In this document: positions 1-64,000 of the stretch, one piece after another
How positions within the stretch are numbered: position 1 is the first letter of the stretch
Layout: the number at the start of each line of letters is the position of its first letter
Origin: Muribaculaceae bacterium
GTDB lineage: Bacteria; Bacteroidota; Bacteroidia; Bacteroidales; Muribaculaceae
Reading direction: 5' to 3'
Assembly: GCA_029058745.1 (NCBI GenBank)
Contig: JAIDXM010000020.1
Span: 1-64,000, forward strand
Length of the DNA stretch: 64,000 bases
The notes under the pieces: generated by a model
Database searches by the model: none
Seen by the model: only the letters and a program-made list of their open reading frames with translations
Told to the model about the DNA's origin: nothing
Position numbers and translations under genes: made by a program

Positions 1-80
1 CTTCCCATTCCGAACAGAGAAGTTAAACCTTATCACGCCGATGGTACTGCGAAAGCGGAAGAGTAGGTAATCGCCGCTTT
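1..80 (+). rRNA. rrf: 5S ribosomal RNA, 3' part (cut by window start)
   Basis: The sequence carries the conserved 5S core CCATTCCGAACAGAGAAGTT, then ATCACGCCGATGGTACTGCG and the 3' GAGTAGGTAATCGCCGC. The 5' third lies outside the window, so a 16S-23S-5S operon reading rightward probably precedes it. A rho-independent hairpin follows directly. Two degenerate copies of the same gene lie downstream. Confidence 0.93.
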
Positions 81-85
81 AGAGA

Positions 86-115
86 CCGGATTGAGATTTT
101 CTCAGTCCGGTTTTT
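86..115 (+). terminator. Terminator of the rRNA operon
   Basis: CCGGATTGAG (87-96) can pair with CTCAGTCCGG (101-110), with one G-U pair, and five T follow. It sits six bases after the 5S end, the usual position for the rRNA operon terminator. Confidence 0.85.
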
Positions 116-121
116 GCATAT

Positions 122-133
122 ATGTCCTTACAT
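122..133. repeat. Relic of the right end of the REP-like element
   Basis: ATGTCCTTACAT differs by one base from the right terminus of the two complete 130-bp elements (ATGTCCCTACAT). The bases after it (GATAAGAGTTCGATG) also align with those after element 1 (TCTAAGAACTTGGATG). It therefore looks like the remains of an element that once separated the first two 5S copies. Confidence 0.45.
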
Positions 134-258
134 GATAAGAGTTCGATGTAGTTTCCGGGTTCCACCTCTTCGCTTCCCGTATTTTGGCCGAACAGAGAGG
201 TCAGCCCTTGTCACGCCAGTGGCGCTGCGAAAGCGGAAGAGTAGGTAATCGCCGCCTT
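134..258 (+). pseudogene. Degenerate second 5S rRNA copy
   Basis: From the GGGTTCCACCTC block (157) to AGTAGGTAATCGCCGCC (240-256) the sequence aligns along the 5S rRNA, including CGAACAGAGAGGTCAG and TGCGAAAGCGGAAGAG. It has about six extra bases in the CCATTCCGAAC region (CCCGTATTTTGGCCGAAC) and changed bases in the 5' arm, so it probably does not fold as a working 5S. The third copy shares the insertion, so copy 3 probably arose from copy 2. It retains a strong terminator of its own. A divergent but functional 5S cannot be excluded. Confidence 0.7.
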
Positions 259-261
259 AGA

Positions 262-293
262 GAGTTGCAAGCGTCGCTTGCAACTCTTTTTTT
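262..293 (+). terminator. Terminator after second 5S copy
   Basis: GAGTTGCAAGC (262-272) and GCTTGCAACTC (276-286) form a perfect 11-bp stem with a three-base loop and a run of seven T. Its stem differs from that of the first 5S terminator. Confidence 0.85.
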
Positions 294-320
294 GCATATA
301 TATCTGTGACAGATGACTTT

Positions 321-450
321 ATGTAGGGACATGCCTTTGGCATGTTTGCCTGGTATCGTCCGTCGTTTGTTCATTTTGCATCATAATTGCGTGTTTTATG
401 CGTCGAGAATATCGCGTGCTATCCAACATGCCGGAGGCATGTCCCTACAT
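321..450. repeat. REP-like paired palindromic element, copy 1 (130 bp)
   Basis: The ends are inverted repeats, ATGTAGGGACATGCC at left and GGCATGTCCCTACAT at right. Each end is also a small hairpin on its own (ACATGCC, three-base loop, GGCATGT) headed by GTAG. Two GTAG-headed hairpins facing each other are the layout of a BIME, i.e. paired REP sequences mobilised by RAYT (TnpA-REP) transposases. No transposase is encoded inside. Short ORFs through it are artefacts of the palindromes. Confidence 0.75.
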
Positions 451-454
451 TCTA

Positions 455-568
455 AGAACTTGGATGCTTATTTCAGGGTTCCACCCCTTCACTTCCCATA
501 TAATGGCTAAACAGAGAGGTCAGACCTTGTCACGCCGATGGCGATGCGAAAGCGGAAGGGTAGGTGAT
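455..568 (+). pseudogene. Degenerate third 5S rRNA copy
   Basis: CAGGGTTCCACC (473-484), AACAGAGAGGTCAGACCTTGTCACGCCGATGGCG and TGCGAAAGCGGAAGGGTAGGTGATG match 5S rRNA in order. It carries the same insertion as copy 2 plus more substitutions, lacks the 3' end and its terminator, and runs almost straight into the second REP-like element. Not expected to be functional. Confidence 0.65.
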
Positions 569-574
569 GTCTTT

Positions 575-704
575 ATGTAGGGACATGCCTTTGGCATGTT
601 TGCCGGGTATCGTCCGGTGGTTGTCTATTTTGCATCACAATTGCGTGTTTTACGTGTCGAGAGTATGGTGTGGCATCCAACATGCCGGAGGCATGTCCCT
701 ACAT
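575..704. repeat. REP-like paired palindromic element, copy 2 (130 bp)
   Basis: Same length and ends as the element at 321-450, with scattered substitutions in the centre. It is preceded by GATGTCTTT, matching GATGACTTT before copy 1. The whole 5S-plus-element block therefore looks duplicated in tandem, rather than two independent insertions. Confidence 0.75.
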
Positions 705-783
705 GCTAATAAATTGAATACAAAGAGAGAGGCAAAACATAACTGAGCATTCTCAATTTGATTTATTTCTGTATGGACTTGTA

Positions 784-2409
784 TTACAATTTATATGTCA
801 ACATTAGGTGAAATCCAAGTTGCTTGCTGCGTACAATAGGACTGCTCACTGTGGTATTACCCGTCGTTATTGACATATCGGTATATTCTGTTATTCTTGA
901 ATAGTAATCAATGCCTCCTGCCAGATAAAGACGCTTCCACAAACGATAGTTGACTGATGCTTCAAGATGATTGAAAGATGAATGGGATGCGTCTCCTTGA
1001 ACATCCACCGGCTTCCCCTCCGGGGTAAGAGACCAATCAAAGTTGGCATCATAGCCATTCCATGTGTATGTTTTATAAAACTGATTAGCTAATCTGACGG
1101 ATAACCTGTCATTTGATAATGCCCAGTTCAGCCCTGTTTTAATAGAGAATCCTGAGCCCCAGTTGTAATTACGGTGATAGTCACGGTAGAAATCGGTCAA
1201 TACGCCAGCCAGGATGACTCCATTAAGATGCATATAGCCATCAAACGACATTAGTTTTGATGGAAAGTATTTTATCATTGCTCCGCCTCCGACAGAAGCG
1301 GGAGTTCCCATTTTATATGGAACAGAACAAGGAAAGTACATGGCATTCCTTTCCGGCCTTATCGTGTCAGAATCGAAATAATCAAAATGCTGATATAATC
1401 CGATGTTCAGATTTACATTGTTTTTGTCAAATATCTCTTTTGACAAAAGTCGTCCCATGATTTCCACTCTGCTTAACAGAGGCTGGGACTTGATGCCTTG
1501 CAGTTCCATAAGAAACGAGAAGTAACCGTAAGGAGCTTTTGTTGTTTCCGCAAATCTGTCGCCATATTCGATGTTGATTTCAGCGACCGCCCCGCCCCGG
1601 CTTCCTTCATCGTTTTCAGTAAGGGAGAGAAATCTGCCACCCAACGACAGTTCCACACAGATAGGAGGAATTCCAAACCTGCGACCGGATGTCGCTCGTT
1701 TTTTCCATGCAGCTCCGGTAACTAATCGGGTTATTCCTTTCATAGGATCTACAAGAAATGCCGCAAACTCACGTCCAAAACGCTCGCCTCCGGTGCTTCT
1801 GTCATCAAGGATAAGGTCGGAGGCCCGGTAAAGAACCTCACCGAGTGCCGCACCACCTATAGGAGTGGCAATGATATCGTTGGTGGAAGGATACTCGCAC
1901 TCCATAAACATTTCCCACATGGCACTTCCTCCAATAGCAAACAGTTCAGATTGCCAGAAGTTGAAACCATTGGAGCGTCCGGCATTGAAAAATATCGAAC
2001 CATTGTAGGGATGATCAAACATATTGGTATGCAGGTGGTCGTCATCCCATTCAAAACCATGCCTGAAATTCTCCTTGATCGTATTCCATGAAATATAGGC
2101 ATAATGTCCTTTCAACACATATCTGTCAAAAGCCCAGAGTCCTATATTGAAACCGACTGTCTCGGCTCCAGCTCGCCAGAAAGCCTTGCCATTGTGGAAC
2201 CGGACATCAGTACTGTCGGGCAAAACCGGAGTCGATACAATATGTCTGTAAGGCATATGTTCGCAATGATTATTTAGCTTATAATCACCCGTAGAATTAT
2301 GATTGCCGATAATAATGCAACTGTCGGCAACTACAGGAGATTGTGAATAACCTGCAACAACTGTTATCAACAACAGGAAAAGGGTCGATATATATTTAAT
2401 TATTTTCAT
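784..2409 (-). CDS. DUF3943 domain outer-membrane protein
   Basis: 541-residue exported protein. The ATG at 2409 is chosen over the longer frame (2475) because it has GGAG about eight bases upstream and begins a clean signal peptide (MKIIKYISTLFLLLITVVAG, cleavage after YSQ). The middle has the conserved block of DUF3943 proteins: WEMFMECEYPSTNDIIATP, then GGAALGEVLYRASDLILDD and an AAFLVDPMKG segment. The C-terminal half alternates hydrophobic and aromatic residues as in beta-barrel strands and ends in LTYKL, so an outer-membrane location is likely. The molecular role of the family is unknown. It stands alone, divergent from the TonB receptor across a 525-bp gap. Confidence 0.75.
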   Translation of the reverse strand: MKIIKYISTLFLLLITVVAGYSQSPVVADSCIIIGNHNSTGDYKLNNHCEHMPYRHIVSTPVLPDSTDVRFHNGKAFWRAGAETVGFNIGLWAFDRYVLKGHYAYISWNTIKENFRHGFEWDDDHLHTNMFDHPYNGSIFFNAGRSNGFNFWQSELFAIGGSAMWEMFMECEYPSTNDIIATPIGGAALGEVLYRASDLILDDRSTGGERFGREFAAFLVDPMKGITRLVTGAAWKKRATSGRRFGIPPICVELSLGGRFLSLTENDEGSRGGAVAEINIEYGDRFAETTKAPYGYFSFLMELQGIKSQPLLSRVEIMGRLLSKEIFDKNNVNLNIGLYQHFDYFDSDTIRPERNAMYFPCSVPYKMGTPASVGGGAMIKYFPSKLMSFDGYMHLNGVILAGVLTDFYRDYHRNYNWGSGFSIKTGLNWALSNDRLSVRLANQFYKTYTWNGYDANFDWSLTPEGKPVDVQGDASHSSFNHLEASVNYRLWKRLYLAGGIDYYSRITEYTDMSITTGNTTVSSPIVRSKQLGFHLMLTYKL

Positions 2410-2934
2410 TTTTTCTCCGGAAATGATTCGGTTATTATAATTACGTAAAGCTATGATTCTGATTTTGTGTAGCATCCTAAAATGCCTATTTCATTTAAAA
2501 TAGTATGATTACTGCCATTATTATTGTTGTTTGAAAGGAAGGATTATAGTTGCCTACTGCTTGACCTGGCGCTTTGGAATGTCAAGCAGTAGAGCCGAAT
2601 TGAAATGAGGCTCAAGAGAGTCCTCGTCTTCTTTGTTACAGCTAAATATATAATTGCTATGAACATAGAGTAAATACTCGTTAAAAGATACTTTTTAATC
2701 ATATTATTATTATTTGTTCAACTATAAGACATGATTTTTAGAGAAAACCCCTATTGCAGGTGCAAAAAATTCATATTCTGTCAGCTGTAGGTTTATTCAT
2801 CGTTTGAGTTGAAGTCGAAGCACATAAAGCGCGTTTTTCATTGGCGAAAGCGGAATGTTTATAACTCTTGACGCTCTTGCGTAATACTTGTTTTGTGTGA
2901 TAATATTTTATGAGGATGCTACGTTTTGATTTAG
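2410..2934. other. Intergenic gap with a perfect 12-bp inverted repeat
   Basis: Divergent promoter space between the DUF3943 gene and the TonB receptor gene. CTACTGCTTGAC (2554-2565) and GTCAAGCAGTAG (2581-2592) are perfect inverted repeats around a 15-base loop, without a T run on either side, so it is more likely a regulatory or RNA structure than a terminator. No supported ORF and no clear TAnnTTTG promoter was found. Confidence 0.5.
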
Positions 2935-5337
2935 ATGAGAATACTTTTTATTATATATACTTCTTTGGCATGTCTGTTGCTTTCTCCTGAGGTTTTTGCT
3001 GACAATGTGAGGATTTCAGGGAATGTGCGCGACAGTGAGAATAAACCGGTGGAATTCGGTACGGTGCGTATCGATGGCACCTCAATAGGGACTAACACTG
3101 ATTTGAACGGGCATTATACGTTGACGGTTGCGGAAAAAGACACGATTAATGTCGTGTTCAGTTGTATAGGATTCAAGACGGTTACTCACAGGTTGATTAA
3201 GCCGAAGGGGGATCTCACGCTTAACGTGAAGATGTATCCCGACGATTACATGCTCAGTGAGGTGGAGGTGACATCTTTCCGCGACAATATTAACGGAATG
3301 CAGAGTTTCAGTGCCGAGTCATTCAAACTGTCGCCAGATGTGTCAGGAGGGAGTATCGAATCGATGATCTCGACTTTCGCCGGAGTTAATTCCTCCAACG
3401 AGATGAGTTCACAATACTCAGTCAGGGGAGGTTCATTCGACGAGAATTCGGTCTATATCAACGGTGTTGAAATCTACAGGCCCCAATTGGTGAGAAGTGG
3501 AGAGCAAGAGGGTTTGAGTATAATCAATCCGGATATGGTTGGCAATATAAAATTCTCTACGGGTGGTTTCCCCGCGAGATATGCCGACAAGATGTCCTCG
3601 GTGCTCGACATCAGGTATCGAGAGCCGGAGGCGTTTGAGGGGCACCTTTCTATGAGTCTTATGGGTGGCTCTTTGGCATTTGGGACAAGTTCGAACAAGT
3701 TTTCGCAGATGCACGGCTTCCGATTCAAGAAGAACAATTCGTTGCTCTCCTCCTTGGAAACCCGAGGTGAGTATGACCCGACCTATCTTGACTATCAGAC
3801 CAACATGACATATAAGGTCAACGACAAGTTTAATATCAATCTTCTCGGAAACATATCGGTTAACGACTACTGTTTCACTCCAGCCAATAGGGAGACATCA
3901 TTCGGCACCATATCAGACGTAAAACAGTTCAAGGTATATTTCGATGGTAAGGAGAAGGATATTTTTGAGACATATCTTGCCACATTGTCATTTAATTACA
4001 AGAAAAGCCGTTCCACGGCTTATTCACTCCTTCTGTCGTGGTTCCTCACTAATGAGATGGTGAGCTATGACATTTCCGGAGAATACTGGCTTGACAAGGC
4101 CGGCACAAGCGGAGTGGGAGGGGAACTTGGAGTCGGGAAATATATGGAGCATTCGCGCAACCGTCTCAAGGCATCAGTAATAACGGCAGCCTTGCGAGGA
4201 AGCACGGTGTTGGGAGCAAATCACCTTTCCTATGGCCTGTCATATGTCCACGAGAATTTCAGGGACCGCACGAAGGAGTGGGAGTGGCGTGACAGCGCCG
4301 GTTATTCAATGCCTGTATTGCCGGACGGAGTCCATCTGATATATAACCTTACCTCGCGACAGGACCTGTCCTCAAACAGGATGTCGATGTTTCTGGAGGA
4401 TGGTTTGTATTTTGAGAGTGCGTCTGCTTTCATGACACTAAATGCGGGTCTCAGGCTATCCTATTGGGACTTCAATAAGGAGTTTCTGGTGTCGCCACGG
4501 GTCAACTTCAGTCTGTCGCCTGAGGGCAACAGAAACTGGGACTTCAGGGCGGCCTTGGGTATGTATTACCAATCTCCGTTCTATAAGGAGTTCCGGGAGG
4601 CAATAACTGATGACCTGGGTAATGCATACGTGCGCCTAAACAAGGATATCAAATCACCGAGAAGCATCCAGTTCGTTGTCGGAGCAGACTATGTGTTCCG
4701 GACAATGAACAGGCCGTTTAAGGTGACATGTGAGGCATACTATAAGAACCTTGCCAATCTTATCTCTTATGAATATGACAATCTGAAGGTGACCTACAGC
4801 GGAGAGAATGACGCTAAAGGTTATGCCATGGGTCTTGATTTCAAGCTCTTCGGGCAATTCGTGCCAGGGTCTGATTCATGGGTTTCATTCTCATTGATGA
4901 AGACAAACCAGAATCTCAACGGGAAAAATGTACCTTTGCCTTCCGACCAGAGATATTCCGTCGGGCTATATTTCACAGACTATTTCCCGAAGTTCCCGAA
5001 ACTGAAATTCAGCCTGAGGGGAGTCTTTGCTGACGGACTGACCCTCACCGCACCGAGGATAAGCCGTGATGTGGCGTATTTCCGCGCCCCGGCCTATAAG
5101 CGTGTTGACATAGGATTGTCATATGAACTTGTGGGAAGGGAAAAGGAAGGAGTCCGTACTCATAATTTCTGGCGACATTTCAAGAGCATTACCCTGGGAG
5201 CCGACATATTCAATCTGTTTGATATCTCTAATGTGAGCAGTTATTACTGGGTTACGGATGTAAACAACATACAGTATGCCGTGCCAAACTATCTGACACG
5301 TCGGCAACTCAATATCAGATTGTCGTTTGACTTATAA
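2935..5337 (+). CDS. TonB-dependent outer-membrane receptor with carboxypeptidase-like N-terminal domain
   Basis: 800 residues. Signal peptide 1-22 (cut after PEVFA), then a carboxypeptidase-regulatory-like beta-sandwich (about 23-110, ISGNVRDSENKPVEFGTVRI), a plug domain (about 110-230, including QYSVRGGSFDENSVYINGVE) and a barrel to the C-terminus. It uses TonB/ExbBD energy to import a ligand across the outer membrane; the substrate cannot be told. At 800 residues it is shorter than SusC proteins, and no SusD partner is adjacent, which points to a non-glycan or unknown ligand. Its last 23 bases overlap the end of the convergent B3/B4-domain gene. Confidence 0.88.
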   Translation: MRILFIIYTSLACLLLSPEVFADNVRISGNVRDSENKPVEFGTVRIDGTSIGTNTDLNGHYTLTVAEKDTINVVFSCIGFKTVTHRLIKPKGDLTLNVKMYPDDYMLSEVEVTSFRDNINGMQSFSAESFKLSPDVSGGSIESMISTFAGVNSSNEMSSQYSVRGGSFDENSVYINGVEIYRPQLVRSGEQEGLSIINPDMVGNIKFSTGGFPARYADKMSSVLDIRYREPEAFEGHLSMSLMGGSLAFGTSSNKFSQMHGFRFKKNNSLLSSLETRGEYDPTYLDYQTNMTYKVNDKFNINLLGNISVNDYCFTPANRETSFGTISDVKQFKVYFDGKEKDIFETYLATLSFNYKKSRSTAYSLLLSWFLTNEMVSYDISGEYWLDKAGTSGVGGELGVGKYMEHSRNRLKASVITAALRGSTVLGANHLSYGLSYVHENFRDRTKEWEWRDSAGYSMPVLPDGVHLIYNLTSRQDLSSNRMSMFLEDGLYFESASAFMTLNAGLRLSYWDFNKEFLVSPRVNFSLSPEGNRNWDFRAALGMYYQSPFYKEFREAITDDLGNAYVRLNKDIKSPRSIQFVVGADYVFRTMNRPFKVTCEAYYKNLANLISYEYDNLKVTYSGENDAKGYAMGLDFKLFGQFVPGSDSWVSFSLMKTNQNLNGKNVPLPSDQRYSVGLYFTDYFPKFPKLKFSLRGVFADGLTLTAPRISRDVAYFRAPAYKRVDIGLSYELVGREKEGVRTHNFWRHFKSITLGADIFNLFDISNVSSYYWVTDVNNIQYAVPNYLTRRQLNIRLSFDL

Positions 5338-5992
5338 TTTTATACCGGAAATCAGACAGATAGGCATGCCTGAGCAGTAGGCCTTGAATGAGACTTACAG
5401 TTTCCATGTCCGGCATGCTCTCTCCATATATGTTGACAAGCATAAGAATCCGACGAGTGGATGGCGACAGCTTGGTGCGTTCCTCATCGCTTGTGGGTGT
5501 CCCGATTCCCCCGATGTTGTCCCTATAGACAGGCAATCCCTCGATATTGAGCAATCCTCGTCCTATGGCATGGAATGTGTCTTCTCGTGTGCCGGCATCA
5601 AGAGTGAGCGTGTGGCCGGCCACTTTGTCGAGGTCAAATCCTCCGATGCTGTATCCCGTCATGATTGACACAAGGTTTATGGCGTCAATCAGTGTAGTTG
5701 TCCTGTAGAGTCCCTTTCCGTTCACGATTCTCCGGCAAAGGGCTTCGGCAGAGGGCCTGTAACGGTTAGGCTCTTTCCCAAGAGCCTTATAAGCCATCCG
5801 GGTTTCCCTTATGCCATCCCGCTTGTTTATTTCCGGAAGAGAGAATGTGCGGCTCAATGACTCCATCTCCGCTTCTATTTCACTCCATAGCTCGTCGGAT
5901 GTAGGGGCGTTTGTTACAGATGCTTCTATCTGTATCACCCTTAATGCAGGTGCTGCATTTCTTATTTTGTCAGAGAAAACTATATCAAGCAT
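5315..5992 (-). CDS. B3/B4 (PheRS-beta-like) tRNA-binding domain protein
   Basis: 225 residues starting at the ATG at 5992. The open frame runs on upstream to 6517, but that part is antisense to hisS and non-conserved in style. The middle (about 60-215) has the B3/B4 pattern known from phenylalanyl-tRNA synthetase beta and stand-alone relatives: RMAYKALGKEPNRYRPSAEA, then LVSIMTGYSIGGFDLDKVAG and a late DEERTKLSPSTRRILMLV. Stand-alone B3/B4 proteins are suspected to edit or recognise mischarged tRNA, but the role is not established. It lies head to head with hisS and overlaps the TonB receptor gene tail to tail. Confidence 0.75.
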   Translation of the reverse strand: MLDIVFSDKIRNAAPALRVIQIEASVTNAPTSDELWSEIEAEMESLSRTFSLPEINKRDGIRETRMAYKALGKEPNRYRPSAEALCRRIVNGKGLYRTTTLIDAINLVSIMTGYSIGGFDLDKVAGHTLTLDAGTREDTFHAIGRGLLNIEGLPVYRDNIGGIGTPTSDEERTKLSPSTRRILMLVNIYGESMPDMETVSLIQGLLLRHAYLSDFRYKIISQTTI

Positions 5993-6099
5993 CGTATCAG
6001 GTTTGGATTGAGTATTTGAAGCATGTGCTTTCGGGCGCGAATTTAGCGAATAATGCTGAAAAATGGATATGAACGGGGAAAAATCTGAAAAAAGTTTTG

Positions 6100-6107
6100 T
6101 AATTTCG
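6100..6107 (+). promoter_or_regulatory. Possible -7 box for hisS
   Basis: TAATTTCG resembles the Bacteroidota -7 consensus TAnnTTTG with one mismatch, 60 bases before the hisS start. No convincing -33 box was seen. Confidence 0.3.
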
Positions 6108-6166
6108 CAAATCCGATTGGGTCGCCATAGAGTGGCCGTAAACAAGAATATAACAGAAAAAGAATA

Positions 6167-7534
6167 ATGGCACAGAAACCTTCCATCCCTAAAGGGACAC
6201 GTGATTTCTCTCCGAGTGAAATGTCGCGTCGCAATTATATATTCGACACCATCAAAAGTGTATTCCGTCTCTATGGCTACAAACAGATAGAGACACCGGC
6301 AATGGAGAACCTTTCCACGCTGATGGGAAAATATGGAGAAGAGGGAGACAAGCTGCTGTTCAAGATATTGAACTCCGGAGACTTCATGAAAGGAGTGGAT
6401 GAAAAGAATCTTGATGAAAGAAACCTCGGCAGGCTCACCAAAGAGCTTTGCGAGAAGGGTCTGCGCTACGACCTTACGGTGCCATTCGCCCGGTTCGTGG
6501 TTCAATACCGTGGGCAATTGCAGATGCCGTTCAAGCGTTATCAGATACAGCCGGTGTGGCGTGCCGACCGTCCGCAGAAGGGGCGTTACAGAGAGTTCTA
6601 TCAGTGTGACGCCGATGTTGTGGGGAGCGATTCATTGTGGAATGAGATAGAGTTGCTTTCCATGATAGACATGGTGTTTTCCCGTCTGAAGGTGAGGGTT
6701 GCGATAAAAATAAACAACCGTAAAATCCTGACAGGAATAGCCGAGATGATAGGGGAGGCCGATAAAATTGTGGATATCACCGTAGCGATTGATAAGATTG
6801 ACAAAATCGGGATTGATAATGTCAATGAGGAACTCCGTTCAAAAGGTTTGTCGGAAGAGGCTATCGACAGATTGCGTCCGTTGCTTGAGATGAAAGGGAC
6901 CAATGCCGAGAAGCTCGCTACTCTATCCACTCTTCTTAAGGATTCAGAAATCGGGATGAAGGGTGTTGAGGAGCTTCGCACAGTGGTGGAGGGTTTCGCA
7001 GACCTTGGCCATAACTGTATATCGGAAATCGATGTTTCGCTTGCCCGTGGACTTAACTATTACACAGGCACAATCATAGAAGTGAAGGCACTTGATGTGC
7101 AGATAGGAAGTATCACAGGCGGAGGTAGATATGATAATCTTACGGGAGTGTTCGGAATGCCTGGTCTCTCCGGCGTGGGGATATCGTTTGGGGCCGACAG
7201 GATATATGATGTGTTGAATCAGCTGAATCTTTATCCTTCAGATGTGAGTCAAAGCGTCAAGGTTTTGTTCGTGAATTTTGGAGACAAGGAGGCCGCCGCA
7301 GCCGCCCGTATGATAAAGAGTCTGAGGGAAGAGGGGATATCGGCGGAGCTATACCCAGATGTCGCGAAGATGAAGAAGCAGATGGGCTTCGCGGATTCCG
7401 AACAGATTCCGTATGTGGCGATAATCGGGGAGAGCGAGCTTGAGGAGGGGAATGTAACCCTGAAGGATATGACCTCCGGCGTACAGGAGAAGCTCACACC
7501 CTCAGAGCTTATCGGAAAGTTGAAGAACGACTGA
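6167..7534 (+). CDS. hisS: Histidyl-tRNA synthetase
   Basis: 455 residues; charges tRNA-His with histidine using ATP in the cytoplasm. Class II motifs are in order: PKGTRDFSP near the N-terminus, motif 2 around [20 protein letters not shown], the histidine-binding signature RGLNYYTG, and motif 3 [12 protein letters not shown]. The C-terminal anticodon-binding domain starts near residue 360 (VKVLFVNFG). The loop after motif 1 contains the extended [11 protein letters not shown] stretch. The start follows the usual [14 protein letters not shown] form. The next gene begins three bases after the stop, so the two are probably cotranscribed. Confidence 0.96.
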
Positions 7535-7537
7535 GAT

Positions 7538-8737
7538 ATGGTGACGATGCAGCAGTTTCTCCTTCGGCAGCCAGCCGCGCCGGAAGAGACCTCGACGGAT
7601 AGGTATTATCTGGATTTATGCAACAGGCTACTGGAAGTGGCGGAGAGGGAAAGACTGTTTCCCTCTTATCCGGTAAAGGTGGTTGAGAGGACGGCCATGG
7701 CTGTTATCGGATACTACCAGGATGTGATATGCGATGCTGGCATATGGCGGTCGTTCATCAACGAATGCCGTAGGCTTTACGGATATACAGTGCCTTTCTA
7801 CGACAATGGAGAGGAGGAATATCTCGATTACGAGCTTAACCGTATTGATGTCAGGTTTATGGTATGGTACGGCCTTTCTATGAACTATGAGGCACGCCGT
7901 GTATGGAATCCGTTGGATTCCGAGATTGTCAATGGAGCCGATGAATGGTGGCGGATTCTCGATGAAGTGTATGATGAGTCGCCATTGCCGGCAGATTATC
8001 GCCTGACCCATGAGCTTGAGATGCATGCGGAGGAAGATTCTGAGGCCATATACAAGCTTGGGAGCTGGCTGTTTCTTCATTGTTATCTCATGACCCCGGC
8101 TTATGCAATGACATTGTCGGAAATAGCATCCGGGATAGACTTGTCGAAAGATGATGGGATGAAGAAACTTCAGGAGAGTATGGACCGCAGTATGGGAGAA
8201 GACCCCACCGGACCGCTTGCCCTGTATCTGCGGGAATGGCTGTATCTTATCATAGAAGGGAAATTGCCTCCGTCGCGAAAGGAGAAGGAGAAGGGTGAAC
8301 ACAAGTATTACACTGCCTTCACGAGAGCCACAGGAGGTAAGGAGATGGCTATTTTTAAATCGTATGAAGAGCTGAACTCGTTTTTCATCTCAGCCTTGGG
8401 CTGGGAGAGTGGCCAGGAACATCTTCCGCAGATTAAGGGAGGACATGACTTTATCCTCATGGTAAACAGGGAAAAGGGGATGTTGTTGGCACGTGATATA
8501 GCACGTTGCATATGCTGTCCTGACAATCCGTTGTATGAAAAGGATTATGCGAAGGTCCATGCCATAGAGCTTCTTACTGAGAGAGGGTGCTGTCCGGGCG
8601 ATCTTTTGCGCCACATCTGCGCCAATGGATGGCTTCCCGACGCGGTGTTTCCAGGAGATGACAATCATGGCCTTGTTGCAGCCAATTATGATTTCATATC
8701 GCGGTGTTATCTCCAACAGTATTACCGAGGGGATTGA
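7538..8737 (+). CDS. DUF3843-like conserved protein
   Basis: 399 residues, soluble, no signal peptide or membrane segment. The N-terminal third has the pattern I associate with DUF3843 of Bacteroidota: TDRYYLDLCN, IGYYQDVICDAGIWRSF, LYGYTVPFY and NRIDVRFMVWY. The centre is rich in acidic and tryptophan residues (ADEWWRILDEVYDESPLP). The C-terminal part has a cysteine-containing ARCICCPDNPLY stretch. No catalytic motif is visible and the function is unknown. The start is three bases after the hisS stop; a second in-frame ATG lies three codons later. It ends at a bidirectional terminator. Confidence 0.7.
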   Translation: MVTMQQFLLRQPAAPEETSTDRYYLDLCNRLLEVAERERLFPSYPVKVVERTAMAVIGYYQDVICDAGIWRSFINECRRLYGYTVPFYDNGEEEYLDYELNRIDVRFMVWYGLSMNYEARRVWNPLDSEIVNGADEWWRILDEVYDESPLPADYRLTHELEMHAEEDSEAIYKLGSWLFLHCYLMTPAYAMTLSEIASGIDLSKDDGMKKLQESMDRSMGEDPTGPLALYLREWLYLIIEGKLPPSRKEKEKGEHKYYTAFTRATGGKEMAIFKSYEELNSFFISALGWESGQEHLPQIKGGHDFILMVNREKGMLLARDIARCICCPDNPLYEKDYAKVHAIELLTERGCCPGDLLRHICANGWLPDAVFPGDDNHGLVAANYDFISRCYLQQYYRGD

Positions 8738-8753
8738 TATAAACCAAATAAAC

Positions 8754-8783
8754 AAAAAATCCGGCAATTGCCGGATTTTTTTT
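8754..8783. terminator. Bidirectional terminator
   Basis: AATCCGGCAATTGCCGGATT is a near-perfect palindrome flanked by A on the left and eight T on the right, between the convergent DUF3843-like and glycosyltransferase genes. It can serve both. Confidence 0.9.
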
Positions 8784-8785
8784 GA

Positions 8786-9508
8786 CTATTTTCGGAATAT
8801 ACTGTCGAATTTAAGTTTTATCACCCCGAAGACCGCTTCCCCGAATATAGAGCTATTCATTTTGGAAGTGCCAAGACGGCGGTTTATGAATATGATAGGC
8901 AATTCCACAATCTTGAATCCTTTGGAGTAAGCCTTGAATTTCATCTCAATCTGGAACGCATACCCTTTGAATTCTATCCTATCGAGATTGATGGCCTCAA
9001 GCACCCTTCTTTTGTAGCACACGAAACCTGCCGTCGCATCCCGGAGTCTCATCCTTGTTATGAACCGCACGTATGCGGAAGCGAAGTATGACATCAGTAC
9101 TCTCCCCATCGGCCAGTTTACAACATTCACTCCTGATATGTAGCGAGACCCAATGGAGACATCCGCACCATTATCCTTACAGCTATGGTAGAGCCTGGTG
9201 AGGTCATCCGGATTGTGTGAAAAATCGGCGTCCATTTCAATGACATAGCCATAATCACGTCTTAAGGCCCATTTGAAGCCGTGTATATAGGCAGTGCCAA
9301 GACCAAGTTTGCCCTCCCTTTGTTCAAGAAAAATCCTTTCGGGGAATTTCCCCATCATCTCTTTGACTGCGGCAGCTGTCCCATCCGGCGAATTATCATC
9401 AATTACGAGAACATCGAAATTGTCAGGATACTTCATGACCGTTTCGAGAATATTCGAGATATTCTCGATTTCATTGTAGGTGGGGATTATGACAAGAACG
9501 TCACTCAT
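8786..9508 (-). CDS. Family 2 glycosyltransferase, polyprenol-phosphate mannose synthase-like
   Basis: 240 residues, GT-A fold, no C-terminal membrane segments. Visible motifs: VIIPTYNEIENI, VIDDNSPDGT, the metal-binding MDADFSHNPDD, GSRYISG and a late FKGYAFQIEMKF. This is the pattern of dolichol/polyprenol monophosphate mannose synthases (DPM1-like), which transfer a sugar from a nucleotide to a polyprenyl phosphate on the inner membrane. The donor sugar is not certain from sequence. A GtrA-type membrane protein, often a partner in such pathways, is encoded about 4 kb away at 13352-13843 but in another operon. Confidence 0.85.
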   Translation of the reverse strand: MSDVLVIIPTYNEIENISNILETVMKYPDNFDVLVIDDNSPDGTAAAVKEMMGKFPERIFLEQREGKLGLGTAYIHGFKWALRRDYGYVIEMDADFSHNPDDLTRLYHSCKDNGADVSIGSRYISGVNVVNWPMGRVLMSYFASAYVRFITRMRLRDATAGFVCYKRRVLEAINLDRIEFKGYAFQIEMKFKAYSKGFKIVELPIIFINRRLGTSKMNSSIFGEAVFGVIKLKFDSIFRK

Positions 9509-9713
9509 GATTATAAAGGGTGTGGTGTTAATAAGGAAGTCGCCCGGCAGGGAATGTGTCTTTCCGGGATTGTTGTTGTCCGGGCTATCCGCAAAATACA
9601 GGAAAGCATGACGGCTGCAGGAAACTTCAGTGCAAAATTAATCATAATCGTGCACTATACAAAATAAAAATAAGCGGTAATCCACGATGCTTGCCGGTTG
9701 CAATTGATTGTCC

Positions 9714-10799
9714 TTATAACCCGGATAATGTCTTCTTAAGAAGAAGAGACGGATGATATGATTCCTTACTCTTTCTAAGGGACTCATATCCCATATCTTC
9801 CTCGCGGTTGAGAAAGCAGACATCAGGGTACATCTGCTTGACATGCTTAGCCAATTCAGAAGCGATTGCCTGATATGCTCCGGGATAGTCAGTGTCTGCT
9901 TTTTCAACATGGACGAAGAAAGTGTCTCCTATTTTTTCTCCGAAGGAGTAGGCTATTATTTTCCCATCCACTCTTAGAAGCAGACCGTCGAACGGATAGC
10001 GCCCATAGTCTTCGAGCACTTTTATTGTCTGCTCCCCTTCATAATCGAACAGAGGGGAGTTCTCATGAGTCTTTTCAAAATTACGTGTGAAATCTATCAG
10101 CTCACACGTGTTCTTTGATGAAATCACTTCAGTCTCAGAGTCAGGGAAATGCTTTAGAAAGAAGTTGAGATGGTTGCGCTTCTTTTCCATTTTTTTTCCA
10201 CTGAAGTGGAGAAATCTTTCGATGTCATAAAGGTATTCCATCCATTTGTCGCAGAAACATGTATCGTCGGTGGAGCCGGAATCAGATTCATCCGCGAAGC
10301 ATTCCCTGTCGGAAATTAATATGGATTCTCCGTTATTTCCAAGAGCATCTTCTCTTATAAGCGATAATGCAATTTCATGTTCCAGTTTTCCGAGTGGAGC
10401 ATAATATATGAATAATCCTGATTCCGGGTCATAACCTTTCAGGAATAGAGTGGAGTCATATATTGCCATCTCGTAATTGAAGTATTCCGCCCACATCAGA
10501 ATCCCTCCGATAGAGTAGTCGCAACTTCTTGATGGGTGCTTTTTGAAATACTCCATCAGAATCGGGATTGACGGATTAGCTACTTTACTGAAGCATAATC
10601 TATCGGATATATTGTCTAATGAAGAAGTGGCCTCATCCATCATCCGGTTTGATTTGACATAGTTTCTGATTGTGTCCAGGATATAGAATTGTCGGCTTAT
10701 GGCTATGTCAGAGAGTGGCGAAGAATTAATGTATGTTTTATCACCGGAGACCCCGGACGTGGATTCTTTGTATGGAGAAAAATTCCAAGTGCTTTCCAT
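9714..10799 (-). CDS. DUF2156 (phosphatidylglycerol lysyltransferase C-terminal-like) protein
   Basis: 361 residues, predicted soluble. It fits the two GNAT-like halves of DUF2156: an N-terminal part with EYFKKHPSRSCDYSIGGILMW and a C-terminal part with GKKMEKKRNHLNFFLKHFPD followed by FDGLLLRVDGKIIAYSFGE and YPGAYQAIASELAKH. Related domains in MprF move an amino acid from aminoacyl-tRNA to a lipid; stand-alone bacterial versions have no settled substrate. There is no membrane flippase domain here, so lipid lysinylation should not be assumed. The start is the first ATG; M53 is possible but would remove part of the fold. Neighbours are unrelated. Confidence 0.7.
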   Translation of the reverse strand: MESTWNFSPYKESTSGVSGDKTYINSSPLSDIAISRQFYILDTIRNYVKSNRMMDEATSSLDNISDRLCFSKVANPSIPILMEYFKKHPSRSCDYSIGGILMWAEYFNYEMAIYDSTLFLKGYDPESGLFIYYAPLGKLEHEIALSLIREDALGNNGESILISDRECFADESDSGSTDDTCFCDKWMEYLYDIERFLHFSGKKMEKKRNHLNFFLKHFPDSETEVISSKNTCELIDFTRNFEKTHENSPLFDYEGEQTIKVLEDYGRYPFDGLLLRVDGKIIAYSFGEKIGDTFFVHVEKADTDYPGAYQAIASELAKHVKQMYPDVCFLNREEDMGYESLRKSKESYHPSLLLKKTLSGL

Positions 10800-11014
10800 A
10801 TAGTTTCAATTATTATTCTTGGCAAATAAGTCATCCGAGGCGTCAGCGCATAATCAGGATTGCAGTCGTGTCGTCAATCAGACAGAAACCAAAGACATTA
10901 CGCATTGCCATGAAATTCTTATCAGCAGGTTTTACTTTATAACACGGAAACCGTCGTTAAGTATTAACCGAAATCAAAAAAACATATAAATGTTTAAAAA
11001 ACAATAAGCTTTAT

Positions 11015-11046
11015 GCCACTGGATGAATAAAAAGCATTCAAGTGGC
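11015..11046 (+). promoter_or_regulatory. Hairpin enclosing the first start codon
   Basis: GCCACTGGATG (11015-11025) can pair with CATTCAAGTGGC (11035-11046) with one bulge, which places the ATG at 11023 in the stem. It could limit translation, or mean that the true start is further down. Confidence 0.3.
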
Positions 11047-11559
11047 GTTAACAAATTTGTCGGATGTTTTTCATTATTATTCGGCATTACACAAAAAAAT
11101 TATAAAAGCAACAGGTTTATGCATTTTAAAAATTGTGACAATATAGACATAGTGGATTCATTCATACGCATTTTCGGAGGTATGCTTGCCGATATAGCGC
11201 CGCATTATGACGGAGTTATAGAATTCCGGTTATTGACTGATCGAGACAATGACTGTCAGGATATAATGGGAAGGATAGGCAATGTGGTATATTTTTCGGA
11301 AGAGGAGGTGAGCCGGATAGGTCTAAGCGATGTTGAGATCCTTGCCTCTCTCGCTCATGAGGTTGGCCATATCGTTTATAATACCAGGAACTGGGATATT
11401 GACTGTGAACATCGGGCAGATATGCTTGCGGCAGAAATAGGACTTGGGAGCCAGATGATTTCCGCTATAGACAAGATTCTAAAAAGTCGCCGATATAATA
11501 AACTGACATCAAAACTTATCGGGAGAATTCATTTTCTACAGAACCACATGCGTGGATAA
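11023..11559 (+). CDS. Small HExxH zinc-peptidase-like protein
   Basis: 178 residues. HEVGH at 112-116 is followed by EHRAD at 129-133 and LAAEIG, giving two histidines and a likely third acidic zinc ligand. This is the core of gluzincin peptidases. The gap to the third ligand (12 residues) is much shorter than in M48 proteases and nearer to the arrangement in ImmA/IrrE-like proteins, but the rest does not let me assign a family. No signal peptide or membrane helix is obvious. The first ATG lies in a potential hairpin; M33 (11119) is an alternative start. It is a single gene before tpx, and the substrate is unknown. Confidence 0.65.
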   Translation: MNKKHSSGVNKFVGCFSLLFGITQKNYKSNRFMHFKNCDNIDIVDSFIRIFGGMLADIAPHYDGVIEFRLLTDRDNDCQDIMGRIGNVVYFSEEEVSRIGLSDVEILASLAHEVGHIVYNTRNWDIDCEHRADMLAAEIGLGSQMISAIDKILKSRRYNKLTSKLIGRIHFLQNHMRG

Positions 11560-11651
11560 TCCGTTTAAGAAACGTGGATGCTTTACCCCGTAATGCACTA
11601 CATGCGGGGATAGGCAGAAGGCATAATAAAACAGAATCAATAATAATACTT

Positions 11652-12149
11652 ATGGAAACAGTGTTCTTTAACGGTATGCCGATGCATACATCCGGGGAGA
11701 TGCCGCTTGTGGATAGTTATGCGCCAGGGTTCTCTCTTGTTGCGAAAGATTTGTCGGAAATCAATCTTCATGATTTTAAAGGGAAGAGGGTTGTGCTGAA
11801 CATCTTTCCAAGTCTTGACACAGATGTATGCGCCGCATCTGTGCGGAGGTTCAATAAGGATGCCTCGGAAATGCGTAATACAGTCGTGTTATGTGTTTCG
11901 AAGGACCTTCCGTTTGCCGCCTCAAAGTTTTGTGTTGCCAATGGCATAGATAATGTCTATACGGCATCTGGATTCAGGAGTGATTTCGGCACAGACTATG
12001 GAGTAGAGATAATAGACGGCCCGTTGAGAGGGCTGTACGCGAGGTCGCTTGTTGTCATAGATGAAGCCGGTAAGGTGAAAGGGACAAGTATGTGTCGGGA
12101 GATAACGGAGGAGCCTGACTATAAATTTGTAGAAAGTCTGTTGAGATAG
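11652..12149 (+). CDS. tpx: Thiol peroxidase (atypical 2-Cys peroxiredoxin)
   Basis: 165 residues when started at the ATG at 11652, the normal Tpx length; the frame is open upstream to 11574 but that extension is not Tpx-like. Reduces hydrogen peroxide and alkyl hydroperoxides with thioredoxin as donor. The peroxidatic cysteine is C60 in FPSLDTDVC and the resolving cysteine is C94 in SKFC, the Tpx spacing. G-L-Y-A-R-S-L-V-V-I-D near the C-terminus supports the peroxiredoxin fold. Followed by a long palindrome shared with the convergent tRNA genes. Confidence 0.93.
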   Translation: METVFFNGMPMHTSGEMPLVDSYAPGFSLVAKDLSEINLHDFKGKRVVLNIFPSLDTDVCAASVRRFNKDASEMRNTVVLCVSKDLPFAASKFCVANGIDNVYTASGFRSDFGTDYGVEIIDGPLRGLYARSLVVIDEAGKVKGTSMCREITEEPDYKFVESLLR

Positions 12150-12180
12150 GACAATTAGGCGACCATACATGTCTGCAAAA

Positions 12181-12215
12181 TAAACGGAGAATAATCTTAG
12201 ATTATTCTCCGTTTA
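12181..12215. terminator. Perfect 17-bp palindrome between tpx and the tRNA genes
   Basis: Arms at 12181-12197 and 12199-12215 are perfect inverted repeats around one base. Reading leftward, TTTATTTT follows the stem, so it is best as the terminator of the two tRNA genes, and it may also stop tpx transcripts. Confidence 0.8.
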
Positions 12216-12216
12216 G

Positions 12217-12290
12217 TGACTCCTGCAGGATTCAAACCTGCAACCTTCTGATCCGTAGTCAGATGCTCTATTCAGTTGAGCTAAGGAGCC
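12217..12290 (-). tRNA. tRNA-Arg (ACG), copy 1
   Basis: The reverse strand folds as a 74-nt cloverleaf: acceptor GGCTCCT with AGGAGTC, D arm AGCTCAACTGAATAGAGC, anticodon stem TCTGA/TCAGA with loop CTACGGA (anticodon ACG, read as ICG after deamination), and T arm GCAGG-TTTGAAT-CCTGC. The discriminator is A and CCA is not encoded. Identical in sequence to copy 2. Confidence 0.97.
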
Positions 12291-12318
12291 TCGATGCTAT
12301 TATCAAGCGCGTTAATTG

Positions 12319-12392
12319 TGACTCCTGCAGGATTCAAACCTGCAACCTTCTGATCCGTAGTCAGATGCTCTATTCAGTTGAGCTAAGGAGCC
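12319..12392 (-). tRNA. tRNA-Arg (ACG), copy 2
   Basis: Identical 74-nt cloverleaf, 28 bases upstream of copy 1 in the direction of transcription. The TCGATG next to the 5' end of each gene is also repeated, so the pair arose by a recent tandem duplication of about 80-100 bp. Both are probably in one transcript ending at the palindrome at 12181-12215. Confidence 0.97.
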
Positions 12393-12481
12393 TCGATGTT
12401 TTTGCTATCGGTTGTTTCCGTTTTGCGAGTGCAAAGTTACATCCTTTTTGCGAAATTACCAAATAATTTTTAATAAATTTT

Positions 12482-12847
12482 TCAGAAAAAGAGAGTCACC
12501 TTTGCCTGTCCGGAAATGTTCTCAATGGGAGGCGCTGATTTGCAGATGGTTATCTGTCCGGATATTATATCGCTCCATTTTGCGGAGATTCTTTTTGCAA
12601 TACAAGTGGCGACAGTCTCGATAAGTTTTCGAGGCTTACCCATTTCATTTTTCACGATATCGAAAATATCAGCATAAGAAATTGTGTTCTCGATATCATC
12701 GTTTAGTATGGAGTCGCTGTATGGGATTTTTATGGAAATGTCGATTGTAAACTCATTTCCCACTAATTTTTCCTGAGGCATGACACCATGGCATGAATGG
12801 AAGCGCAGGTCTTCAAGAGAGATTTCAAAAATTTTTTCGTTTCTCAT
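12482..12847 (-). CDS. folB: Dihydroneopterin aldolase
   Basis: 121 residues, usual family length. Converts 7,8-dihydroneopterin to 6-hydroxymethyl-dihydropterin in folate synthesis. Family marks: SLEDLRFHSCHGVMPQE near the N-terminus, the ISYADIFDIV segment, LIETVATCIAKRI (the conserved LIE/E of the active site) and a terminal VTLFF strand. It is the last gene of a leftward run engB-gtrA-rpiB-folB with gaps of 24-37 bases. A FolK-like protein for the next pathway step is encoded at 42160, far away. Confidence 0.93.
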   Translation of the reverse strand: MRNEKIFEISLEDLRFHSCHGVMPQEKLVGNEFTIDISIKIPYSDSILNDDIENTISYADIFDIVKNEMGKPRKLIETVATCIAKRISAKWSDIISGQITICKSAPPIENISGQAKVTLFF

Positions 12848-12884
12848 ATTATGTGGGCAATGCGAATGCTAAGTCAGACTGATA

Positions 12885-13319
12885 TTATTTCACCGGAATT
12901 TTGTTGACACGCAACTGGTGGCGGCCACCCTCAAATGATGCTGCGAGATATGCGTCAACCACTTCCTTTGCCATATAATCGGATATGAATCTTCCAGGCA
13001 ATACAAGGAAGTTAGCGTCATTATGCTGTTTTGCGAGAGCTCCGAGTTCCGGGAGCCAGCAAAGGGCAGCCCTGATATTCTGGTGTTTGTTAAGCGTAAT
13101 CTGTATTCCGTTGCCGGAGCCACACATTGCAATGCCGAAATCACAGTCTCCACTTTCCACGGCATATGCTGCGGGATGTGCGAAATCCGCATAATCGCAT
13201 GAAGCTTCTGAATTGGTTCCGAAATCTACCACTTCATATCCTTTTTCAATGAGATAAGGTTTAATAATTTCTTTCAGGCTGTAGGCCGCATGGTCAGACG
13301 CCATTGCTATTCTTTTCAT
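12885..13319 (-). CDS. rpiB: Ribose-5-phosphate isomerase B
   Basis: 144 residues from the ATG at 13319 (MKRIAMASDHAAY, the canonical N-terminus); a frame extension to 13349 adds ten unlikely residues. Interconverts ribose-5-phosphate and ribulose-5-phosphate in the pentose phosphate pathway. The active-site cysteine is in GIAMCGSGNGIQI; DFGTNSEASCDYADFA and a GRFIS segment are also family marks. Sits in the engB-gtrA-rpiB-folB run. Confidence 0.95.
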   Translation of the reverse strand: MKRIAMASDHAAYSLKEIIKPYLIEKGYEVVDFGTNSEASCDYADFAHPAAYAVESGDCDFGIAMCGSGNGIQITLNKHQNIRAALCWLPELGALAKQHNDANFLVLPGRFISDYMAKEVVDAYLAASFEGGRHQLRVNKIPVK

Positions 13320-13351
13320 AATATCTTTGTTAAAGTAAATAAAATACAATT

Positions 13352-13843
13352 TTATTGCATCCGCGATTCGGTCTTTCCGAATTCATTGTGATTCTCAGAT
13401 GCCGATTCATCAATGGGGATAGCCTTTTTCTCACTGCCACTTTTAAACAGACGGCTTGTAAATGCAAACCTGACAAGAAAATAGTTGACGGGGATGCATA
13501 TTGCAAGAGCCGGAAGGAGCGCAAGTGTCGGCCCTACGATTCCTTTGAATATAGCAACCAATCCAGTCTGCAGCCCCATATTGAATAGGTGGCTCAAGGT
13601 GAATCCGAGCCCTTTTTTCGCATTGGGCCGAGTGTGGAATGTGAAATAGCTGGAGAGAAAAAAATTCACGATAAAGCTCAAGGCATAGCTTATCATCGAG
13701 GATGGAACCGCCTTGACATGAACAGCATTTACAAAAATCACATAAAACCCGTATTGAAGCACGGTAGAGATTCCACCGACCATTCCAAAGCGGACGATTT
13801 CAGAGAGTCTGCTGTTGCCGTTTATGAGTCTCTTTAAGTTCAT
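13352..13843 (-). CDS. GtrA family membrane protein
   Basis: 163 residues with four predicted membrane helices (about 17-38, 45-68, 82-102, 108-128) and the GtrA-like opening RFGMVGGISTVLQYGFY followed by SYALSFIVNFFLSSYFTF. GtrA proteins are thought to help flip polyprenyl-phosphate-linked sugars or act in surface glycan synthesis. The C-terminal 30 residues are charged and probably cytoplasmic. The gene is 24 bases after engB and 32 before rpiB; the company of rpiB and folB does not explain its role. A polyprenol-phosphate glycosyltransferase is encoded at 8786. Confidence 0.85.
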   Translation of the reverse strand: MNLKRLINGNSRLSEIVRFGMVGGISTVLQYGFYVIFVNAVHVKAVPSSMISYALSFIVNFFLSSYFTFHTRPNAKKGLGFTLSHLFNMGLQTGLVAIFKGIVGPTLALLPALAICIPVNYFLVRFAFTSRLFKSGSEKKAIPIDESASENHNEFGKTESRMQ

Positions 13844-13867
13844 TTTATGAAAAAGTATTAATCTGCG

Positions 13868-14503
13868 TCACTCATTTATGTCAGTATCGCGACCGGATGT
13901 TCCGGCCATCTGGCGGTTGATTGATTCTATATAATCAAGAACCTCGTCTCTTCCTTGAGACTTTTCTGAAGACGTTACGAAAATGGGTGGGAGTTCCTCC
14001 CATTTTTTCAGCAGTTCCCGTTTGTAACTTTCCACTTTAGCCATCCCGGCGTTTGGCCCGAGTTTGTCGGCCTTAGTGAATATTATAGCGAATGGAACCT
14101 GGTTTTCCCCAAGCCAATCAAGAAACTCAAGGTCTATTTTCTGAGGTTCGTGTCTGATGTCGATAAGGACAAAAAGCAGAGTCATCTGTTCCCGGCCGAG
14201 AATATAATGCTCAATGATCCTTCTGAAATCATTGCGCTGTTCTTTACCTCGTGCGGCATATCCGTATCCAGGAAGGTCAACTATATAGAATGCTCCGTCA
14301 TTAATGCGGAAATGGTTTATGAGCAGTGTCTTGCCGGGCTTCTGGGAAGTTTTCGCCAGTCCCTTTCTCTTTGTCAGCATATTGATAAGAGAGGATTTGC
14401 CGACATTTGAACGTCCTATGAAAGCATACTCCGGTACTTTGGTATCAGGGCATTGCTCAACTTTGGCGTTGCTTATTTCGTATTTGGCATTTTTTATCTC
14501 CAT
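13868..14503 (-). CDS. engB: Ribosome biogenesis GTPase EngB/YsxC
   Basis: 211 residues. TRAFAC GTPase needed for maturation of the large ribosomal subunit. G1 [15 protein letters not shown]3 [12 protein letters not shown]4 FTKADKL and G5 TSSEKSQG are all intact. The start is the conserved [14 protein letters not shown] -7 box lies only six bases upstream of the ATG, which would give a mRNA with almost no leader. First gene of the engB-gtrA-rpiB-folB run. Confidence 0.95.
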
Positions 14504-14826
14504 GAATGCAAAGTTAATATTTTTTTGTTGAAGAGCGTGAAATGAAATCCGAGAATTTGTGGAATGTGAAAAGATTCAGTGAATTTGTGTATTCAGAAAC
14601 GGATTCCATGAATATGCGTGCTCATGAGTGAATGTGTCAGGACGGGAGTTTTGTTATTGCATACGAAATAAAAGAAGGTATCAGTTCTTGTCTTGTGCTG
14701 GGATGTTATTTCGGAATGGATATGAAAGAACTCCGGAACAATCGGCTCTTAGGCGCGTGCAGCGTGAGCCGGATGACTCCGGAGTCTGTCAGCATGTGTT
14801 CCGATAATATCTGGAAACTCGTGGTT
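14504..14826. other. Gene-free gap upstream of engB and downstream of lysC
   Basis: About 320 bases. Apart from the engB -7 box at 14509-14516, I see only the short palindrome GACTCCGGAGTC (14775-14786) and no coding potential. The rightward open frame here runs into the lysC antisense strand and lacks family features. Confidence 0.5.
14509..14516 (-). promoter_or_regulatory. -7 box for engB, almost at the start codon
   Basis: On the reverse strand TAACTTTG matches TAnnTTTG exactly; its last G is six bases from the engB ATG. No good -33 box was found, so support is moderate. Confidence 0.45.
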
Positions 14827-16188
14827 TCAATATATCAGAGAGTGTATAAGTCTTAGAGCATGGTCAGTCTCGTCAAGTGGAACCACAAACGAGATTGTAG
14901 TGTCGGACACACCATACGAGAAGGCGGCTACATCAATGGAATTGCGTCGGAGAGTGTTGATGATACGTGCGGAGAGTCTGTTCCTTGAACGCATGTTGAC
15001 GCCGACCACGGCAACCGTTGCAAGACGGTCGGTGTGTAATGGCTCAGCGAGCGATCCGTTGGCAAGTTCCGGGGCAAATTCCGACTTCAATGTATGTAAA
15101 GCGTTGTCGGCGTCTGTGTCGGATACCGCGAAAGTGAATTCATGCGCCCCGTCCGGCCCTGACACCAGAAACACCTTTATCCCCATTCTTGCCATTGCGT
15201 TGAATGTGCGGGAATTAATCATTGGGGTATTTTGGGCCGCTTTCCCAGAAAGAGAAAATAGGGAAGTTCCCCTTATGGCTGAAATCCCCTTAATTTCAAG
15301 ATCATCCGGCATGGCGATGTCAGTGATTAGTGTTCCGGGAGCCGATGGGTTGAAGGTGTTAAGAATTCTGATTGGAATGTTCTTGTGGAAAACCGGATAT
15401 ATTGTGGGGGGATATATCACTTTTGCCCCGAAAGAGCAAAGCTCCATGCTTTCCACGAAAGTCATGTGCGACACCACTATCGATTCCGGGATGATTCTGG
15501 GGTCAGCCGTCATGAAGCCGTCAACGTCTGTCCATATTTCCAAAACGTCGGCATTGAGAGCGGCGGCAATCAGAGCCGCAGAGAAATCGCTCCCTCCACG
15601 TCCAAGGTTGGTTATTTCTCCGGATTTCTTGTCGGTGGAGATGAATCCGGGACATACCGCTTTTCCTGAGAATCCCTTGAATTCCTCACGTATAAGTCTT
15701 GAAGTGAGTTTTTGGTCGGCTATGTCTTTGGAAAACCATTTTTCCGTTTTGATAAATTCCATCGAATCGTGGAGTGAAGCCCCGTCTATCATGGCGCCAA
15801 CGATTACAGACGACATCCTTTCCCCGAAACTGACGATTGTGTCGAGAGTCCTGGAGGGGAGGTCTCTAAGGAGGAACACACCGTCATAGTTGCGTTTCAG
15901 TTCCGCAAGGAGACCGCTGACAACAGAAATCACCCGGGCCCGCTTGGAATCGTCAACCACGTTGGATATGATGTTGAAATGTCGTGAAGAGATTGCCTCC
16001 ATTTCGAGCCTGTAGTTGTCATCTCCATCAGCCGCCATCCTGGCTGTGGCAATGAGTCTGTCTGTGAGACCTCCAAGCGCGGAAACCACGATGACAGTAT
16101 CCCCGTCGATTGATTCGGTTATTTTTTTGACGTTGAGGAGGCTTTCAACAGACCCTACCGAGGTGCCTCCGAATTTCAGTACTTTCAT
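14827..16188 (-). CDS. lysC: Aspartate kinase
   Basis: 453 residues, monofunctional. Phosphorylates aspartate, the first step to lysine, threonine, methionine and diaminopimelate. N-terminal KFGGTSVGS, the VVSALGGLTDRL loop, SFGERMSS and NLGRGGSDFSAALIA form the kinase domain (about 1-290). The C-terminal third has paired ACT regulatory domains (VFLVSGPDGAHEF, then VAVVGVNMRSRN), so feedback inhibition by an amino acid is expected; which one cannot be read from sequence. No homoserine dehydrogenase fusion. It appears to be a single gene. Confidence 0.93.
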   Translation of the reverse strand: MKVLKFGGTSVGSVESLLNVKKITESIDGDTVIVVSALGGLTDRLIATARMAADGDDNYRLEMEAISSRHFNIISNVVDDSKRARVISVVSGLLAELKRNYDGVFLLRDLPSRTLDTIVSFGERMSSVIVGAMIDGASLHDSMEFIKTEKWFSKDIADQKLTSRLIREEFKGFSGKAVCPGFISTDKKSGEITNLGRGGSDFSAALIAAALNADVLEIWTDVDGFMTADPRIIPESIVVSHMTFVESMELCSFGAKVIYPPTIYPVFHKNIPIRILNTFNPSAPGTLITDIAMPDDLEIKGISAIRGTSLFSLSGKAAQNTPMINSRTFNAMARMGIKVFLVSGPDGAHEFTFAVSDTDADNALHTLKSEFAPELANGSLAEPLHTDRLATVAVVGVNMRSRNRLSARIINTLRRNSIDVAAFSYGVSDTTISFVVPLDETDHALRLIHSLIY

Positions 16189-16495
16189 TAATAGACGTTT
16201 GGTAATCGTTATTAGCGGAGAGAAGAGTGATTGGGCTTGGTCCGAAAAAGGAAAGCCCTCCTATGAAACCGGCTACAAAGATAATGATTTTTTTTGAGCG
16301 ATTTCCTGTTTGTAGAGCATTCCTAATATAAATTTCGGGAAAACATAATCATTAAGACATTCATGTGTTCGACATGGGTTACTGATTAGGAATTGGTATG
16401 TAAAAAGTGGGGATAATACGATAATAATGTAATGAGATTATCGTTTTTTCTACAAGACGAGCTTTATTCTTCAACCGTTCCCTACAATAAAAGAG
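16189..16495. other. Intergenic gap between lysC and yqgE
   Basis: Divergent promoter space. The only structure seen is a small AT-rich hairpin, ACGATAAT (16419-16426) with ATTATCGT (16437-16444) followed by six T, which could act as a weak rightward terminator or attenuator 50 bases before yqgE. No ORF is supported. Confidence 0.4.
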
Positions 16496-17092
16496 ATGAA
16501 TCTTGAAAAACTGCTATATGACTATAATCCGGACATAGAGCCGGAACGAGGTAGTCTTCTGATATCAGAGCCAATGATGGAAGAAGAGATATTCTGCCGC
16601 TCGGTCGTCATGATTCTTGACATAGACAGAGGGCGGGGACATCTTGGTCTTGTGATGAATAAGCCCACACGCCTGACATTGAGGAGCCTTATGCCGTCAT
16701 GGGAAAGTGGAGGGACGGTCCCTTTGTTCTGTGGAGGCCCGGTTGACAATAACCGGTTGTTTATGTTGCATACTTTAGGATCAATGTTCGAGGGTTCTAC
16801 AGAAGTTATTCCGGGCATATATGTGGGTGGAAGAATAGAGAGTATAGTGGATTACATAGAGGCAGGGGGTGAGATTGAAGGAAAAATCCGGTTCTTCCTT
16901 GGCTATAGCGGGTGGAGTCGAAACCAACTGGAAGAGGAAAAGAGAAGCCATTCATGGGCAGTGGATTTACACCCGGATGCATCCGGATTGCTGACAGGAG
17001 AGGGAAACAGCTATTGGCGACGAGAGGTAGGGCGGCTTGGAGAGAGATACCGCAGCTGGCTTATGGTGCCTCAGGACCCTTCCTATAATTGA
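16496..17092 (+). CDS. YqgE/AlgH family protein
   Basis: 198 residues. The N-terminal GSLLISEPMMEEEIFCRSVV, GHLGLVMNKPT and later GGPVDNNRLFMLHT are the DUF179 (YqgE/AlgH) signature; RFFLGYSGWSRNQLEEE is the conserved C-terminal part. A soluble cytoplasmic protein of unknown biochemical role, widespread in bacteria. Monocistronic as far as visible; the GNAT gene downstream is convergent. Confidence 0.92.
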   Translation: MNLEKLLYDYNPDIEPERGSLLISEPMMEEEIFCRSVVMILDIDRGRGHLGLVMNKPTRLTLRSLMPSWESGGTVPLFCGGPVDNNRLFMLHTLGSMFEGSTEVIPGIYVGGRIESIVDYIEAGGEIEGKIRFFLGYSGWSRNQLEEEKRSHSWAVDLHPDASGLLTGEGNSYWRREVGRLGERYRSWLMVPQDPSYN

Positions 17093-17149
17093 ATCCCTCA
17101 TTCTTCTTATCCTAATTGAATCCTGATATTCTTATTTCCGACCGGGTCT

Positions 17150-17668
17150 TTATGCGAATGTTTTGGAAAATATCAACAGGTCATGGTATGTGTCGGCCCG
17201 GCATGTCCATTGTGAGACGGAGGCTTCTTTTGAGAATCCACATTTGATAAAAAGTTTTTCAGAGGCTATATTCCCATCCTCGATATGTGCCCATATTTTG
17301 TGAAGATTCAAGACGTTGCGAGCATAGTCGGAGAGGGCGTTCAGAGCCTCCTCGGCATATCCTTGTTTCCTGAATTCCCGTAAGATATATATTCCAGCGA
17401 ACCCTCTGTGGTGAACGGCGGATATGTCATAGATGTCGGCGATTCCCAATTGTTTTCCGTTGCGGCAATCGCAGACAATAAGCCGCAATTGCCTTGCTGA
17501 AAAAGGGTCGGCATCGTAGCCCAGGGCATAGTCGCGTAGCAACTTACGGGAAATCGGGGCGATATTATCGCCATATTTCCAGGCATCAGGATCATTCTCA
17601 ACGTCAAACATGAAATCTGCATCGGCAGGTTCCACAGCTCTAAGTGTTATTCTGTAGTGGGGCTCCAT
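17150..17668 (-). CDS. GNAT family N-acetyltransferase (RimJ/RimL-like)
   Basis: 172 residues from the ATG at 17668 (MEPHYRITLRAVEPAD), 28 bases after recR; the longer frame to 17785 would overlap recR and is rejected. The GNAT fold is marked by ITLRAVEPADADFMFDVEND, the acetyl-CoA loop region IYILREFRKQGYAEEAL and the ending HKIWAHIEDGNIASEKLFIK. The pattern is close to enzymes that acetylate N-termini of ribosomal proteins, antibiotics or amines; the substrate is unknown. Likely cotranscribed with recR. Confidence 0.88.
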   Translation of the reverse strand: MEPHYRITLRAVEPADADFMFDVENDPDAWKYGDNIAPISRKLLRDYALGYDADPFSARQLRLIVCDCRNGKQLGIADIYDISAVHHRGFAGIYILREFRKQGYAEEALNALSDYARNVLNLHKIWAHIEDGNIASEKLFIKCGFSKEASVSQWTCRADTYHDLLIFSKTFA

Positions 17669-17696
17669 ACGACATCGTTCTATGATTGGGCAATCG

Positions 17697-18326
17697 TTAT
17701 TTATTATGTTGGAATGTGTCGGCAAAAAGCACACGATTCTGTATTGATTTTCCGAGAGTGAGCTCATCTGTATATTCGAGTTCATTCCCGATGCTCAGTC
17801 CGCGTGCAAGCATAGTCACTCTGACCGGAAGGTCGGAAAGTTTTCTGAAAATATAGAAATTGGTGGTGTCTCCTTCCATCGTAGGGCTGAGCGCGAGAAT
17901 AACCTCCCGAAGGTTTTCGTCGGAGACTCTCTTGACAAGACTGTCAATCTCAAGGTCAGCGGGGCTGACTCCGTCGAGAGGGGAAATCACTCCCCCAAGG
18001 ACATGATACAGACCGGAATGTTGGCGTGTTGATTCGATTGTAATCACATCCTTGACATTCTCCACGACACACACGGTTGATGAATCACGTCTGGAGTCAT
18101 TGCAGATGGGGCATATCGCCTCTTCGCTGATATTGTGGCACCGTTGGCAATAACAGATATTTTTGCGCATCTCTATGATGGATTCACCAAGTGCTATAGC
18201 TTCATTTTCATCTCTACGAAGCATATGCAGCGCAAGGCGAAGGGCTGTCTTTCTTCCGATGCCCGGCAACTTTGAGAGTTCATTGACAGCGTTTTCAAGA
18301 AGTGAAGAGTTAAAAGACTGAATCAT
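17697..18326 (-). CDS. recR: Recombination mediator protein RecR
   Basis: 209 residues. Works with RecF/RecO to load RecA at single-strand gaps. Order of parts: helix-hairpin-helix [19 protein letters not shown]4 zinc finger [20 protein letters not shown], Toprim domain starting [11 protein letters not shown] and holding [18 protein letters not shown], and a C-terminal Walker-like segment. The N-terminus length before LPGIG is normal, so the first ATG is right. A full consensus promoter sits immediately upstream and predicts a near-leaderless transcript. Confidence 0.95.
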
Positions 18327-18330
18327 GTCA

Positions 18331-18361
18331 CAAAGTTACAAAATCATTTTCAACAAGCAAA
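18331..18361 (-). promoter_or_regulatory. recR promoter (TTTG-N19-TAACTTTG) abutting the start codon
   Basis: On the reverse strand the -33 TTTG (18358-18361) and -7 TAACTTTG (18331-18338) are separated by 19 bases, a full match to the Bacteroidota primary sigma consensus. The recR ATG starts five bases after the -7 box, so transcription should begin on or next to the start codon. Confidence 0.75.
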
Positions 18362-18441
18362 GCGTATGGAAATATAAGAGTGCGTTGCCGTCTTGGATAT
18401 TCAAAGGCCAAAGGATGGCGGTTGAAAAATGCGGTTGAATG

Positions 18442-18473
18442 TTTGGATATGATGTAAAATAGAATTAGATTTG
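18442..18473 (+). promoter_or_regulatory. ruvA-sprA promoter (TTTG-N20-TAGATTTG)
   Basis: TTTG at 18442-18445 and TAGATTTG at 18466-18473, 20 bases apart, match the Bacteroidota primary promoter. The predicted leader to the ruvA ATG at 18493 is about 15 bases. As sprA overlaps ruvA, this promoter probably drives both. Confidence 0.75.
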
Positions 18474-18492
18474 CATAAAATCGTGAAACAGT

Positions 18493-19083
18493 ATGATAGA
18501 CTATATAAGAGGAGAAATTGCGGAGTTGACACCAACATCGGCGGTTATAGATTGTACGGGGGTTGGTTATGAACTGAACATATCGTTGATGGATTATGCT
18601 GAACTGAACGGCGGAGCCGGTGTCGGCATTGTCAAGCTATTTGTGCATGAGGCAATCCGGGAGGATGCCCATATCCTCTATGGGTTCCTGACAAAGAGAA
18701 ACCGCGAGCTTTTCCGTCTGTTGATTGGCGTGAGTGGCGTGGGTCCCAATACGGCACGTCTGATACAGTCGTCTCTTACGGCAGACCAGTTGGAATCGGC
18801 CATCGCCACAGGGCAGGATGCCGCGTTAAAAGCGGTGAAGGGCATAGGCGGGAAAACGGCACAGCGCATCATAGTGGATTTGCGCGATAAAATAAAAGCA
18901 GATCCAAGTGCGTTATTTTCAAGTGCGCCAGTGGCCGGAGAAGCATACGAAGATTCTGTCGCGGCTCTTGTCATGCTTGGCTTTACGGCCATGCAAAGCC
19001 AGAAGGTCTTAAAGAAGATTTTCGCAGCAGATCCGACGCTGAGCACAGAGAAAGCCATAAAACAGGCTCTCACGATGCTCTGA
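18493..19083 (+). CDS. ruvA: Holliday junction branch migration protein RuvA
   Basis: 196 residues. Binds four-way junctions as a tetramer and loads the RuvB motor. OB-fold domain 1-62 ([12 protein letters not shown] opening), two helix-hairpin-helix motifs ([10 protein letters not shown] and [19 protein letters not shown]), a flexible linker near 135-150, and a RuvB-binding domain III at the C-terminus ([19 protein letters not shown]). The stop codon overlaps the sprA start by one base (TGATG), which implies translational coupling. Confidence 0.95.
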
Positions 19084-22000
19084 TGATATCCCGGAAACGA
19101 TTTACCCGACATATGGCAAGGTTGGCGACAGTGCCTGTTATGGCACTGGCCGCTTCGTTGTTGTCTGTAGGACAATATAAGAAATCGGAACTGCCGCCAC
19201 CGCCACCGCCATCATCCGGATATGCAGCGGAATCCTCCATTCCCGACAGTGTAATCCTGCCGTCGCCGGTGCAGACTACATTGCCGAGGAATTATGCAGA
19301 GTATGTGGATCGTGAATATGTTGCGGACCTCAAGACTCCATCAAATATAAAGACGGAACTTGTATTCGACCCAACAACGGGAATGTATGTGATAAGCACC
19401 AGACTTGGAAACCGTGATTTGGTGGTGCCGTACCTTCTCTCTCCTCAGGAATACAACGAGATGGCTACTCGCCGGGAAATGCTCGGCTATTTCAGGCAGA
19501 GAAATGCCGAAGGGTTTGAGAACAAGGAGAAGCAGAATTTCAATCTTTTCGACATGAATTTCGCTCTTGGCCCTCTTGAGAAGGTATTCGGCCCCGGAGG
19601 AGTGAGACTCACCACACAAGGCTCCATACAGGTTTCGATGGGAATCAAGAGCAATAAGACAGACAATCCTGCATTGCCGCTAAGGTCGCGCCGAAAGACA
19701 TTCTTCAATTTCGACCAGAAGATACAAGCCAATATCGCAGCATCCGTAGGCGACAAGCTGAAGTTCAACATGTCGTATAACACAGACGCCACCTTTGATT
19801 TTGATTCAAAAAACCTCAAGCTCAACTATGAAGGGAAGGAAGACGAAATCATAAAAAGTATAGAGGCCGGAAATGTGAGCATGACCACAGGTTCGAGTCT
19901 CATGCGCGGAGGAACGGCTTTGTTCGGAATCAAATCAAAACTCCAGTTCGGTAAACTCACGCTTACCGGTCTGATTAGCCAGCAGAACAGTGAGTCAAAG
20001 ACCGTCAACACTCAGGGGGGAGTGCAGACCACTTCTTTTGCCTTAAAGGCAGACGACTACGATGCGAACAGACACTTCTTTCTCGCTCAGTATTTCTATG
20101 ACAATTATGATACATTCGCGTCCAAGCTTCCACATGTGTCGTCAGGAGTGACAATAACGAGGGTCGAGGTATGGGTCACGAATAAGAATGGCAATTATGA
20201 TGAGAGCCGCAATTTCGTAGGGTTTATGGATCTCGGGGAGTCAACGAGACTTGCCAACGACTATTGGATACCCGACCATAGTTATGCGGTGCCTTCTAAC
20301 CAAAGCAACAACCTGCTTGAGGTGTTGAAGACAGAATATCCGGAGGCAAGGAATATCAGCCAGGTGACACAAGCGCTCGAACCTCTACAGGCGTATGGAA
20401 TCACGGGGGGACGGGATTATGAGAAAGTGGAGAGTGCGCGTCTTCTACAGTCGAGTGAATACACGTTGAATCCTACCCTCGGATATATATCTTTGCGTTC
20501 GGCATTGAATACGGATGAGGTGCTTGCCGTGGCATATGAATACACTTATCAGGGAAAGGTGTATCAGGTGGGCGAGTTCTCCAATGATGTCACTACCACG
20601 TCTCAGAGTCTGTATCTCAAGATGTTGCGAGGCACCACCATCTCACCGCATCTCCCCATGTGGCGGCTTATGATGAAGAACGTGTATTCTCTTGGCGCTT
20701 ATCAGTTGCAGAAAAAGAATTTCAAGCTTAATATAAAGTATCTGAGCGACACTACTGGCATAGAAATCAATTATCTGCCAGTGGGAGACATTTCAAATCA
20801 GCCGTTGTTGCAGGTGATGAATCTCGATAGGCTTGACTCCAATCAGGAGTCAAATCCCGACGGTTTTTTCGATTATGTAGAAGGATATACCGTGCAACCG
20901 TCCAACGGCAAGATTATCTTTCCGGTGGCGGAGCCGTTCGGCAGTCATCTGGAGCGAAAAATCGGCAATCCGGCGATTGCCGCCCAATACGTCTATAAGG
21001 AACTGTATGACTCCACTCTTGTGGTGGCAAGGCAGTTTGCAGATAAGAATAAATTCTCACTTACCGGAGAGTATCAGGCTTCGAGCGGCGCGACAATAAG
21101 ACTGAACGCCATGAATGTGCCTCGGGGTTCTGTGGTTGTTATGGCCGGAGGTGTGGTGCTTACTGAAAACAGCGATTATACTGTCGATTACAGCATGGGC
21201 ATAGTCACCATCACAAATCAGAGCATCATAGACTCCGGAACCAACGTCAGTGTCACCCTGGAAAACCAGTCGCTTTTCAGTATGCAGAGAAAGACATTGC
21301 TCGGACTTGACGCCCAATACAGGTTCAATAAGGATCTTACGGTGGGAGGCACAGTCATGAATTTCTCTGAGAAAGCCCTCACCGAGAAGGTGAATATCGG
21401 GGATGAGGTAATCAACAACACGATGTGGGGACTTAATCTGAATTATAATAAAGAATTCATGTGGCTTACGAATCTGCTGAACAAGGTTCCCACAATCAAT
21501 GCCACCGCACCCTCCTCTTTGCGGCTGAATGCAGAATTCGCCCAGCTTGTGCCCCATTCGCAGAAATCCGGCACAACCAAAGGGTCGTCATATATTGACG
21601 ACTTTGAAAGCACCCAGACCGGAGTTGACCTTCGCAATCCATATTCATGGACACTCGCATCCACCCCTTACGACAATGGAGCCGACGCTCTGTTCCCAGA
21701 GGCTGCGTTGTCAGACAATGTCGATTACGGGAAGAACAGGGCTCTCCTTGCATGGAACTATATCGACAGGATGTGGACACAGAAAAACTCATCGATGCTT
21801 CCCGGCTATCTCCGCAATGACTTGAAGCAGCTTTCAAATCCGTATGTAAGGGAGGTGCTCGTCAGGGAGATTTATCCAGGACGAGACGATGTGTATGGAG
21901 AGTCTGATTACATACAGACGCTCAACCTTTCATTCTATCCTAAGGAGCGTGGCCCTTATAACCTTGACTCCGAGAGAATCGATGACAATGGGAATCTTTT

Positions 22001-25000
22001 ATTTCCGGAGAAAAGATGGGGAGGTATAATGAGGAAGATGGACAATACCAACTTCGAGAGTTCAAACGTGGAATATATACAGTTCTGGATGCTCGACCCT
22101 TTCCTTGATACAGAAAATCCGAACACGGAAGGAGGAGACCTTTATTTCAATTTCGGAGAAATCAGCGAGGATATTCTAAAGGATGGAAAGAAAAGCTATG
22201 AGAATGGTATCCCGATTGACGGAGACAACCGCTTCATGGCAGAGACAAACTGGGGACGGGTGTCAACACAGAATTCATTGACATATGCTTTTGAGAATGC
22301 CGCTAATGCCCGTCCTATGCAGGATGTCGGTCTTGATGGTCTTCCTAACGATGACGAATACACTTTCAGTTCATATTCAAATTATCTGAACGAGCTCAGG
22401 ATGAGGTTGCCGGCCTCCACGATAGCCGAGATGGAGGAATCGCCATTCTCTGCCATGAACGACCCTGCGGGAGATAATTATCATTTCTATCGCAGTGACT
22501 ATTACGACCGTACACAAGCCTCTATTCTTGACAGGTATAAGCATTACAATGGAGTGGAGGGGAACTCGCTTGCTCCTGAGCAAAGCGACAATCCTTACTA
22601 TCAGTCGTCGCGAAGTGTGCCTGATGTGGAAGACATCAACCAGGATAACACACTCAACGAGTATGAGAGGTATTTCCAATATAAGGTTTCCATCCGGCCA
22701 GAAGATCTTGTGGTAGGAAAGAATTATGTGACCGACAAGCGCGAGACCGTAGTCCCGACAAGAGAAGGACCTGCCACCACTGTCTGGTATCAGTTCAAGA
22801 TACCCCTTTCGCAACCGGACAAGGTTGTGGGAGGAATTTCAGATTTCTCGACAATCAGGTTTGCCCGAATCTTCATGACAGGATTCAAGGAGGTGACACA
22901 TCTCCGTTTTGCATCTCTTGAACTTGTCAGGGGAGAGTGGCGAGACTATAAGTTCAATCTCAACAGCCGAAATGATTCTCCCGCTGAGGGAGAACTCGAC
23001 ATGTCGATAGTGAATATCGAGGAGAACAACGGGCGTAAGCCTGTCAACTATGTCCTGCCTCCGGATGTGACACGAATCCAGGACCCGGGACAAATGCAGG
23101 CCACCCAACTAAACGAACAGTCGTTGCAGATGAAGGTGACCGGACTGCAGCCCGGCGACGCAAGGGGGGCATACAAGAACACACAGCTTGACCTGAGAAT
23201 CTACCGGCGGATGCAGATGTGGGTTCATGCGGAGGCTAATATCGACGACCCCACGAATCTTAAAAACGGAGACCTCGCCATATTCGTCCGGCTCGGTTCT
23301 GATGTCAAGAACAATTATTACGAATATGAGATACCTCTTGAACTGACCCCTGAGGGAAGCTACAACAATTTTCAGACACTCGACCGTCAGATTGTGTGGC
23401 CGATTTCTAATTTCCTCAATGTGCCGTTTGATTTGTTCACATCTGTCAAGACATCCCGCAACCATGACCGCAGCGCCAACGTAGAAGGGGTGGGATATAA
23501 CGTGTATTATTCGATGCATGACCCGGACAATCGTCAGAACACTGTAGGAGTTCTCGGGAATCCGAGTCTGAGTGATGTGCGTGTGATGTTGATTGGTATC
23601 CGCAACAAGTCAAATTCAGTGAAGAACGGTACCATCTGGGTGAATGAACTCAGGGTTACAGACTTTAATGAAGACGGCGGATGGGCCGCTAATGTGAATG
23701 CCAACCTTGCTATGAGCGACGTGGCGATGTTCAATTTCGGAATGCATAAGGAGACTGCCGGATTCGGAGGTGTTGACCAGGGCCTTTCAAGCCGTCGTCT
23801 GGATGATTATGAACAATATAATTTTGCTGTACAAGGAGATGTGGGTAAGGTTTTGCCTGAGAAGGCAAAACTCAGTGCTCCTATATATTATTCGAGGTCA
23901 TCCGAGAAGACAACCCCTAAGTATAACCCACTTGACCAGGACATACTTCTTAAGGATGCCTTGAAGGCCGCCACCACAAAAAATGAGAAGGATTCGATTC
24001 GCGATTTCTCGGTGACACGCACCACTGTGGAGAGTTTCTCAATATCAAACCTGAGATTCAATGTCCAGAGTAAGAATCCGATGCCTTGGGATCCCGCCAA
24101 TTTCCAGGTGTCGTTCTCATTCAACCGCCAGAAGTTCAATGACCCGAATACGGAGTACCAGCACACGAACGATTACAGGGGTTCGTTCCAATATACCTAC
24201 ACACCCTATGTCAAACCGATAAAGCCGTTCTCCTCTCTCAAAGGAAAGGGGAAAACTGCCAGATTTTTCAAGGATTGGGGAATCAACTGGATGTTCAACA
24301 GCCTTACGTTCTACACCAATATAAGCAGGTATTACTACGAGGAGCAGACTCGAAGCCAGATGGATGTGGATTTCCAGTTGCCGGTTCAGGTGAGCAAGAA
24401 TTTTCTTTGGGACCGTCAGCTTAACCTCACCTGGAATATTATCCAGTCGCTCAGTCTCACATTCGCGAGCAATACCACAGCGCGGATTGAGGAGACTGTC
24501 GGGGCTGTCAACAGGCGTCTGTTCCCCGATAAATATCGCGATTGGAGAGACACCGTGTGGTCTTCGATAAAAGGACTTGGGACACCTTGGAACTACAACC
24601 AGACATTTACCGGCACATACCGTGCCCCATTCAATAAAATCGGGGCTCTTGACTATCTGTCCGGGTCTGTGAGTTATTCATCCACCTACCGTTGGGACAA
24701 GGGAGCCACCGTTGACGACGTATATCTTGGCAACTCCATCCAGAATCAATCTACCTGGAACGCTGACGCGAGACTGAACTTCGAGACATTGTATAACAAG
24801 TCGAAATATCTTCAGGCTATTAACAAGAGGTTTGCCAAGACCAATCGTAAGAATGCCGCTCAAAACGGAAATCAGAGAAGCAACGTAAAGCGATTCGAGA
24901 GGGCTGTGAAACTGACAGCCGACACATCGACTGTCGTAAAGCATAATCTGAAAACCAAGAAAGTGAGAATAGTGGCCACAAAAGAGGGGAAGCCTTTTAA

Positions 25001-26540
25001 AATAGAGACGAAAGTGATAGATGACAATTCTATCGCGATTCTCACCAAAGGCACCGACAATATTAAGATTGTGGTTAGGGAAGATATGACGCGCTCTAAG
25101 AAATCGATTGTGAGTGAGGCATCGGAATACGCTTTGCGTTTCCTTATGATGCCGCGCAATCTTTCTTTCAGGTGGAGAAGCTCACACTCGCTCAATCTTC
25201 CGCAATTCTCCCCGAATGTCGGAGACATCTTCGGGCAGAGCACCAGGTACGGCCCGATGGCTCCCGGACTTGATTTCGCTTTCGGATTTTTCGACGAGGG
25301 GTATGTTGACAAGGCTCTTGACAGGGGTTGGCTTCTGACTTCCGATGAGATGACATCTCCTGCAATCTGGAACCAGGGCAAGGAATTCAATTTTGAACTG
25401 ACTCTTGAGCCTTTGACAGGGCTGAAGGTGGTGCTTACAAGTAATCTTACAGACAATCGAACGCGACAGATACAGTTCATGTTCTCCGGAATGCCGACGG
25501 CTATGAGCGGGTCATATACACGCACGCATGTGGCATTGGCAAGCGCATTGAAGAAATCAAAGGCGGAGGACGGCTATTATTCTGCGGCATTCGCCAAATT
25601 CCTTGATTACATCCCGGTTGTGGCATCCCGCATTGAGCAGGGCTATCAGGGAGTGTCATATCCCGCCACCGGGTTTCTGGAGGATTCTCCGCTCGGCGGA
25701 ACTCCTTACAATCCGGCTGTGGGGGGAGTCAGCAGGACGAGCCCGGATGTTCTCATCCCGGCCTTTATCGCAGCCTATAGCGGATACAGCCCTGACAGGG
25801 TTGGACTTGACCATTTTCCTGGACTTGGGGCAATGCGTCCGAATTGGAGGGTGACTTACGACGGTCTGTTGCAGATAGGCAAGATGGAGAAGCTCTTCAA
25901 GGCATTTACTCTCAGCCATGCATATCAATGCACATATTCTGTCGGGAGCTATTCAAGTTATCTTAATTGGATTGGCGTGAACGGGGATATGGGATTTATG
26001 CTTGACGAGATGACCCGTCAGCCGATTCCCTCATCTCCATACAATATATCATCTGTGGCGATAACAGAGAAATTCGCTCCGCTGATTGGAGTGAACATGA
26101 CCTTCAAGAATGACCTTTCAGTCAATGCTGAATATAGGGATTCACGCACGTTGAATCTCAATTCATCCGCAGGTCAGGTTGTAGAGACCACCAGTAAGCA
26201 GATTTCTGTCGGAGCCGGAATGAAGATTGCCAACTTCAACAGAATCATAAAATTCGGCAGTTCCCAAGGGGGAGCCACCAACGACCTGTCGGTGAATCTT
26301 GATTTCGCGTTCAGTAACAATCAGTCGCTTATAAGACGAATCGAGACCGCCTACACGCAGGCCACACAGGGCACACAGACGTTTTCCGTGAATTTCATGG
26401 CGAGCTATCAGATGAGCCGGAAGGTGACAATCTCGGCATTCTTCGACCATCAGGTCAATACGCCGCTTGTCTCCAACGCTGCCTATCCGACATCCAATTC
26501 CAATTATGGAATCGCCTTCAATATTTCCCTTGCGCGTTGA
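19083..26540 (+). CDS. sprA: SprA, outer-membrane translocon of the type IX secretion system
   Basis: 2485 residues, the usual giant size of SprA (Sov in Porphyromonas). It forms the 36-stranded barrel through which T9SS cargo crosses the outer membrane. N-terminus: basic stretch, hydrophobic segment (VPVMALAASLLSVGQ) as signal peptide, then a proline run PPPPPPSS. Most of the protein alternates short beta strands with aromatic ends (for example YIQFWMLDPFLD, FNLDMNF-type blocks, MWVHAEANIDD), and SprA-like blocks such as DDFESTQTGVDLRNPYSWTL are recognisable. Adjacent ruvA is a common neighbour in this phylum. No other T9SS gene lies in this window. ORFs on the opposite strand are shadows. 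Confidence 0.95.
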   Translation: MISRKRFTRHMARLATVPVMALAASLLSVGQYKKSELPPPPPPSSGYAAESSIPDSVILPSPVQTTLPRNYAEYVDREYVADLKTPSNIKTELVFDPTTGMYVISTRLGNRDLVVPYLLSPQEYNEMATRREMLGYFRQRNAEGFENKEKQNFNLFDMNFALGPLEKVFGPGGVRLTTQGSIQVSMGIKSNKTDNPALPLRSRRKTFFNFDQKIQANIAASVGDKLKFNMSYNTDATFDFDSKNLKLNYEGKEDEIIKSIEAGNVSMTTGSSLMRGGTALFGIKSKLQFGKLTLTGLISQQNSESKTVNTQGGVQTTSFALKADDYDANRHFFLAQYFYDNYDTFASKLPHVSSGVTITRVEVWVTNKNGNYDESRNFVGFMDLGESTRLANDYWIPDHSYAVPSNQSNNLLEVLKTEYPEARNISQVTQALEPLQAYGITGGRDYEKVESARLLQSSEYTLNPTLGYISLRSALNTDEVLAVAYEYTYQGKVYQVGEFSNDVTTTSQSLYLKMLRGTTISPHLPMWRLMMKNVYSLGAYQLQKKNFKLNIKYLSDTTGIEINYLPVGDISNQPLLQVMNLDRLDSNQESNPDGFFDYVEGYTVQPSNGKIIFPVAEPFGSHLERKIGNPAIAAQYVYKELYDSTLVVARQFADKNKFSLTGEYQASSGATIRLNAMNVPRGSVVVMAGGVVLTENSDYTVDYSMGIVTITNQSIIDSGTNVSVTLENQSLFSMQRKTLLGLDAQYRFNKDLTVGGTVMNFSEKALTEKVNIGDEVINNTMWGLNLNYNKEFMWLTNLLNKVPTINATAPSSLRLNAEFAQLVPHSQKSGTTKGSSYIDDFESTQTGVDLRNPYSWTLASTPYDNGADALFPEAALSDNVDYGKNRALLAWNYIDRMWTQKNSSMLPGYLRNDLKQLSNPYVREVLVREIYPGRDDVYGESDYIQTLNLSFYPKERGPYNLDSERIDDNGNLLFPEKRWGGIMRKMDNTNFESSNVEYIQFWMLDPFLDTENPNTEGGDLYFNFGEISEDILKDGKKSYENGIPIDGDNRFMAETNWGRVSTQNSLTYAFENAANARPMQDVGLDGLPNDDEYTFSSYSNYLNELRMRLPASTIAEMEESPFSAMNDPAGDNYHFYRSDYYDRTQASILDRYKHYNGVEGNSLAPEQSDNPYYQSSRSVPDVEDINQDNTLNEYERYFQYKVSIRPEDLVVGKNYVTDKRETVVPTREGPATTVWYQFKIPLSQPDKVVGGISDFSTIRFARIFMTGFKEVTHLRFASLELVRGEWRDYKFNLNSRNDSPAEGELDMSIVNIEENNGRKPVNYVLPPDVTRIQDPGQMQATQLNEQSLQMKVTGLQPGDARGAYKNTQLDLRIYRRMQMWVHAEANIDDPTNLKNGDLAIFVRLGSDVKNNYYEYEIPLELTPEGSYNNFQTLDRQIVWPISNFLNVPFDLFTSVKTSRNHDRSANVEGVGYNVYYSMHDPDNRQNTVGVLGNPSLSDVRVMLIGIRNKSNSVKNGTIWVNELRVTDFNEDGGWAANVNANLAMSDVAMFNFGMHKETAGFGGVDQGLSSRRLDDYEQYNFAVQGDVGKVLPEKAKLSAPIYYSRSSEKTTPKYNPLDQDILLKDALKAATTKNEKDSIRDFSVTRTTVESFSISNLRFNVQSKNPMPWDPANFQVSFSFNRQKFNDPNTEYQHTNDYRGSFQYTYTPYVKPIKPFSSLKGKGKTARFFKDWGINWMFNSLTFYTNISRYYYEEQTRSQMDVDFQLPVQVSKNFLWDRQLNLTWNIIQSLSLTFASNTTARIEETVGAVNRRLFPDKYRDWRDTVWSSIKGLGTPWNYNQTFTGTYRAPFNKIGALDYLSGSVSYSSTYRWDKGATVDDVYLGNSIQNQSTWNADARLNFETLYNKSKYLQAINKRFAKTNRKNAAQNGNQRSNVKRFERAVKLTADTSTVVKHNLKTKKVRIVATKEGKPFKIETKVIDDNSIAILTKGTDNIKIVVREDMTRSKKSIVSEASEYALRFLMMPRNLSFRWRSSHSLNLPQFSPNVGDIFGQSTRYGPMAPGLDFAFGFFDEGYVDKALDRGWLLTSDEMTSPAIWNQGKEFNFELTLEPLTGLKVVLTSNLTDNRTRQIQFMFSGMPTAMSGSYTRTHVALASALKKSKAEDGYYSAAFAKFLDYIPVVASRIEQGYQGVSYPATGFLEDSPLGGTPYNPAVGGVSRTSPDVLIPAFIAAYSGYSPDRVGLDHFPGLGAMRPNWRVTYDGLLQIGKMEKLFKAFTLSHAYQCTYSVGSYSSYLNWIGVNGDMGFMLDEMTRQPIPSSPYNISSVAITEKFAPLIGVNMTFKNDLSVNAEYRDSRTLNLNSSAGQVVETTSKQISVGAGMKIANFNRIIKFGSSQGGATNDLSVNLDFAFSNNQSLIRRIETAYTQATQGTQTFSVNFMASYQMSRKVTISAFFDHQVNTPLVSNAAYPTSNSNYGIAFNISLAR

Positions 26541-26558
26541 CGTGAACAAGTCAGGAAT

Positions 26559-26613
26559 ACAAAACGGCCTCCCATCCAAGAAGATAACTGGATGGGAGGC
26601 CGTTTTGTTTTTT
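26559..26613. terminator. Terminator after sprA, shared with the convergent gene
   Basis: ACAAAACGGCCTCCCATCCA and TGGATGGGAGGCCGTTTTGT form a perfect 20-bp stem around a 9-base loop, with a T run on the right and A-rich sequence on the left. It serves sprA and probably also the leftward gene ending at 26624. Confidence 0.92.
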
Positions 26614-26623
26614 CCTTTATGGG

Positions 26624-27109
26624 TTAGGAAAGTATGTCGGGAATCTCTGAGCCGGAAGGGACAATTTGTTTTAGAATCCCGAACCGGTCGATAATAAATG
26701 TGCGGCATCCGGTGGCGGTCTGGAAGTCTTCAAGCACATCGGAGGTTACATCTTCTTTGCCAAGAGACACGACATTGTCGGAGATTCTGTCTATTCTTGC
26801 AATTTCAGAAGCGATAGATTTGTCAGAATCGATGCAGACGCTCACAAATCGAGTGTCGGAAAAACTGTCAGACTCAGCTAACCGTGACAGCTTACTGTTG
26901 GCGATGCGAGAAGATGGGTCTTCTGCCGACCAGAAGTTGACAATAACCCGCTTGCCGTCGAGAGAACCAATGTTCTTTCCGGCTTCAGGCGAGAGGGAGA
27001 TGGAGGGAGCTTCGGAGCCTATTTCGAGAGAATGGCTGCCGGAAGGGATGGCAGAGGAGAGGAAAAATGTGGCAATAAAGAAAGATAAAGCTAAACTTTT
27101 AGATTTCAC
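26624..27109 (-). CDS. Exported thioredoxin-like (TlpA-type) protein without the active-site cysteines
   Basis: 161 residues with a signal peptide (about 1-25, hydrophobic LALSFFIATFFLSSA). IGSEAPSISLS and DGKRVIVNFWSAEDPSS are the TlpA/ResA-like opening. At the place of the WCxxC motif it has S-A-E-D-P-S-S: the first cysteine is D64 and the second S67. Only two cysteines remain, in FVSVCIDSD and ATGCRTF, neither in a CxxC. It therefore cannot act as a usual disulfide reductase; a binding or chaperone role, or reliance on the distant cysteines, is possible. The C-terminus GCRTFIIDRFGILKQIVPSG keeps the cis-proline-side strand but with R-T in place of the usual V-P or T-P. Lone gene downstream of a hairpin-repeat tract. 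Confidence 0.75.
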   Translation of the reverse strand: MKSKSLALSFFIATFFLSSAIPSGSHSLEIGSEAPSISLSPEAGKNIGSLDGKRVIVNFWSAEDPSSRIANSKLSRLAESDSFSDTRFVSVCIDSDKSIASEIARIDRISDNVVSLGKEDVTSDVLEDFQTATGCRTFIIDRFGILKQIVPSGSEIPDILS

Positions 27110-27601
27110 AATAACTTGTTTTAGTTACACAATAGCCGTCTGCGCATCATTACTGACGCTTTTCATGGAGACGACAAAAATAAACTCGAAACAAGGGGAG
27201 GCAGGGTGCCAAACCTGCAAGTCAATTGTAATACCCCCCTTGGGGTTGTCACGAATGGAAGGGTAAGTCCTTCCGGGTTGTCACGAATGGAGATTCAATA
27301 TTCTCCGGGGTTGTCACGAATGGAGATTCAATATTCTCCGGGGTTGTCACGAATGGAAGGGTAAGTCCTTCCGGGGTTGTCACGAAATCTGTCACGAAAA
27401 AATGGAATCCTAACCTACGGAAAAGGTGACGGGAAGTCCACATTGATACTAACAAATAAATAGTATATGTTGTTTAAACGTGTTTTAAAACATATTATTG
27501 TGTCTGGCGTAGGATAATAGCCAAATCATCTGCAATTACATTGCGATTTAAATTGACGAAGGCATATGTGATGTCAGCTTGTGTTCCTGTGTAAGCGCTG
27601 A
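27110..27601. other. Gene-free gap holding a hairpin-repeat tract
   Basis: About 490 bases between the PHP gene stop and the TlpA-like gene start, both leftward. The repeat tract at 27245-27398 is the only clear structure. The leftward ORF through the tract has a repetitive peptide that simply follows the 33-bp period and is not treated as a gene. Confidence 0.6.
27245..27398. repeat. Tandem hairpin repeats, 32-33 bp period, A-B-B-A order
   Basis: GTTGTCACGAA occurs at 27245, 27277, 27310, 27343 and 27376, with a shorter TGTCACGAA ending at 27398. Between the constant parts are two kinds of small hairpin: A = GGAAGG-GTAAGT-CCTTCC (first and fourth) and B = GGAGA-TTCAATAT-TCTCC (second and third). 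Spacers that pair with themselves and are only about 20 bases long exclude a CRISPR array. The order ABBA suggests block duplication or inversion. Confidence 0.85.
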
Positions 27602-28318
27602 TTAGTATTGACGATGAATATAACTCATGAAATCATTTGCCGATTGATTGATAATAAGGGATTCGGGAAATTCTGTTTCGTGAAGGAGAGGGTAGAGGTA
27701 CTCATAGTTGGCTATGTCAAAGGATATATGTGCGTCACTGCCGAGAATCACAGGCACATCATAGCGCTTGCATAGTCTAAGGATTTCAAGGTTGTTTGCG
27801 CGTGCGCTGTCTTTATGTCTTATCGGTTTTAGGCTACTGTTATTGATTTCAAGGAGTGTCCTGTTCTCTTTGGCGGCAATTACTATTGGCTCGAAAATCA
27901 GGGACGCTGTTCCATCGCCCGGATGACTTATGATATCAATCCAGGGATTTCTTATCACATTTATAAGGCCTGTCGTGTTCTGTTCGGCAGTGCCCGGTAT
28001 ATAGCATAGAGAGTGTATCCCGGCAATCCTATGGTCGAGCATGCTCATCATTTTGTCATCCATGTCGATATTGCCATCGTGGTCGAGTATATTAATTTCC
28101 GCGCCAAGTAAAAGTCTGACGCCATACATCTCGCGAGGCACCACGTGCAGATTCCTGAAATATATAGGATCGCAAGTGCCGGGAATCCCGGGGGCGTGCT
28201 CTGTTATTCCAAGTGTCTTTAGTCTCTTCTCTGCGGCAGCGGACGCCATCTCTTGGAGTGTGCTGAACGCATGGCCACTCATTATAGTGTGGGTATGTAC
28301 ATCCAATTCTATTTTCAT
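27602..28318 (-). CDS. PHP-domain phosphatase, YcdX family
   Basis: 238 residues, a full PHP domain. Metal ligands are visible in order: DVHTHT (HxH), TEHAPG, the glutamate in GAEIN, GIHSL, ISHPGDG, and GSDAH near the C-terminus, as in the trinuclear-zinc YcdX-type phosphatases. Likely a phosphoesterase acting on a small phosphorylated compound; the substrate is unknown. No polymerase domain is attached. It reads leftward after a terminator that separates it from clpB. Confidence 0.88.
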   Translation of the reverse strand: MKIELDVHTHTIMSGHAFSTLQEMASAAAEKRLKTLGITEHAPGIPGTCDPIYFRNLHVVPREMYGVRLLLGAEINILDHDGNIDMDDKMMSMLDHRIAGIHSLCYIPGTAEQNTTGLINVIRNPWIDIISHPGDGTASLIFEPIVIAAKENRTLLEINNSSLKPIRHKDSARANNLEILRLCKRYDVPVILGSDAHISFDIANYEYLYPLLHETEFPESLIINQSANDFMSYIHRQY

Positions 28319-28403
28319 AATAGATTAACGTTGCGCCGATATAAAAATTATAGAGTTCCATTGACCGGACAGAGAGAAAGCAAGTGGGGGAGAAGTCAAA
28401 ATA

Positions 28404-28435
28404 AAAAGGAATCCATCCGATGGATTCCTTTTTAT
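28404..28435 (-). terminator. clpB terminator
   Basis: AAAAAGGAATCCATC and the matching TGGATTCCTTTTT form a stem of about 13 bp with a three-base loop; read leftward it ends in a T run. It lies 47 bases beyond the clpB stop codon. Confidence 0.88.
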
Positions 28436-28481
28436 TTTGTAATTGACAATGGGGAGAGAGATTGTCAGAAAACGACTGTTG

Positions 28482-31070
28482 TCAGTTTTTGAAAATCAGT
28501 TCATCGTCCTTACGGTCGATTATTATAGGATGGTCTCGGTCAACTTTCTGAGCCAGGATGTCTTTCGACAACTGGTTGAGCACAAGCCTCTGGATGGTGC
28601 GTTTCACTGGTCTTGCCCCGAATTCAGGGTCGTAACCGTCATCTGCGAGAAGTTCGAGAGCTTCTTTTGTCACCTCGAGAGTTACTCCGTTGGCAGCAAG
28701 CATCTTCTTGACGCTGTTGACCTGTAGGTTCACAATCTCTTGAATCTCCTTCTTGTCGAGAGGAGTGAACATTACAATCTCATCAATACGGTTTAGGAAT
28801 TCCGGACGAATCTTCATTTTGAGAAGGTCCATCACATCCTGTTTCGTTTTGTCGATTATTTCCTGGCGGTCGCCTTTGTCGATATTTGCGAAATTCTCTC
28901 TGATAAGAGGCGAACCCTCATTGGAGGTCATGATAATGATTGTATTCTTGAAGTTTATGAATCGTCCCTTGTTGTCGGTGAGACGTCCGTCATCGAGCAC
29001 CTGGAGAAGGATGTTGAAGACATCCGGGTTCGCTTTCTCAATCTCATCGAAAAGTACGACACTGTAGGGCTTGCGACGCACCGCTTCAGTCAGTTGGCCG
29101 CCTTCCTCATAGCCGACATATCCCGGAGGCGCTCCGACGAGGCGAGATACGGAATGTTTCTCCATATACTCCGACATGTCGATACGTGTCATCATGTCTT
29201 CATCGTCAAACAGATATTCTGCAAGGGCTTTCGCGAGTTCTGTTTTGCCCACACCGGTTGTTCCGAGGAAAATAAAAGAGCCGATGGGGCGTCGCGGATC
29301 ATTAAGCCCGGCACGCGAGCGCCTCACAGCGTCGCTGACAGCCTTGATGGCATCATCCTGTCCTATGACACGCTTGTGTAGTTCTTCCTCAAGATGCAGG
29401 AGTTTCTCCTTCTCACTTTGAGCCATCTTCTTGACAGGGATACCGGTCCAACGGGATACGATTTCAGCGATATCCTCGGCATCGACCTCTTCCTTAATCA
29501 TGGCGCCCTCGCCCTGAAGTTGCCGTAGTTTCTCTTGAGTGGCCTTGTTTTCGTCCTCTTTCTGTTTTATTTTGCTATATCTGATTTCAGCCACCTTCGC
29601 GTAGTCGCCTTCACGTTCGGCCACTTCCGCCTCATGGTTGAGCTGTTCAATCTCTATTTTGTTCTGCTGAATCTTGTTGATTTCATTCTTCTCGGCCTGC
29701 CATTTGGCTTTGAGCGATTTCTCAGTATCGCGGAGGTTGGCGAGATCCTCGTCTATCTCCTTCACCTTATATTTGTCGCCTTCGCGCTTTATGGCCTCAC
29801 GTTCAATTTCAAGTTGCTTGATTTTCCTGGAAGCTTCGTCGAGGGCCTGTGGCATGGAGTCCATCTCCAGCCTAAGTTTCGAGGCGGCCTCATCTATAAG
29901 GTCGATGGCTTTGTCAGGCAGGAAACGGTCGGTTATGTAGCGCACACTAAGCTGGACAGCGGCGATTATCGCTTCATCCTTGATTCTGACCTTATGATGA
30001 TTCTCATATCGTTCTTTCAAACCTCTGAGAATAGATATGGCAGAGATTTCGTCAGGTTCGTCAACCATCACCTTCTGGAAACGGCGTTCAAGAGCCTTGT
30101 CTTTTTCAAAATACTTCTGGTATTCGTCAAGCGTCGTGGCACCGATTGATCTGAGTTCTCCGCGAGCGAGGGCGGGTTTAAGGATGTTTGCGGCATCCAT
30201 GGCACCCTCTCCTTTTCCTGCGCCGACGAGGGTGTGAATCTCATCTATGAAAAGAATAATCTCTCCATCGCTTTGAGTCACCTCGTTTACAATTGCCTTC
30301 AGACGTTCCTCGAATTCTCCTTTATATTTCGCTCCGGCCACCAACGCGCCCATGTCGAGAGAGAAAATCTGTTTGGATTTCAGATTTTCCGGCACGTCGC
30401 CACGTACAATCCTATGGGCCAGCCCTTCGGCTATGGCGGTTTTGCCTGTTCCGGGCTCACCGACAAGCATAGGGTTATTCTTAGTCCTACGGGAAAGGAT
30501 CTGCAATACGCGTCTTATTTCCTCGTCACGCCCGATTACCGGGTCCAGTTTCCCGTTACGTGCCCTGTCATTGAGGTTGATTGCATATTTGCCAAGAGCC
30601 TGATATGACTCTTCAGCGCTTTGCTGGGTCACCTTGTTCCCTTTTCGCAGTTCCTGTATGGCCGCTTTCAGTCCGTCTTCAGTCACTCCGGCGTCTTTCA
30701 AGATTTGGGAAGCCTTGTTTTTCGATTTCAGGATACCCATCAGGATAGCCTCCACGGAGACATATTCATCTCCCATAGACTTTGAGAAGTCGATTGCCTT
30801 CTGCAAGGCATCGTTCGAATCCCTGCTCAGGAACACGTCGCCGCCGGAGACTTTCGGAAGACTCTGTATCTCTTTGTCTATAGCCATGTTCACAGCGTTG
30901 AGATTTGCGCCGAGTTTCTGGAATACAAAGTTGACAATCGTCTCGCTTTCCGAAATGATGGCTTTCAGGATGTGGACAGGTTCAATCTGCTGTTGCCCGT
31001 TCTGGCGGGTAAGCTCGATGGCCTTTTGCACCACTTCCTGCGATTTGATTGTAAAATTATTGAAATTCAT
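28482..31070 (-). CDS. clpB: ATP-dependent disaggregase ClpB
   Basis: 862 residues. Rescues aggregated proteins together with DnaK. Clp_N repeats cover about 1-145, first AAA+ module with Walker A GEPGTGKT (204-211) and Walker B LFIDEIH, then the long coiled-coil middle domain (about 405-525, rich in K/E) that sets ClpB apart from ClpA/ClpC, and the second AAA+ module with [19 protein letters not shown] and [11 protein letters not shown]. The C-terminus is complete. No CIRCE-like operator was found upstream. Single-gene unit with its own terminator. Confidence 0.96.
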
Positions 31071-31509
31071 ATGCGTTGAATTATATTTGTTTTAGCGGAA
31101 GGAAGCCGGATAAAACGAACCGATTGAGATTCCGGAGGCTTCCGTAGGAGATAGAATTCAAAATTATTAACAAGTGAGAATGATAAAGGTTGAGGCGATG
31201 ACACGGAGATATGTCATATGACCGCTTCATGTTTTTAATTGCAAAAAGCGTGCCGAATCAGGGAACACTGTCAATTTGTGGTTGTCTCAACGGGGGACGG
31301 TGGCAATTTTTATAACTTTATTTATGATTTTTTTCTGTGTATGAAAGGAAAAAATCTTTACCTTTGTGGTCGGAAACCATGAAGAGCGACCCCGATATGC
31401 CTCGAGTCAGTCGTGAGAAGGCTTGCAGGGCGAGAAAGTCAAGTTTTCCACAATACACCTGAGTGTGGTGAATAGTATGCAATAACATCATAAAAACTGA
31501 GACATTATC
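31071..31509. other. Divergent region between clpB and the ROK kinase gene, with a long predicted leader
   Basis: Contains the -7 box at 31359-31366, which would give the kinase mRNA a leader of about 140 bases. Inside it ATG at 31379 opens a 27-codon frame ending at 31462 (MKSDPDMPRVSREKACRARK opening), and ACAC-CTGA-GTGT forms a small hairpin at 31455-31466. No known riboswitch class was recognised. Confidence 0.4.
31359..31366 (+). promoter_or_regulatory. -7 box upstream of the ROK glucokinase gene
   Basis: TACCTTTG is an exact TAnnTTTG match; the -33 position is T-rich but not a clean TTTG. It predicts a start near 31372, far ahead of the ATG at 31510. Confidence 0.5.
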
Positions 31510-32517
31510 ATGAGCAAACCGTATGTATTAGGTATCGATATAGGTGGTACCAACACTGTGTTCGGAATAGTAGATGCAAGAGGTCAGGTTCTCGCCAGCG
31601 ATTCTATAAAGACTCTCAAGCATGCAAGCTTCGACGATTATATAGAGGAACTGCATAGCGGAGTGGAGCGTCTGCTGAAGGCGTTTGATGCCGAGGACAA
31701 GATATATGGCATAGGTATAGGCGCGCCCAACGGCAACTATTATACAGGTGAAATAGTAAAGGCTCCCAATCTGCCTTGGGGCCCGGTGGTGCCTCTCGCT
31801 GAAAAGGTGAGCAAGATATTCGGAGGCATGCCTGTGGCTGTCACCAATGATGCCAATGCGGCGGCTCTTGGCGAGATGACATATGGAGCGGCCCGTGGCA
31901 TGAAGGATTTCATTATGATTACTCTTGGCACAGGTGTCGGGTCTGGTATTGTTATAAATGGTCAGCTTGTCTATGGACATGATGGCTTTGCCGGAGAACT
32001 TGGCCATGTGATAGTGAAGCGCAACAACGGACGTGTCTGCGGGTGTGGCCGCACCGGGTGTCTGGAGACTTATTGCAGCGCTACGGGAGTGGCCCGTACC
32101 GCACGGGAATTCCTTGAGATACGGACAGAACCATCTGCTCTTCGCGACCTCCAGATAGAGGATATCACCTCCAAGGATGTCTATGATGCCGCTGTTGCAG
32201 GCGACAAGCTTGCCAAGGATATTTTTGAATATACCGGCACGATACTTGGCCAGGCCATGGCGGACATGGTTGCGTTCTCCAGTCCGCAGGCCATAATACT
32301 GTTTGGAGGGCTCGCCAAGAGCGGGGACCTCTTGATGCGACCGCTCAAGGAGGCTTTCGATAAGGCTGTCCTTCCAATATTCAGGGGCAAGACAAAGATA
32401 TTGCTTTCGGAGCTGAAGGAAAGTGACGCCGCTGTGCTTGGGGCTTCAGCTCTCGGCTGGGAAGCGAAATACCGTTATGAGATTCCAGCTTCCAATCTTC
32501 CTGTCGTTGAGGATTGA
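31510..32517 (+). CDS. ROK family glucokinase
   Basis: 335 residues. Phosphorylates glucose (or a related hexose) with ATP. ATP loop GIDIGGTNTVFGIVD at the N-terminus, sugar-binding NDANAAALGEMTYG, ITLGTGVGSGIVING, GELGHVIVKRNNG and the ROK zinc motif VCGCGRTGCLETYCS are all intact; GGLAKSGDLL is the second ATP segment. No N-terminal helix-turn-helix, so it is a kinase and not a repressor. Glucose is the likeliest substrate but N-acetyl hexosamines are not excluded. Long leader upstream and a very long hairpin downstream. Confidence 0.9.
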   Translation: MSKPYVLGIDIGGTNTVFGIVDARGQVLASDSIKTLKHASFDDYIEELHSGVERLLKAFDAEDKIYGIGIGAPNGNYYTGEIVKAPNLPWGPVVPLAEKVSKIFGGMPVAVTNDANAAALGEMTYGAARGMKDFIMITLGTGVGSGIVINGQLVYGHDGFAGELGHVIVKRNNGRVCGCGRTGCLETYCSATGVARTAREFLEIRTEPSALRDLQIEDITSKDVYDAAVAGDKLAKDIFEYTGTILGQAMADMVAFSSPQAIILFGGLAKSGDLLMRPLKEAFDKAVLPIFRGKTKILLSELKESDAAVLGASALGWEAKYRYEIPASNLPVVED

Positions 32518-32530
32518 TGTTTTATAACAT

Positions 32531-32581
32531 ATAGCCATGAGAAAGGGGATGCAGAATCTGCATCCCCTTTCTCATGGCTAT
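32531..32581. terminator. Very long hairpin between convergent genes
   Basis: Arms 32531-32554 and 32558-32581 are perfect 24-bp inverted repeats around a three-base loop, located between the kinase stop and the maf stop. There is no long T run, but the position fits bidirectional termination. Confidence 0.75.
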
Positions 32582-32614
32582 TGGCCATTGCTGTATCGAG
32601 AAGGATATGTCAGA

Positions 32615-33196
32615 TCAGAAAAGTTTCAATTCCTGATATAACCTGTGGACCGGAAGCCCCATCACATTATAGAAGCTGCCTTTTATCGAGCTGACGGCAA
32701 CAGCTCCTATCCATTCCTGAATGCCGTATGCTCCGGCCTTGTCGAGGGGAATGTAATTTTCAACATAGTAGTTGATTTCCTCTTCTGTCAGTTCCGCGAA
32801 TGTCACCTCTGATACAGTAGTGAAAGAGGTGCGTTTCTCTTTGGTGGATATCGTTACGCCAGTAGCCACATGATGTATTCTGCCGGAGAGCAACCTGAGC
32901 ATGTCTGCCGCGTCAGCTGGATTCTTGGGTTTGCCGAGTATCCTGTCATCGCATATCACCATCGTGTCTGCCGTAATAACAAGCTCGTCTGTTGTTATTT
33001 TTTCTTGATATGCGTCAGCCTTTACTTCCGATATATACTGAGGCACTTCCAACAACGGGATAGTCTGCGGGAAGCTTTCGTCGATTCCTCCTATGGTGAT
33101 GACTTTGAATGGTATGCGTAATTGCTGCAGCAATTCCCTCCGACGAGGGGATTTGCTTGCAAGGAGTATTCTGTAGTTTTGAAGGTTTTGTAACAT
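32615..33196 (-). CDS. maf: Maf family nucleotide pyrophosphatase
   Basis: 193 residues from the ATG at 33196 (MLQNLQNYRILLASKSPRR); 26 extra codons upstream in frame are not family-like. Hydrolyses nucleoside triphosphates such as dTTP/UTP or modified forms, a house-cleaning role. Marks: LLASKSPRRRELL, ITADTMVICDDRILGKPKN, LSGRIHHVATGV, and YGIQEWIGAVAVSSIKGSFYNVMGLP near the end (shown in pieces in the protein). Leftward single gene; 690 bases separate it from kdsC. Confidence 0.92.
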   Translation of the reverse strand: MLQNLQNYRILLASKSPRRRELLQQLRIPFKVITIGGIDESFPQTIPLLEVPQYISEVKADAYQEKITTDELVITADTMVICDDRILGKPKNPADAADMLRLLSGRIHHVATGVTISTKEKRTSFTTVSEVTFAELTEEEINYYVENYIPLDKAGAYGIQEWIGAVAVSSIKGSFYNVMGLPVHRLYQELKLF

Positions 33197-33463
33197 ATTC
33201 CTTATACTGAATAATGACGTTGGATGAAGAACCCACTCTAAAAATGGAGAGTCTTCTATTATAAACGTCAGCAACCGCTACTTGTTACAAATATAGTAGG
33301 CGAGTGAACTCTATAAGTGTTTAACATATGAAATTAACTTATGTCAAGACGGTGTGAGACAGTAATATACGAGGAATATATGTTGTATAACATAGTTTTT
33401 CAGCATAATTGTTAATCAAATTTGACAAGAATATTGTTTTAATAACGTAGCTGAGGCAAGTAA

Positions 33464-33471
33464 TAATTTTG
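33464..33471 (+). promoter_or_regulatory. Candidate -7 box in the maf-kdsC gap
   Basis: TAATTTTG matches TAnnTTTG on the + strand, about 150 bases before the small ORF at 33615. The -33 region is T-rich but off spacing. Confidence 0.3.
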
Positions 33472-33614
33472 CTTCGGAAAATAAAGATTGGGAGAATCCA
33501 GGATTGCGGATTCCACATGTACAGTTTTCCATCCTGCCATTCTCTATTAGGTTTAATCAGGGATTTTCCGATGAATCAGACATATAGCCATGTCTGAGGA
33601 GAAAGAATACTGAT

Positions 33615-33770
33615 ATGGAAAGAGTATTCGTCGGGTTTCTCAAAAAAAGTATTGTTATGACAAGAATGATTAAAAATTTCAGGACAGATGTACGCAGATT
33701 GTTCAATGCAGTGTCACAGAGCCAAGGTTTCCGTATCACTGGAGATTGCACACCATACAGGAAACAGTAA
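33615..33770 (+). CDS. Candidate small basic protein (51 residues)
   Basis: ATG at 33615, stop at 33768-33770; GAGGAG lies 13 bases upstream. The peptide starts MERVFVGFLKKSIVMTRMIK and continues with NFRTDVRRLFNAVSQSQGF; it is basic and has no membrane segment. A promoter-like box lies upstream and a strong hairpin starts 17 bases after the stop, so the transcript unit looks complete. No family is recognised, an in-frame ATG at residue 15 is an alternative start, and chance is a real possibility. Confidence 0.35.
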   Translation: MERVFVGFLKKSIVMTRMIKNFRTDVRRLFNAVSQSQGFRITGDCTPYRKQ

Positions 33771-33786
33771 ATCATCACAAGGTTTT

Positions 33787-33842
33787 ATAGAAAGTGAAAT
33801 GTCCCGGACATGATAGACATGTCGGGACATTTCACTTTCTAT
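33787..33842. terminator. Long hairpin after kdsC
   Basis: ATAGAAAGTGAAATGTCCCG at 33787-33806 pairs with its complement ending at 33842, a stem of about 25 bp with one bulged G and a four-base loop. Leftward it closes the ATP-grasp-like/DUF2520/kdsC operon 43 bases beyond the kdsC stop; rightward it could end the small candidate gene. Confidence 0.8.
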
Positions 33843-33885
33843 AGGCGTACACTTTATCTTTTGAGATTTTTTCAGTAAAAGATGG

Positions 33886-34410
33886 TCACCATCCGAAAGC
33901 CTCGTCATCGGAGAGCCAATTTCCGTTGGCTTTCATGGTCTGTTCAATGATGTCGCGTCCGCATCCGTAGCCTCCTGAGAATCTGGATATATACAATGCG
34001 CTCTCCTTGGCCTCCCAGGCGGCATCGAATGGAGCGGCGGCAAGTCCGACATTTCTCATGCAGGGGAGGTCTGGGATATCATCACCCATATAAGCCACTT
34101 CATCACTGTTGAGTCCCTCTGTTGCCATCCAATCGAGTAATACAGGCAGTTTTTTCGCCACACCAGAGAAGATGTCTTTAATTCCCAATGCATTGAATCT
34201 TGCCGTTATGGCCTTTGATTTGCCTCCGGTTATTATAGCAATCCGGTATCCTCGTTTAATGGCGAGCTGCAGGGCATATCCGTCTTTGATATTCACCATC
34301 CTTTGTGGCATGCCGTCATCTCCTAAGGGGATTGTGGAAGGAGAAAGGACTCCATCGACATCAAATACAAATCCCTTTATCTTTGTAAGGTCATAGCATA
34401 TTGAACTCAT
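33886..34410 (-). CDS. kdsC: KDO-8-phosphate phosphatase-like HAD hydrolase
   Basis: 174 residues, HAD superfamily type C0. Motif I DVDGVLSPS, motif II IITGGKSKA, and motif III/IV GDDIPDLP match KdsC, which removes phosphate from KDO-8-P in the synthesis of the lipopolysaccharide inner core. ALQLAIKRGYRIAI and GLAAAPFDAAWE fit as well. The C-terminus GGYGCGRDIIEQTM is typical of KdsC (GxGAxRE-like). The start overlaps the upstream DUF2520 gene stop by ATGA, so the two are coupled. Related HAD phosphatases of this shape are hard to tell apart by eye. Confidence 0.85.
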   Translation of the reverse strand: MSSICYDLTKIKGFVFDVDGVLSPSTIPLGDDGMPQRMVNIKDGYALQLAIKRGYRIAIITGGKSKAITARFNALGIKDIFSGVAKKLPVLLDWMATEGLNSDEVAYMGDDIPDLPCMRNVGLAAAPFDAAWEAKESALYISRFSGGYGCGRDIIEQTMKANGNWLSDDEAFGW

Positions 34411-35192
34411 AGATTATCTTGTTTAGCGGATTGTTTAGTATAGGAAGATTGGATGATATGCTTTGTTATCATGTCATAAAGCTCTCGTGTCTCAGGTTTC
34501 TCTTCAAGCATCTTCAAGTGGGACTGTATCACGGAGATGTCATTGCGGGCGGCAGGGCCGGTCTGGGCTTTGCCAGGAGCAATGGAATCGAGTTTGGCGA
34601 TAGTCTGTTTAAGCAGAGGCATCATGACAGTGTAGTCCATCCCGTTTTCCCGAAGTAACGAATCTGCAATAGCAACCATGTGATTGGTGAAATTGCACGT
34701 GAATACAGCGGCCACATGCAGTTTCTTCCTGTCGGTGGAGTTGGCATATCTTACGTTGTTTGACACCATCGACGCAAGCTTATGGAGCAGTTCCGCAGAT
34801 GCCAGGGAGTCTCCTTCGATAAAGAATGGGACCGATGAATAGTCGAGCGGTACATCTTTGGTGAATGTCTGCATAGGGTATAACACACCGCAGGATTCAG
34901 CGAATCCGGAGACGGCGTCCATAGGAATAGAGCCGGAAGTGTGGGCAATCAGCGGAGCGCAACCTTTGATTCTGTCTGCTGTGGATATGATGGCATCGTC
35001 CTTGACAGCTATGATTATTATGTCGCTATTCTTCGGCAGCCCTTCAAGTGTGCGGGAACTGACACATGTCACGTTGGCTACTTTGCTGAAGGCATTTGCG
35101 AGATGACTTCCGACATTGCCTTGCCCGACAATCGTGAGGTTGGGTTTTCCTGACTGCCAGGAAGAAGTGATGTTTTCTGTCTTATGGTACAT
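34407..35192 (-). CDS. Rossmann-fold DUF2520 protein
   Basis: 261 residues. The N-terminal NAD(P)-type Rossmann domain has LTIVGQGNVGSHLANAF and IIIAVKDDAIISTAD; the C-terminal all-helical DUF2520 part begins near residue 140 and includes RKKLHVAAVFTCNFTNHM, which resembles the dimer domain of ketopantoate/pyrroline-5-carboxylate-type reductases. Probably an NAD(P)-dependent oxidoreductase of unknown substrate. It lies 18 bases after the ATP-grasp-like gene and overlaps kdsC by four bases, so all three form an operon. Confidence 0.85.
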   Translation of the reverse strand: MYHKTENITSSWQSGKPNLTIVGQGNVGSHLANAFSKVANVTCVSSRTLEGLPKNSDIIIIAVKDDAIISTADRIKGCAPLIAHTSGSIPMDAVSGFAESCGVLYPMQTFTKDVPLDYSSVPFFIEGDSLASAELLHKLASMVSNNVRYANSTDRKKLHVAAVFTCNFTNHMVAIADSLLRENGMDYTVMMPLLKQTIAKLDSIAPGKAQTGPAARNDISVIQSHLKMLEEKPETRELYDMITKHIIQSSYTKQSAKQDNL

Positions 35193-35210
35193 AGAGAAAT
35201 TGCTGGTTTC

Positions 35211-36212
35211 TTAGTTTGCTGATTCTTGTTGAGAAAAGAGGGCGGCCATCCCCATTGTCTGGCGGAGATTAATCTCCACTACCGGATTTATACGTCCGTC
35301 GTTGGTCGCGAGCATGTCAATGCCAACCGGGCCATCATAATATGGGGATATTATCTTATCAAGGGCATTTCGTTGTGCCTCGATTATTTTAATGTCCCAT
35401 TCATTCGAAAGGCGTTCGATTCTTTTCCAGAGCTGTTGTTGCGTTTCGATTATGTTTCCGGCATAACGCCCTGAACCGGTGGTTTGGAAAACGGAAAGTC
35501 CGAGGTATTCTGTTTTCCCTCGCCGGCATATCCATTCTGTCGCAAAATCACAAGACTTGTCGAAAGCCTTTTCAGCCATAATGGAACCTTGTTTTTTGAT
35601 TCCTCCCGCAATCCATTCGCATAGTCGTGAAGTCGTGAAGTCAGAGGCATGTATCACACCTCTTCCAGAACTGCTCCAGGGCATTTTGAAATATGCGTCG
35701 CCATGGCGATGTAGGAAGGAAAGGGCGCTTTCCAGACTGTGGCATTCAAGAATCGCCGGTATTTCATATCCATCGAGATGTCGGGATATATGTTTCTGCA
35801 TTTCAAGGGAAGTGCGTCTGTGAGACAATTCACGCAACCGGTCAATCTCGCGGTCGGATTTTAGAAATTCTTCAGGGATTCCGGATACTCGCATCCTGTG
35901 CAACAGTGTGTGGTTCCATCCCCAGGGTCTGATTTCGAAATCAGAGAGTCCCCCGCCATCGATAATGTCGCGGATTCCACCGACCTCGATTATCTCGATT
36001 CTTTTCTGTCTCGCCATGTCATAATGCTCAGAATTGGCAGGCACATGTTCCATGGAGTCAACGGCTATGAAGTCGCCACAACCGGCGAATGTCGCGGGAA
36101 ACAGTTGCATTCGGCGTTTCAGTGTCGCGATTGATGCCGGAGGATTGTAGAGTCTTGATCCTGTGGCCAGTGCATAGTCAGTCTCAGGATTGAAGTAATG
36201 GATGACTTTCAT
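35211..36212 (-). CDS. ATP-grasp-like protein of unknown function
   Basis: 333 residues, soluble. The opening MKVIHYFNPETDYALATGSR looks conserved. The centre and end carry ATP-grasp-like parts: DAYFKMPWSSSGRGV (nucleotide-binding lysine and glycine loop), then GPVGIDMLATNDGRINPVVE followed by INLRQTMG (metal-binding D, E and N). Such enzymes join a carboxylate to an amine or thiol, but no substrate can be named. It leads an operon with DUF2520 and kdsC. A terminator hairpin ends seven bases before its ATG, so its own promoter is not apparent and read-through or attenuation may set expression. Confidence 0.6.
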   Translation of the reverse strand: MKVIHYFNPETDYALATGSRLYNPPASIATLKRRMQLFPATFAGCGDFIAVDSMEHVPANSEHYDMARQKRIEIIEVGGIRDIIDGGGLSDFEIRPWGWNHTLLHRMRVSGIPEEFLKSDREIDRLRELSHRRTSLEMQKHISRHLDGYEIPAILECHSLESALSFLHRHGDAYFKMPWSSSGRGVIHASDFTTSRLCEWIAGGIKKQGSIMAEKAFDKSCDFATEWICRRGKTEYLGLSVFQTTGSGRYAGNIIETQQQLWKRIERLSNEWDIKIIEAQRNALDKIISPYYDGPVGIDMLATNDGRINPVVEINLRQTMGMAALFSQQESAN

Positions 36213-36245
36213 AAAAGAAAAAGCCGGAAAATTTATTCCGGCTTT
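36213..36245 (-). terminator. Terminator of bamD-rpoZ, touching the next start codon
   Basis: AAAGCCGGAA (36220-36229) and TTCCGGCTTT (36236-36245) form a 10-bp stem; read leftward the tail is TTTCTTTT, which runs up to the ATG at 36212. It lies 58 bases after the rpoZ stop. Confidence 0.8.
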
Positions 36246-36302
36246 CGGGATTCGTTATGCATTTCTCCTACGTAGAGGAAGGAATGCTGATAAAACATGG
36301 AA

Positions 36303-36638
36303 TCAGTCGTTGAGACGGTCTCTCTCTTTTGCCGGATTGGCGAAATAGAGCTTATGCTCGATATATTCCTGTGTGGCAATCAATGTTGGCTTCGGCAGTT
36401 TCTCATAGAACCTGGAAATCTCAATCTGCTCGCGGTTTTCGGCAACCTCCTCGAGATTGTCGGTAGAGGCGAATTCCTGGAGTTTTTTCTCAAGTTCCTT
36501 TTTCATCTCCACGGCAATCTGGTTGGCGCGTTTTCCTATGATGCAAACGGTCTCATAGACGTTGCCGGTCTGCTCAGCCATCGCGATCATGTCGCGGGTC
36601 ACAGTGTTGAGGGGAGCGTTTGTTTTTTTATAATCCAT
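36303..36638 (-). CDS. rpoZ: RNA polymerase omega subunit (Bacteroidota type)
   Basis: 111 residues. The N-terminus MDYKKTNAPLNTVTRDMIAM, the stretch VYETVCIIGKRANQIAVEMK and the ending LPKPTLIATQEYIEHKLYF follow the Rpb6/omega-like protein found beside bamD in Bacteroidota. Omega helps assemble and stabilise the RNA polymerase beta' subunit. Fifty-nine bases after bamD; a terminator follows. Confidence 0.88.
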   Translation of the reverse strand: MDYKKTNAPLNTVTRDMIAMAEQTGNVYETVCIIGKRANQIAVEMKKELEKKLQEFASTDNLEEVAENREQIEISRFYEKLPKPTLIATQEYIEHKLYFANPAKERDRLND

Positions 36639-36697
36639 GACGGAGAATATATGATTTAGATAAACTTTATTCTTAATGAGAACAACTCAGTCGGGAG

Positions 36698-37501
36698 TTA
36701 TTCCTGCACATGCTTTCGTGCTATTTCGTAAATGTTGTCAGCTTCCTTACGGTTCTTGGAATCCGGATAGTTGTTGATGTATGAGAAGTACTCGTCCACA
36801 ACATCCCTGTATCTGTCAGACTGCCTTTCGTTGACGCTGAGTTTCGCTTCCTGATATTTCGCTTTCAGCACGAGCAACTCAAAGTCTTCCCTATATTTTG
36901 AATAAGGGTATTCTTTAAGGGCATTCTGTGCAGTTATAATCGCAGCCTCATAATTGTTGCCGGTGAAGTTTCCAAGGTTGTAATAGAGCTGAGCGTTCTG
37001 AAGTTCCTTCAGAGTCAGTTTGTCCTGCATCTCGAAAATAGCGTTCTGGGCGATTGTTACACGGTCGCTGTTGGGGAAATAATCGAGAAATCCCTGGAGT
37101 TCTTCGATAGCTTTTATAGTCTGGCTCTGGTCGAGCTGAGGGTCCGGGGAATCGAGGTAGTAACCATAGCCGGAGTAGAAGCGGGCCAGTTCCGCGAATT
37201 TGCCCTTTGGATAGCGGGAATAATATGTTTTGAAATATACTCCCGAGTTGAGATAGTCTTTATTCTCATAATACGACATGGCGAGAAGGAACAATGCTTC
37301 CTCGCCATTAGGCCCGCCGCGCAGGGGGGTGTAGATGGTCTCCAGAACTGTTGCGGCCTGGGTGAATTTTCTGTCGTCGAAAGCGCGTTTGGCAAAGTCG
37401 AACCTGTAATCGACATCCTTGCTTTTCAGCACTTTGTTGTATTCCCCGCAGGAGCTTAACAGCAGGAGGGCTGGTATGAAATATAAGAATCTACGCATCA
37501 A
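36698..37501 (-). CDS. bamD: Outer-membrane assembly lipoprotein BamD
   Basis: 267 residues. Lipobox LLLLSSC with acylated cysteine near residue 18, then TPR-like helices: RKFTQAATVLETIY, EEALFLLAMSYYENKDYLNS and LARFYSGYGYYLDSPDP mark BamD/YfiO. Part of the BAM complex that folds barrel proteins into the outer membrane, with BamA encoded elsewhere. The start has a consensus -7 box a few bases upstream. Cotranscribed with rpoZ. Confidence 0.93.
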   Translation of the reverse strand: MMRRFLYFIPALLLLSSCGEYNKVLKSKDVDYRFDFAKRAFDDRKFTQAATVLETIYTPLRGGPNGEEALFLLAMSYYENKDYLNSGVYFKTYYSRYPKGKFAELARFYSGYGYYLDSPDPQLDQSQTIKAIEELQGFLDYFPNSDRVTIAQNAIFEMQDKLTLKELQNAQLYYNLGNFTGNNYEAAIITAQNALKEYPYSKYREDFELLVLKAKYQEAKLSVNERQSDRYRDVVDEYFSYINNYPDSKNRKEADNIYEIARKHVQE

Positions 37502-37518
37502 TTTTACGCTTTGAGGTG

Positions 37519-37549
37519 CAAAGTTAATAAAAAATCCTAAAAGATGAAA
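37519..37549 (-). promoter_or_regulatory. bamD promoter
   Basis: On the reverse strand TAACTTTG (37519-37526) with TTTC 19 bases upstream (37546-37549), one mismatch to the -33 TTTG. The predicted leader is about a dozen bases. Confidence 0.6.
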
Positions 37550-37653
37550 AAAAGGGAATGCTTCTTTAGAATTATTAAGAATTTAGCTTCGCTTCATTCC
37601 TCTCCTTATGTTCTTTGGTGGCGGCTGATTGGTGACGTTAGGATTTTTTTCGT

Positions 37654-37661
37654 TAACTTTG
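37654..37661 (+). promoter_or_regulatory. -7 box for the PASTA-rluD operon
   Basis: TAACTTTG, with TTGG 21 bases upstream (37629-37632). As transcription would start near 37667, translation of the PASTA gene cannot begin at the TTG codon at 37629. Confidence 0.55.
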
Positions 37662-37700
37662 GGGCTTGAAAAGTATAATCAGACCGCTGTCTCTCCAGAG

Positions 37701-38486
37701 ATGCCGATTCTCTGTAGGTGGCGGAATCAAAATATCAGAGCATTGAAACAAAAAAGCAACCGCAAACCGGAAGGGGATGGGTTCATATCGCGTCATCCTG
37801 TCCTCGCCAACGTGATAGTGATTGTCATTGTGGCATTCCTTGGCCTTTGGATAGTGTATCTTTCATTGCAGCTTTTCACACGGCATGGAGAGCGTGATGT
37901 AGTTCCGAAAGTCGAGAACATGTCATACACTGAAGCCATAAAGGTTCTTCATGGCAAGGGTTTCCGTATCGACATACGGGATTCCTTGTACAAGGATGAT
38001 GTGAACCCCGGTTATGTCATAGAGCAGTTCCCAAAATCGGGGGCTTCCGTAAAGCCGGGACGAAAGATATTTCTTTATATAAATGCCGTACACCCCAAGG
38101 AGGTTGTCATTGACGATGACAATAATCCGAGGGAGGACGCGTTGAAGAGTTTCTCGTTCCGCCAGGGTATGGCCAGACTTGAGGAACTTGGGTTCAAGGA
38201 TATAAAGGTGATGAAAGTGCTTGGCGACAACGATTGTATCGTGAAGGTCACGGCTAATGGCCGGGTCGTTAAGAAAACCGAAAAGGTGCCGGTGAACGCC
38301 AGAATTGTTGTGGAGGTTTATGACGGACGCCTGGGAGCACTGAGAGATTCTTTGCAGAACGAGGAGTATGTTCGCTATGTCACGGAGGGAGACACTTCAT
38401 TGTCGGATGGTGATGACGAAGTTTTTCCTCAGGAGGACAGTAGAGATGCTGACAATTCCGAGGATGACCCTGTTTTCATTGAATGA
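37701..38486 (+). CDS. PASTA-domain membrane protein
   Basis: 261 residues from the ATG at 37701; the open frame begins earlier (37629), but upstream of the likely promoter. A cytoplasmic basic tail is followed by one membrane helix (VLANVIVIVIVAFLGLWIVY) and three PASTA-like repeats outside the membrane (VPKVENMSYTEAIKVLHGKG; the next two begin near DDNNPRED and at KVTANGRV). There is no kinase domain, unlike in Gram-positive PASTA kinases. Such proteins may bind peptidoglycan; the role here is unknown. The end is acidic (DGDDEVFPQEDSRDADNSED). The stop overlaps the rluD start (ATGA). Confidence 0.82.
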   Translation: MPILCRWRNQNIRALKQKSNRKPEGDGFISRHPVLANVIVIVIVAFLGLWIVYLSLQLFTRHGERDVVPKVENMSYTEAIKVLHGKGFRIDIRDSLYKDDVNPGYVIEQFPKSGASVKPGRKIFLYINAVHPKEVVIDDDNNPREDALKSFSFRQGMARLEELGFKDIKVMKVLGDNDCIVKVTANGRVVKKTEKVPVNARIVVEVYDGRLGALRDSLQNEEYVRYVTEGDTSLSDGDDEVFPQEDSRDADNSEDDPVFIE

Positions 38487-39601
38487 TTGATACACGTCAT
38501 ATGGAATATATCACAAACGAAGTGAATTTGGCGCCCGGAGACGACTCCGGTGCCGTTGAGGTGGAATCCCTGGAAGAACCCTCATATGTGGCGGCAGACG
38601 GACGTGAGATGTATGAGCATTTCCGGTTTGTGGCCGACAAGGGGCAGCAAATGATACGTGTTGACAAGTTTCTTGTCGATAGGATGGAGAAGACATCTCG
38701 CAACAGAATCCAGCAGGCGGCGGATGCCGGATGTGTAATAGTCAACGGGAAGGCGGCAAAATCGAGTTATAAGGTCAAGCCCGGTGATGTCGTGAGCATC
38801 GTCATGGACCGTCCCCGGTATGAATGTGAGATAATAGCGGAAGACATCCCGTTGAAGATTGTATATGAAGATTCTGAACTCCTGGTGGTTGACAAGCCGG
38901 CAGGACTCGTGGTGCATCCGGGACATGGAAACTACAGCGGCACCCTTGTCAATGCCCTGGCATGGCATTTCAAGGACAATCCGGATTATGATGTCAGTGA
39001 TCCAAGACTTGGTCTCGTGCATCGCATAGACAAGGATACGTCGGGCTTGCTTGTGGTGGCTAAGACTCCGGAGGCCAAGACTCATCTCGGGAACCAGTTT
39101 TTCCATAAGACCACGCGCCGCGAATACGTGGCGGTGGTGTGGGGTGATTTCGATTCAGATGCAGGCACTATCACAGGCAACATCGCGAGGAATCCGAAAA
39201 ACAAGCTGCAGATGGCGGTGACGGGCGACCCTGAGGTGGGGAAACATGCGGTGACTCATTTCAGAGTCCTGGAGCGTTTCGGATATGTCACTGTTGTGAA
39301 ATGTGTGCTTGAGACGGGGCGGACACATCAGATAAGGGTACACATGCTCAGTAAGGGGCATCCCTTGTTCAATGATTCCCGATATGGAGGCGACCGTATC
39401 CTGAAAGGCACCACATTTGCGAAATATCGTCAGTTTGTCGAGAATTGCTTCCAGGCATGTCCGCGTCAGGCCCTTCATGCCAGGACACTCGGTTTCGTGC
39501 ATCCCTCCACGGGCAAGGAGATGGATTTTGAGTCGCCGATACCGGAAGACATGGCTTCCCTGATAGAGAAGTGGCGGGCATATCGCTCAAACTCTGTCTA
39601 A
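38483..39601 (+). CDS. rluD: RluD-type 23S rRNA pseudouridine synthase
   Basis: 372 residues from the ATG overlapping the PASTA stop; M7 (38501) is an alternative. S4 RNA-binding domain (about 57-105, IRVDKFLVDRMEKTSRNRIQ and a V-N-G-K-A turn), then the catalytic domain with the aspartate in HRIDKDTSGLLVVAKT, RREYVAVVWG and ETGRTHQIRVHM. Isomerises uridines in helix 69 of 23S rRNA in the best-known members. The N-terminal 50 residues before S4 are an acidic extension. Confidence 0.92.
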   Translation: MIDTRHMEYITNEVNLAPGDDSGAVEVESLEEPSYVAADGREMYEHFRFVADKGQQMIRVDKFLVDRMEKTSRNRIQQAADAGCVIVNGKAAKSSYKVKPGDVVSIVMDRPRYECEIIAEDIPLKIVYEDSELLVVDKPAGLVVHPGHGNYSGTLVNALAWHFKDNPDYDVSDPRLGLVHRIDKDTSGLLVVAKTPEAKTHLGNQFFHKTTRREYVAVVWGDFDSDAGTITGNIARNPKNKLQMAVTGDPEVGKHAVTHFRVLERFGYVTVVKCVLETGRTHQIRVHMLSKGHPLFNDSRYGGDRILKGTTFAKYRQFVENCFQACPRQALHARTLGFVHPSTGKEMDFESPIPEDMASLIEKWRAYRSNSV

Positions 39602-39626
39602 TTGGATTTTTTTATTTCTCCGGATG

Positions 39627-39657
39627 TTTTAATTTCGATAGTTTAGCATTAACTTTG
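39627..39657 (+). promoter_or_regulatory. Promoter of the acyltransferase operon
   Basis: TAACTTTG (39650-39657) with TTTT 19 bases upstream (39627-39630), one mismatch to TTTG. The leader to the ATG at 39714 would be about 50 bases. Confidence 0.6.
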
Positions 39658-39713
39658 CAAACGAGAACGTCTCCCATACCAAGGGGAGAATGAGAAGAAT
39701 AAACTGAAACGTA

Positions 39714-40889
39714 ATGAGTCAACAAGAATATAATTTCAGTGACATCGCTCCATACGATGATTCCGAGTTCCATTCAAGGATGGAGCAATTGGTCAAAGAG
39801 CCGGGCTTCCTTCATGCCGTCAACTACACGATGCCTCCGGAGGATGTGCCGTCTTTGATAGAGGAGCTTCTCAAGATAGAGAACAAGCATGATTTCCAGA
39901 CACGGATAATGTTCCCTTTTCTGGAGATGCTTGCCAAGACCACGACGTCGGGTATAAGTCTGGGGGGTGTGAAATATCTTAACCCGTCTTTGAGCTATAC
40001 CTTTATCACCAATCACCGGGACATTGTCCTTGACGCGTCGTTCCTGAATCTGGCGTTTCTCCGGCGGGGATTCCCGACTTCGGAGGTTGCCATAGGGAAT
40101 AATCTTCTCATCTACGATTGGATTACCGATCTTGTCAGACTTAACAAGAGTTTTATAGTGAAGCGCAATACAGGACTCCGTGAGGGGCTTGAGGCGGCCA
40201 AGAAGCTTTCGGCGTATATTCACTATTGCATACTTGACAAGCATGAGTCGGTATGGATTGCGCAAAGGGAGGGGAGAGCTAAAGACAGCAGCGACCATAC
40301 CCAGGACTCGCTTGTGAAGATGCTCGCGCTTGGCGGTCAAGGCCCTTTTATAGACAAGGTTAAGGAAATCAACCTTATGCCGGTGTGTATATCTTATGAG
40401 TATGATCCCAACGACTATCTAAAGGCTAAGGAGTTCCTGATGAGGAAGCGTAATCCTGACTACAAGAAGTCGCAACGCGATGACCTCTTTTCTATGGAGA
40501 CCGGATTGTTGCAGTTTAAAGGGAAGGTGCATTTCCAGCTCACTCCACGAATAAACAGTAAACTCGAGCAGATTGGCGATTTCAGCGACAATAACCGGGC
40601 TGCCAAGCATGTGGGGTGTCTTATAGACCAGGCGATACACAGAAGCTATGAGATTTTCGACATCAATTATGTGGCGTTCGACCTTCTCCACGACACAGGG
40701 CGATTCGCGCGGAAGTATTCACCTGAGAAGAAGTTCGAGGTGGTGGATTATTTCAATCGCCAGCTCGACAAGGTTGATGTGGAAGACATCACGACGCAAG
40801 AGAGGGAATATATGTGGCAGATGATGCTCACGATGTATTCCAATCCGTTGCGCAACAAACTCCGTTCTCTTCTCGGAGGAATGGAATAA
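39714..40889 (+). CDS. Glycerolipid acyltransferase (PlsB/PlsC-like, LPLAT family)
   Basis: 391 residues, soluble-looking. Acyltransferase motifs in order: ITNHRDIVLDASFL (the NHxxxxD catalytic block), SFIVKRNTGLREGL, and VWIAQREGRAKDSSDHTQ (EGR block), then LMPVCISYEYDP. It should transfer a fatty acyl chain to a glycerolipid or related acceptor; at 391 residues it is longer than plain PlsC and has C-terminal helices. The exact acceptor is not clear. The start of the metallophosphoesterase gene follows after 27 bases. Confidence 0.85.
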   Translation: MSQQEYNFSDIAPYDDSEFHSRMEQLVKEPGFLHAVNYTMPPEDVPSLIEELLKIENKHDFQTRIMFPFLEMLAKTTTSGISLGGVKYLNPSLSYTFITNHRDIVLDASFLNLAFLRRGFPTSEVAIGNNLLIYDWITDLVRLNKSFIVKRNTGLREGLEAAKKLSAYIHYCILDKHESVWIAQREGRAKDSSDHTQDSLVKMLALGGQGPFIDKVKEINLMPVCISYEYDPNDYLKAKEFLMRKRNPDYKKSQRDDLFSMETGLLQFKGKVHFQLTPRINSKLEQIGDFSDNNRAAKHVGCLIDQAIHRSYEIFDINYVAFDLLHDTGRFARKYSPEKKFEVVDYFNRQLDKVDVEDITTQEREYMWQMMLTMYSNPLRNKLRSLLGGME

Positions 40890-40916
40890 TCCATACATGA
40901 CAAAACAGTTTTGAAT

Positions 40917-42152
40917 ATGAGGATTCCTTTGGTACTCGCTCTTGTCTTGATAGCGCTCAGTGTGCTGATTGACATATATATTACCCGTGACGTGAGAAAA
41001 AGCACACGCCGGGATGTATGGTGGAAAGGCTATCTTGTTTCGGCGGTATTATGCTGGATATTCATTATAGTCGTGCTTTGTCTTCCCAAAAGGTCGGAGT
41101 CATCGGGCATTATTCCTGTGATGTGGATGCTCTATTCCTATCTTTCGTTCTATGCGTCTAAGCTGGTTTATGTGGTGGTGTCGCTTGTCGGAAGGCTTTT
41201 GAGAAGAGTCTGCGGATTCCGTGTGAAATGGCATCCCGCGCAGTGGGTTGGATTTTTCGCCGCCTTGGGAGTGCTTGCCATGATGTGGGTGGGGATTGTC
41301 TTCACAAGACGCAATATCGTGGTGAACGACGTGGTTATATCCTCTCCTAAGATACCTGTTGCGTTCAACGGTTACACTATTGCTCAGATAAGCGACCTCC
41401 ATGTCGGGACATGGGGAAACGACACCACTTTCATATCAACGCTGGTGGATTCTGTGAATTCGCTGCATCCGGACCTCATAGTCTTCACCGGAGATATAGT
41501 CAACCGCAAGACTGATGAGCTTGCTCCGTTCAAAGGAGTATTGTCACGGCTAAAGGCAAAAGACGGGGTGCTCTCAATTCTCGGGAATCACGACTATGGC
41601 GATTATGTGGATTGGAGTAGTCCGGACGACCGTACTGCCAACAATCTCCTTCTCGCTCAAAATCAGGCGCAGATGGGGTGGACGCTCATGAACAATGAGC
41701 GCAGGTTTATCTCAAGAGGCAACGACAGTATAATGGTGATTGGAGTGGAGAATTGGGGAGATCCCCCTTTCCCGGTCTATGGAGACCTTGAGAAGGCGTT
41801 GAGTTCTTCTGTTGATTCCATATATCATCAGAACGACCGCCGGTTCAAGATTCTGCTTACCCACAATCCTGAGCATTGGAATCAGATTGTGTCTCACACG
41901 ACGAATATAGACCTTTCTTTGGCTGGCCATACGCATGCAATGCAGATGATGCTTCAGTTCGGCAAATGGAAATGGTCGCCGGCCCGTTATCGCTATGATC
42001 AGTGGGGTGGATTATATGAGAGGCTGAACGATAATGGCCAACTGTCCAGGCTCTATGTAAATATAGGGGCCGGTGAAGTAGGAATGCCGTCGAGACTTCT
42101 GTCGGCATATCCGGAAATAACACTGTTGACATTGAGACATCAAGGAAATTAA
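40917..42152 (+). CDS. Membrane-anchored metallophosphoesterase
   Basis: 411 residues from the ATG at 40917 (a TTG two codons upstream is less likely). Four hydrophobic segments in the first 130 residues, then a calcineurin-like phosphoesterase domain with all metal motifs: QISDLHVGTWG, FTGDIVN, LGNHDYGDY, LLTHNPEHW and LAGHTHAMQM. This layout is that of YkuE/LpxH-like membrane phosphoesterases; the substrate is unknown. Followed after seven bases by the FolK-like gene. Confidence 0.9.
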   Translation: MRIPLVLALVLIALSVLIDIYITRDVRKSTRRDVWWKGYLVSAVLCWIFIIVVLCLPKRSESSGIIPVMWMLYSYLSFYASKLVYVVVSLVGRLLRRVCGFRVKWHPAQWVGFFAALGVLAMMWVGIVFTRRNIVVNDVVISSPKIPVAFNGYTIAQISDLHVGTWGNDTTFISTLVDSVNSLHPDLIVFTGDIVNRKTDELAPFKGVLSRLKAKDGVLSILGNHDYGDYVDWSSPDDRTANNLLLAQNQAQMGWTLMNNERRFISRGNDSIMVIGVENWGDPPFPVYGDLEKALSSSVDSIYHQNDRRFKILLTHNPEHWNQIVSHTTNIDLSLAGHTHAMQMMLQFGKWKWSPARYRYDQWGGLYERLNDNGQLSRLYVNIGAGEVGMPSRLLSAYPEITLLTLRHQGN

Positions 42153-42159
42153 AAACGTT

Positions 42160-42570
42160 ATGGATGGCGTGTTGGTGTTTCTTGGAGTTGGCTCAAACTG
42201 CGGACAAAAGGAGTGTGCCGTGAGGGAGGCCATAGCCTGGCTTGGGAATATACTCCTCGACGCATGCAGTTCTGATGTCTATGAGACTCACCCTGTGGGA
42301 CATGTGGGGGATAATTACATGAATGCTGTAGTCGCGGGTTATTCTAAGGAAACGGTCGAGCAACTGAACAGCAGATGCAAGGCATATGAGCTTACCCATG
42401 GAAGAGATGACGAGGCTCGCCGTCTCAATCGTGTCCCGATTGACATAGACATAGTGGTGGCAGGTGGAAACGTGCTCCGGAAGAGGGATTTCAGCAACTG
42501 CTTTTTTCGGAAAGGTTACGATGAGATACTTTCCGTGATGCCTGTTCAGTATCTTGAGGCTCTGCGATAG
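42160..42570 (+). CDS. folK: FolK-like pterin pyrophosphokinase, shortened at the C-terminus
   Basis: 136 residues against about 160 in typical HPPK. Present: FLGVGSNCGQKE (GxGSN loop), YETHPVGHVGDNYMNAVV, YELTHGRDDEARRLNRVPID and the metal-binding DIDIVVAG. Absent: the L-x-I-P-H-P-R-x-x-x-R-x-F-V-L block that normally follows and supplies catalytic arginines; here the sequence is RKRDFSNCFFRKGYDEILSV. If active, it uses other arginines; it could also be a diverged paralogue, so the symbol is tentative. The last 25 bases overlap the convergent lptG gene. Confidence 0.75.
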   Translation: MDGVLVFLGVGSNCGQKECAVREAIAWLGNILLDACSSDVYETHPVGHVGDNYMNAVVAGYSKETVEQLNSRCKAYELTHGRDDEARRLNRVPIDIDIVVAGGNVLRKRDFSNCFFRKGYDEILSVMPVQYLEALR

Positions 42571-43640
42571 AGATATATTCCGATGCCGAGATAGACGAGG
42601 TTTGGAATCTCCATTGCAATGAATGGGGATGTGAGTCCTGAGATGGCGAAAGAACTTGTCACGGTGGAGAATAGGATATAACTGAAACTCAGGGCAAGTC
42701 CGATGCCGATGTTAAGACCCATGCCCCCTTTGGCTTTACGTGATGACAGCGACATTCCGATAAGTGTGAGAATGAATGCGGCGGCGGTGGCGGCAATCCT
42801 TTTCTCTTTCTCGATTTCAAATGCCTTGATATTCGCCACTCCTCTCTGTTTCTGTTTCTCGATATATTCCGATAGCTGCGGTGTGGTCAGCGTCTCTTGA
42901 TCGTTGACGGAAATCATAAAATCACGCGGTTCAAACGGTATGATTGTGTCGATAGAGCTTCCTTTAGTGATTTTCTCTTTCATACCGTCAAAATCGCGGG
43001 TCATATAATCAGACAGAATCCAATGATACATCCTTGTGGTGTCATATCGGGCGATTGACGCGGTGGTGCGCGACATAAGTTCCTTTCCCTCGAAATGGTC
43101 AAGAGAGAACCTGTAGCCAGTCTTGTTGCTGTTTTCGAAACGCCCGATATATGCCATAACGCCAGGCGCTACCTGCAACTGCACATTGACGTTGCTTTCC
43201 ACCCGCTTGTTTTTCACATATTTGTTTGTATAGGCGATCCGTTTGATATTCGTGGGAGGAATCAGGTAATTGTTGAGTACGAATGTCCCTGCGGCGATAA
43301 TGGCGGCGCCTATCATATATGGCCTCAGAAGTCTGGAGAAACTCACCCCGCTTGAAAGGATGGCGATTATCTCTGAATTTCCGGCCATTTTCGATGTGAA
43401 GAAAATCACGGAGATGAAAACGAAGAGCGGAGACAACTGCAGACCCAGAAATGGGAGAAACGACAAGAAATAGTCGAAGACAGTCTCTCCGATAGGGGCA
43501 TTCAGGAATGCGTCGAGTTTCTCGGTGATGTCAAACATGGCAATCACGGCAAGCATCAGCAGCAACGTGAGCATGAATGTGCCGAGAAACTGTCGGAGAA
43601 TATATCTGTCGAGTATTTGAAGCTTGAATGGATTGGCCAT
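42546..43640 (-). CDS. LptG/LptF family permease
   Basis: 364 residues with six membrane helices: two to three before residue 125 (LGTFMLTLLLMLAVIAMFD; PLFVFISVIFFTS; YMIGAAIIAAGTFVLNNYL), a long periplasmic part, and three near the C-terminus (AATAAAFILTLIGMSLSSRK; IGIGLALSFSYILFSTVTS; LVYLGIGIYLYRR). LDRYILRQFLGTF is the YjgP/YjgQ opening. It forms with LptF and LptB the ABC pump that extracts lipopolysaccharide from the inner membrane. Follows tgt by 24 bases. F and G are not separable by eye. Confidence 0.9.
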   Translation of the reverse strand: MANPFKLQILDRYILRQFLGTFMLTLLLMLAVIAMFDITEKLDAFLNAPIGETVFDYFLSFLPFLGLQLSPLFVFISVIFFTSKMAGNSEIIAILSSGVSFSRLLRPYMIGAAIIAAGTFVLNNYLIPPTNIKRIAYTNKYVKNKRVESNVNVQLQVAPGVMAYIGRFENSNKTGYRFSLDHFEGKELMSRTTASIARYDTTRMYHWILSDYMTRDFDGMKEKITKGSSIDTIIPFEPRDFMISVNDQETLTTPQLSEYIEKQKQRGVANIKAFEIEKEKRIAATAAAFILTLIGMSLSSRKAKGGMGLNIGIGLALSFSYILFSTVTSSFAISGLTSPFIAMEIPNLVYLGIGIYLYRRASRY

Positions 43641-43664
43641 CTGACAGGTGTTTGTTGAAAAGGT

Positions 43665-44795
43665 TTACAGCCTTGTGGTGACACGTTCCACCATATCTGT
43701 TTTCCAGCTTTTGAAATCTCCGGAAATGATGTGCCGGCGAGCTTCTTTCACAAGCCAAAGATAGAACGCGAGATTATGGATTGATGCAATCTGCATGGCG
43801 AGAAGTTCGGAACTTACAAACAGATGGCGGACATATGCCCTGGAATATACCTCGTCAACCCATGCCGCTCCGCCTTCATCGAGAGGGGAGAAGTCGTCAG
43901 CCCATTTCTTGTTTCGCATATTCATGATTCCATTGCGTGTGAATATCATTCCGTTGCGTCCGTTCCGTGTAGGCATTACACAGTCCATCATATCCACACC
44001 TCGGTCAATTGCCTCGAGAATGTTGGCCGGGGTTCCCACCCCCATAAGGTAGCGCGGCTTGTCAGTCGGGAGAATTTCGTTTACCACTTCAATCATGTCG
44101 TACATCTTTTCAGTGGGTTCTCCCACCGCGAGTCCTCCGATAGCGTTTCCGTCGGCACCAAGTCCGGCCACGTGTTTCGCGGCCTCCCTGCGGAGGTCCG
44201 GATACACGCATCCCTGAACGATAGGGAAGTAGGCCTGAGAATATCCGTAAAGTCCCTCGGTTTCCTTATAGCGTTTCCATCCTCTTTCAAGCCAACGCTG
44301 GGTCAGCCCCAGTGACTTTTTCGCATAGTCATAGTCGGAGGTTCCCGGAGGACATTCATCAAGAGCCATCATAATGTCGGCCCCGATTACGCGTTCGATA
44401 TCCACCACACCCTCAGGAGTGAAGAGATGTTTGGAGCCATCTATGTGGCTTCTGAAATATGCCCCCTCTTCCTTTAGTTTACGGTTGGCCGAAAGGGAGA
44501 ATACCTGAAAGCCGCCGGAGTCAGTAAGGATGGGACGGTCCCAGCCATTGAATTTATGAAGGCCTCCTGCCTGACGCAGGATTTCAAGACCTGGACGTAG
44601 ATAAAGATGATAAGTGTTGCCAAGTATTATCTTGGCGTCGATGTCTTCGCGGAGCTCACGGGTATGCACGGCCTTGACACTGCCTACGGTTCCTACCGGC
44701 ATGAATATGGGTGTGGGTATTTTGCCATGGTCGGTGGTGATTTCTCCGGCCCTTGCATTTGAGTCGGGCGATGTTGCCTCTATCTTGAAATCCAT
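43665..44795 (-). CDS. tgt: Queuine tRNA-ribosyltransferase
   Basis: 376 residues from the ATG at 44795 (MDFKIEATSPDSNARAG); the frame is open to 44912 but the consensus promoter lies inside that extension. Exchanges guanine for preQ1 at position 34 of tRNAs with GUN anticodons. Catalytic aspartates in LTDSGGFQVFSL and DCVMPTRNGRNG are intact. The usual zinc-site residues near the C-terminus (CxCxxC-H) are not found: the region reads NMRNKKWADDFSPLDEGGAA, which is typical for Bacteroidota members as far as I recall. First gene of the tgt-lptG pair. Confidence 0.94.
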   Translation of the reverse strand: MDFKIEATSPDSNARAGEITTDHGKIPTPIFMPVGTVGSVKAVHTRELREDIDAKIILGNTYHLYLRPGLEILRQAGGLHKFNGWDRPILTDSGGFQVFSLSANRKLKEEGAYFRSHIDGSKHLFTPEGVVDIERVIGADIMMALDECPPGTSDYDYAKKSLGLTQRWLERGWKRYKETEGLYGYSQAYFPIVQGCVYPDLRREAAKHVAGLGADGNAIGGLAVGEPTEKMYDMIEVVNEILPTDKPRYLMGVGTPANILEAIDRGVDMMDCVMPTRNGRNGMIFTRNGIMNMRNKKWADDFSPLDEGGAAWVDEVYSRAYVRHLFVSSELLAMQIASIHNLAFYLWLVKEARRHIISGDFKSWKTDMVERVTTRL

Positions 44796-44813
44796 AGTCG
44801 TTCTAATTTTATG

Positions 44814-44845
44814 CAAAGTTAGTTCAAACGTCCCGAAAACGCAAA
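44814..44845 (-). promoter_or_regulatory. tgt promoter (TTTG-N20-TAACTTTG)
   Basis: On the reverse strand TTTG (44842-44845) and TAACTTTG (44814-44821) are 20 bases apart, a full consensus. Leader to the ATG at 44795 about 12 bases. Confidence 0.75.
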
Positions 44846-44895
44846 TCCGTGAAAGGAAATGCTCCGCAAACATGTGTGACAGTGATAGGAAGTTT

Positions 44896-44922
44896 GCCCC
44901 GCAGAAAAGCATCCTGCGGGGC
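44896..44922 (-). terminator. Terminator after the GH115 gene
   Basis: GCCCCGCAG (44896-44904) pairs perfectly with CTGCGGGGC (44914-44922) around nine bases, 19 bases beyond the GH115 stop. The T tail is weak. Confidence 0.55.
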
Positions 44923-44940
44923 GATGAAGATGTCTCTTTG

Positions 44941-47538
44941 TCATGGACGTCGGTGAGGCGACTCCTTGCCGAAGAGATAGGATTCGCTATAGCCTCCGAA
45001 ATCTATTACAATCTTTTCGAACACAATCCCCGGGTCGAGAGGTGATAGGGTCAGGGTGTGCATGCAGTCGTTGGTGTGTGCGACATCGTGTTTGACTATC
45101 TTCTCCACAACTCTTCGGGCTATGACGGGGTAATAGTTAGTGTGGATGTTTTCCGGGGCCTCGTTCATGTCTCCGTTGAAATTTACGGTTATCGGTTTAT
45201 TGCCGTCCAACGATATGGAGTAGCGGTGTCCCTCCTTGCGGGCGAATGCGAGTGTGGATTTGACCACTACATGTACATTTACTGAGTCAATCCCTTCCGG
45301 AAGACTGAAACGGTAGTTGAGACTTCTGTTTCCGACAGGCTTTGTGTATGGGGTTACGGCCATCCCGCTCAGGGTTCTTCCCATACAGGGTATTCTTGTC
45401 CATTCGCATGCATTGTCAGGATTGGAGGATGAGAAAAAGTGTTCCGCCTCCATTGCTATGAAACCGTCGGAATGGTCAAACACATATCCACCCGGCAACG
45501 AGGTGTCGCATTGGAGAGTGAAGATTTCTGGGAGAGTGTCTCCGTCAAACCAATCGTGCCATTCTGTATAGCCTATATGGTTCTGAGTCATCATGCCATT
45601 CCATTTGCCGTTGGCAATCACATTGTTGTACTCATGCATAAGAGTCTTGTCTCTATTGAAGCACGATTCAACACGTTTGGCCCATATGTCAGCTTCGGGT
45701 AATGATTTTGAATACAGGTAGTGGTTCATGGCCTGCGCATAATACATCTCATACAGGTTTGACATCACTTGGAGAGGGAAGAGAATCAGTTCGCGGTAGG
45801 TGTCGCGATAGTCCGGATCCAGCGAGATAAACTGTCGCAGTGCCTCAGCCTCGAGGCGAGCGAAGTCATCTGCCACGCTTTTCCACTCGCCGGTATGCAG
45901 ATTATAAGTGTCCTTGTCGAGTAGCTCTGGAGTCACGCGCCCGTTGTATTTGCACAGCAGGTTGAAAATCCGGGTAGCCTCGTCTGCCTGGGTGTCGCCA
46001 AGTTGCTGTGCGAAGAATCTGCGTGTGTGGTCCAACAGATTCTCATTGTTAAAGGCAGTGGGATTCCAGGCCATGTCAAGGAACAGTGTGATGGGGTATT
46101 CCATAGGTTTGAGATCTCCCACGTTAAGAATCCATAGTTTGTCAACACCATAGTCGTAGGTGAGTCGCATCTGTTCCCAAAGATTTTGTATAGGGGTGCA
46201 GTTAAGCAACTTGCTGTTTCTTGGCGCGCCGACGTAATCAACATGGTAGTACATGCCCCATCCTCCGGGATGTTTCCTTTCCTTATAGTCAGGAAGCCTT
46301 CTGATATTCCCCCAGTTGTCGTCGCAAAGAAGGAGTGTCACATCGTCTGGCACTCTCAGTCCCGCGTCGTAATAGTCGAGCACTTCCTTATATAATGCCC
46401 AGACCTGTGGCGTCTTCTCAGGTTTCTGTCCAGTTTGCTTTTCGATTATTTTTCTTTGTTTGCCGATCACTTTCTTAAGGAGACTGACATCCGCTTCCTC
46501 GCTCATGGCTTCGTCGCCGTCTCCGCGCATACCTATAGTCACGACATCCTCAGTTCCATTCATTCTTCTGATTCCCTCCTCGAAGAATTTGTTGATTGTG
46601 TCGCTGTTGGTTGCATAATTCCATGCGCCATATTTTTTACGGTTGCGAGCCCATTCCTGATGGTTTCTTGCCATTGGCTCATGGTGTGATGTTCCTATAA
46701 TCACCCCCATTTCATCGGCGAGCCGGCTGTTTTCAGGGTCATCTGCATAGAATGCCCAGTCCCACATGGCAGGCCAGAGGAAGTTGCCGCGCAAACGAAG
46801 GATGAGTTCGAATACTCTTTTATAGAATCGGGCATCGCCGTATCCTGTGCCGTAGGTGTTTTTTACCCAGTTCATCAGGCATGGGCCTTCATCGTTAAGG
46901 AAAATACCGCGATATGCCACGGCAGGCTCTCCAGCCGTGTATTCGCCCTCTTTCAGATACAGTTCCTTTTTCTGTTCCACAGGGACATCCGCCCAATCAT
47001 ACCAAGGAGACACACCGATTTGTTCGGAAAGCTCATAAATTCCATATATCGTCCCTCGGCGGTCGCTCCCGGCCACTATGACCGCCTCATCGACCCCCGG
47101 ATATGGGTTGGCAACAGTCTTTAGAATATACTTCTCTTTTTTCCCTTTAAGCATCTTGCGGTCAAGTTTGCCTTCATTGAATAGAGGCTCGAGAAGCTTG
47201 TCTCCGATGGAGCCGACCACAATTATCCGTTTTCCAAATTGAGTGTTCCTGGAGAGATCTACGGTCGTTACGGATGCCTTGGTGCCACATGCTTTTCTGA
47301 AATCGTCGGAGAGGTTATCAGTGGCTGTCGATATACCCTTGGCGGCATTCGCGTCGATAAAAAGCGGCAGCGGAGAGGCGATTCCGCCGGCATTCTCAAT
47401 TATCGGGACGTGGCCCGGAAGCGCCGTGGAAGATGTGATGCCAGGATTGTCGATAGCGAAAAGGCTCGCTGGCATCATCGCGAATGCCAAGGATGCGGCA
47501 AATAAATAGTGGTTCTTTTTCACTTCAGTATTTTTCAT
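44941..47538 (-). CDS. GH115 family alpha-glucuronidase (xylan)
   Basis: 865 residues from the ATG at 47538, downstream of the predicted promoter; the longer frame to 47577 is upstream of it. Signal peptide about 1-29. GH115 marks include VAGSDRRGTIYGIYELSEQI, GVSPWYDWADVPV, YRGIFLNDEGPCLMNWV, LILRLRGNFLWPAMWDWAFY, GTSHHEPMARN and GDGDEAMSE. The family removes (4-O-methyl-)glucuronic acid side chains from xylan, including from inner xylose units. A C-terminal all-beta domain follows after about residue 690. It is transcribed away from the regulator gene; the shared upstream region is only 211 bases. Confidence 0.92.
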   Translation of the reverse strand: MKNTEVKKNHYLFAASLAFAMMPASLFAIDNPGITSSTALPGHVPIIENAGGIASPLPLFIDANAAKGISTATDNLSDDFRKACGTKASVTTVDLSRNTQFGKRIIVVGSIGDKLLEPLFNEGKLDRKMLKGKKEKYILKTVANPYPGVDEAVIVAGSDRRGTIYGIYELSEQIGVSPWYDWADVPVEQKKELYLKEGEYTAGEPAVAYRGIFLNDEGPCLMNWVKNTYGTGYGDARFYKRVFELILRLRGNFLWPAMWDWAFYADDPENSRLADEMGVIIGTSHHEPMARNHQEWARNRKKYGAWNYATNSDTINKFFEEGIRRMNGTEDVVTIGMRGDGDEAMSEEADVSLLKKVIGKQRKIIEKQTGQKPEKTPQVWALYKEVLDYYDAGLRVPDDVTLLLCDDNWGNIRRLPDYKERKHPGGWGMYYHVDYVGAPRNSKLLNCTPIQNLWEQMRLTYDYGVDKLWILNVGDLKPMEYPITLFLDMAWNPTAFNNENLLDHTRRFFAQQLGDTQADEATRIFNLLCKYNGRVTPELLDKDTYNLHTGEWKSVADDFARLEAEALRQFISLDPDYRDTYRELILFPLQVMSNLYEMYYAQAMNHYLYSKSLPEADIWAKRVESCFNRDKTLMHEYNNVIANGKWNGMMTQNHIGYTEWHDWFDGDTLPEIFTLQCDTSLPGGYVFDHSDGFIAMEAEHFFSSSNPDNACEWTRIPCMGRTLSGMAVTPYTKPVGNRSLNYRFSLPEGIDSVNVHVVVKSTLAFARKEGHRYSISLDGNKPITVNFNGDMNEAPENIHTNYYPVIARRVVEKIVKHDVAHTNDCMHTLTLSPLDPGIVFEKIVIDFGGYSESYLFGKESPHRRP

Positions 47539-47562
47539 GTTTGATAGGTTGGTTATACTTTG

Positions 47563-47570
47563 CAAAGATA
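47563..47570 (-). promoter_or_regulatory. -7 box for the GH115 gene
   Basis: On the reverse strand TATCTTTG matches TAnnTTTG, 25 bases before the chosen ATG. No -33 TTTG at the normal spacing, as expected for a promoter that needs an activator. Confidence 0.5.
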
Positions 47571-47631
47571 ATGACATGCCGTTTCACTGCCGGCGTGTGG
47601 CGTATTTAATAATACCATATGTGTAGCAGTC

Positions 47632-47650
47632 ATGTTACGATATGTAACAT
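47632..47650. promoter_or_regulatory. Inverted repeat, candidate operator of the hybrid regulator
   Basis: ATGTTAC-GATAT-GTAACAT, perfect 7-bp arms, located between the GH115 gene and the regulator gene. TGTTAC also occurs upstream of both GH43 genes of the locus (53491 and 55559). AraC-type DNA-binding domains of hybrid regulators bind direct or inverted repeats upstream of the -33 region, so this is a reasonable but unproven site. Confidence 0.35.
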
Positions 47651-47696
47651 ATGCGTTATTATTTGTATAAATACTTGATTTCGATGGTTGTCGCCG

Positions 47697-47727
47697 TTGG
47701 CGTTTTAATTATGAATAATTAAATTTG
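47697..47727 (+). promoter_or_regulatory. Promoter of the hybrid regulator gene
   Basis: TTGG (47697-47700) and TAAATTTG (47720-47727) are 19 bases apart, close to the TTTG/TAnnTTTG consensus; the leader to the ATG at 47750 would be about 18 bases. Confidence 0.6.
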
Positions 47728-47749
47728 CGGAGTAAAACACTAAAACCCT

Positions 47750-50700
47750 ATGAACAGGTTCTTACTAATAATTGCTCTATTGTTAACCTTTTCCACCACA
47801 TCCGGAACAGTCACCGACACTAATTATGCGCCACCCACGCGCACCGGTTGGATGTTTCCCACATTCGGGCTTGTCGCAGGTGAATATACTTCGATTTGCC
47901 AGGATCACGACGGATTCATATGGATTGGCACAGACCGTGGATTGCTTAGATTCGACGGTAACTCGTATGATTTATATACCTCAGACAGTCTTTCGAGAGG
48001 CTCGCTCAGCGACAATCGCATATTGTCGCTTCTTTGTGATTCGGGGGGCAGGCTTTGGGTAGCCACTGCCAGTGGCCTTAACCTGTATGAGCCGGACACT
48101 GACTCATTTAGTCTGATAAAACTTCCCAACCTGAGTTTCCATGGCTATATAATATCATTAGGTCAGCAGGCCGACGGGACCGTCACATTCATAGTGTCGG
48201 GAGTTGGCCTTTACGTTATCAGTGATGAGGGGGGTGAAACTACCGCCGTAAGGTATCTCCCTACGATGGTTGCGGAAAAGGAGATAAACACGATGGTATG
48301 CACCCCTGAAGGAGGCTTGTGTGTAGGGACTAACGGCGGGATGGTCTATTTGATTGGAAAAAATGGAGGAATCTCAAAGATAAATGTTTCGTTCAATTAT
48401 ATAAAAGACCTCGCGCTTGAATCTGACGGAAATATAATCGTGTCGGATCTGAACAGGCTGTATCGGATTGTCAGGACAGATAATAGAGTTGAGGAGATAA
48501 TGCCTGCGGAGAATATCCATGTCAACAAGTTGTCTGATGGCAATTCCGGACCCGTATATATAGCCACGGCGGGAGAGGGGCTGTGGCGTATTGAGACCGG
48601 GGCGGCAGATGCGCGAGAATGCGTCGATATCTATTGCGCGTTTATGGACCTCTCAAAGGCGTATATAGGCACAGTCTATTGTTCTCCCGACGGCAATATA
48701 TGGCTCGGATGCAACTATCATGGCGTCATCATGATTCCGGAGCGGAACTTCCCTTTTTGTTATCGCAACATATCAGACGCTTATTCAGACTTCGGTGGGG
48801 GAATCGAGGCAATGGCAGAGTGGAGAGGCAATGTGGTGGTAGGATTTGACAGGGGAAGGGTGTCTATGTTATCGCCATCCGGGGAAGTGATTATGCATTC
48901 ACGCATTCCGGGGGGAGGGACAATAAGTTCGTTTCTGAAAGATGGTCCAGACAGTATGCTTGTGGGGATGGCGAATGATGGCGTATGGGAATTGTCGCTT
49001 CCGGACGGAGGTGTAAGGAAGGTGGTTGACATTCCGGGTAAATATCCGGAGATATCGATGGCTTTGGGCAATGATGGGGACATTTTCGTCTCAGCGCAAG
49101 GTTTAGGGGTAATGCGATATGACAGGCATACCGGAGAGAAGAGATGGATGAAGGATTATCTCGTCGGAAGAGGATTCACGAATCCTTATGTGGCGAGCAT
49201 GTGCCGTACTTCAGATGACAAGATATGGTTTGGCCATTATGGCGGCCTTGAATGCTACGACCTGAGGGGTGATTCGCTGGTGCAGATAGACCAGGAGCCA
49301 TTCTTGATGGGGGCATCCTACAAAGTTGTGCAGGACGTAAACGGTGACGTGATAGTCGCCACGAGCCATGGCCTTTATGAAATCGATGGTAAGAGCGGGG
49401 TGATACGAAGGTTTACCCGGGAAGACGGACTCATCGACAATGACATACGCTCTGTGGCCATAGACCGTAACGGAGGAAGATGGATAGGATCGCTCAGGGG
49501 GTTGTCGTATCAGAATCCGGAAACGGGAAAAATAATTACATATCATGGTGGCTATGGACTTGTGGAGAAGGCTTTCGACCATATAGTATATTCTCCGGAA
49601 ATCAACACAATATATCTTGGCAGCAACCTTGGCATTACCTCCTTTTGTCCGGATTCTGTCAACACCATTGGATTTGACGCAGATGTAAGGTTGTCGGCTA
49701 TTTATCTCAACGGACGAAAGCTGATGAGAGAAAGCGGCGACCGAGGGGTTGCTGTGATGGGCGGGACTTCCGGGATGCCGTCTATGATACGCCTTCCTTA
49801 TAAGGATAACGCGCTGACACTTAGACTAACGACTATGGATTTCCGCGACGGGTCGAATGTAAAATATGTGTGGCGTCTTCTTGGACTCGGAAATGAATGG
49901 ATAAGTACACGACCCGGTGAGAATCTCATATATCTTCCGCACCTTGACCCCGGAAACTATACTCTTGAGATAAAGGCTATGGAGAACAATTTAACCTCGG
50001 AGACATCAGTGATGAAAATCCATATATCGTCGCCGTGGTATATGTCTGTGTTGGCTAAGATTTTATATTTTCTGGTGTTGGCAGTTATTGTATTGTTGGT
50101 GTGGCTTGTCTTCAAGAAGAAACGAGAGGAAAAAGAGAATGAGGCGAAGATAAAGTATTTTATGGATATCTCCCATGACATACGAAGTCCGATAACCCTG
50201 ATTCTCAGTCCGCTTGAGTCGTTGTTGAGGCAGCCATTCGACAATGATGTTAGAATTAAGCTCAAAACAATCCACAGGAATGCCAACCGCATACTCAGCC
50301 TTGTCAACCAGTTGCTCGACATCCGTAAGCTTGAGAAAGGGAAGATGCGTCTCCGGTGCAGGGAGACAGACCTCAATGCATTTGTGGGCGAGCTTGTGGA
50401 TATGTTCAAGCCTCAGGCCGATGAGAAGGGGGTAGAACTCCGTTTCGAAGGCGATGTGGATATGCCAAAGGTATGGATAGACAGGAATGTGGTTGACAAG
50501 ATTCTTGTGAATTTGATTTCCAACGCTATAAAGTTCACACCTCGTGATGGTAATATTGTTGTGAGACTGTCAGACAATGAAAAGGGGGAGAGCGGATTTG
50601 TGAGGATAAGCGTCATCGATACTGGCATTGGTCTTGACTCCAAGACATCCGGGCGTATCTTCGACAGGTTTTATCAGGCTTATGACAACGACGGGAACAC

Positions 50701-51790
50701 AAAGGGGGGATTCGGAATCGGCCTTGACCTTTGCCGTAGGCTTATAGAGTTTCATCACGGTGACATCTCGGGTGCAAACCGTAAGGATGGAATCAAGGGA
50801 AGTGTGTTTTCTTTCACACTCCCTGTCGGCACTGAATGTTACACAGACGATGAACTCCGTAGCAAAATTCCTGAAAGTGGCAAGATGCGTGAGGATGTGC
50901 CTGATGTTGTGAGACAGCCGGAATTTACCGATGAACCCCAAGACATGAAGCGTCATAAGGTGTCGTCGAAGAAGCGTAGCATACTTGTGGTTGACGATGA
51001 CAAGGAGCTGATGGAATATATGTGCGGACACCTGGGACAACGCTACAAGGTGATGGGAGCCGGCGATGGTAAGGAGGCTTTGAGGATAGTGGCTGATAAC
51101 CAACCCGACATTATAGTGAGCGATGTTATGATGCCTGTGATGGACGGTATCACTTTATTGCGACGTTTGAAAGGGAACGCCGACACACACCATATTCCGG
51201 TGGTGCTCCTGAGTTCGAAAAACGAAGTCTCCGACAGGATGACGGGATGGGATAAGGGTGCTGATGCATATATCGGGAAACCGTTTGATGTGGAGGAAAT
51301 AGAAGCTTTGATTGACAATCTTATAGACAATCGGTTAAGGATTAAGGGAAAATTCTCAGGTGTCCAGGAGACTGATGGAAAGATTTCCTCACCGGAGGTG
51401 AAGAGTGCCGACGATGCCCTGATGGAAAGGATTATGAAAATTATCGACAAGAGCATCGACGACCCCAAACTGAATGTAGAGATGCTATCGGCCGAGGTGG
51501 GGATAAGCCGCGCGCATCTCCACCGTAAGATGAAGGATATGATAGGAATGACACCGAGCGACTTCATCCGCACCATCCGCATCAGAAGGGCATGTGAGTT
51601 GCTTCAGAAGGGGAGTGTCGAAGTGACGCAAGTGGCATATGCCCTTGGATTCGCATCCCAGTCTCATTTCTCCACGACATTCAAGAATTTCACAGGTATG
51701 ACCCCTTCGGAATATCGTGCACGATGTATCGCGGGAGATGTGCCTGGTATGTCAGTCACCAAGGATGATATTAACCAAGACAGCAAATGA
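47750..51790 (+). CDS. Hybrid two-component system regulator (HTCS)
   Basis: 1346 residues with sensor and regulator in one chain. Signal peptide (about 1-22); two periplasmic seven-bladed propellers made of Reg_prop repeats (GFIWIGTDRGLLRFDG, GRLWVATASGLNLYEPD and more, to about 640); a Y_Y_Y domain (about 690-760); one membrane helix (AKILYFLVLAVIVLLVWLVF); HisKA with phospho-acceptor H809 in ISHDIRSPITL; HATPase with NLISNAIKFTPRDG and DTGIGLD; receiver with acceptor D1125 in IIVSDVMMPVMDG; AraC-type double helix-turn-helix at the C-terminus (ISRAHLHRKMKDMIGMTPS). A xylan breakdown product probably binds the propellers and activates the surrounding genes. The esterase gene overlaps its stop codon. 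Confidence 0.95.
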   Translation: MNRFLLIIALLLTFSTTSGTVTDTNYAPPTRTGWMFPTFGLVAGEYTSICQDHDGFIWIGTDRGLLRFDGNSYDLYTSDSLSRGSLSDNRILSLLCDSGGRLWVATASGLNLYEPDTDSFSLIKLPNLSFHGYIISLGQQADGTVTFIVSGVGLYVISDEGGETTAVRYLPTMVAEKEINTMVCTPEGGLCVGTNGGMVYLIGKNGGISKINVSFNYIKDLALESDGNIIVSDLNRLYRIVRTDNRVEEIMPAENIHVNKLSDGNSGPVYIATAGEGLWRIETGAADARECVDIYCAFMDLSKAYIGTVYCSPDGNIWLGCNYHGVIMIPERNFPFCYRNISDAYSDFGGGIEAMAEWRGNVVVGFDRGRVSMLSPSGEVIMHSRIPGGGTISSFLKDGPDSMLVGMANDGVWELSLPDGGVRKVVDIPGKYPEISMALGNDGDIFVSAQGLGVMRYDRHTGEKRWMKDYLVGRGFTNPYVASMCRTSDDKIWFGHYGGLECYDLRGDSLVQIDQEPFLMGASYKVVQDVNGDVIVATSHGLYEIDGKSGVIRRFTREDGLIDNDIRSVAIDRNGGRWIGSLRGLSYQNPETGKIITYHGGYGLVEKAFDHIVYSPEINTIYLGSNLGITSFCPDSVNTIGFDADVRLSAIYLNGRKLMRESGDRGVAVMGGTSGMPSMIRLPYKDNALTLRLTTMDFRDGSNVKYVWRLLGLGNEWISTRPGENLIYLPHLDPGNYTLEIKAMENNLTSETSVMKIHISSPWYMSVLAKILYFLVLAVIVLLVWLVFKKKREEKENEAKIKYFMDISHDIRSPITLILSPLESLLRQPFDNDVRIKLKTIHRNANRILSLVNQLLDIRKLEKGKMRLRCRETDLNAFVGELVDMFKPQADEKGVELRFEGDVDMPKVWIDRNVVDKILVNLISNAIKFTPRDGNIVVRLSDNEKGESGFVRISVIDTGIGLDSKTSGRIFDRFYQAYDNDGNTKGGFGIGLDLCRRLIEFHHGDISGANRKDGIKGSVFSFTLPVGTECYTDDELRSKIPESGKMREDVPDVVRQPEFTDEPQDMKRHKVSSKKRSILVVDDDKELMEYMCGHLGQRYKVMGAGDGKEALRIVADNQPDIIVSDVMMPVMDGITLLRRLKGNADTHHIPVVLLSSKNEVSDRMTGWDKGADAYIGKPFDVEEIEALIDNLIDNRLRIKGKFSGVQETDGKISSPEVKSADDALMERIMKIIDKSIDDPKLNVEMLSAEVGISRAHLHRKMKDMIGMTPSDFIRTIRIRRACELLQKGSVEVTQVAYALGFASQSHFSTTFKNFTGMTPSEYRARCIAGDVPGMSVTKDDINQDSK

Positions 51791-53442
51791 TGTTTTTAGA
51801 CATAAATATGCAAACGACTATGGATATACGAAAGATGATATTGCCTCTGTTCATTGTGGCGGCGAATGCCATGGAATTGTCTGCCGAGGTAATTCTGCCG
51901 TCGGTGTTTTCCGACGGCATGGTGCTTCAAAGGGGGCAGCCAGTGATTTTATGGGGCAAGGCATCTCCTGGAGAGAAGATTCGGGTCTCACTGAATGGGA
52001 AGAAGGGAAATGGAGAGGCTCTTTCTGACAGCACATGGACAGTGGAGCTGCCGTCTATGGAAGCGGGAGGCCCATATGTGTTGAAGGTGAACGACACGGA
52101 GGTGAGGGATGTGCTTATGGGAGACCTGTATCTGTTTTCGGGCCAAAGCAATATGGAATTGCCTGTGAGCCGTACGCTCGACCTTTTCAAAGAAGAGGTT
52201 GCATCCTACTCCAATCCTTCGATACGTGAATTCAAGGTGCCTAAGGAATATTCATTTACGAAAGGGAGTGACGATGTCTCTGTCTCTGAATGGAAGAAAG
52301 CGGAACCCGGCACAAGCGAGCGTTTCGGGGCGTTGGTGTATTTTACGGCAAAAGAGCTGTATGAGAAAAACGGTCATGTCCCGGTCGGGATTGTCAATTC
52401 AAGCTGGGGTGGCACGCGAATAGAGGCGTGGCTCAATGAGGATGCTCTCGCGCAGTATCCTGTACGTCTCCACAGGCTTAGGATTGCTGAGGATGAGGCA
52501 TATCGTGGATATCTTGGCAAGGGAGAACGCAAGGCACGCGAATTGTGGTATTCGACTATGGATTCAGAAGACCCCGGATATTCGGGCGATTTAAGTTGGA
52601 GCGACCCTTCATATGATGACAGTGGCTGGACAACAGTCCCTCTTATGGGAAACGTCTGGGGCAGTGTTGAAGGACGGGCAGTCAACGGTTCGCATTGGTT
52701 GAGAAAAACTGTGGAAGTGCCGTCATCGGCAATCGGGGAAGAGGCGGAACTTCGCCTCGGATGTATTGTTGACGCCGATGATGTATGGGTCAATGGACAT
52801 CATGTGGGTTCTACTGCCTATCAGTATCCCCCGCGCATCTATAAAATACCCGCCGGAGTCTTGAGGGATGGTGAGAATCTGGTATGTGTCAGGGTTATAA
52901 GTAATGCCGGTGTGCCTCATTTTGTCCCTGAAAAGCCACACAAGATAATATTCAGAGACGGCGGTGAGGTGTCGCTTGAGGGGTATTGGCGGCATAAGGA
53001 GGGAACCCCTATGCCGCAGACACCATCGGTGACTGATTTTTTCCAGATTCCTACGGTGCTATACAATGCTATGATTTATCCGTTGTCACGACTTCCTTTC
53101 AGAGGGGTTGTATGGTATCAGGGGGAATCGGATGTCGATATCCGGAAGGAATATTGCGGCATGTTGAGGTCATTGATAGGAGCATGGCGTGCTGCCTTCA
53201 GAGACCCTGAACTGCCGTTCTATATCGTGGAACTCGCGGATTTTCTGCACGAGTCTGACACATACGGACGCATGAGCTGGCAGGAGATGCGCGATGCTCA
53301 GCGACGGGCGGCCGATGAGAGTGATAACGCATGGTGGGTCATGAACGGTGACATCGGGGAGTGGAACGACATTCATCCACGCGATAAGAAGACTCCCGCT
53401 CTTCGGGTCGCGGCCAGGATTTTGGAACATCCTCATAAATGA
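51787..53442 (+). CDS. SGNH-type carbohydrate esterase (sialate O-acetylesterase-like)
   Basis: 551 residues from the ATG overlapping the regulator stop (ATGA); M12 (51820) is an alternative because it begins the signal peptide (MDIRKMILPLFIVAANAMEL). Catalytic serine S121 in LFSGQSNMELP, the VPVGIVNSSWGGTRIEAW block, the VVWYQGESDVDI block and the catalytic histidine in NDIHPRDKK. A beta-sandwich of about 170 residues is inserted between the catalytic blocks (from about 255). In this setting the likely substrate is acetyl groups on xylan rather than sialic acid. Transcriptionally coupled to the regulator, unlike the other enzymes. Confidence 0.85.
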   Translation: MMFLDINMQTTMDIRKMILPLFIVAANAMELSAEVILPSVFSDGMVLQRGQPVILWGKASPGEKIRVSLNGKKGNGEALSDSTWTVELPSMEAGGPYVLKVNDTEVRDVLMGDLYLFSGQSNMELPVSRTLDLFKEEVASYSNPSIREFKVPKEYSFTKGSDDVSVSEWKKAEPGTSERFGALVYFTAKELYEKNGHVPVGIVNSSWGGTRIEAWLNEDALAQYPVRLHRLRIAEDEAYRGYLGKGERKARELWYSTMDSEDPGYSGDLSWSDPSYDDSGWTTVPLMGNVWGSVEGRAVNGSHWLRKTVEVPSSAIGEEAELRLGCIVDADDVWVNGHHVGSTAYQYPPRIYKIPAGVLRDGENLVCVRVISNAGVPHFVPEKPHKIIFRDGGEVSLEGYWRHKEGTPMPQTPSVTDFFQIPTVLYNAMIYPLSRLPFRGVVWYQGESDVDIRKEYCGMLRSLIGAWRAAFRDPELPFYIVELADFLHESDTYGRMSWQEMRDAQRRAADESDNAWWVMNGDIGEWNDIHPRDKKTPALRVAARILEHPHK

Positions 53443-53590
53443 GCTGTAATTGCCCATTTATCAGGTTTTTGCACATAATGGCAATTGCGATGTTACAATT
53501 TCAAACATAAATGATACGTCATGTGGGAAATTGTATTCGATAATTAAAGATAAAGTTACGTATTTGGACAGCCTTGAGGAAAGTGTTTTC

Positions 53591-53598
53591 TAATTTTG
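53591..53598 (+). promoter_or_regulatory. -7 box of the first GH43 gene
   Basis: TAATTTTG matches TAnnTTTG, 23 bases before the ATG at 53621. TTTG at 53563-53566 is 24 bases upstream, too far for a good -33. A TGTTAC motif lies at 53491-53496. Confidence 0.45.
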
Positions 53599-53620
53599 CA
53601 ATGTACAAAAATAACATGTA

Positions 53621-55219
53621 ATGACAATAGACACACTATTCAGAAACATCGCAGTCTTGCTGGCATTGCCACTGATGGCTAATGCGGCACCTTGTGGAGG
53701 TGGCCGGATGAGTGAGGTGGCCAACCCTGTGATATGGGCAGATGTGCCGGATCCGGATGTCATAAGGGTTGACAGCGACTTTTATATGGTGAGTACCACC
53801 ATGCACCTGATGCCAGGATGTCCTGTGATGAAATCGAGAGATCTCGTCAACTGGAAGACTGTCGGATATGTGTTTGACCGACTTGAAGACACGCCGCGCT
53901 ATGACCTCATTGGAGGCACGGTGTATGGAAAGGGTCAATGGGCCACTTCGCTGAGGTGGCGCGACGGAATGTACTATGTGTTGTTCTCGCCAAACGATGA
54001 GCCATACCGCTCATATGTATATAAGACAGACGATCCTTCGGGACAGTGGGAACTTGTGTCTCGGATGCCTCATTTCCATGATGCCTCGTTGCTGTTCGAC
54101 GACGACGGCAGGGCTTATGTGTTTTATAGTGGCGGCGACATTCGTCTCCGAGAGCTTGAGCCAGACCTGTCAGGAGTGAAGGAGGGTGGCATCGACTGTG
54201 TGGTGATACATCCAGATATCGAGGAGACTGGACTCCATGAGGGAAGCAGGGTTATAAAGCATGATGGTCAATACTATGCGTTTGTCATATCATGGCCTGC
54301 GGGAAAGCCACGCCGACAGTTGTGCTACCGTGCCGACAGTATCACGGGGCCATATGAGAAGTTTGTGGTGCTTGAGTCGGAATTCGGAGGTTTCCCATAT
54401 GTCGGACAGGGATGTCTTGTCGATGACATGTCCGGCGACTGGTGGGGAGTCATATTCCAGGATCGTGGTGGAGTTGGCAGGGTGCTTACGTTGAATCCGT
54501 GTACATGGAAGGATGGTGTGCCTTATCTTGGAGATAAGGATGGAAAGGTGCCTGCTTCTCTGGTGAAGGAAACTTTTCAATGCGGAGGCTCCGGCATCGC
54601 GGAGTCTGATGAATTTTCGGATGGAAGAAAATCGGAACTTTGGCAATGGAATCATAATCCGTTGGATTCCGTGTGGTCGCTTACAGAACGTCCGGGATAC
54701 CTTCGGCTGACGACATCGAGGGTTGTGCCGGATTTGTTCCAGGCTCCGAATACGATAAGCCAAAGGATGTATGGCCCTACCGGCAGCGCGTCGGTGAGCC
54801 TTGACACGGAGGGGATGAGGAGGGGCGATGTCGCAGGATTCGCCGCTTTCAATGGCGATTCTGGTATGTTGTCGGTAAAAAAAGATGACAGAGGGAAGTG
54901 GCTTGTGTATGAGACATCGTCTGTGTCGCTTGATGAGGGTCATTCCGTCTCAGGGGTTGCGTCGAAGGAGTATGTCAGACTTCCTCTCGAATCAGATATG
55001 GTTTTCCTGAGGATATCTACCGACTTCAATCCCGGGAAGGACCTTGCGGATTTCTACTACAGCTATGACGGATGCGATTGGATTAAGATAAACGAGGAGC
55101 CGTTCAATATGGTATTCGACTACAGACGGTTCTTTATGGGTACCCGCTATGCTATTTATAATTATTCCACTGAGGAAGCGGGAGGATATGTTGATATTGA
55201 CTGGTTCAGATTGGATTGA
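53621..55219 (+). CDS. GH43 family glycoside hydrolase (xylosidase/arabinofuranosidase, subfamily 12-like)
   Basis: 532 residues, signal peptide about 1-22. Five-bladed GH43 propeller with the catalytic base D44 in ADVPDPDVIRV, pKa-modulating D154 in FHDASLLFDDDG, and the acid E207 in GLHEGSRVIK. The start VIWADVPDPDVIRVDSDFYM and PGCPVMKSRDLVNWK are like GH43_12. A C-terminal beta-sandwich from about 330 ends at RLD. Removes xylose or arabinose from xylan oligosaccharides; the exact linkage is not readable. Own promoter, 180 bases after the esterase gene. Confidence 0.9.
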   Translation: MTIDTLFRNIAVLLALPLMANAAPCGGGRMSEVANPVIWADVPDPDVIRVDSDFYMVSTTMHLMPGCPVMKSRDLVNWKTVGYVFDRLEDTPRYDLIGGTVYGKGQWATSLRWRDGMYYVLFSPNDEPYRSYVYKTDDPSGQWELVSRMPHFHDASLLFDDDGRAYVFYSGGDIRLRELEPDLSGVKEGGIDCVVIHPDIEETGLHEGSRVIKHDGQYYAFVISWPAGKPRRQLCYRADSITGPYEKFVVLESEFGGFPYVGQGCLVDDMSGDWWGVIFQDRGGVGRVLTLNPCTWKDGVPYLGDKDGKVPASLVKETFQCGGSGIAESDEFSDGRKSELWQWNHNPLDSVWSLTERPGYLRLTTSRVVPDLFQAPNTISQRMYGPTGSASVSLDTEGMRRGDVAGFAAFNGDSGMLSVKKDDRGKWLVYETSSVSLDEGHSVSGVASKEYVRLPLESDMVFLRISTDFNPGKDLADFYYSYDGCDWIKINEEPFNMVFDYRRFFMGTRYAIYNYSTEEAGGYVDIDWFRLD

Positions 55220-55449
55220 TGGTGTCGGACACGTAATCCAAACGAGAGCTACTATCAGAATATTCCTTGTGTCGTCATAGCGGCGGGAGGAAACGAATAT
55301 ACCGTGATAATAACCTATTGAAATTTCTGCTGCAGGTCAGAAGGTCTTAAGGTAAGACTGGATTAATAGAGACTTGCCGACTATTGTCTTAGCTTTATCT
55401 ATTTCGGTTAGTGTATGAGTTGTTAAGGTAGATTAGATTTTAGACTGTG

Positions 55450-55490
55450 AAGGGGTTTCGCCGGATGAGAGGCGAGGCCCCTTTATCTTT
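55450..55490 (+). terminator. Terminator in the gap after the first GH43 gene
   Basis: AAGGGGTTTCGCC pairs with GGCGAGGCCCCTT (two G-U pairs), followed by TTATCTTT. It lies some 230 bases beyond the stop codon. Confidence 0.65.
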
Positions 55491-55616
55491 CTGATATAGG
55501 GATGTCTATTGCGGCATGATACAAAATCTAACATTTGTGGTACATCAAAAATCACGATTGTTACGAATTGGAATGCAATGAGCAGAGATATAAACGCGCT
55601 TGGGAAGTAATAGAAG

Positions 55617-55624
55617 TAATTTTG
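55617..55624 (+). promoter_or_regulatory. -7 box of the second GH43 and SusC/D genes
   Basis: TAATTTTG, 23 bases before the ATG at 55648. There is no TTTG at -33, again as expected for an activator-dependent promoter; TGTTAC lies at 55559-55564. Confidence 0.45.
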
Positions 55625-55647
55625 TGGTGTAAACCAAAACTAACCAC

Positions 55648-57363
55648 ATGAACTTAAACCAAACTCTAATTGCCATGACCATCGCGGTCATGCCCATGGC
55701 GGCAGGATGTGGAGCTGCTTCGAAAGAGGTGGAGCCACAGTCGTCAGTTGCGATATTCGATTCATTCAGATATTCGGGCAATGATGACTTCTGCAATGAG
55801 AATCCACTGCCGGATGAGGGCTCATTCTACAATCCTATTCTTTCTGGATGGTATTCCGACCCGTCGATATGTACGAACGGACAGGGCGACTACTTTCTTG
55901 TGACTTCGACATTCACGTATTTTCCGGGTGTACCCATTTTCCACAGCCGTGACCTTGTCAATTGGGAACAGGTTGGACATGTGTTGAACCGTCCGTCGCA
56001 GTTACGCAACATGGAGAAACAGCACGTAAGCGGAGGAATCTTCGCTCCTGCAATCTCCTACAATCCTGCCAACAATACCTACTATATGATTACAACCAAT
56101 GTTGGCGACGGTAATTTCTTTGTAAAGACAGAAAATCCCTTCGGGGAGTGGAGCGATCCCATCATGCTTCCGGAAGTGCAGGGAATCGACCCTTCGTTTT
56201 TCTTTGATGAGGACGGGAAGGGATACATAGTGAACAATGACGATGCTCCAGACGGCAAACCTGAATATCCGGGCCACCGGACAGTCAGGGTGGTGGAATT
56301 TGACACCGCCACTGATAAATGTGTAGGAGAGCGGAAGGTTGTAGTCAACAAAGGGTGGCGTCCGTCCGACAAACCGATATGGTGTGAAGGCCCGCATATA
56401 TATAAGGAGAACGGCAAGTATTACCTGATGACAGCCGAGGGAGGCACTTCCGTGTGGCATAGTGAGGTGATTTATAAAGGAGACACGCCGTTCGGGCCGT
56501 ATGTTCCTTATGAGGGAAACCCGATACTTACGCAACGCACTCTTGACGCAGGACGTGAGAATCCTGTGACATGTGCCGGACATGCCGATATTGTGAAAAC
56601 TCCGGAAGGAGATTGGTGGGGAGTGTTCCTTGGCGTGCGTCCAGTTTCGGCCGACAAGGAGAATCTTGGGCGTGAGACATTTCTGCTTCCCGTGAAATGG
56701 ACTGAGGATGGCTGGCCTGTATTCCTCAAAGAGGGGGAGCGGGTGCCATTGATTGTAAACAAGCCGGATGCCAAGAGGGGAGACAATGTTACTTTCGGAA
56801 ATTACGACAGGGTGGAGGACTTCGCGGACTCGGTGCTTGGTAAAGAATGGATGACGTTAAGAGGTCCGGCGGATGCTTATTATTCTCTTACTGACAATCC
56901 AGGTCACCTGACACTCAAGTGTGGTGATGTTAAGTCGAGCGAGAAGGCGGAGTTGCCGTTTGTATGCCGACGTCTCAACCATCATAATTTCAGTGCCGAC
57001 ACCGATATGACGTTTGTTCCGGAGACAGACAGCCAGAGCGCTGGACTGCTCGTTTTTAAGGACGAGACGCACCAGTATTACCTTGCCAGGACGAAAAAGG
57101 GAGACAGCCATTTCATAGAGCTCAGGAGGATTTCAGAGAATGGGTCGGATCTCCTTTCGCAAAAAGAGATTGCGCCCGATCTGTCGGCCGTTTCGTTGAA
57201 GGTGGATGGCAAAGGACTCAACTATTCCTTCAGCTACTCTCCCGACGGTGGCAAGACCTGGGAGAACGTGGCCGACAATGTTGACGCCGGATTCACATCC
57301 ACCAATGTGGCGGGAGGGTTCACAGGCACCGTTATCGGCATGTATGCCTCCAATGTTGAATGA
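55648..57363 (+). CDS. GH43 family beta-xylosidase/arabinofuranosidase lipoprotein
   Basis: 571 residues. Lipobox at C21 (MPMAAGC), so the enzyme is membrane-anchored. Catalytic base D71 in GWYSDPSI, D181 in QGIDPSFFFDEDG, acid E247 in WCEGPHIY; the motif YFPGVPIFHSRDLVNWE is typical of the beta-xylosidase branch. The C-terminal part (about 400-571) is the concanavalin-like beta-xylosidase C2 domain (LLVFKDETHQYYLARTKKGD). Probably releases xylose or arabinose from oligosaccharides near the import complex. 68 bases before susC. Confidence 0.92.
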   Translation: MNLNQTLIAMTIAVMPMAAGCGAASKEVEPQSSVAIFDSFRYSGNDDFCNENPLPDEGSFYNPILSGWYSDPSICTNGQGDYFLVTSTFTYFPGVPIFHSRDLVNWEQVGHVLNRPSQLRNMEKQHVSGGIFAPAISYNPANNTYYMITTNVGDGNFFVKTENPFGEWSDPIMLPEVQGIDPSFFFDEDGKGYIVNNDDAPDGKPEYPGHRTVRVVEFDTATDKCVGERKVVVNKGWRPSDKPIWCEGPHIYKENGKYYLMTAEGGTSVWHSEVIYKGDTPFGPYVPYEGNPILTQRTLDAGRENPVTCAGHADIVKTPEGDWWGVFLGVRPVSADKENLGRETFLLPVKWTEDGWPVFLKEGERVPLIVNKPDAKRGDNVTFGNYDRVEDFADSVLGKEWMTLRGPADAYYSLTDNPGHLTLKCGDVKSSEKAELPFVCRRLNHHNFSADTDMTFVPETDSQSAGLLVFKDETHQYYLARTKKGDSHFIELRRISENGSDLLSQKEIAPDLSAVSLKVDGKGLNYSFSYSPDGGKTWENVADNVDAGFTSTNVAGGFTGTVIGMYASNVE

Positions 57364-57431
57364 CAACGGACTGCGAGACTTATCGATTGAATCGTGAAAA
57401 ACTATTCCATTATACTTAATATTTAATAGCA

Positions 57432-60400
57432 ATGAAAAATGTAAAGAAAATGCTTCATTACATTGCGTTGCTTATGATGTTGGTTAGCATAGGCACATTC
57501 AGGGCCAATGCTGAAGATGTCAGAGGCAGCGTCATCGATGACACAGGGGAACCTCTCATCGGAGTAACGGTAATGGTTGTCGGCGTGACTGGAGGAACAG
57601 TCACGGATATTGATGGCAACTATGTGATTAATGTTCCTGACATCAAGAAGGATGAACTCAGATTCACTTATGTCGGCATGAAACCTTTGTTTGAAAAGGT
57701 GAATGGACGCAAGGTGATTGATGTCACCATGTCAAGCTCTGACGAATCACTTGAAGAGCTTGTGGTGGTGGGTTACGGCCAGCAGAAGAAGGCTTCTGTG
57801 GTTGGGGCTATCGCGCAGACATCCGGAGAGACGCTTGCCCGTGCCGGAGGCGTCACCAGTGTCGGTAGCGCGTTGACCGGCAATGTGCCGGGTGTCACCA
57901 CTATGTCATCGTCCGGTATGCCCGGAGATGAGGATCCCAAAATTGTGATTCGTGGACAGACATCGTGGAACGGAAGTGATCCCCTCGTGCTTGTTGACGG
58001 CGTGGAACGTCCCATGAGTTCTGTGGATATCGGTTCCGTGGAGACTCTTTCCGTGCTGAAAGACGCGTCGGCCACAGCTGTTTATGGCGTCAAAGGCGCC
58101 AATGGTGTGATTCTCATCACGACCAAGCGAGGTAAAGAGGGGCGTGCCGAGGTTGGTGTCTCATTCAACGCGACAGCCAAGGTGATTTCAAAACTCCCCG
58201 GCACCGAGGGTTCGCCGGAGGCTCTCTACATGAGGAATGCAGTGATTGAGCGTGAACTTGGTGTTACACCTGAGTCATGGCTCGACATCACTCCGATGGA
58301 TGTGATAGAGAAATACCGCAATCCTGCAAACCTTGAGGAGGCGGAGAGGTATCCCAACATCAACTGGCAGGATATGCTGTTCAAGAAGGCTGCATTCTCC
58401 TACAACCCGAACATCAACGTGAGGGGAGGTACTAAATTCGTGAAGTATTATGCCGCTATCGACTTCCTGCATGAGGGCGACCTTTTCAAGACTTATGACA
58501 CCGGCCGAGGATATGACGGAGGTTATGGTTATAACCGTGTCAATATTCGTTCGAATCTTGATTTCCAGATTACAAGGAGCACCACATTCAAGGTGAACCT
58601 TTCCGGTTCTCACGGACAGAAGAAGGGACCCTGGGGTATCGCGGATGATTCATTTGGAGCATCTCAGCTCTGGCAGGCCGCCTACAGCGCGCCTTCAGAC
58701 GCTTTCGTGCCTATCTATTCCGACGGGACATGGGGATTCTATCCTGCAAATGACCAAGGTGCTCCAAACTCTATCAGGAATATCGCCACATCAGGAGTGG
58801 AATACACCACGACTACCCGGATAAACACCGACTTCACCCTCGACCAGGATTTGAGTTTCATTACAGAGGGACTTCGCGCCAGCGCCACAATTTCATGGGA
58901 TAATGTTATGGTCGAGGCTGGACGTGGCATCAATGAGAACTGGTATGAACCACAATACAAGTGGATAAACCCGACCACAGGTGAAGTCATCTACAAGAAA
59001 GCCGTGCAAGGGAATGGACTCGATTTCAATGAGGATATGAAGTGGAGCGTCAAGGGTGGTGATGTGAGCAACTGGATGACCCAGCGCAATCTCTTCTATC
59101 AGGCCCAGCTTTTCTGGGGTCGTCAGTTCGGAGACCATGACGTGACTGCCATGGGTGTGTTCAACCGCACGGAACGCGCCACTGGTTCTGAATTCCCCCA
59201 TTACCGTGAGGACTGGGCATTCCGTGTCACCTATAATTACGCCGACCGCTATTTCTTCGAGTATAACGGCGCCTATAATGGCTCAGAGAAATTCGACCGC
59301 AAATACCGTTTTGATTTCTTCAACTCTGCCGCGATAGGATGGCGTCTGAGCGAAGAGAAATTCATGGCGTGGAGTCGCGGATGGCTCGATAATTTCAAGA
59401 TAAGGTATTCTATAGGAGAAGTGGGCGACGACAATGTGTGGAGACGCTGGCTGTATGCGACACAGTGGTCGATTGCAGACCCCCAAAATCTCACTATAAC
59501 CAATGGAGGATCATCTCCCTACACTTGGTATAAAGAGGCATCGATTGGCAATCCCGACATCCATTGGGAGAAGGCGTTGAAACAGAACCTCGGTATCGAT
59601 TTTCAGGTTCTCAATGGTCTGTTTGCCGGCACGTTCGAGTTCTTCAATGAAAGGAGAAACGATATTCTCGTCGATGGCGGGATACGTTCCATCCCCTCTT
59701 ACTTCGGCGGCACAGCTCCCACGGCCAACCTGGGACGTGTGAAAAGCAGCGGCTTCGAGCTTGAATTGCGTGTCAACAAGATGTTTTCCAATGGCATCCG
59801 CCTGTGGGGTAATTTCAATATGACCCATGCCACAAATAAGGTGCTTGACAAGGATGAGCCGCAACTCAAAGCCGCTTATCAGAAGGAGGCAGGCTTCGCA
59901 ATCGGTCAGGACCGGATAATCTATGACGCCGGTTACGCCCAGACTTGGGATGATGTGATTGGAATGACCAACCATAACACCAACGACGGCCAGAAACTGC
60001 CGGGACAGCCGATTATGGTGGATTATAACGGTGACGGTGTAATCGACTCTTTCGACAGTGCACCCTACGGATACAGCAGCATCCCTCAAAACACCTACAA
60101 TGCTACGATAGGCATCGACTACAAAGGGTGGAATTTCTTCGTGCAGTTCTATGGAGTCACCAACGTTCAGCGCACCGTGACATTCGACTCTTATAGAAAC
60201 AAACTCAACACTTTGTTCGCCGGTGTTGATTTCTGGACACCTGGAGTGAACTCCGCCGACCGTCCGTTGCCGGTGTGGAACTCCACTCCGTCATACTACA
60301 ACGGCTGGGACAACGCGTTCAATCACTATGACGGCTCATATATCCGTCTGAAGAACATTGAGCTTGGCTACACTTGGACTGACGGATGGATCAAACGCAT

Positions 60401-60563
60401 CGGATTAAGCGACCTTAAGATTTATGTCAATGGAAACAACCTGTGGCAGTGGAGCCGTATGCCTGACGACCGTGAGTCGAACTTCGCAGGAACCGGCAAC
60501 GCCTCCCAGGGCGCATATCCTACAGTGCGTCGTTTCAATTTTGGCATCAGATTCAATATCTAA
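57432..60563 (+). CDS. SusC/RagA-type TonB-dependent glycan importer
   Basis: 1043 residues. Signal peptide (about 1-27), carboxypeptidase-regulatory-like domain (VRGSVIDDTGEPLIGVTVM), TonB-box-like segment LEELVVVGYG, plug with KIVIRGQTSWNGSDPLVLVD and GANGVILITTKRGKEG, and a 22-strand barrel ending in GIRFNI. It imports oligosaccharides through the outer membrane under a SusD lid. First gene of SusC-SusD-SusC, the pattern of XusA-XusB-XusC in xylan systems. Confidence 0.96.
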   Translation: MKNVKKMLHYIALLMMLVSIGTFRANAEDVRGSVIDDTGEPLIGVTVMVVGVTGGTVTDIDGNYVINVPDIKKDELRFTYVGMKPLFEKVNGRKVIDVTMSSSDESLEELVVVGYGQQKKASVVGAIAQTSGETLARAGGVTSVGSALTGNVPGVTTMSSSGMPGDEDPKIVIRGQTSWNGSDPLVLVDGVERPMSSVDIGSVETLSVLKDASATAVYGVKGANGVILITTKRGKEGRAEVGVSFNATAKVISKLPGTEGSPEALYMRNAVIERELGVTPESWLDITPMDVIEKYRNPANLEEAERYPNINWQDMLFKKAAFSYNPNINVRGGTKFVKYYAAIDFLHEGDLFKTYDTGRGYDGGYGYNRVNIRSNLDFQITRSTTFKVNLSGSHGQKKGPWGIADDSFGASQLWQAAYSAPSDAFVPIYSDGTWGFYPANDQGAPNSIRNIATSGVEYTTTTRINTDFTLDQDLSFITEGLRASATISWDNVMVEAGRGINENWYEPQYKWINPTTGEVIYKKAVQGNGLDFNEDMKWSVKGGDVSNWMTQRNLFYQAQLFWGRQFGDHDVTAMGVFNRTERATGSEFPHYREDWAFRVTYNYADRYFFEYNGAYNGSEKFDRKYRFDFFNSAAIGWRLSEEKFMAWSRGWLDNFKIRYSIGEVGDDNVWRRWLYATQWSIADPQNLTITNGGSSPYTWYKEASIGNPDIHWEKALKQNLGIDFQVLNGLFAGTFEFFNERRNDILVDGGIRSIPSYFGGTAPTANLGRVKSSGFELELRVNKMFSNGIRLWGNFNMTHATNKVLDKDEPQLKAAYQKEAGFAIGQDRIIYDAGYAQTWDDVIGMTNHNTNDGQKLPGQPIMVDYNGDGVIDSFDSAPYGYSSIPQNTYNATIGIDYKGWNFFVQFYGVTNVQRTVTFDSYRNKLNTLFAGVDFWTPGVNSADRPLPVWNSTPSYYNGWDNAFNHYDGSYIRLKNIELGYTWTDGWIKRIGLSDLKIYVNGNNLWQWSRMPDDRESNFAGTGNASQGAYPTVRRFNFGIRFNI

Positions 60564-60574
60564 AAAACTACAAG

Positions 60575-62491
60575 ATGAAAAGATTAAAACAACATATCTT
60601 CACCCTATTGGCGGCCGGCATGGTCTTGTCTCCACTTTCGGCCTGCACTGATTATCTCGACAAGGCTCCAGAGAGCGAGATTTCTGCTGAGGAGGCTTTC
60701 AAGAATTTCAGGAACTTCCAGGGATTTGTGGAAGAGATGTATTTCTGTGTGCCTGATTTTGTCAAGGGCTATTGGAACAATTCTTTCAACTGGGGCGACG
60801 ATGAGATAATACAGGTGGGCATAAATTACATGATGGGTTACAAAATCGACCAGGGCGACTTCTGGGGCTGGCAGGCTGAATATGACGGCTGGGGCGCAGG
60901 CTGGATGGATATCAACGGGTTTGATACAAGCAATCCTGCCGATGTCCCTAATCGTCCCACATTGTGGAAGGGTGCCTGGTATGGCATACGCAAGTGTAAT
61001 ATAGGACTTGCGAATCTCAACCTTCTCACAGAGGCTACCCAGGAGCAGAAAGACATAATCAAGGGACAGCTCCTGTTCTTCAGAGGTTGGTTCCATTTCG
61101 AGCTTATGCAGTTTTTCGGAGGCCTCCCTTATATCGAGGAAGTGCTGTCGGGAGGTAAGCTGACACTCCCTCGCCTGAGCTATCACGAATGTGCCGACAG
61201 GGCAGCCGCAGATTTCCGCGAGGCGGCCAATCTGCTTCCGATTAATTGGGACAATACTCCTACGGGAGCTGCCACCAAGGGAAACAATGACCTGCGTATC
61301 AATAAAATTATGGCTCTTGGCTATCTCGGCAAGAATTATCTCTGGGCTGCGAGTCCACTGATGAACAGAGAGTCAACAGGGTCTGAAAGTTACAACCAGG
61401 AGTATGCGAAGAAGGCATCAGAGGCGTTCGGTGAACTTCTCTCGCTTGTGGAGTCGGGACAGACACAGTATTCTCTCGTGGATTTCAAGGATTACAAGGA
61501 ATTGTTCCTTACCCATAACAAGGGAGGACTGATGCCGGGACTTACAGAAGCGATTTTCCGTGCGCCATCTACTGACTGGAACCGGACAAACTGGGGACAG
61601 AGCCGCGACTATGGCACCAGTGAGCTCGACCCGAGATGCGAGGTCGGATTCTATCCTTGTGCCAACTATGTCAACTTCTATGGTATGGCCAACGGCCTTC
61701 CGCTTGATGACCCTGACTCCGGTTTCGACAAGAGCCATCCTTGGAAGGACAGAGACCCGCGCTTCTATCATGACATCCGGTTCGACGGCGCAAAGGTGGA
61801 ACTCGGAGGCAACAAGCAGGCCGACCCTGTGCGCTACGCGCCTCTATATACAGGAGGCAAGATGCGTGATGAGCGAAGGGGCAGCCGCACTGGTTATCTG
61901 AATTTCAAGTTCATCCGCGACGATTTCAACCAGTGGGATAACCAGGGAGCCGATAACTGGCCATCCAACAACCATATCCATCTATCATATATGCGTCTGG
62001 CAGACATTTACCTGATGTATGCCGAGGCAACCGCCAACGCATATGGCACGGCTGCCGGGAAGAGCAACAACTGCACCCTATCCGCAGAGGATGCCGTCAA
62101 TGTGGTAAGGGACCGTGCCGGGGTGGGTCATGTCAACTCTTCTTATACAGGCTCTCTTGACAAATTCATGAGCGAGGTTAGAAGAGAGAGGGCAGTGGAG
62201 CTCGCCTTTGAGGCACACCGTTTCAATGATCTTCGCCGTTGGCTTCTCCTCGACAAGCCGGGTTATATAGAGAAGACTTCCATCGAATTCCAACGTGTAG
62301 GCGACCTTACGGGGATAGAGGCGGACTCCTCTAAGGGTGTAAATACCGACGATCCGTCGCAAAGTGAAGTGATAGGATATCATGAGGAGGTGATTCTGAC
62401 CCGTAACTATTCAGACAAACATTGGTGGCTCCCTCTCAAGGTGAACGACACCAAAATGTATGTTGAATTCGGCCAGAACCCCGGCTGGTGA
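60575..62491 (+). CDS. SusD/RagB family glycan-binding lipoprotein
   Basis: 638 residues, lipobox LSAC with C24. SusD architecture: N-terminal DYLDKAPESEISAEEAFKN, TPR helices and the central DIIKGQLLFFRGWFHFELMQ block, and a C-terminal RRERAVELAFEAHRFNDLRRW, the signature ending of RagB/SusD. Binds glycan at the cell surface and closes over the preceding SusC. Starts 11 bases after that gene; the second SusC follows after 26 bases. Confidence 0.95.
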   Translation: MKRLKQHIFTLLAAGMVLSPLSACTDYLDKAPESEISAEEAFKNFRNFQGFVEEMYFCVPDFVKGYWNNSFNWGDDEIIQVGINYMMGYKIDQGDFWGWQAEYDGWGAGWMDINGFDTSNPADVPNRPTLWKGAWYGIRKCNIGLANLNLLTEATQEQKDIIKGQLLFFRGWFHFELMQFFGGLPYIEEVLSGGKLTLPRLSYHECADRAAADFREAANLLPINWDNTPTGAATKGNNDLRINKIMALGYLGKNYLWAASPLMNRESTGSESYNQEYAKKASEAFGELLSLVESGQTQYSLVDFKDYKELFLTHNKGGLMPGLTEAIFRAPSTDWNRTNWGQSRDYGTSELDPRCEVGFYPCANYVNFYGMANGLPLDDPDSGFDKSHPWKDRDPRFYHDIRFDGAKVELGGNKQADPVRYAPLYTGGKMRDERRGSRTGYLNFKFIRDDFNQWDNQGADNWPSNNHIHLSYMRLADIYLMYAEATANAYGTAAGKSNNCTLSAEDAVNVVRDRAGVGHVNSSYTGSLDKFMSEVRRERAVELAFEAHRFNDLRRWLLLDKPGYIEKTSIEFQRVGDLTGIEADSSKGVNTDDPSQSEVIGYHEEVILTRNYSDKHWWLPLKVNDTKMYVEFGQNPGW

Positions 62492-62517
62492 TTTAAAACC
62501 ATAAAGAAAACTCAACA

Positions 62518-64000
62518 ATGAATAAAAGAAATAACATCATATTTCCTGTGGTATTGTCGCTTTGTCTCGCGCCATCGGCATATTCGCAGGAAGCCGAAAC
62601 GACTGTGGCGACCGATTCCCTCAAGGGGAAAGTTCAGCTCCCCTTCCGCGCCGTTGACGAGGCGGATGTGCTTGGCGGTGTCTCTTCAGTGAATGTGGCT
62701 GACCTTGAGAAGAAGAGCTATTCCACCTATAGTCTTGCCAACATGCAGAGCCTTGTGACCGGCTACAACGGTCAGCTCTGGGACATGGGCAACGCCTTGG
62801 TGCTTGTGGATGGAGTGCCTCGCGACGCCGACAATATCCTTCCCCAGGAGATTGAGTCAATCTCATTCCTGAAGGGGGCGCAGGCGGTGGTGCTTTACGG
62901 CAGCATGGCCTCGAAGGGTGCGATTCTCATCACAACCAAGAGAGGAAACACCGACGGACTGAGAGTCAACGTGCGTGGCATCGCCACCTTGTTTGTCCCG
63001 AAGTCATACACCAACTATCTTGGGGCCGCCGAATATATGACCCTCTACAACGAGGCTCGTGCCAACGACGGGCTGTCGGCGGCTTTTTCTCCCGAAGAAA
63101 TATATAATTATGCGTCGGGAATCAATCCGTGGCGTTACCCTGACATCAATTTCTTTTCCCAGGATTATGTCAAGAGCCATTATATGAAATATGAGGGACA
63201 GGCGGAGTTCCGAGGTGGCGGCAAGTTCGCTCAGTTCTATGCTCTTGTCGGCATCAACCACACTAATAGCGTGATTAATTTCGGAGAGGGTAAGAATAAC
63301 GGCTCCACACGTCTCAATGTCAGGGGCAACATCGACCTTAATCTCAATGAGTGGGTGACGGGATGGGTTAACACCAGCGCGACTTTCTACGACAACCGTT
63401 ACGACCGGTCTGACTTCTGGGCACAGTCGGCTGTGATGCGTCCCACTGTTCCGGGAACCAATCCGCTAGTGCCGTTGATTCCGATAGCCGCCATAGAGGA
63501 TAGTGACGAGAACAGTTGGATACTCGCAAATAACGCGAAGTATATAATTGACGGGAAATATCTTCTCGGAGGCACACAGGAGAACCAGACCAACCCGTTC
63601 GCGGCCATGTATGCGGCGGGATATGCAAAGCAGACCACCCGTCAGCTCCAGTTTGACGCCGGAGTGAGAGTCAATCTCACCAAAGCGGTTGAGGGTCTTT
63701 CCTTCACGGCACGCGGCGCTGTCGATTACAACACGGGCTATGTGACCTCCATTGAGAACGAGTATGCCGTATATCAGGCCACCTGGACTCATTACGGCGG
63801 CAAGGATGTGATAGCCGGACTTACAAAGTATGGCAAAGACCTTAGCACAGGAACCCAAAAAGTCGGTGCGTCATCGGAACGCCAGACAATGATGTTCACC
63901 GGTCAGTTTGACTATAAGCGAGCATTCGGTGACGTTCACAATATCGATGCCACCCTCGTTGGACATATCTATAAGAGAAGCCTCACAGGTCGCTATCACA
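62518..64000 (+). CDS. Second SusC-like TonB-dependent receptor, partial (runs off the window)
   Basis: At least 494 codons without a stop. Signal peptide (MNKRNNIIFPVVLSLCLAPS, cut after AYSQ). There is no carboxypeptidase-regulatory-like domain: a plug starts after about 40 residues. The plug is short: from LANMQSLVTGYNGQLWDMGN it goes straight to ALVLVDGVPRDADN, without the usual I-x-I-R-G-x-x-S-x-x-G-x-x-x-P-L strand. The end SKGAILITTKRGN and the barrel start LRVNVRGIAT are normal. Likely counterpart of XusC; a partner SusD should follow outside the window. Confidence 0.88.
   Translation, partial: MNKRNNIIFPVVLSLCLAPSAYSQEAETTVATDSLKGKVQLPFRAVDEADVLGGVSSVNVADLEKKSYSTYSLANMQSLVTGYNGQLWDMGNALVLVDGVPRDADNILPQEIESISFLKGAQAVVLYGSMASKGAILITTKRGNTDGLRVNVRGIATLFVPKSYTNYLGAAEYMTLYNEARANDGLSAAFSPEEIYNYASGINPWRYPDINFFSQDYVKSHYMKYEGQAEFRGGGKFAQFYALVGINHTNSVINFGEGKNNGSTRLNVRGNIDLNLNEWVTGWVNTSATFYDNRYDRSDFWAQSAVMRPTVPGTNPLVPLIPIAAIEDSDENSWILANNAKYIIDGKYLLGGTQENQTNPFAAMYAAGYAKQTTRQLQFDAGVRVNLTKAVEGLSFTARGAVDYNTGYVTSIENEYAVYQATWTHYGGKDVIAGLTKYGKDLSTGTQKVGASSERQTMMFTGQFDYKRAFGDVHNIDATLVGHIYKRSLTGRYH

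Follow-up and report, generated by a model that had tools for sequence, protein, structure and literature searches.

The window, the 64,000-nt stretch of DNA analysed here, is the start of contig C25 in a 3.17-Mb assembly of 111 contigs from a Muribaculaceae genus (Bacteroidota). It opens with an array in the order 5S rRNA gene (cut by the contig edge), relic, 5S remnant, REP doublet, 5S remnant, REP doublet (Table 1). The first-pass annotation had described three successive 5S copies; a 5S gene and two remnants are indeed present, but they are interleaved with the relic and the elements. The leading copy (5S-1) was confirmed as a real 5S by its Rfam score, and the 30 model positions missing from its front were removed by the contig start. 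The hairpin behind it (T1) was recognized by eye and was not flagged in the terminator scan. Further into the window, two adjacent tRNA-Arg (ACG) genes lie on the minus strand (12216-12290 and 12318-12392), and an Rfam match to a Brucella sRNA at 8721-8801 (36.5 bits, far under the cut-off of 114) resembles a terminator hairpin.

Table 1 Features of the array at the start of contig C25
Feature	Position	Strand	Basis
5S rRNA gene (5S-1), 5' end lost at contig start	1..79	+	Rfam RF00001, 45.8 bits, model positions 31-120
T1, terminator-like imperfect hairpin and T run after 5S	85..115	+	Sequence inspection
Relic, right end of a REP doublet with right flank	122..149	+	122-249 against 439-568, 82%
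5S remnant 1 (earlier 5S-2), ~11 extra nt at loop C, 5' strand lost	152..256	+	Alignment to 5S-1
T2, terminator hairpin and T run	259..291	+	14-pair stem then T run (terminator scan); 13-nt perfect arms
REP doublet 1; arms 321-346 and 425-450, GTAG motifs at outer ends	321..450	+	Repeat alignment, fold
5S remnant 2 (earlier 5S-3), tail and terminator lost	471..568	+	86% to 152-249
REP doublet 2; arms 575-600 and 679-704	575..704	+	88% to doublet 1, 154 nt

Remnants and doublets in the window

Remnant 1 is 87% identical to 5S-1 and remnant 2 is 71% identical to it (76 ungapped nt), and the two remnants share 86% identity over 98 nt. Comparison of both with the 5S model, a check proposed in the first-pass annotation, returned no Rfam match at E ≤ 1, and the intact, foldable core of an expanded functional 5S rRNA was accordingly not found in the window copies. 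Each is 5S-like with a terminal part missing, carries an insertion in the core at loop C, and lies behind a normal 5S in the manner of a distal 5S remnant at an operon end; the 5S and its terminator are seen, and the rest of the operon is beyond the contig edge. A homologous remnant at the end of contig C69 scored 25.3 bits against the Rfam 5S gathering score of 38. Contrary to the match in the window, the 5S model returned no hit when run against the whole genome, perhaps because the genome's 5S copies are all truncated.

Both REP doublets consist, as had been described, of two facing GTAG-headed hairpins in the BIME or REPIN layout, with arms of 26 nt that are 92% complementary and 78 nt apart. 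Their identity to one another extends into the flanks, which are included in the 154 nt aligned. Folded as single-stranded DNA, doublet 1 gave z = -7.0 against 200 shuffles. The element end reported earlier at 122-133 is present but longer than claimed, since the alignment of 122-249 with 439-568 takes in an element end together with the 5S remnant that follows it.

Copies of the doublet and RAYT-like genes in the genome

The search for further copies of the element, which had also been suggested, yielded 53 exact palindromes in this genome and 7 long matches (107-154 nt) to the 154-nt element. All seven lie at the contig ends C25, C69, C57 and C20, which also contain 5S-derived sequence; the remaining matches, among 117, are at most 41 nt each, and 40 of the 63 candidate places were scored in this search. 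An alignment of five full doublet copies shows 1 variable column among the 52 of the arms against 28 among the 79 of the spacer (Fisher p = 2e-6), a count that omits the two fused C69 copies, one of which has a further left-arm change. At 17 loci away from the arrays, picked among REP-bearing places and not randomly, 6 of 50 REP heads fall inside an ORF of at least 120 aa, though such ORFs cover 63%. Thirty close REP pairs away from the arrays comprise 17 inward (GTAG outside), 9 outward and 4 tandem arrangements. The elements have in common with REP doublets (BIMEs, REPINs) a GTAG head on a 20-40 nt stem-loop, many genome copies, an extragenic position, and an inverted pairing of conserved arms around a looser spacer. 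Genus-wide, exact palindromes occur in 16 of 111 genomes.

Arrays of the same building blocks, in related orders, stand at these four contig ends; C69, C57 and C20 were located by searching with the doublet and with the 5S portion. Those of C25 and C69 begin in a 5S gene, and we infer that C57 and C20 are likewise operon ends behind a 5S gene. Read from the sequence, a 5S, a relic and a remnant at C69 precede two doublets fused without their intervening part; the order at C57 is terminator, doublet, a remnant without its 5' half and a second doublet, and at C20 it is terminator, doublet and remnant. By the same reading, the relic is present in C25 and C69. C57 and C20 have their first 77 letters in common and diverge from letter 78; in our reading this identity resembles an assembly overlap, so that their upstream portion probably represents a single collapsed operon end following a 5S gene. 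Because the assembly is a draft whose contigs break inside operons, none of the arrays is linked to a 23S gene in it. The doublet flanks are common to several ends and, by eye, are of two types, found after terminator T2 or after a remnant. Inspection also indicated that the second doublet of C57 is in one stretch as the first-position copies and in another as the second copy of C25; such a mixture of spacer variants is the pattern that conversion would give.

GTAG-headed palindrome pairs are thought to be moved by RAYT transposases. The search for a RAYT (Y1) gene recommended in the earlier annotation identified two Y1_Tnp genes by profile, on contigs C27 and C73, with both proteins under the cut-off of the NCBI RAYT model. 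The C27 protein (345 aa) scores 29.4 bits for Y1_Tnp (cut-off 23), contains an HLH motif and YVTDNP, and reaches 31.8 bits against the RAYT cut-off of 80; for the C73 gene, one search gave a score over the Y1_Tnp cut-off and another a score just under it. One decayed REP lies ~490 nt upstream of the C27 gene. No intact REP was found beside that gene, and no REP within the 5.4-kb locus of the C73 gene. Of the 111 genomes of the genus, 85 have a relative of the C27 protein, with or without these REPs: by hand tally, such relatives are present in 13 of 16 REP-bearing genomes versus 72 of 95 without an exact REP (p = 0.76). G037 contains 46 exact REPs, yet no relative of the C27 protein is listed for it at E ≤ 1e-20. 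Since these relatives are present whether or not the REPs are, the RAYT origin of the doublet is putative and draws on general knowledge of REPs. Movement of the elements by RAYTs, as first proposed, finds agreement in the existence of Y1_Tnp genes but not in any RAYT-REP co-occurrence; the long doublet copies that were found all lie at operon-end arrays, a distribution that favours exchange between operons over RAYT movement.

Operon ends across the genus

Among 108 operon ends from 50 genomes of the genus, 19 ends, distributed over 15 genomes, have a 5S-derived copy within 600 nt behind the 5S at a score threshold of 40 (the highest of 540 shuffles was 26). The 108 ends exclude 7 ends without an anchor and one place, G082 C43. 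At 9 of them the anchor itself is classed as a variant copy, and the G102 count is therefore one of copies behind copies. Copies scoring 31-35 (G008 C10, G104 C35, G109) fall under the threshold though they are visible by eye.

The loop C insertion pattern has matches in 12 of 111 genomes, 9 of them in 5S context; the matches in G112, G113 and G123 lie outside 5S context and were set aside. A second recurrent insertion is located in the helix IV arm, between GCCGATG and GCGAAAGC. Its pattern (at most one mismatch) was detected in 15 of 397 family genomes, 8 of them in 5S context and all eight in this genus; the other 7 were rejected as lying outside 5S context. The present genome has the loop C insertion and lacks the helix IV insertion. 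The insertion earlier noted as shared by the two window remnants is thus real but not private to them, as it recurs in other genomes of the genus. The related proposal, that 5S and element had been copied as a block, is upheld insofar as remnant and doublet with shared flanks occur together at four contig ends; the remnants, however, are not simply recent decayed duplicates, because 5S-derived copies with same-site insertions exist in other species of the genus.

G102 and G138 contain complete 5S copies that carry the loop C insertion and score 47.9-55.0 bits, above the Rfam gathering score of 38. All six matched 5S copies of G102 carry this insertion and no ordinary 5S was matched in the contigs covered for that genome, which break inside operons; G102 is a candidate for an expanded functional 5S in Bacteroidota. 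Where the 5' strand is missing in G108, G044, G040 and G109, its place is taken by inverted 5S sequence, and this inverted 5' part could pair as a hairpin with the 5S part behind it. Five such flanks, chosen by eye, all outscore 2000 shuffles, the one in G109 narrowly. Tandem arrangements were also observed: a short 5S piece in ~33-nt tandem units behind the 5S at G040 C6, beside two larger remnant copies 171 nt apart, and three tandem 5S remnants with the helix IV insertion, 132 nt apart, at G031 C81. At five letters of helix II, the majority state of the remnants equals the species' own 5S in 13 of 15 genomes (shuffled maximum 11), the disagreements being this genome and G105, but this agreement carries no weight because shared ancestry could give it too; G032 was left out of the comparison, its ordinary 5S genes having been counted as copies, and the G022 result is unaffected. 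A scan of public genomes gave three matches in other groups (Loktanella, Roseicyclus and a Spirochaetaceae assembly), and a plasmid search gave one weak match of 74% over 17% of the query.

Doublets recur at such ends as well. Seven of the 108 ends, in 3 of 50 genomes, have exact GTAGGGAC heads within 600 nt, with both orientations at each end; none was found within this distance in the other 47 genomes by the exact search, which is blind to other REP sequences. In G011, two of the four operon ends have a REP doublet following the 5S terminator and another has a relic; in G089, such a doublet is present at two of five ends and a collapsed one at a third. The palindromes or spacers of these doublets differ from those of the window. 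G089 C47 repeats the window's succession of 5S, remnant and doublet. The best doublet copies of G089 (100% and 92%) stand at operon ends, with a 76% copy elsewhere (C15); in G011, two of the three copies of at least 82% are at operon ends, the third (C30, 82%) is elsewhere, and weaker copies on C36 and C21 (72-73%) are away from operon ends. G005 C281 has one GTAGGGAC with a mismatch, and G120 C50 a hairpin headed TAGGGACGCAC.

Origin of the array and comparison with known systems

The array is a real, recurrent feature. We consider it probable that a REP doublet landed behind the terminator, beside an old 5S remnant, and that exchange between operon ends then copied and reshuffled the resulting block. 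The array would be the worn 3' end of an rRNA operon whose 5S gene and terminator were followed by an old, insertion-bearing 5S remnant. A doublet, perhaps inserted by a RAYT, would have come to lie next to this remnant. Homologous exchange between operon ends, by unequal crossing-over and gene conversion as the patterns suggest, would have copied remnant and doublet together, and the block may then have spread across operon ends and been shortened by deletions. Selection, or re-conversion from the REPs present across the genome, may have kept the palindromes constant. Such exchange is proposed because the same blocks stand at four ends, the long copies were found only there, the arms are conserved while the spacers have diverged, and both a relic and a fused doublet are found.

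An unlikely course of events is that a RAYT inserted separate doublets behind each operon, beside each remnant, such places being favoured targets. The occurrence in three species of doublets behind 5S terminators with different palindromes or spacers would fit it, as would the wide distribution of RAYT-like protein relatives in the genus; yet the long copies here have a common spacer and flanks and were found only at the operon-end arrays, and the best-matching copies in G089 and G011 are mostly at operon ends too. It is very unlikely that the remnants are working genes, whether as expanded 5S rRNAs or as small RNAs that have terminators of their own. The window copies are without a 5' strand, have no Rfam match and are located behind a terminator, and a promoter scan with a sigma-70 model, as opposed to one of Bacteroidota promoters, gave 3 weak sites versus 1.4 expected, none of them ahead of a remnant on the plus strand; what speaks for such genes is that the complete loop C-insertion copies of G102 and G138 exceed the gathering score and that insertion sites recur.

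That the 5S fragments are attachment-site scars of integrating elements targeting the 5S gene appears highly improbable: several start near ACAGAGAAGTTAAACC behind an intact 5S and terminator, as scars might, but the fragment starts vary, and the fragments occur in tandem and have internal insertions. An artefact of short-read assembly of collapsed rRNA operons is scarcely credible, given four different ends here and like arrays in assemblies from several projects, even though contigs do end inside operons with, in our reading, apparent 77-nt overlaps.

Similar pile-ups in relatives suggest that ribosomal operon ends collect and share such debris. It is conceivable, if rather doubtful, that the operon ends of the genus are a shared recombination archive in which remnants persist and can pass insertions on to working 5S genes, G102 and G138 being possible examples, while doublets settle behind rRNA terminators and are copied between operons, with palindromes held constant by selection for function at highly transcribed ends. 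The array brings 5S remnants and REP doublets, two kinds of bacterial sequence debris, together at the rRNA operon end, and is a case of the apparent spread of both from operon to operon within one genome. Its constant arms and drifting spacer offer a natural test of functional retention of REP palindromes. Insertion-bearing 5S remnants that recur in Bacteroidota widen a phenomenon known from other groups, and this recurrence makes the donation of expansions by remnants to working 5S genes testable in long-read genomes. In the open-licence literature we found no previous account of 5S remnants that alternate with REP doublets, nor of remnants of this sort from Bacteroidota.

The excerpted text on RAYT (TnpA-REP) proteins and their repeats (PMC6006769, 2018) places REP-like sequences beside transposase genes of Bacteroidetes. 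The C27 protein, with its Y1_Tnp domain, HLH and YVTDNP, resembles the motifs tabulated there, and differs in its score under the RAYT cut-off and in the lack of an intact REP adjoining its gene. In the corresponding excerpts of a 2013 survey (PMC3733652), GTAG repeats are named for Proteobacteria, Cyanobacteria, Chloroflexi and the PVC group, and Bacteroidetes only for CGTC repeats. The HH dimers of GTAG REPs described in that survey, also called BIMEs or REPINs (PMC6006769), share with the doublets the GTAG head, a short stem-loop, many mostly extragenic copies and pairs with GTAG at the outer ends. Clusters of GTAG REPs are, like ours, repeated along with flanking DNA; unlike those in the survey excerpts, the repeated block here includes 5S remnants. 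For the remnants, the closest description is that of Stepanov and Fox 2021 (PMC7812874), whose available passages report 5S remnants with insertions at distal rRNA operon ends in Peptococcaceae and Pseudoalteromonadaceae, and insertion sites of expanded 5S rRNAs that cluster, among other places, from loop B to loop C, close to the three-way junction, and in helix IV. As in those passages, the remnants lack terminal parts, contain insertions, lie behind a normal 5S, are sometimes multicopy and have a putative terminator before each; in contrast to them, the remnants belong here to a Muribaculaceae genus, their insertions amount to ~11-13 nt net, and in this genome they alternate with REP doublets.
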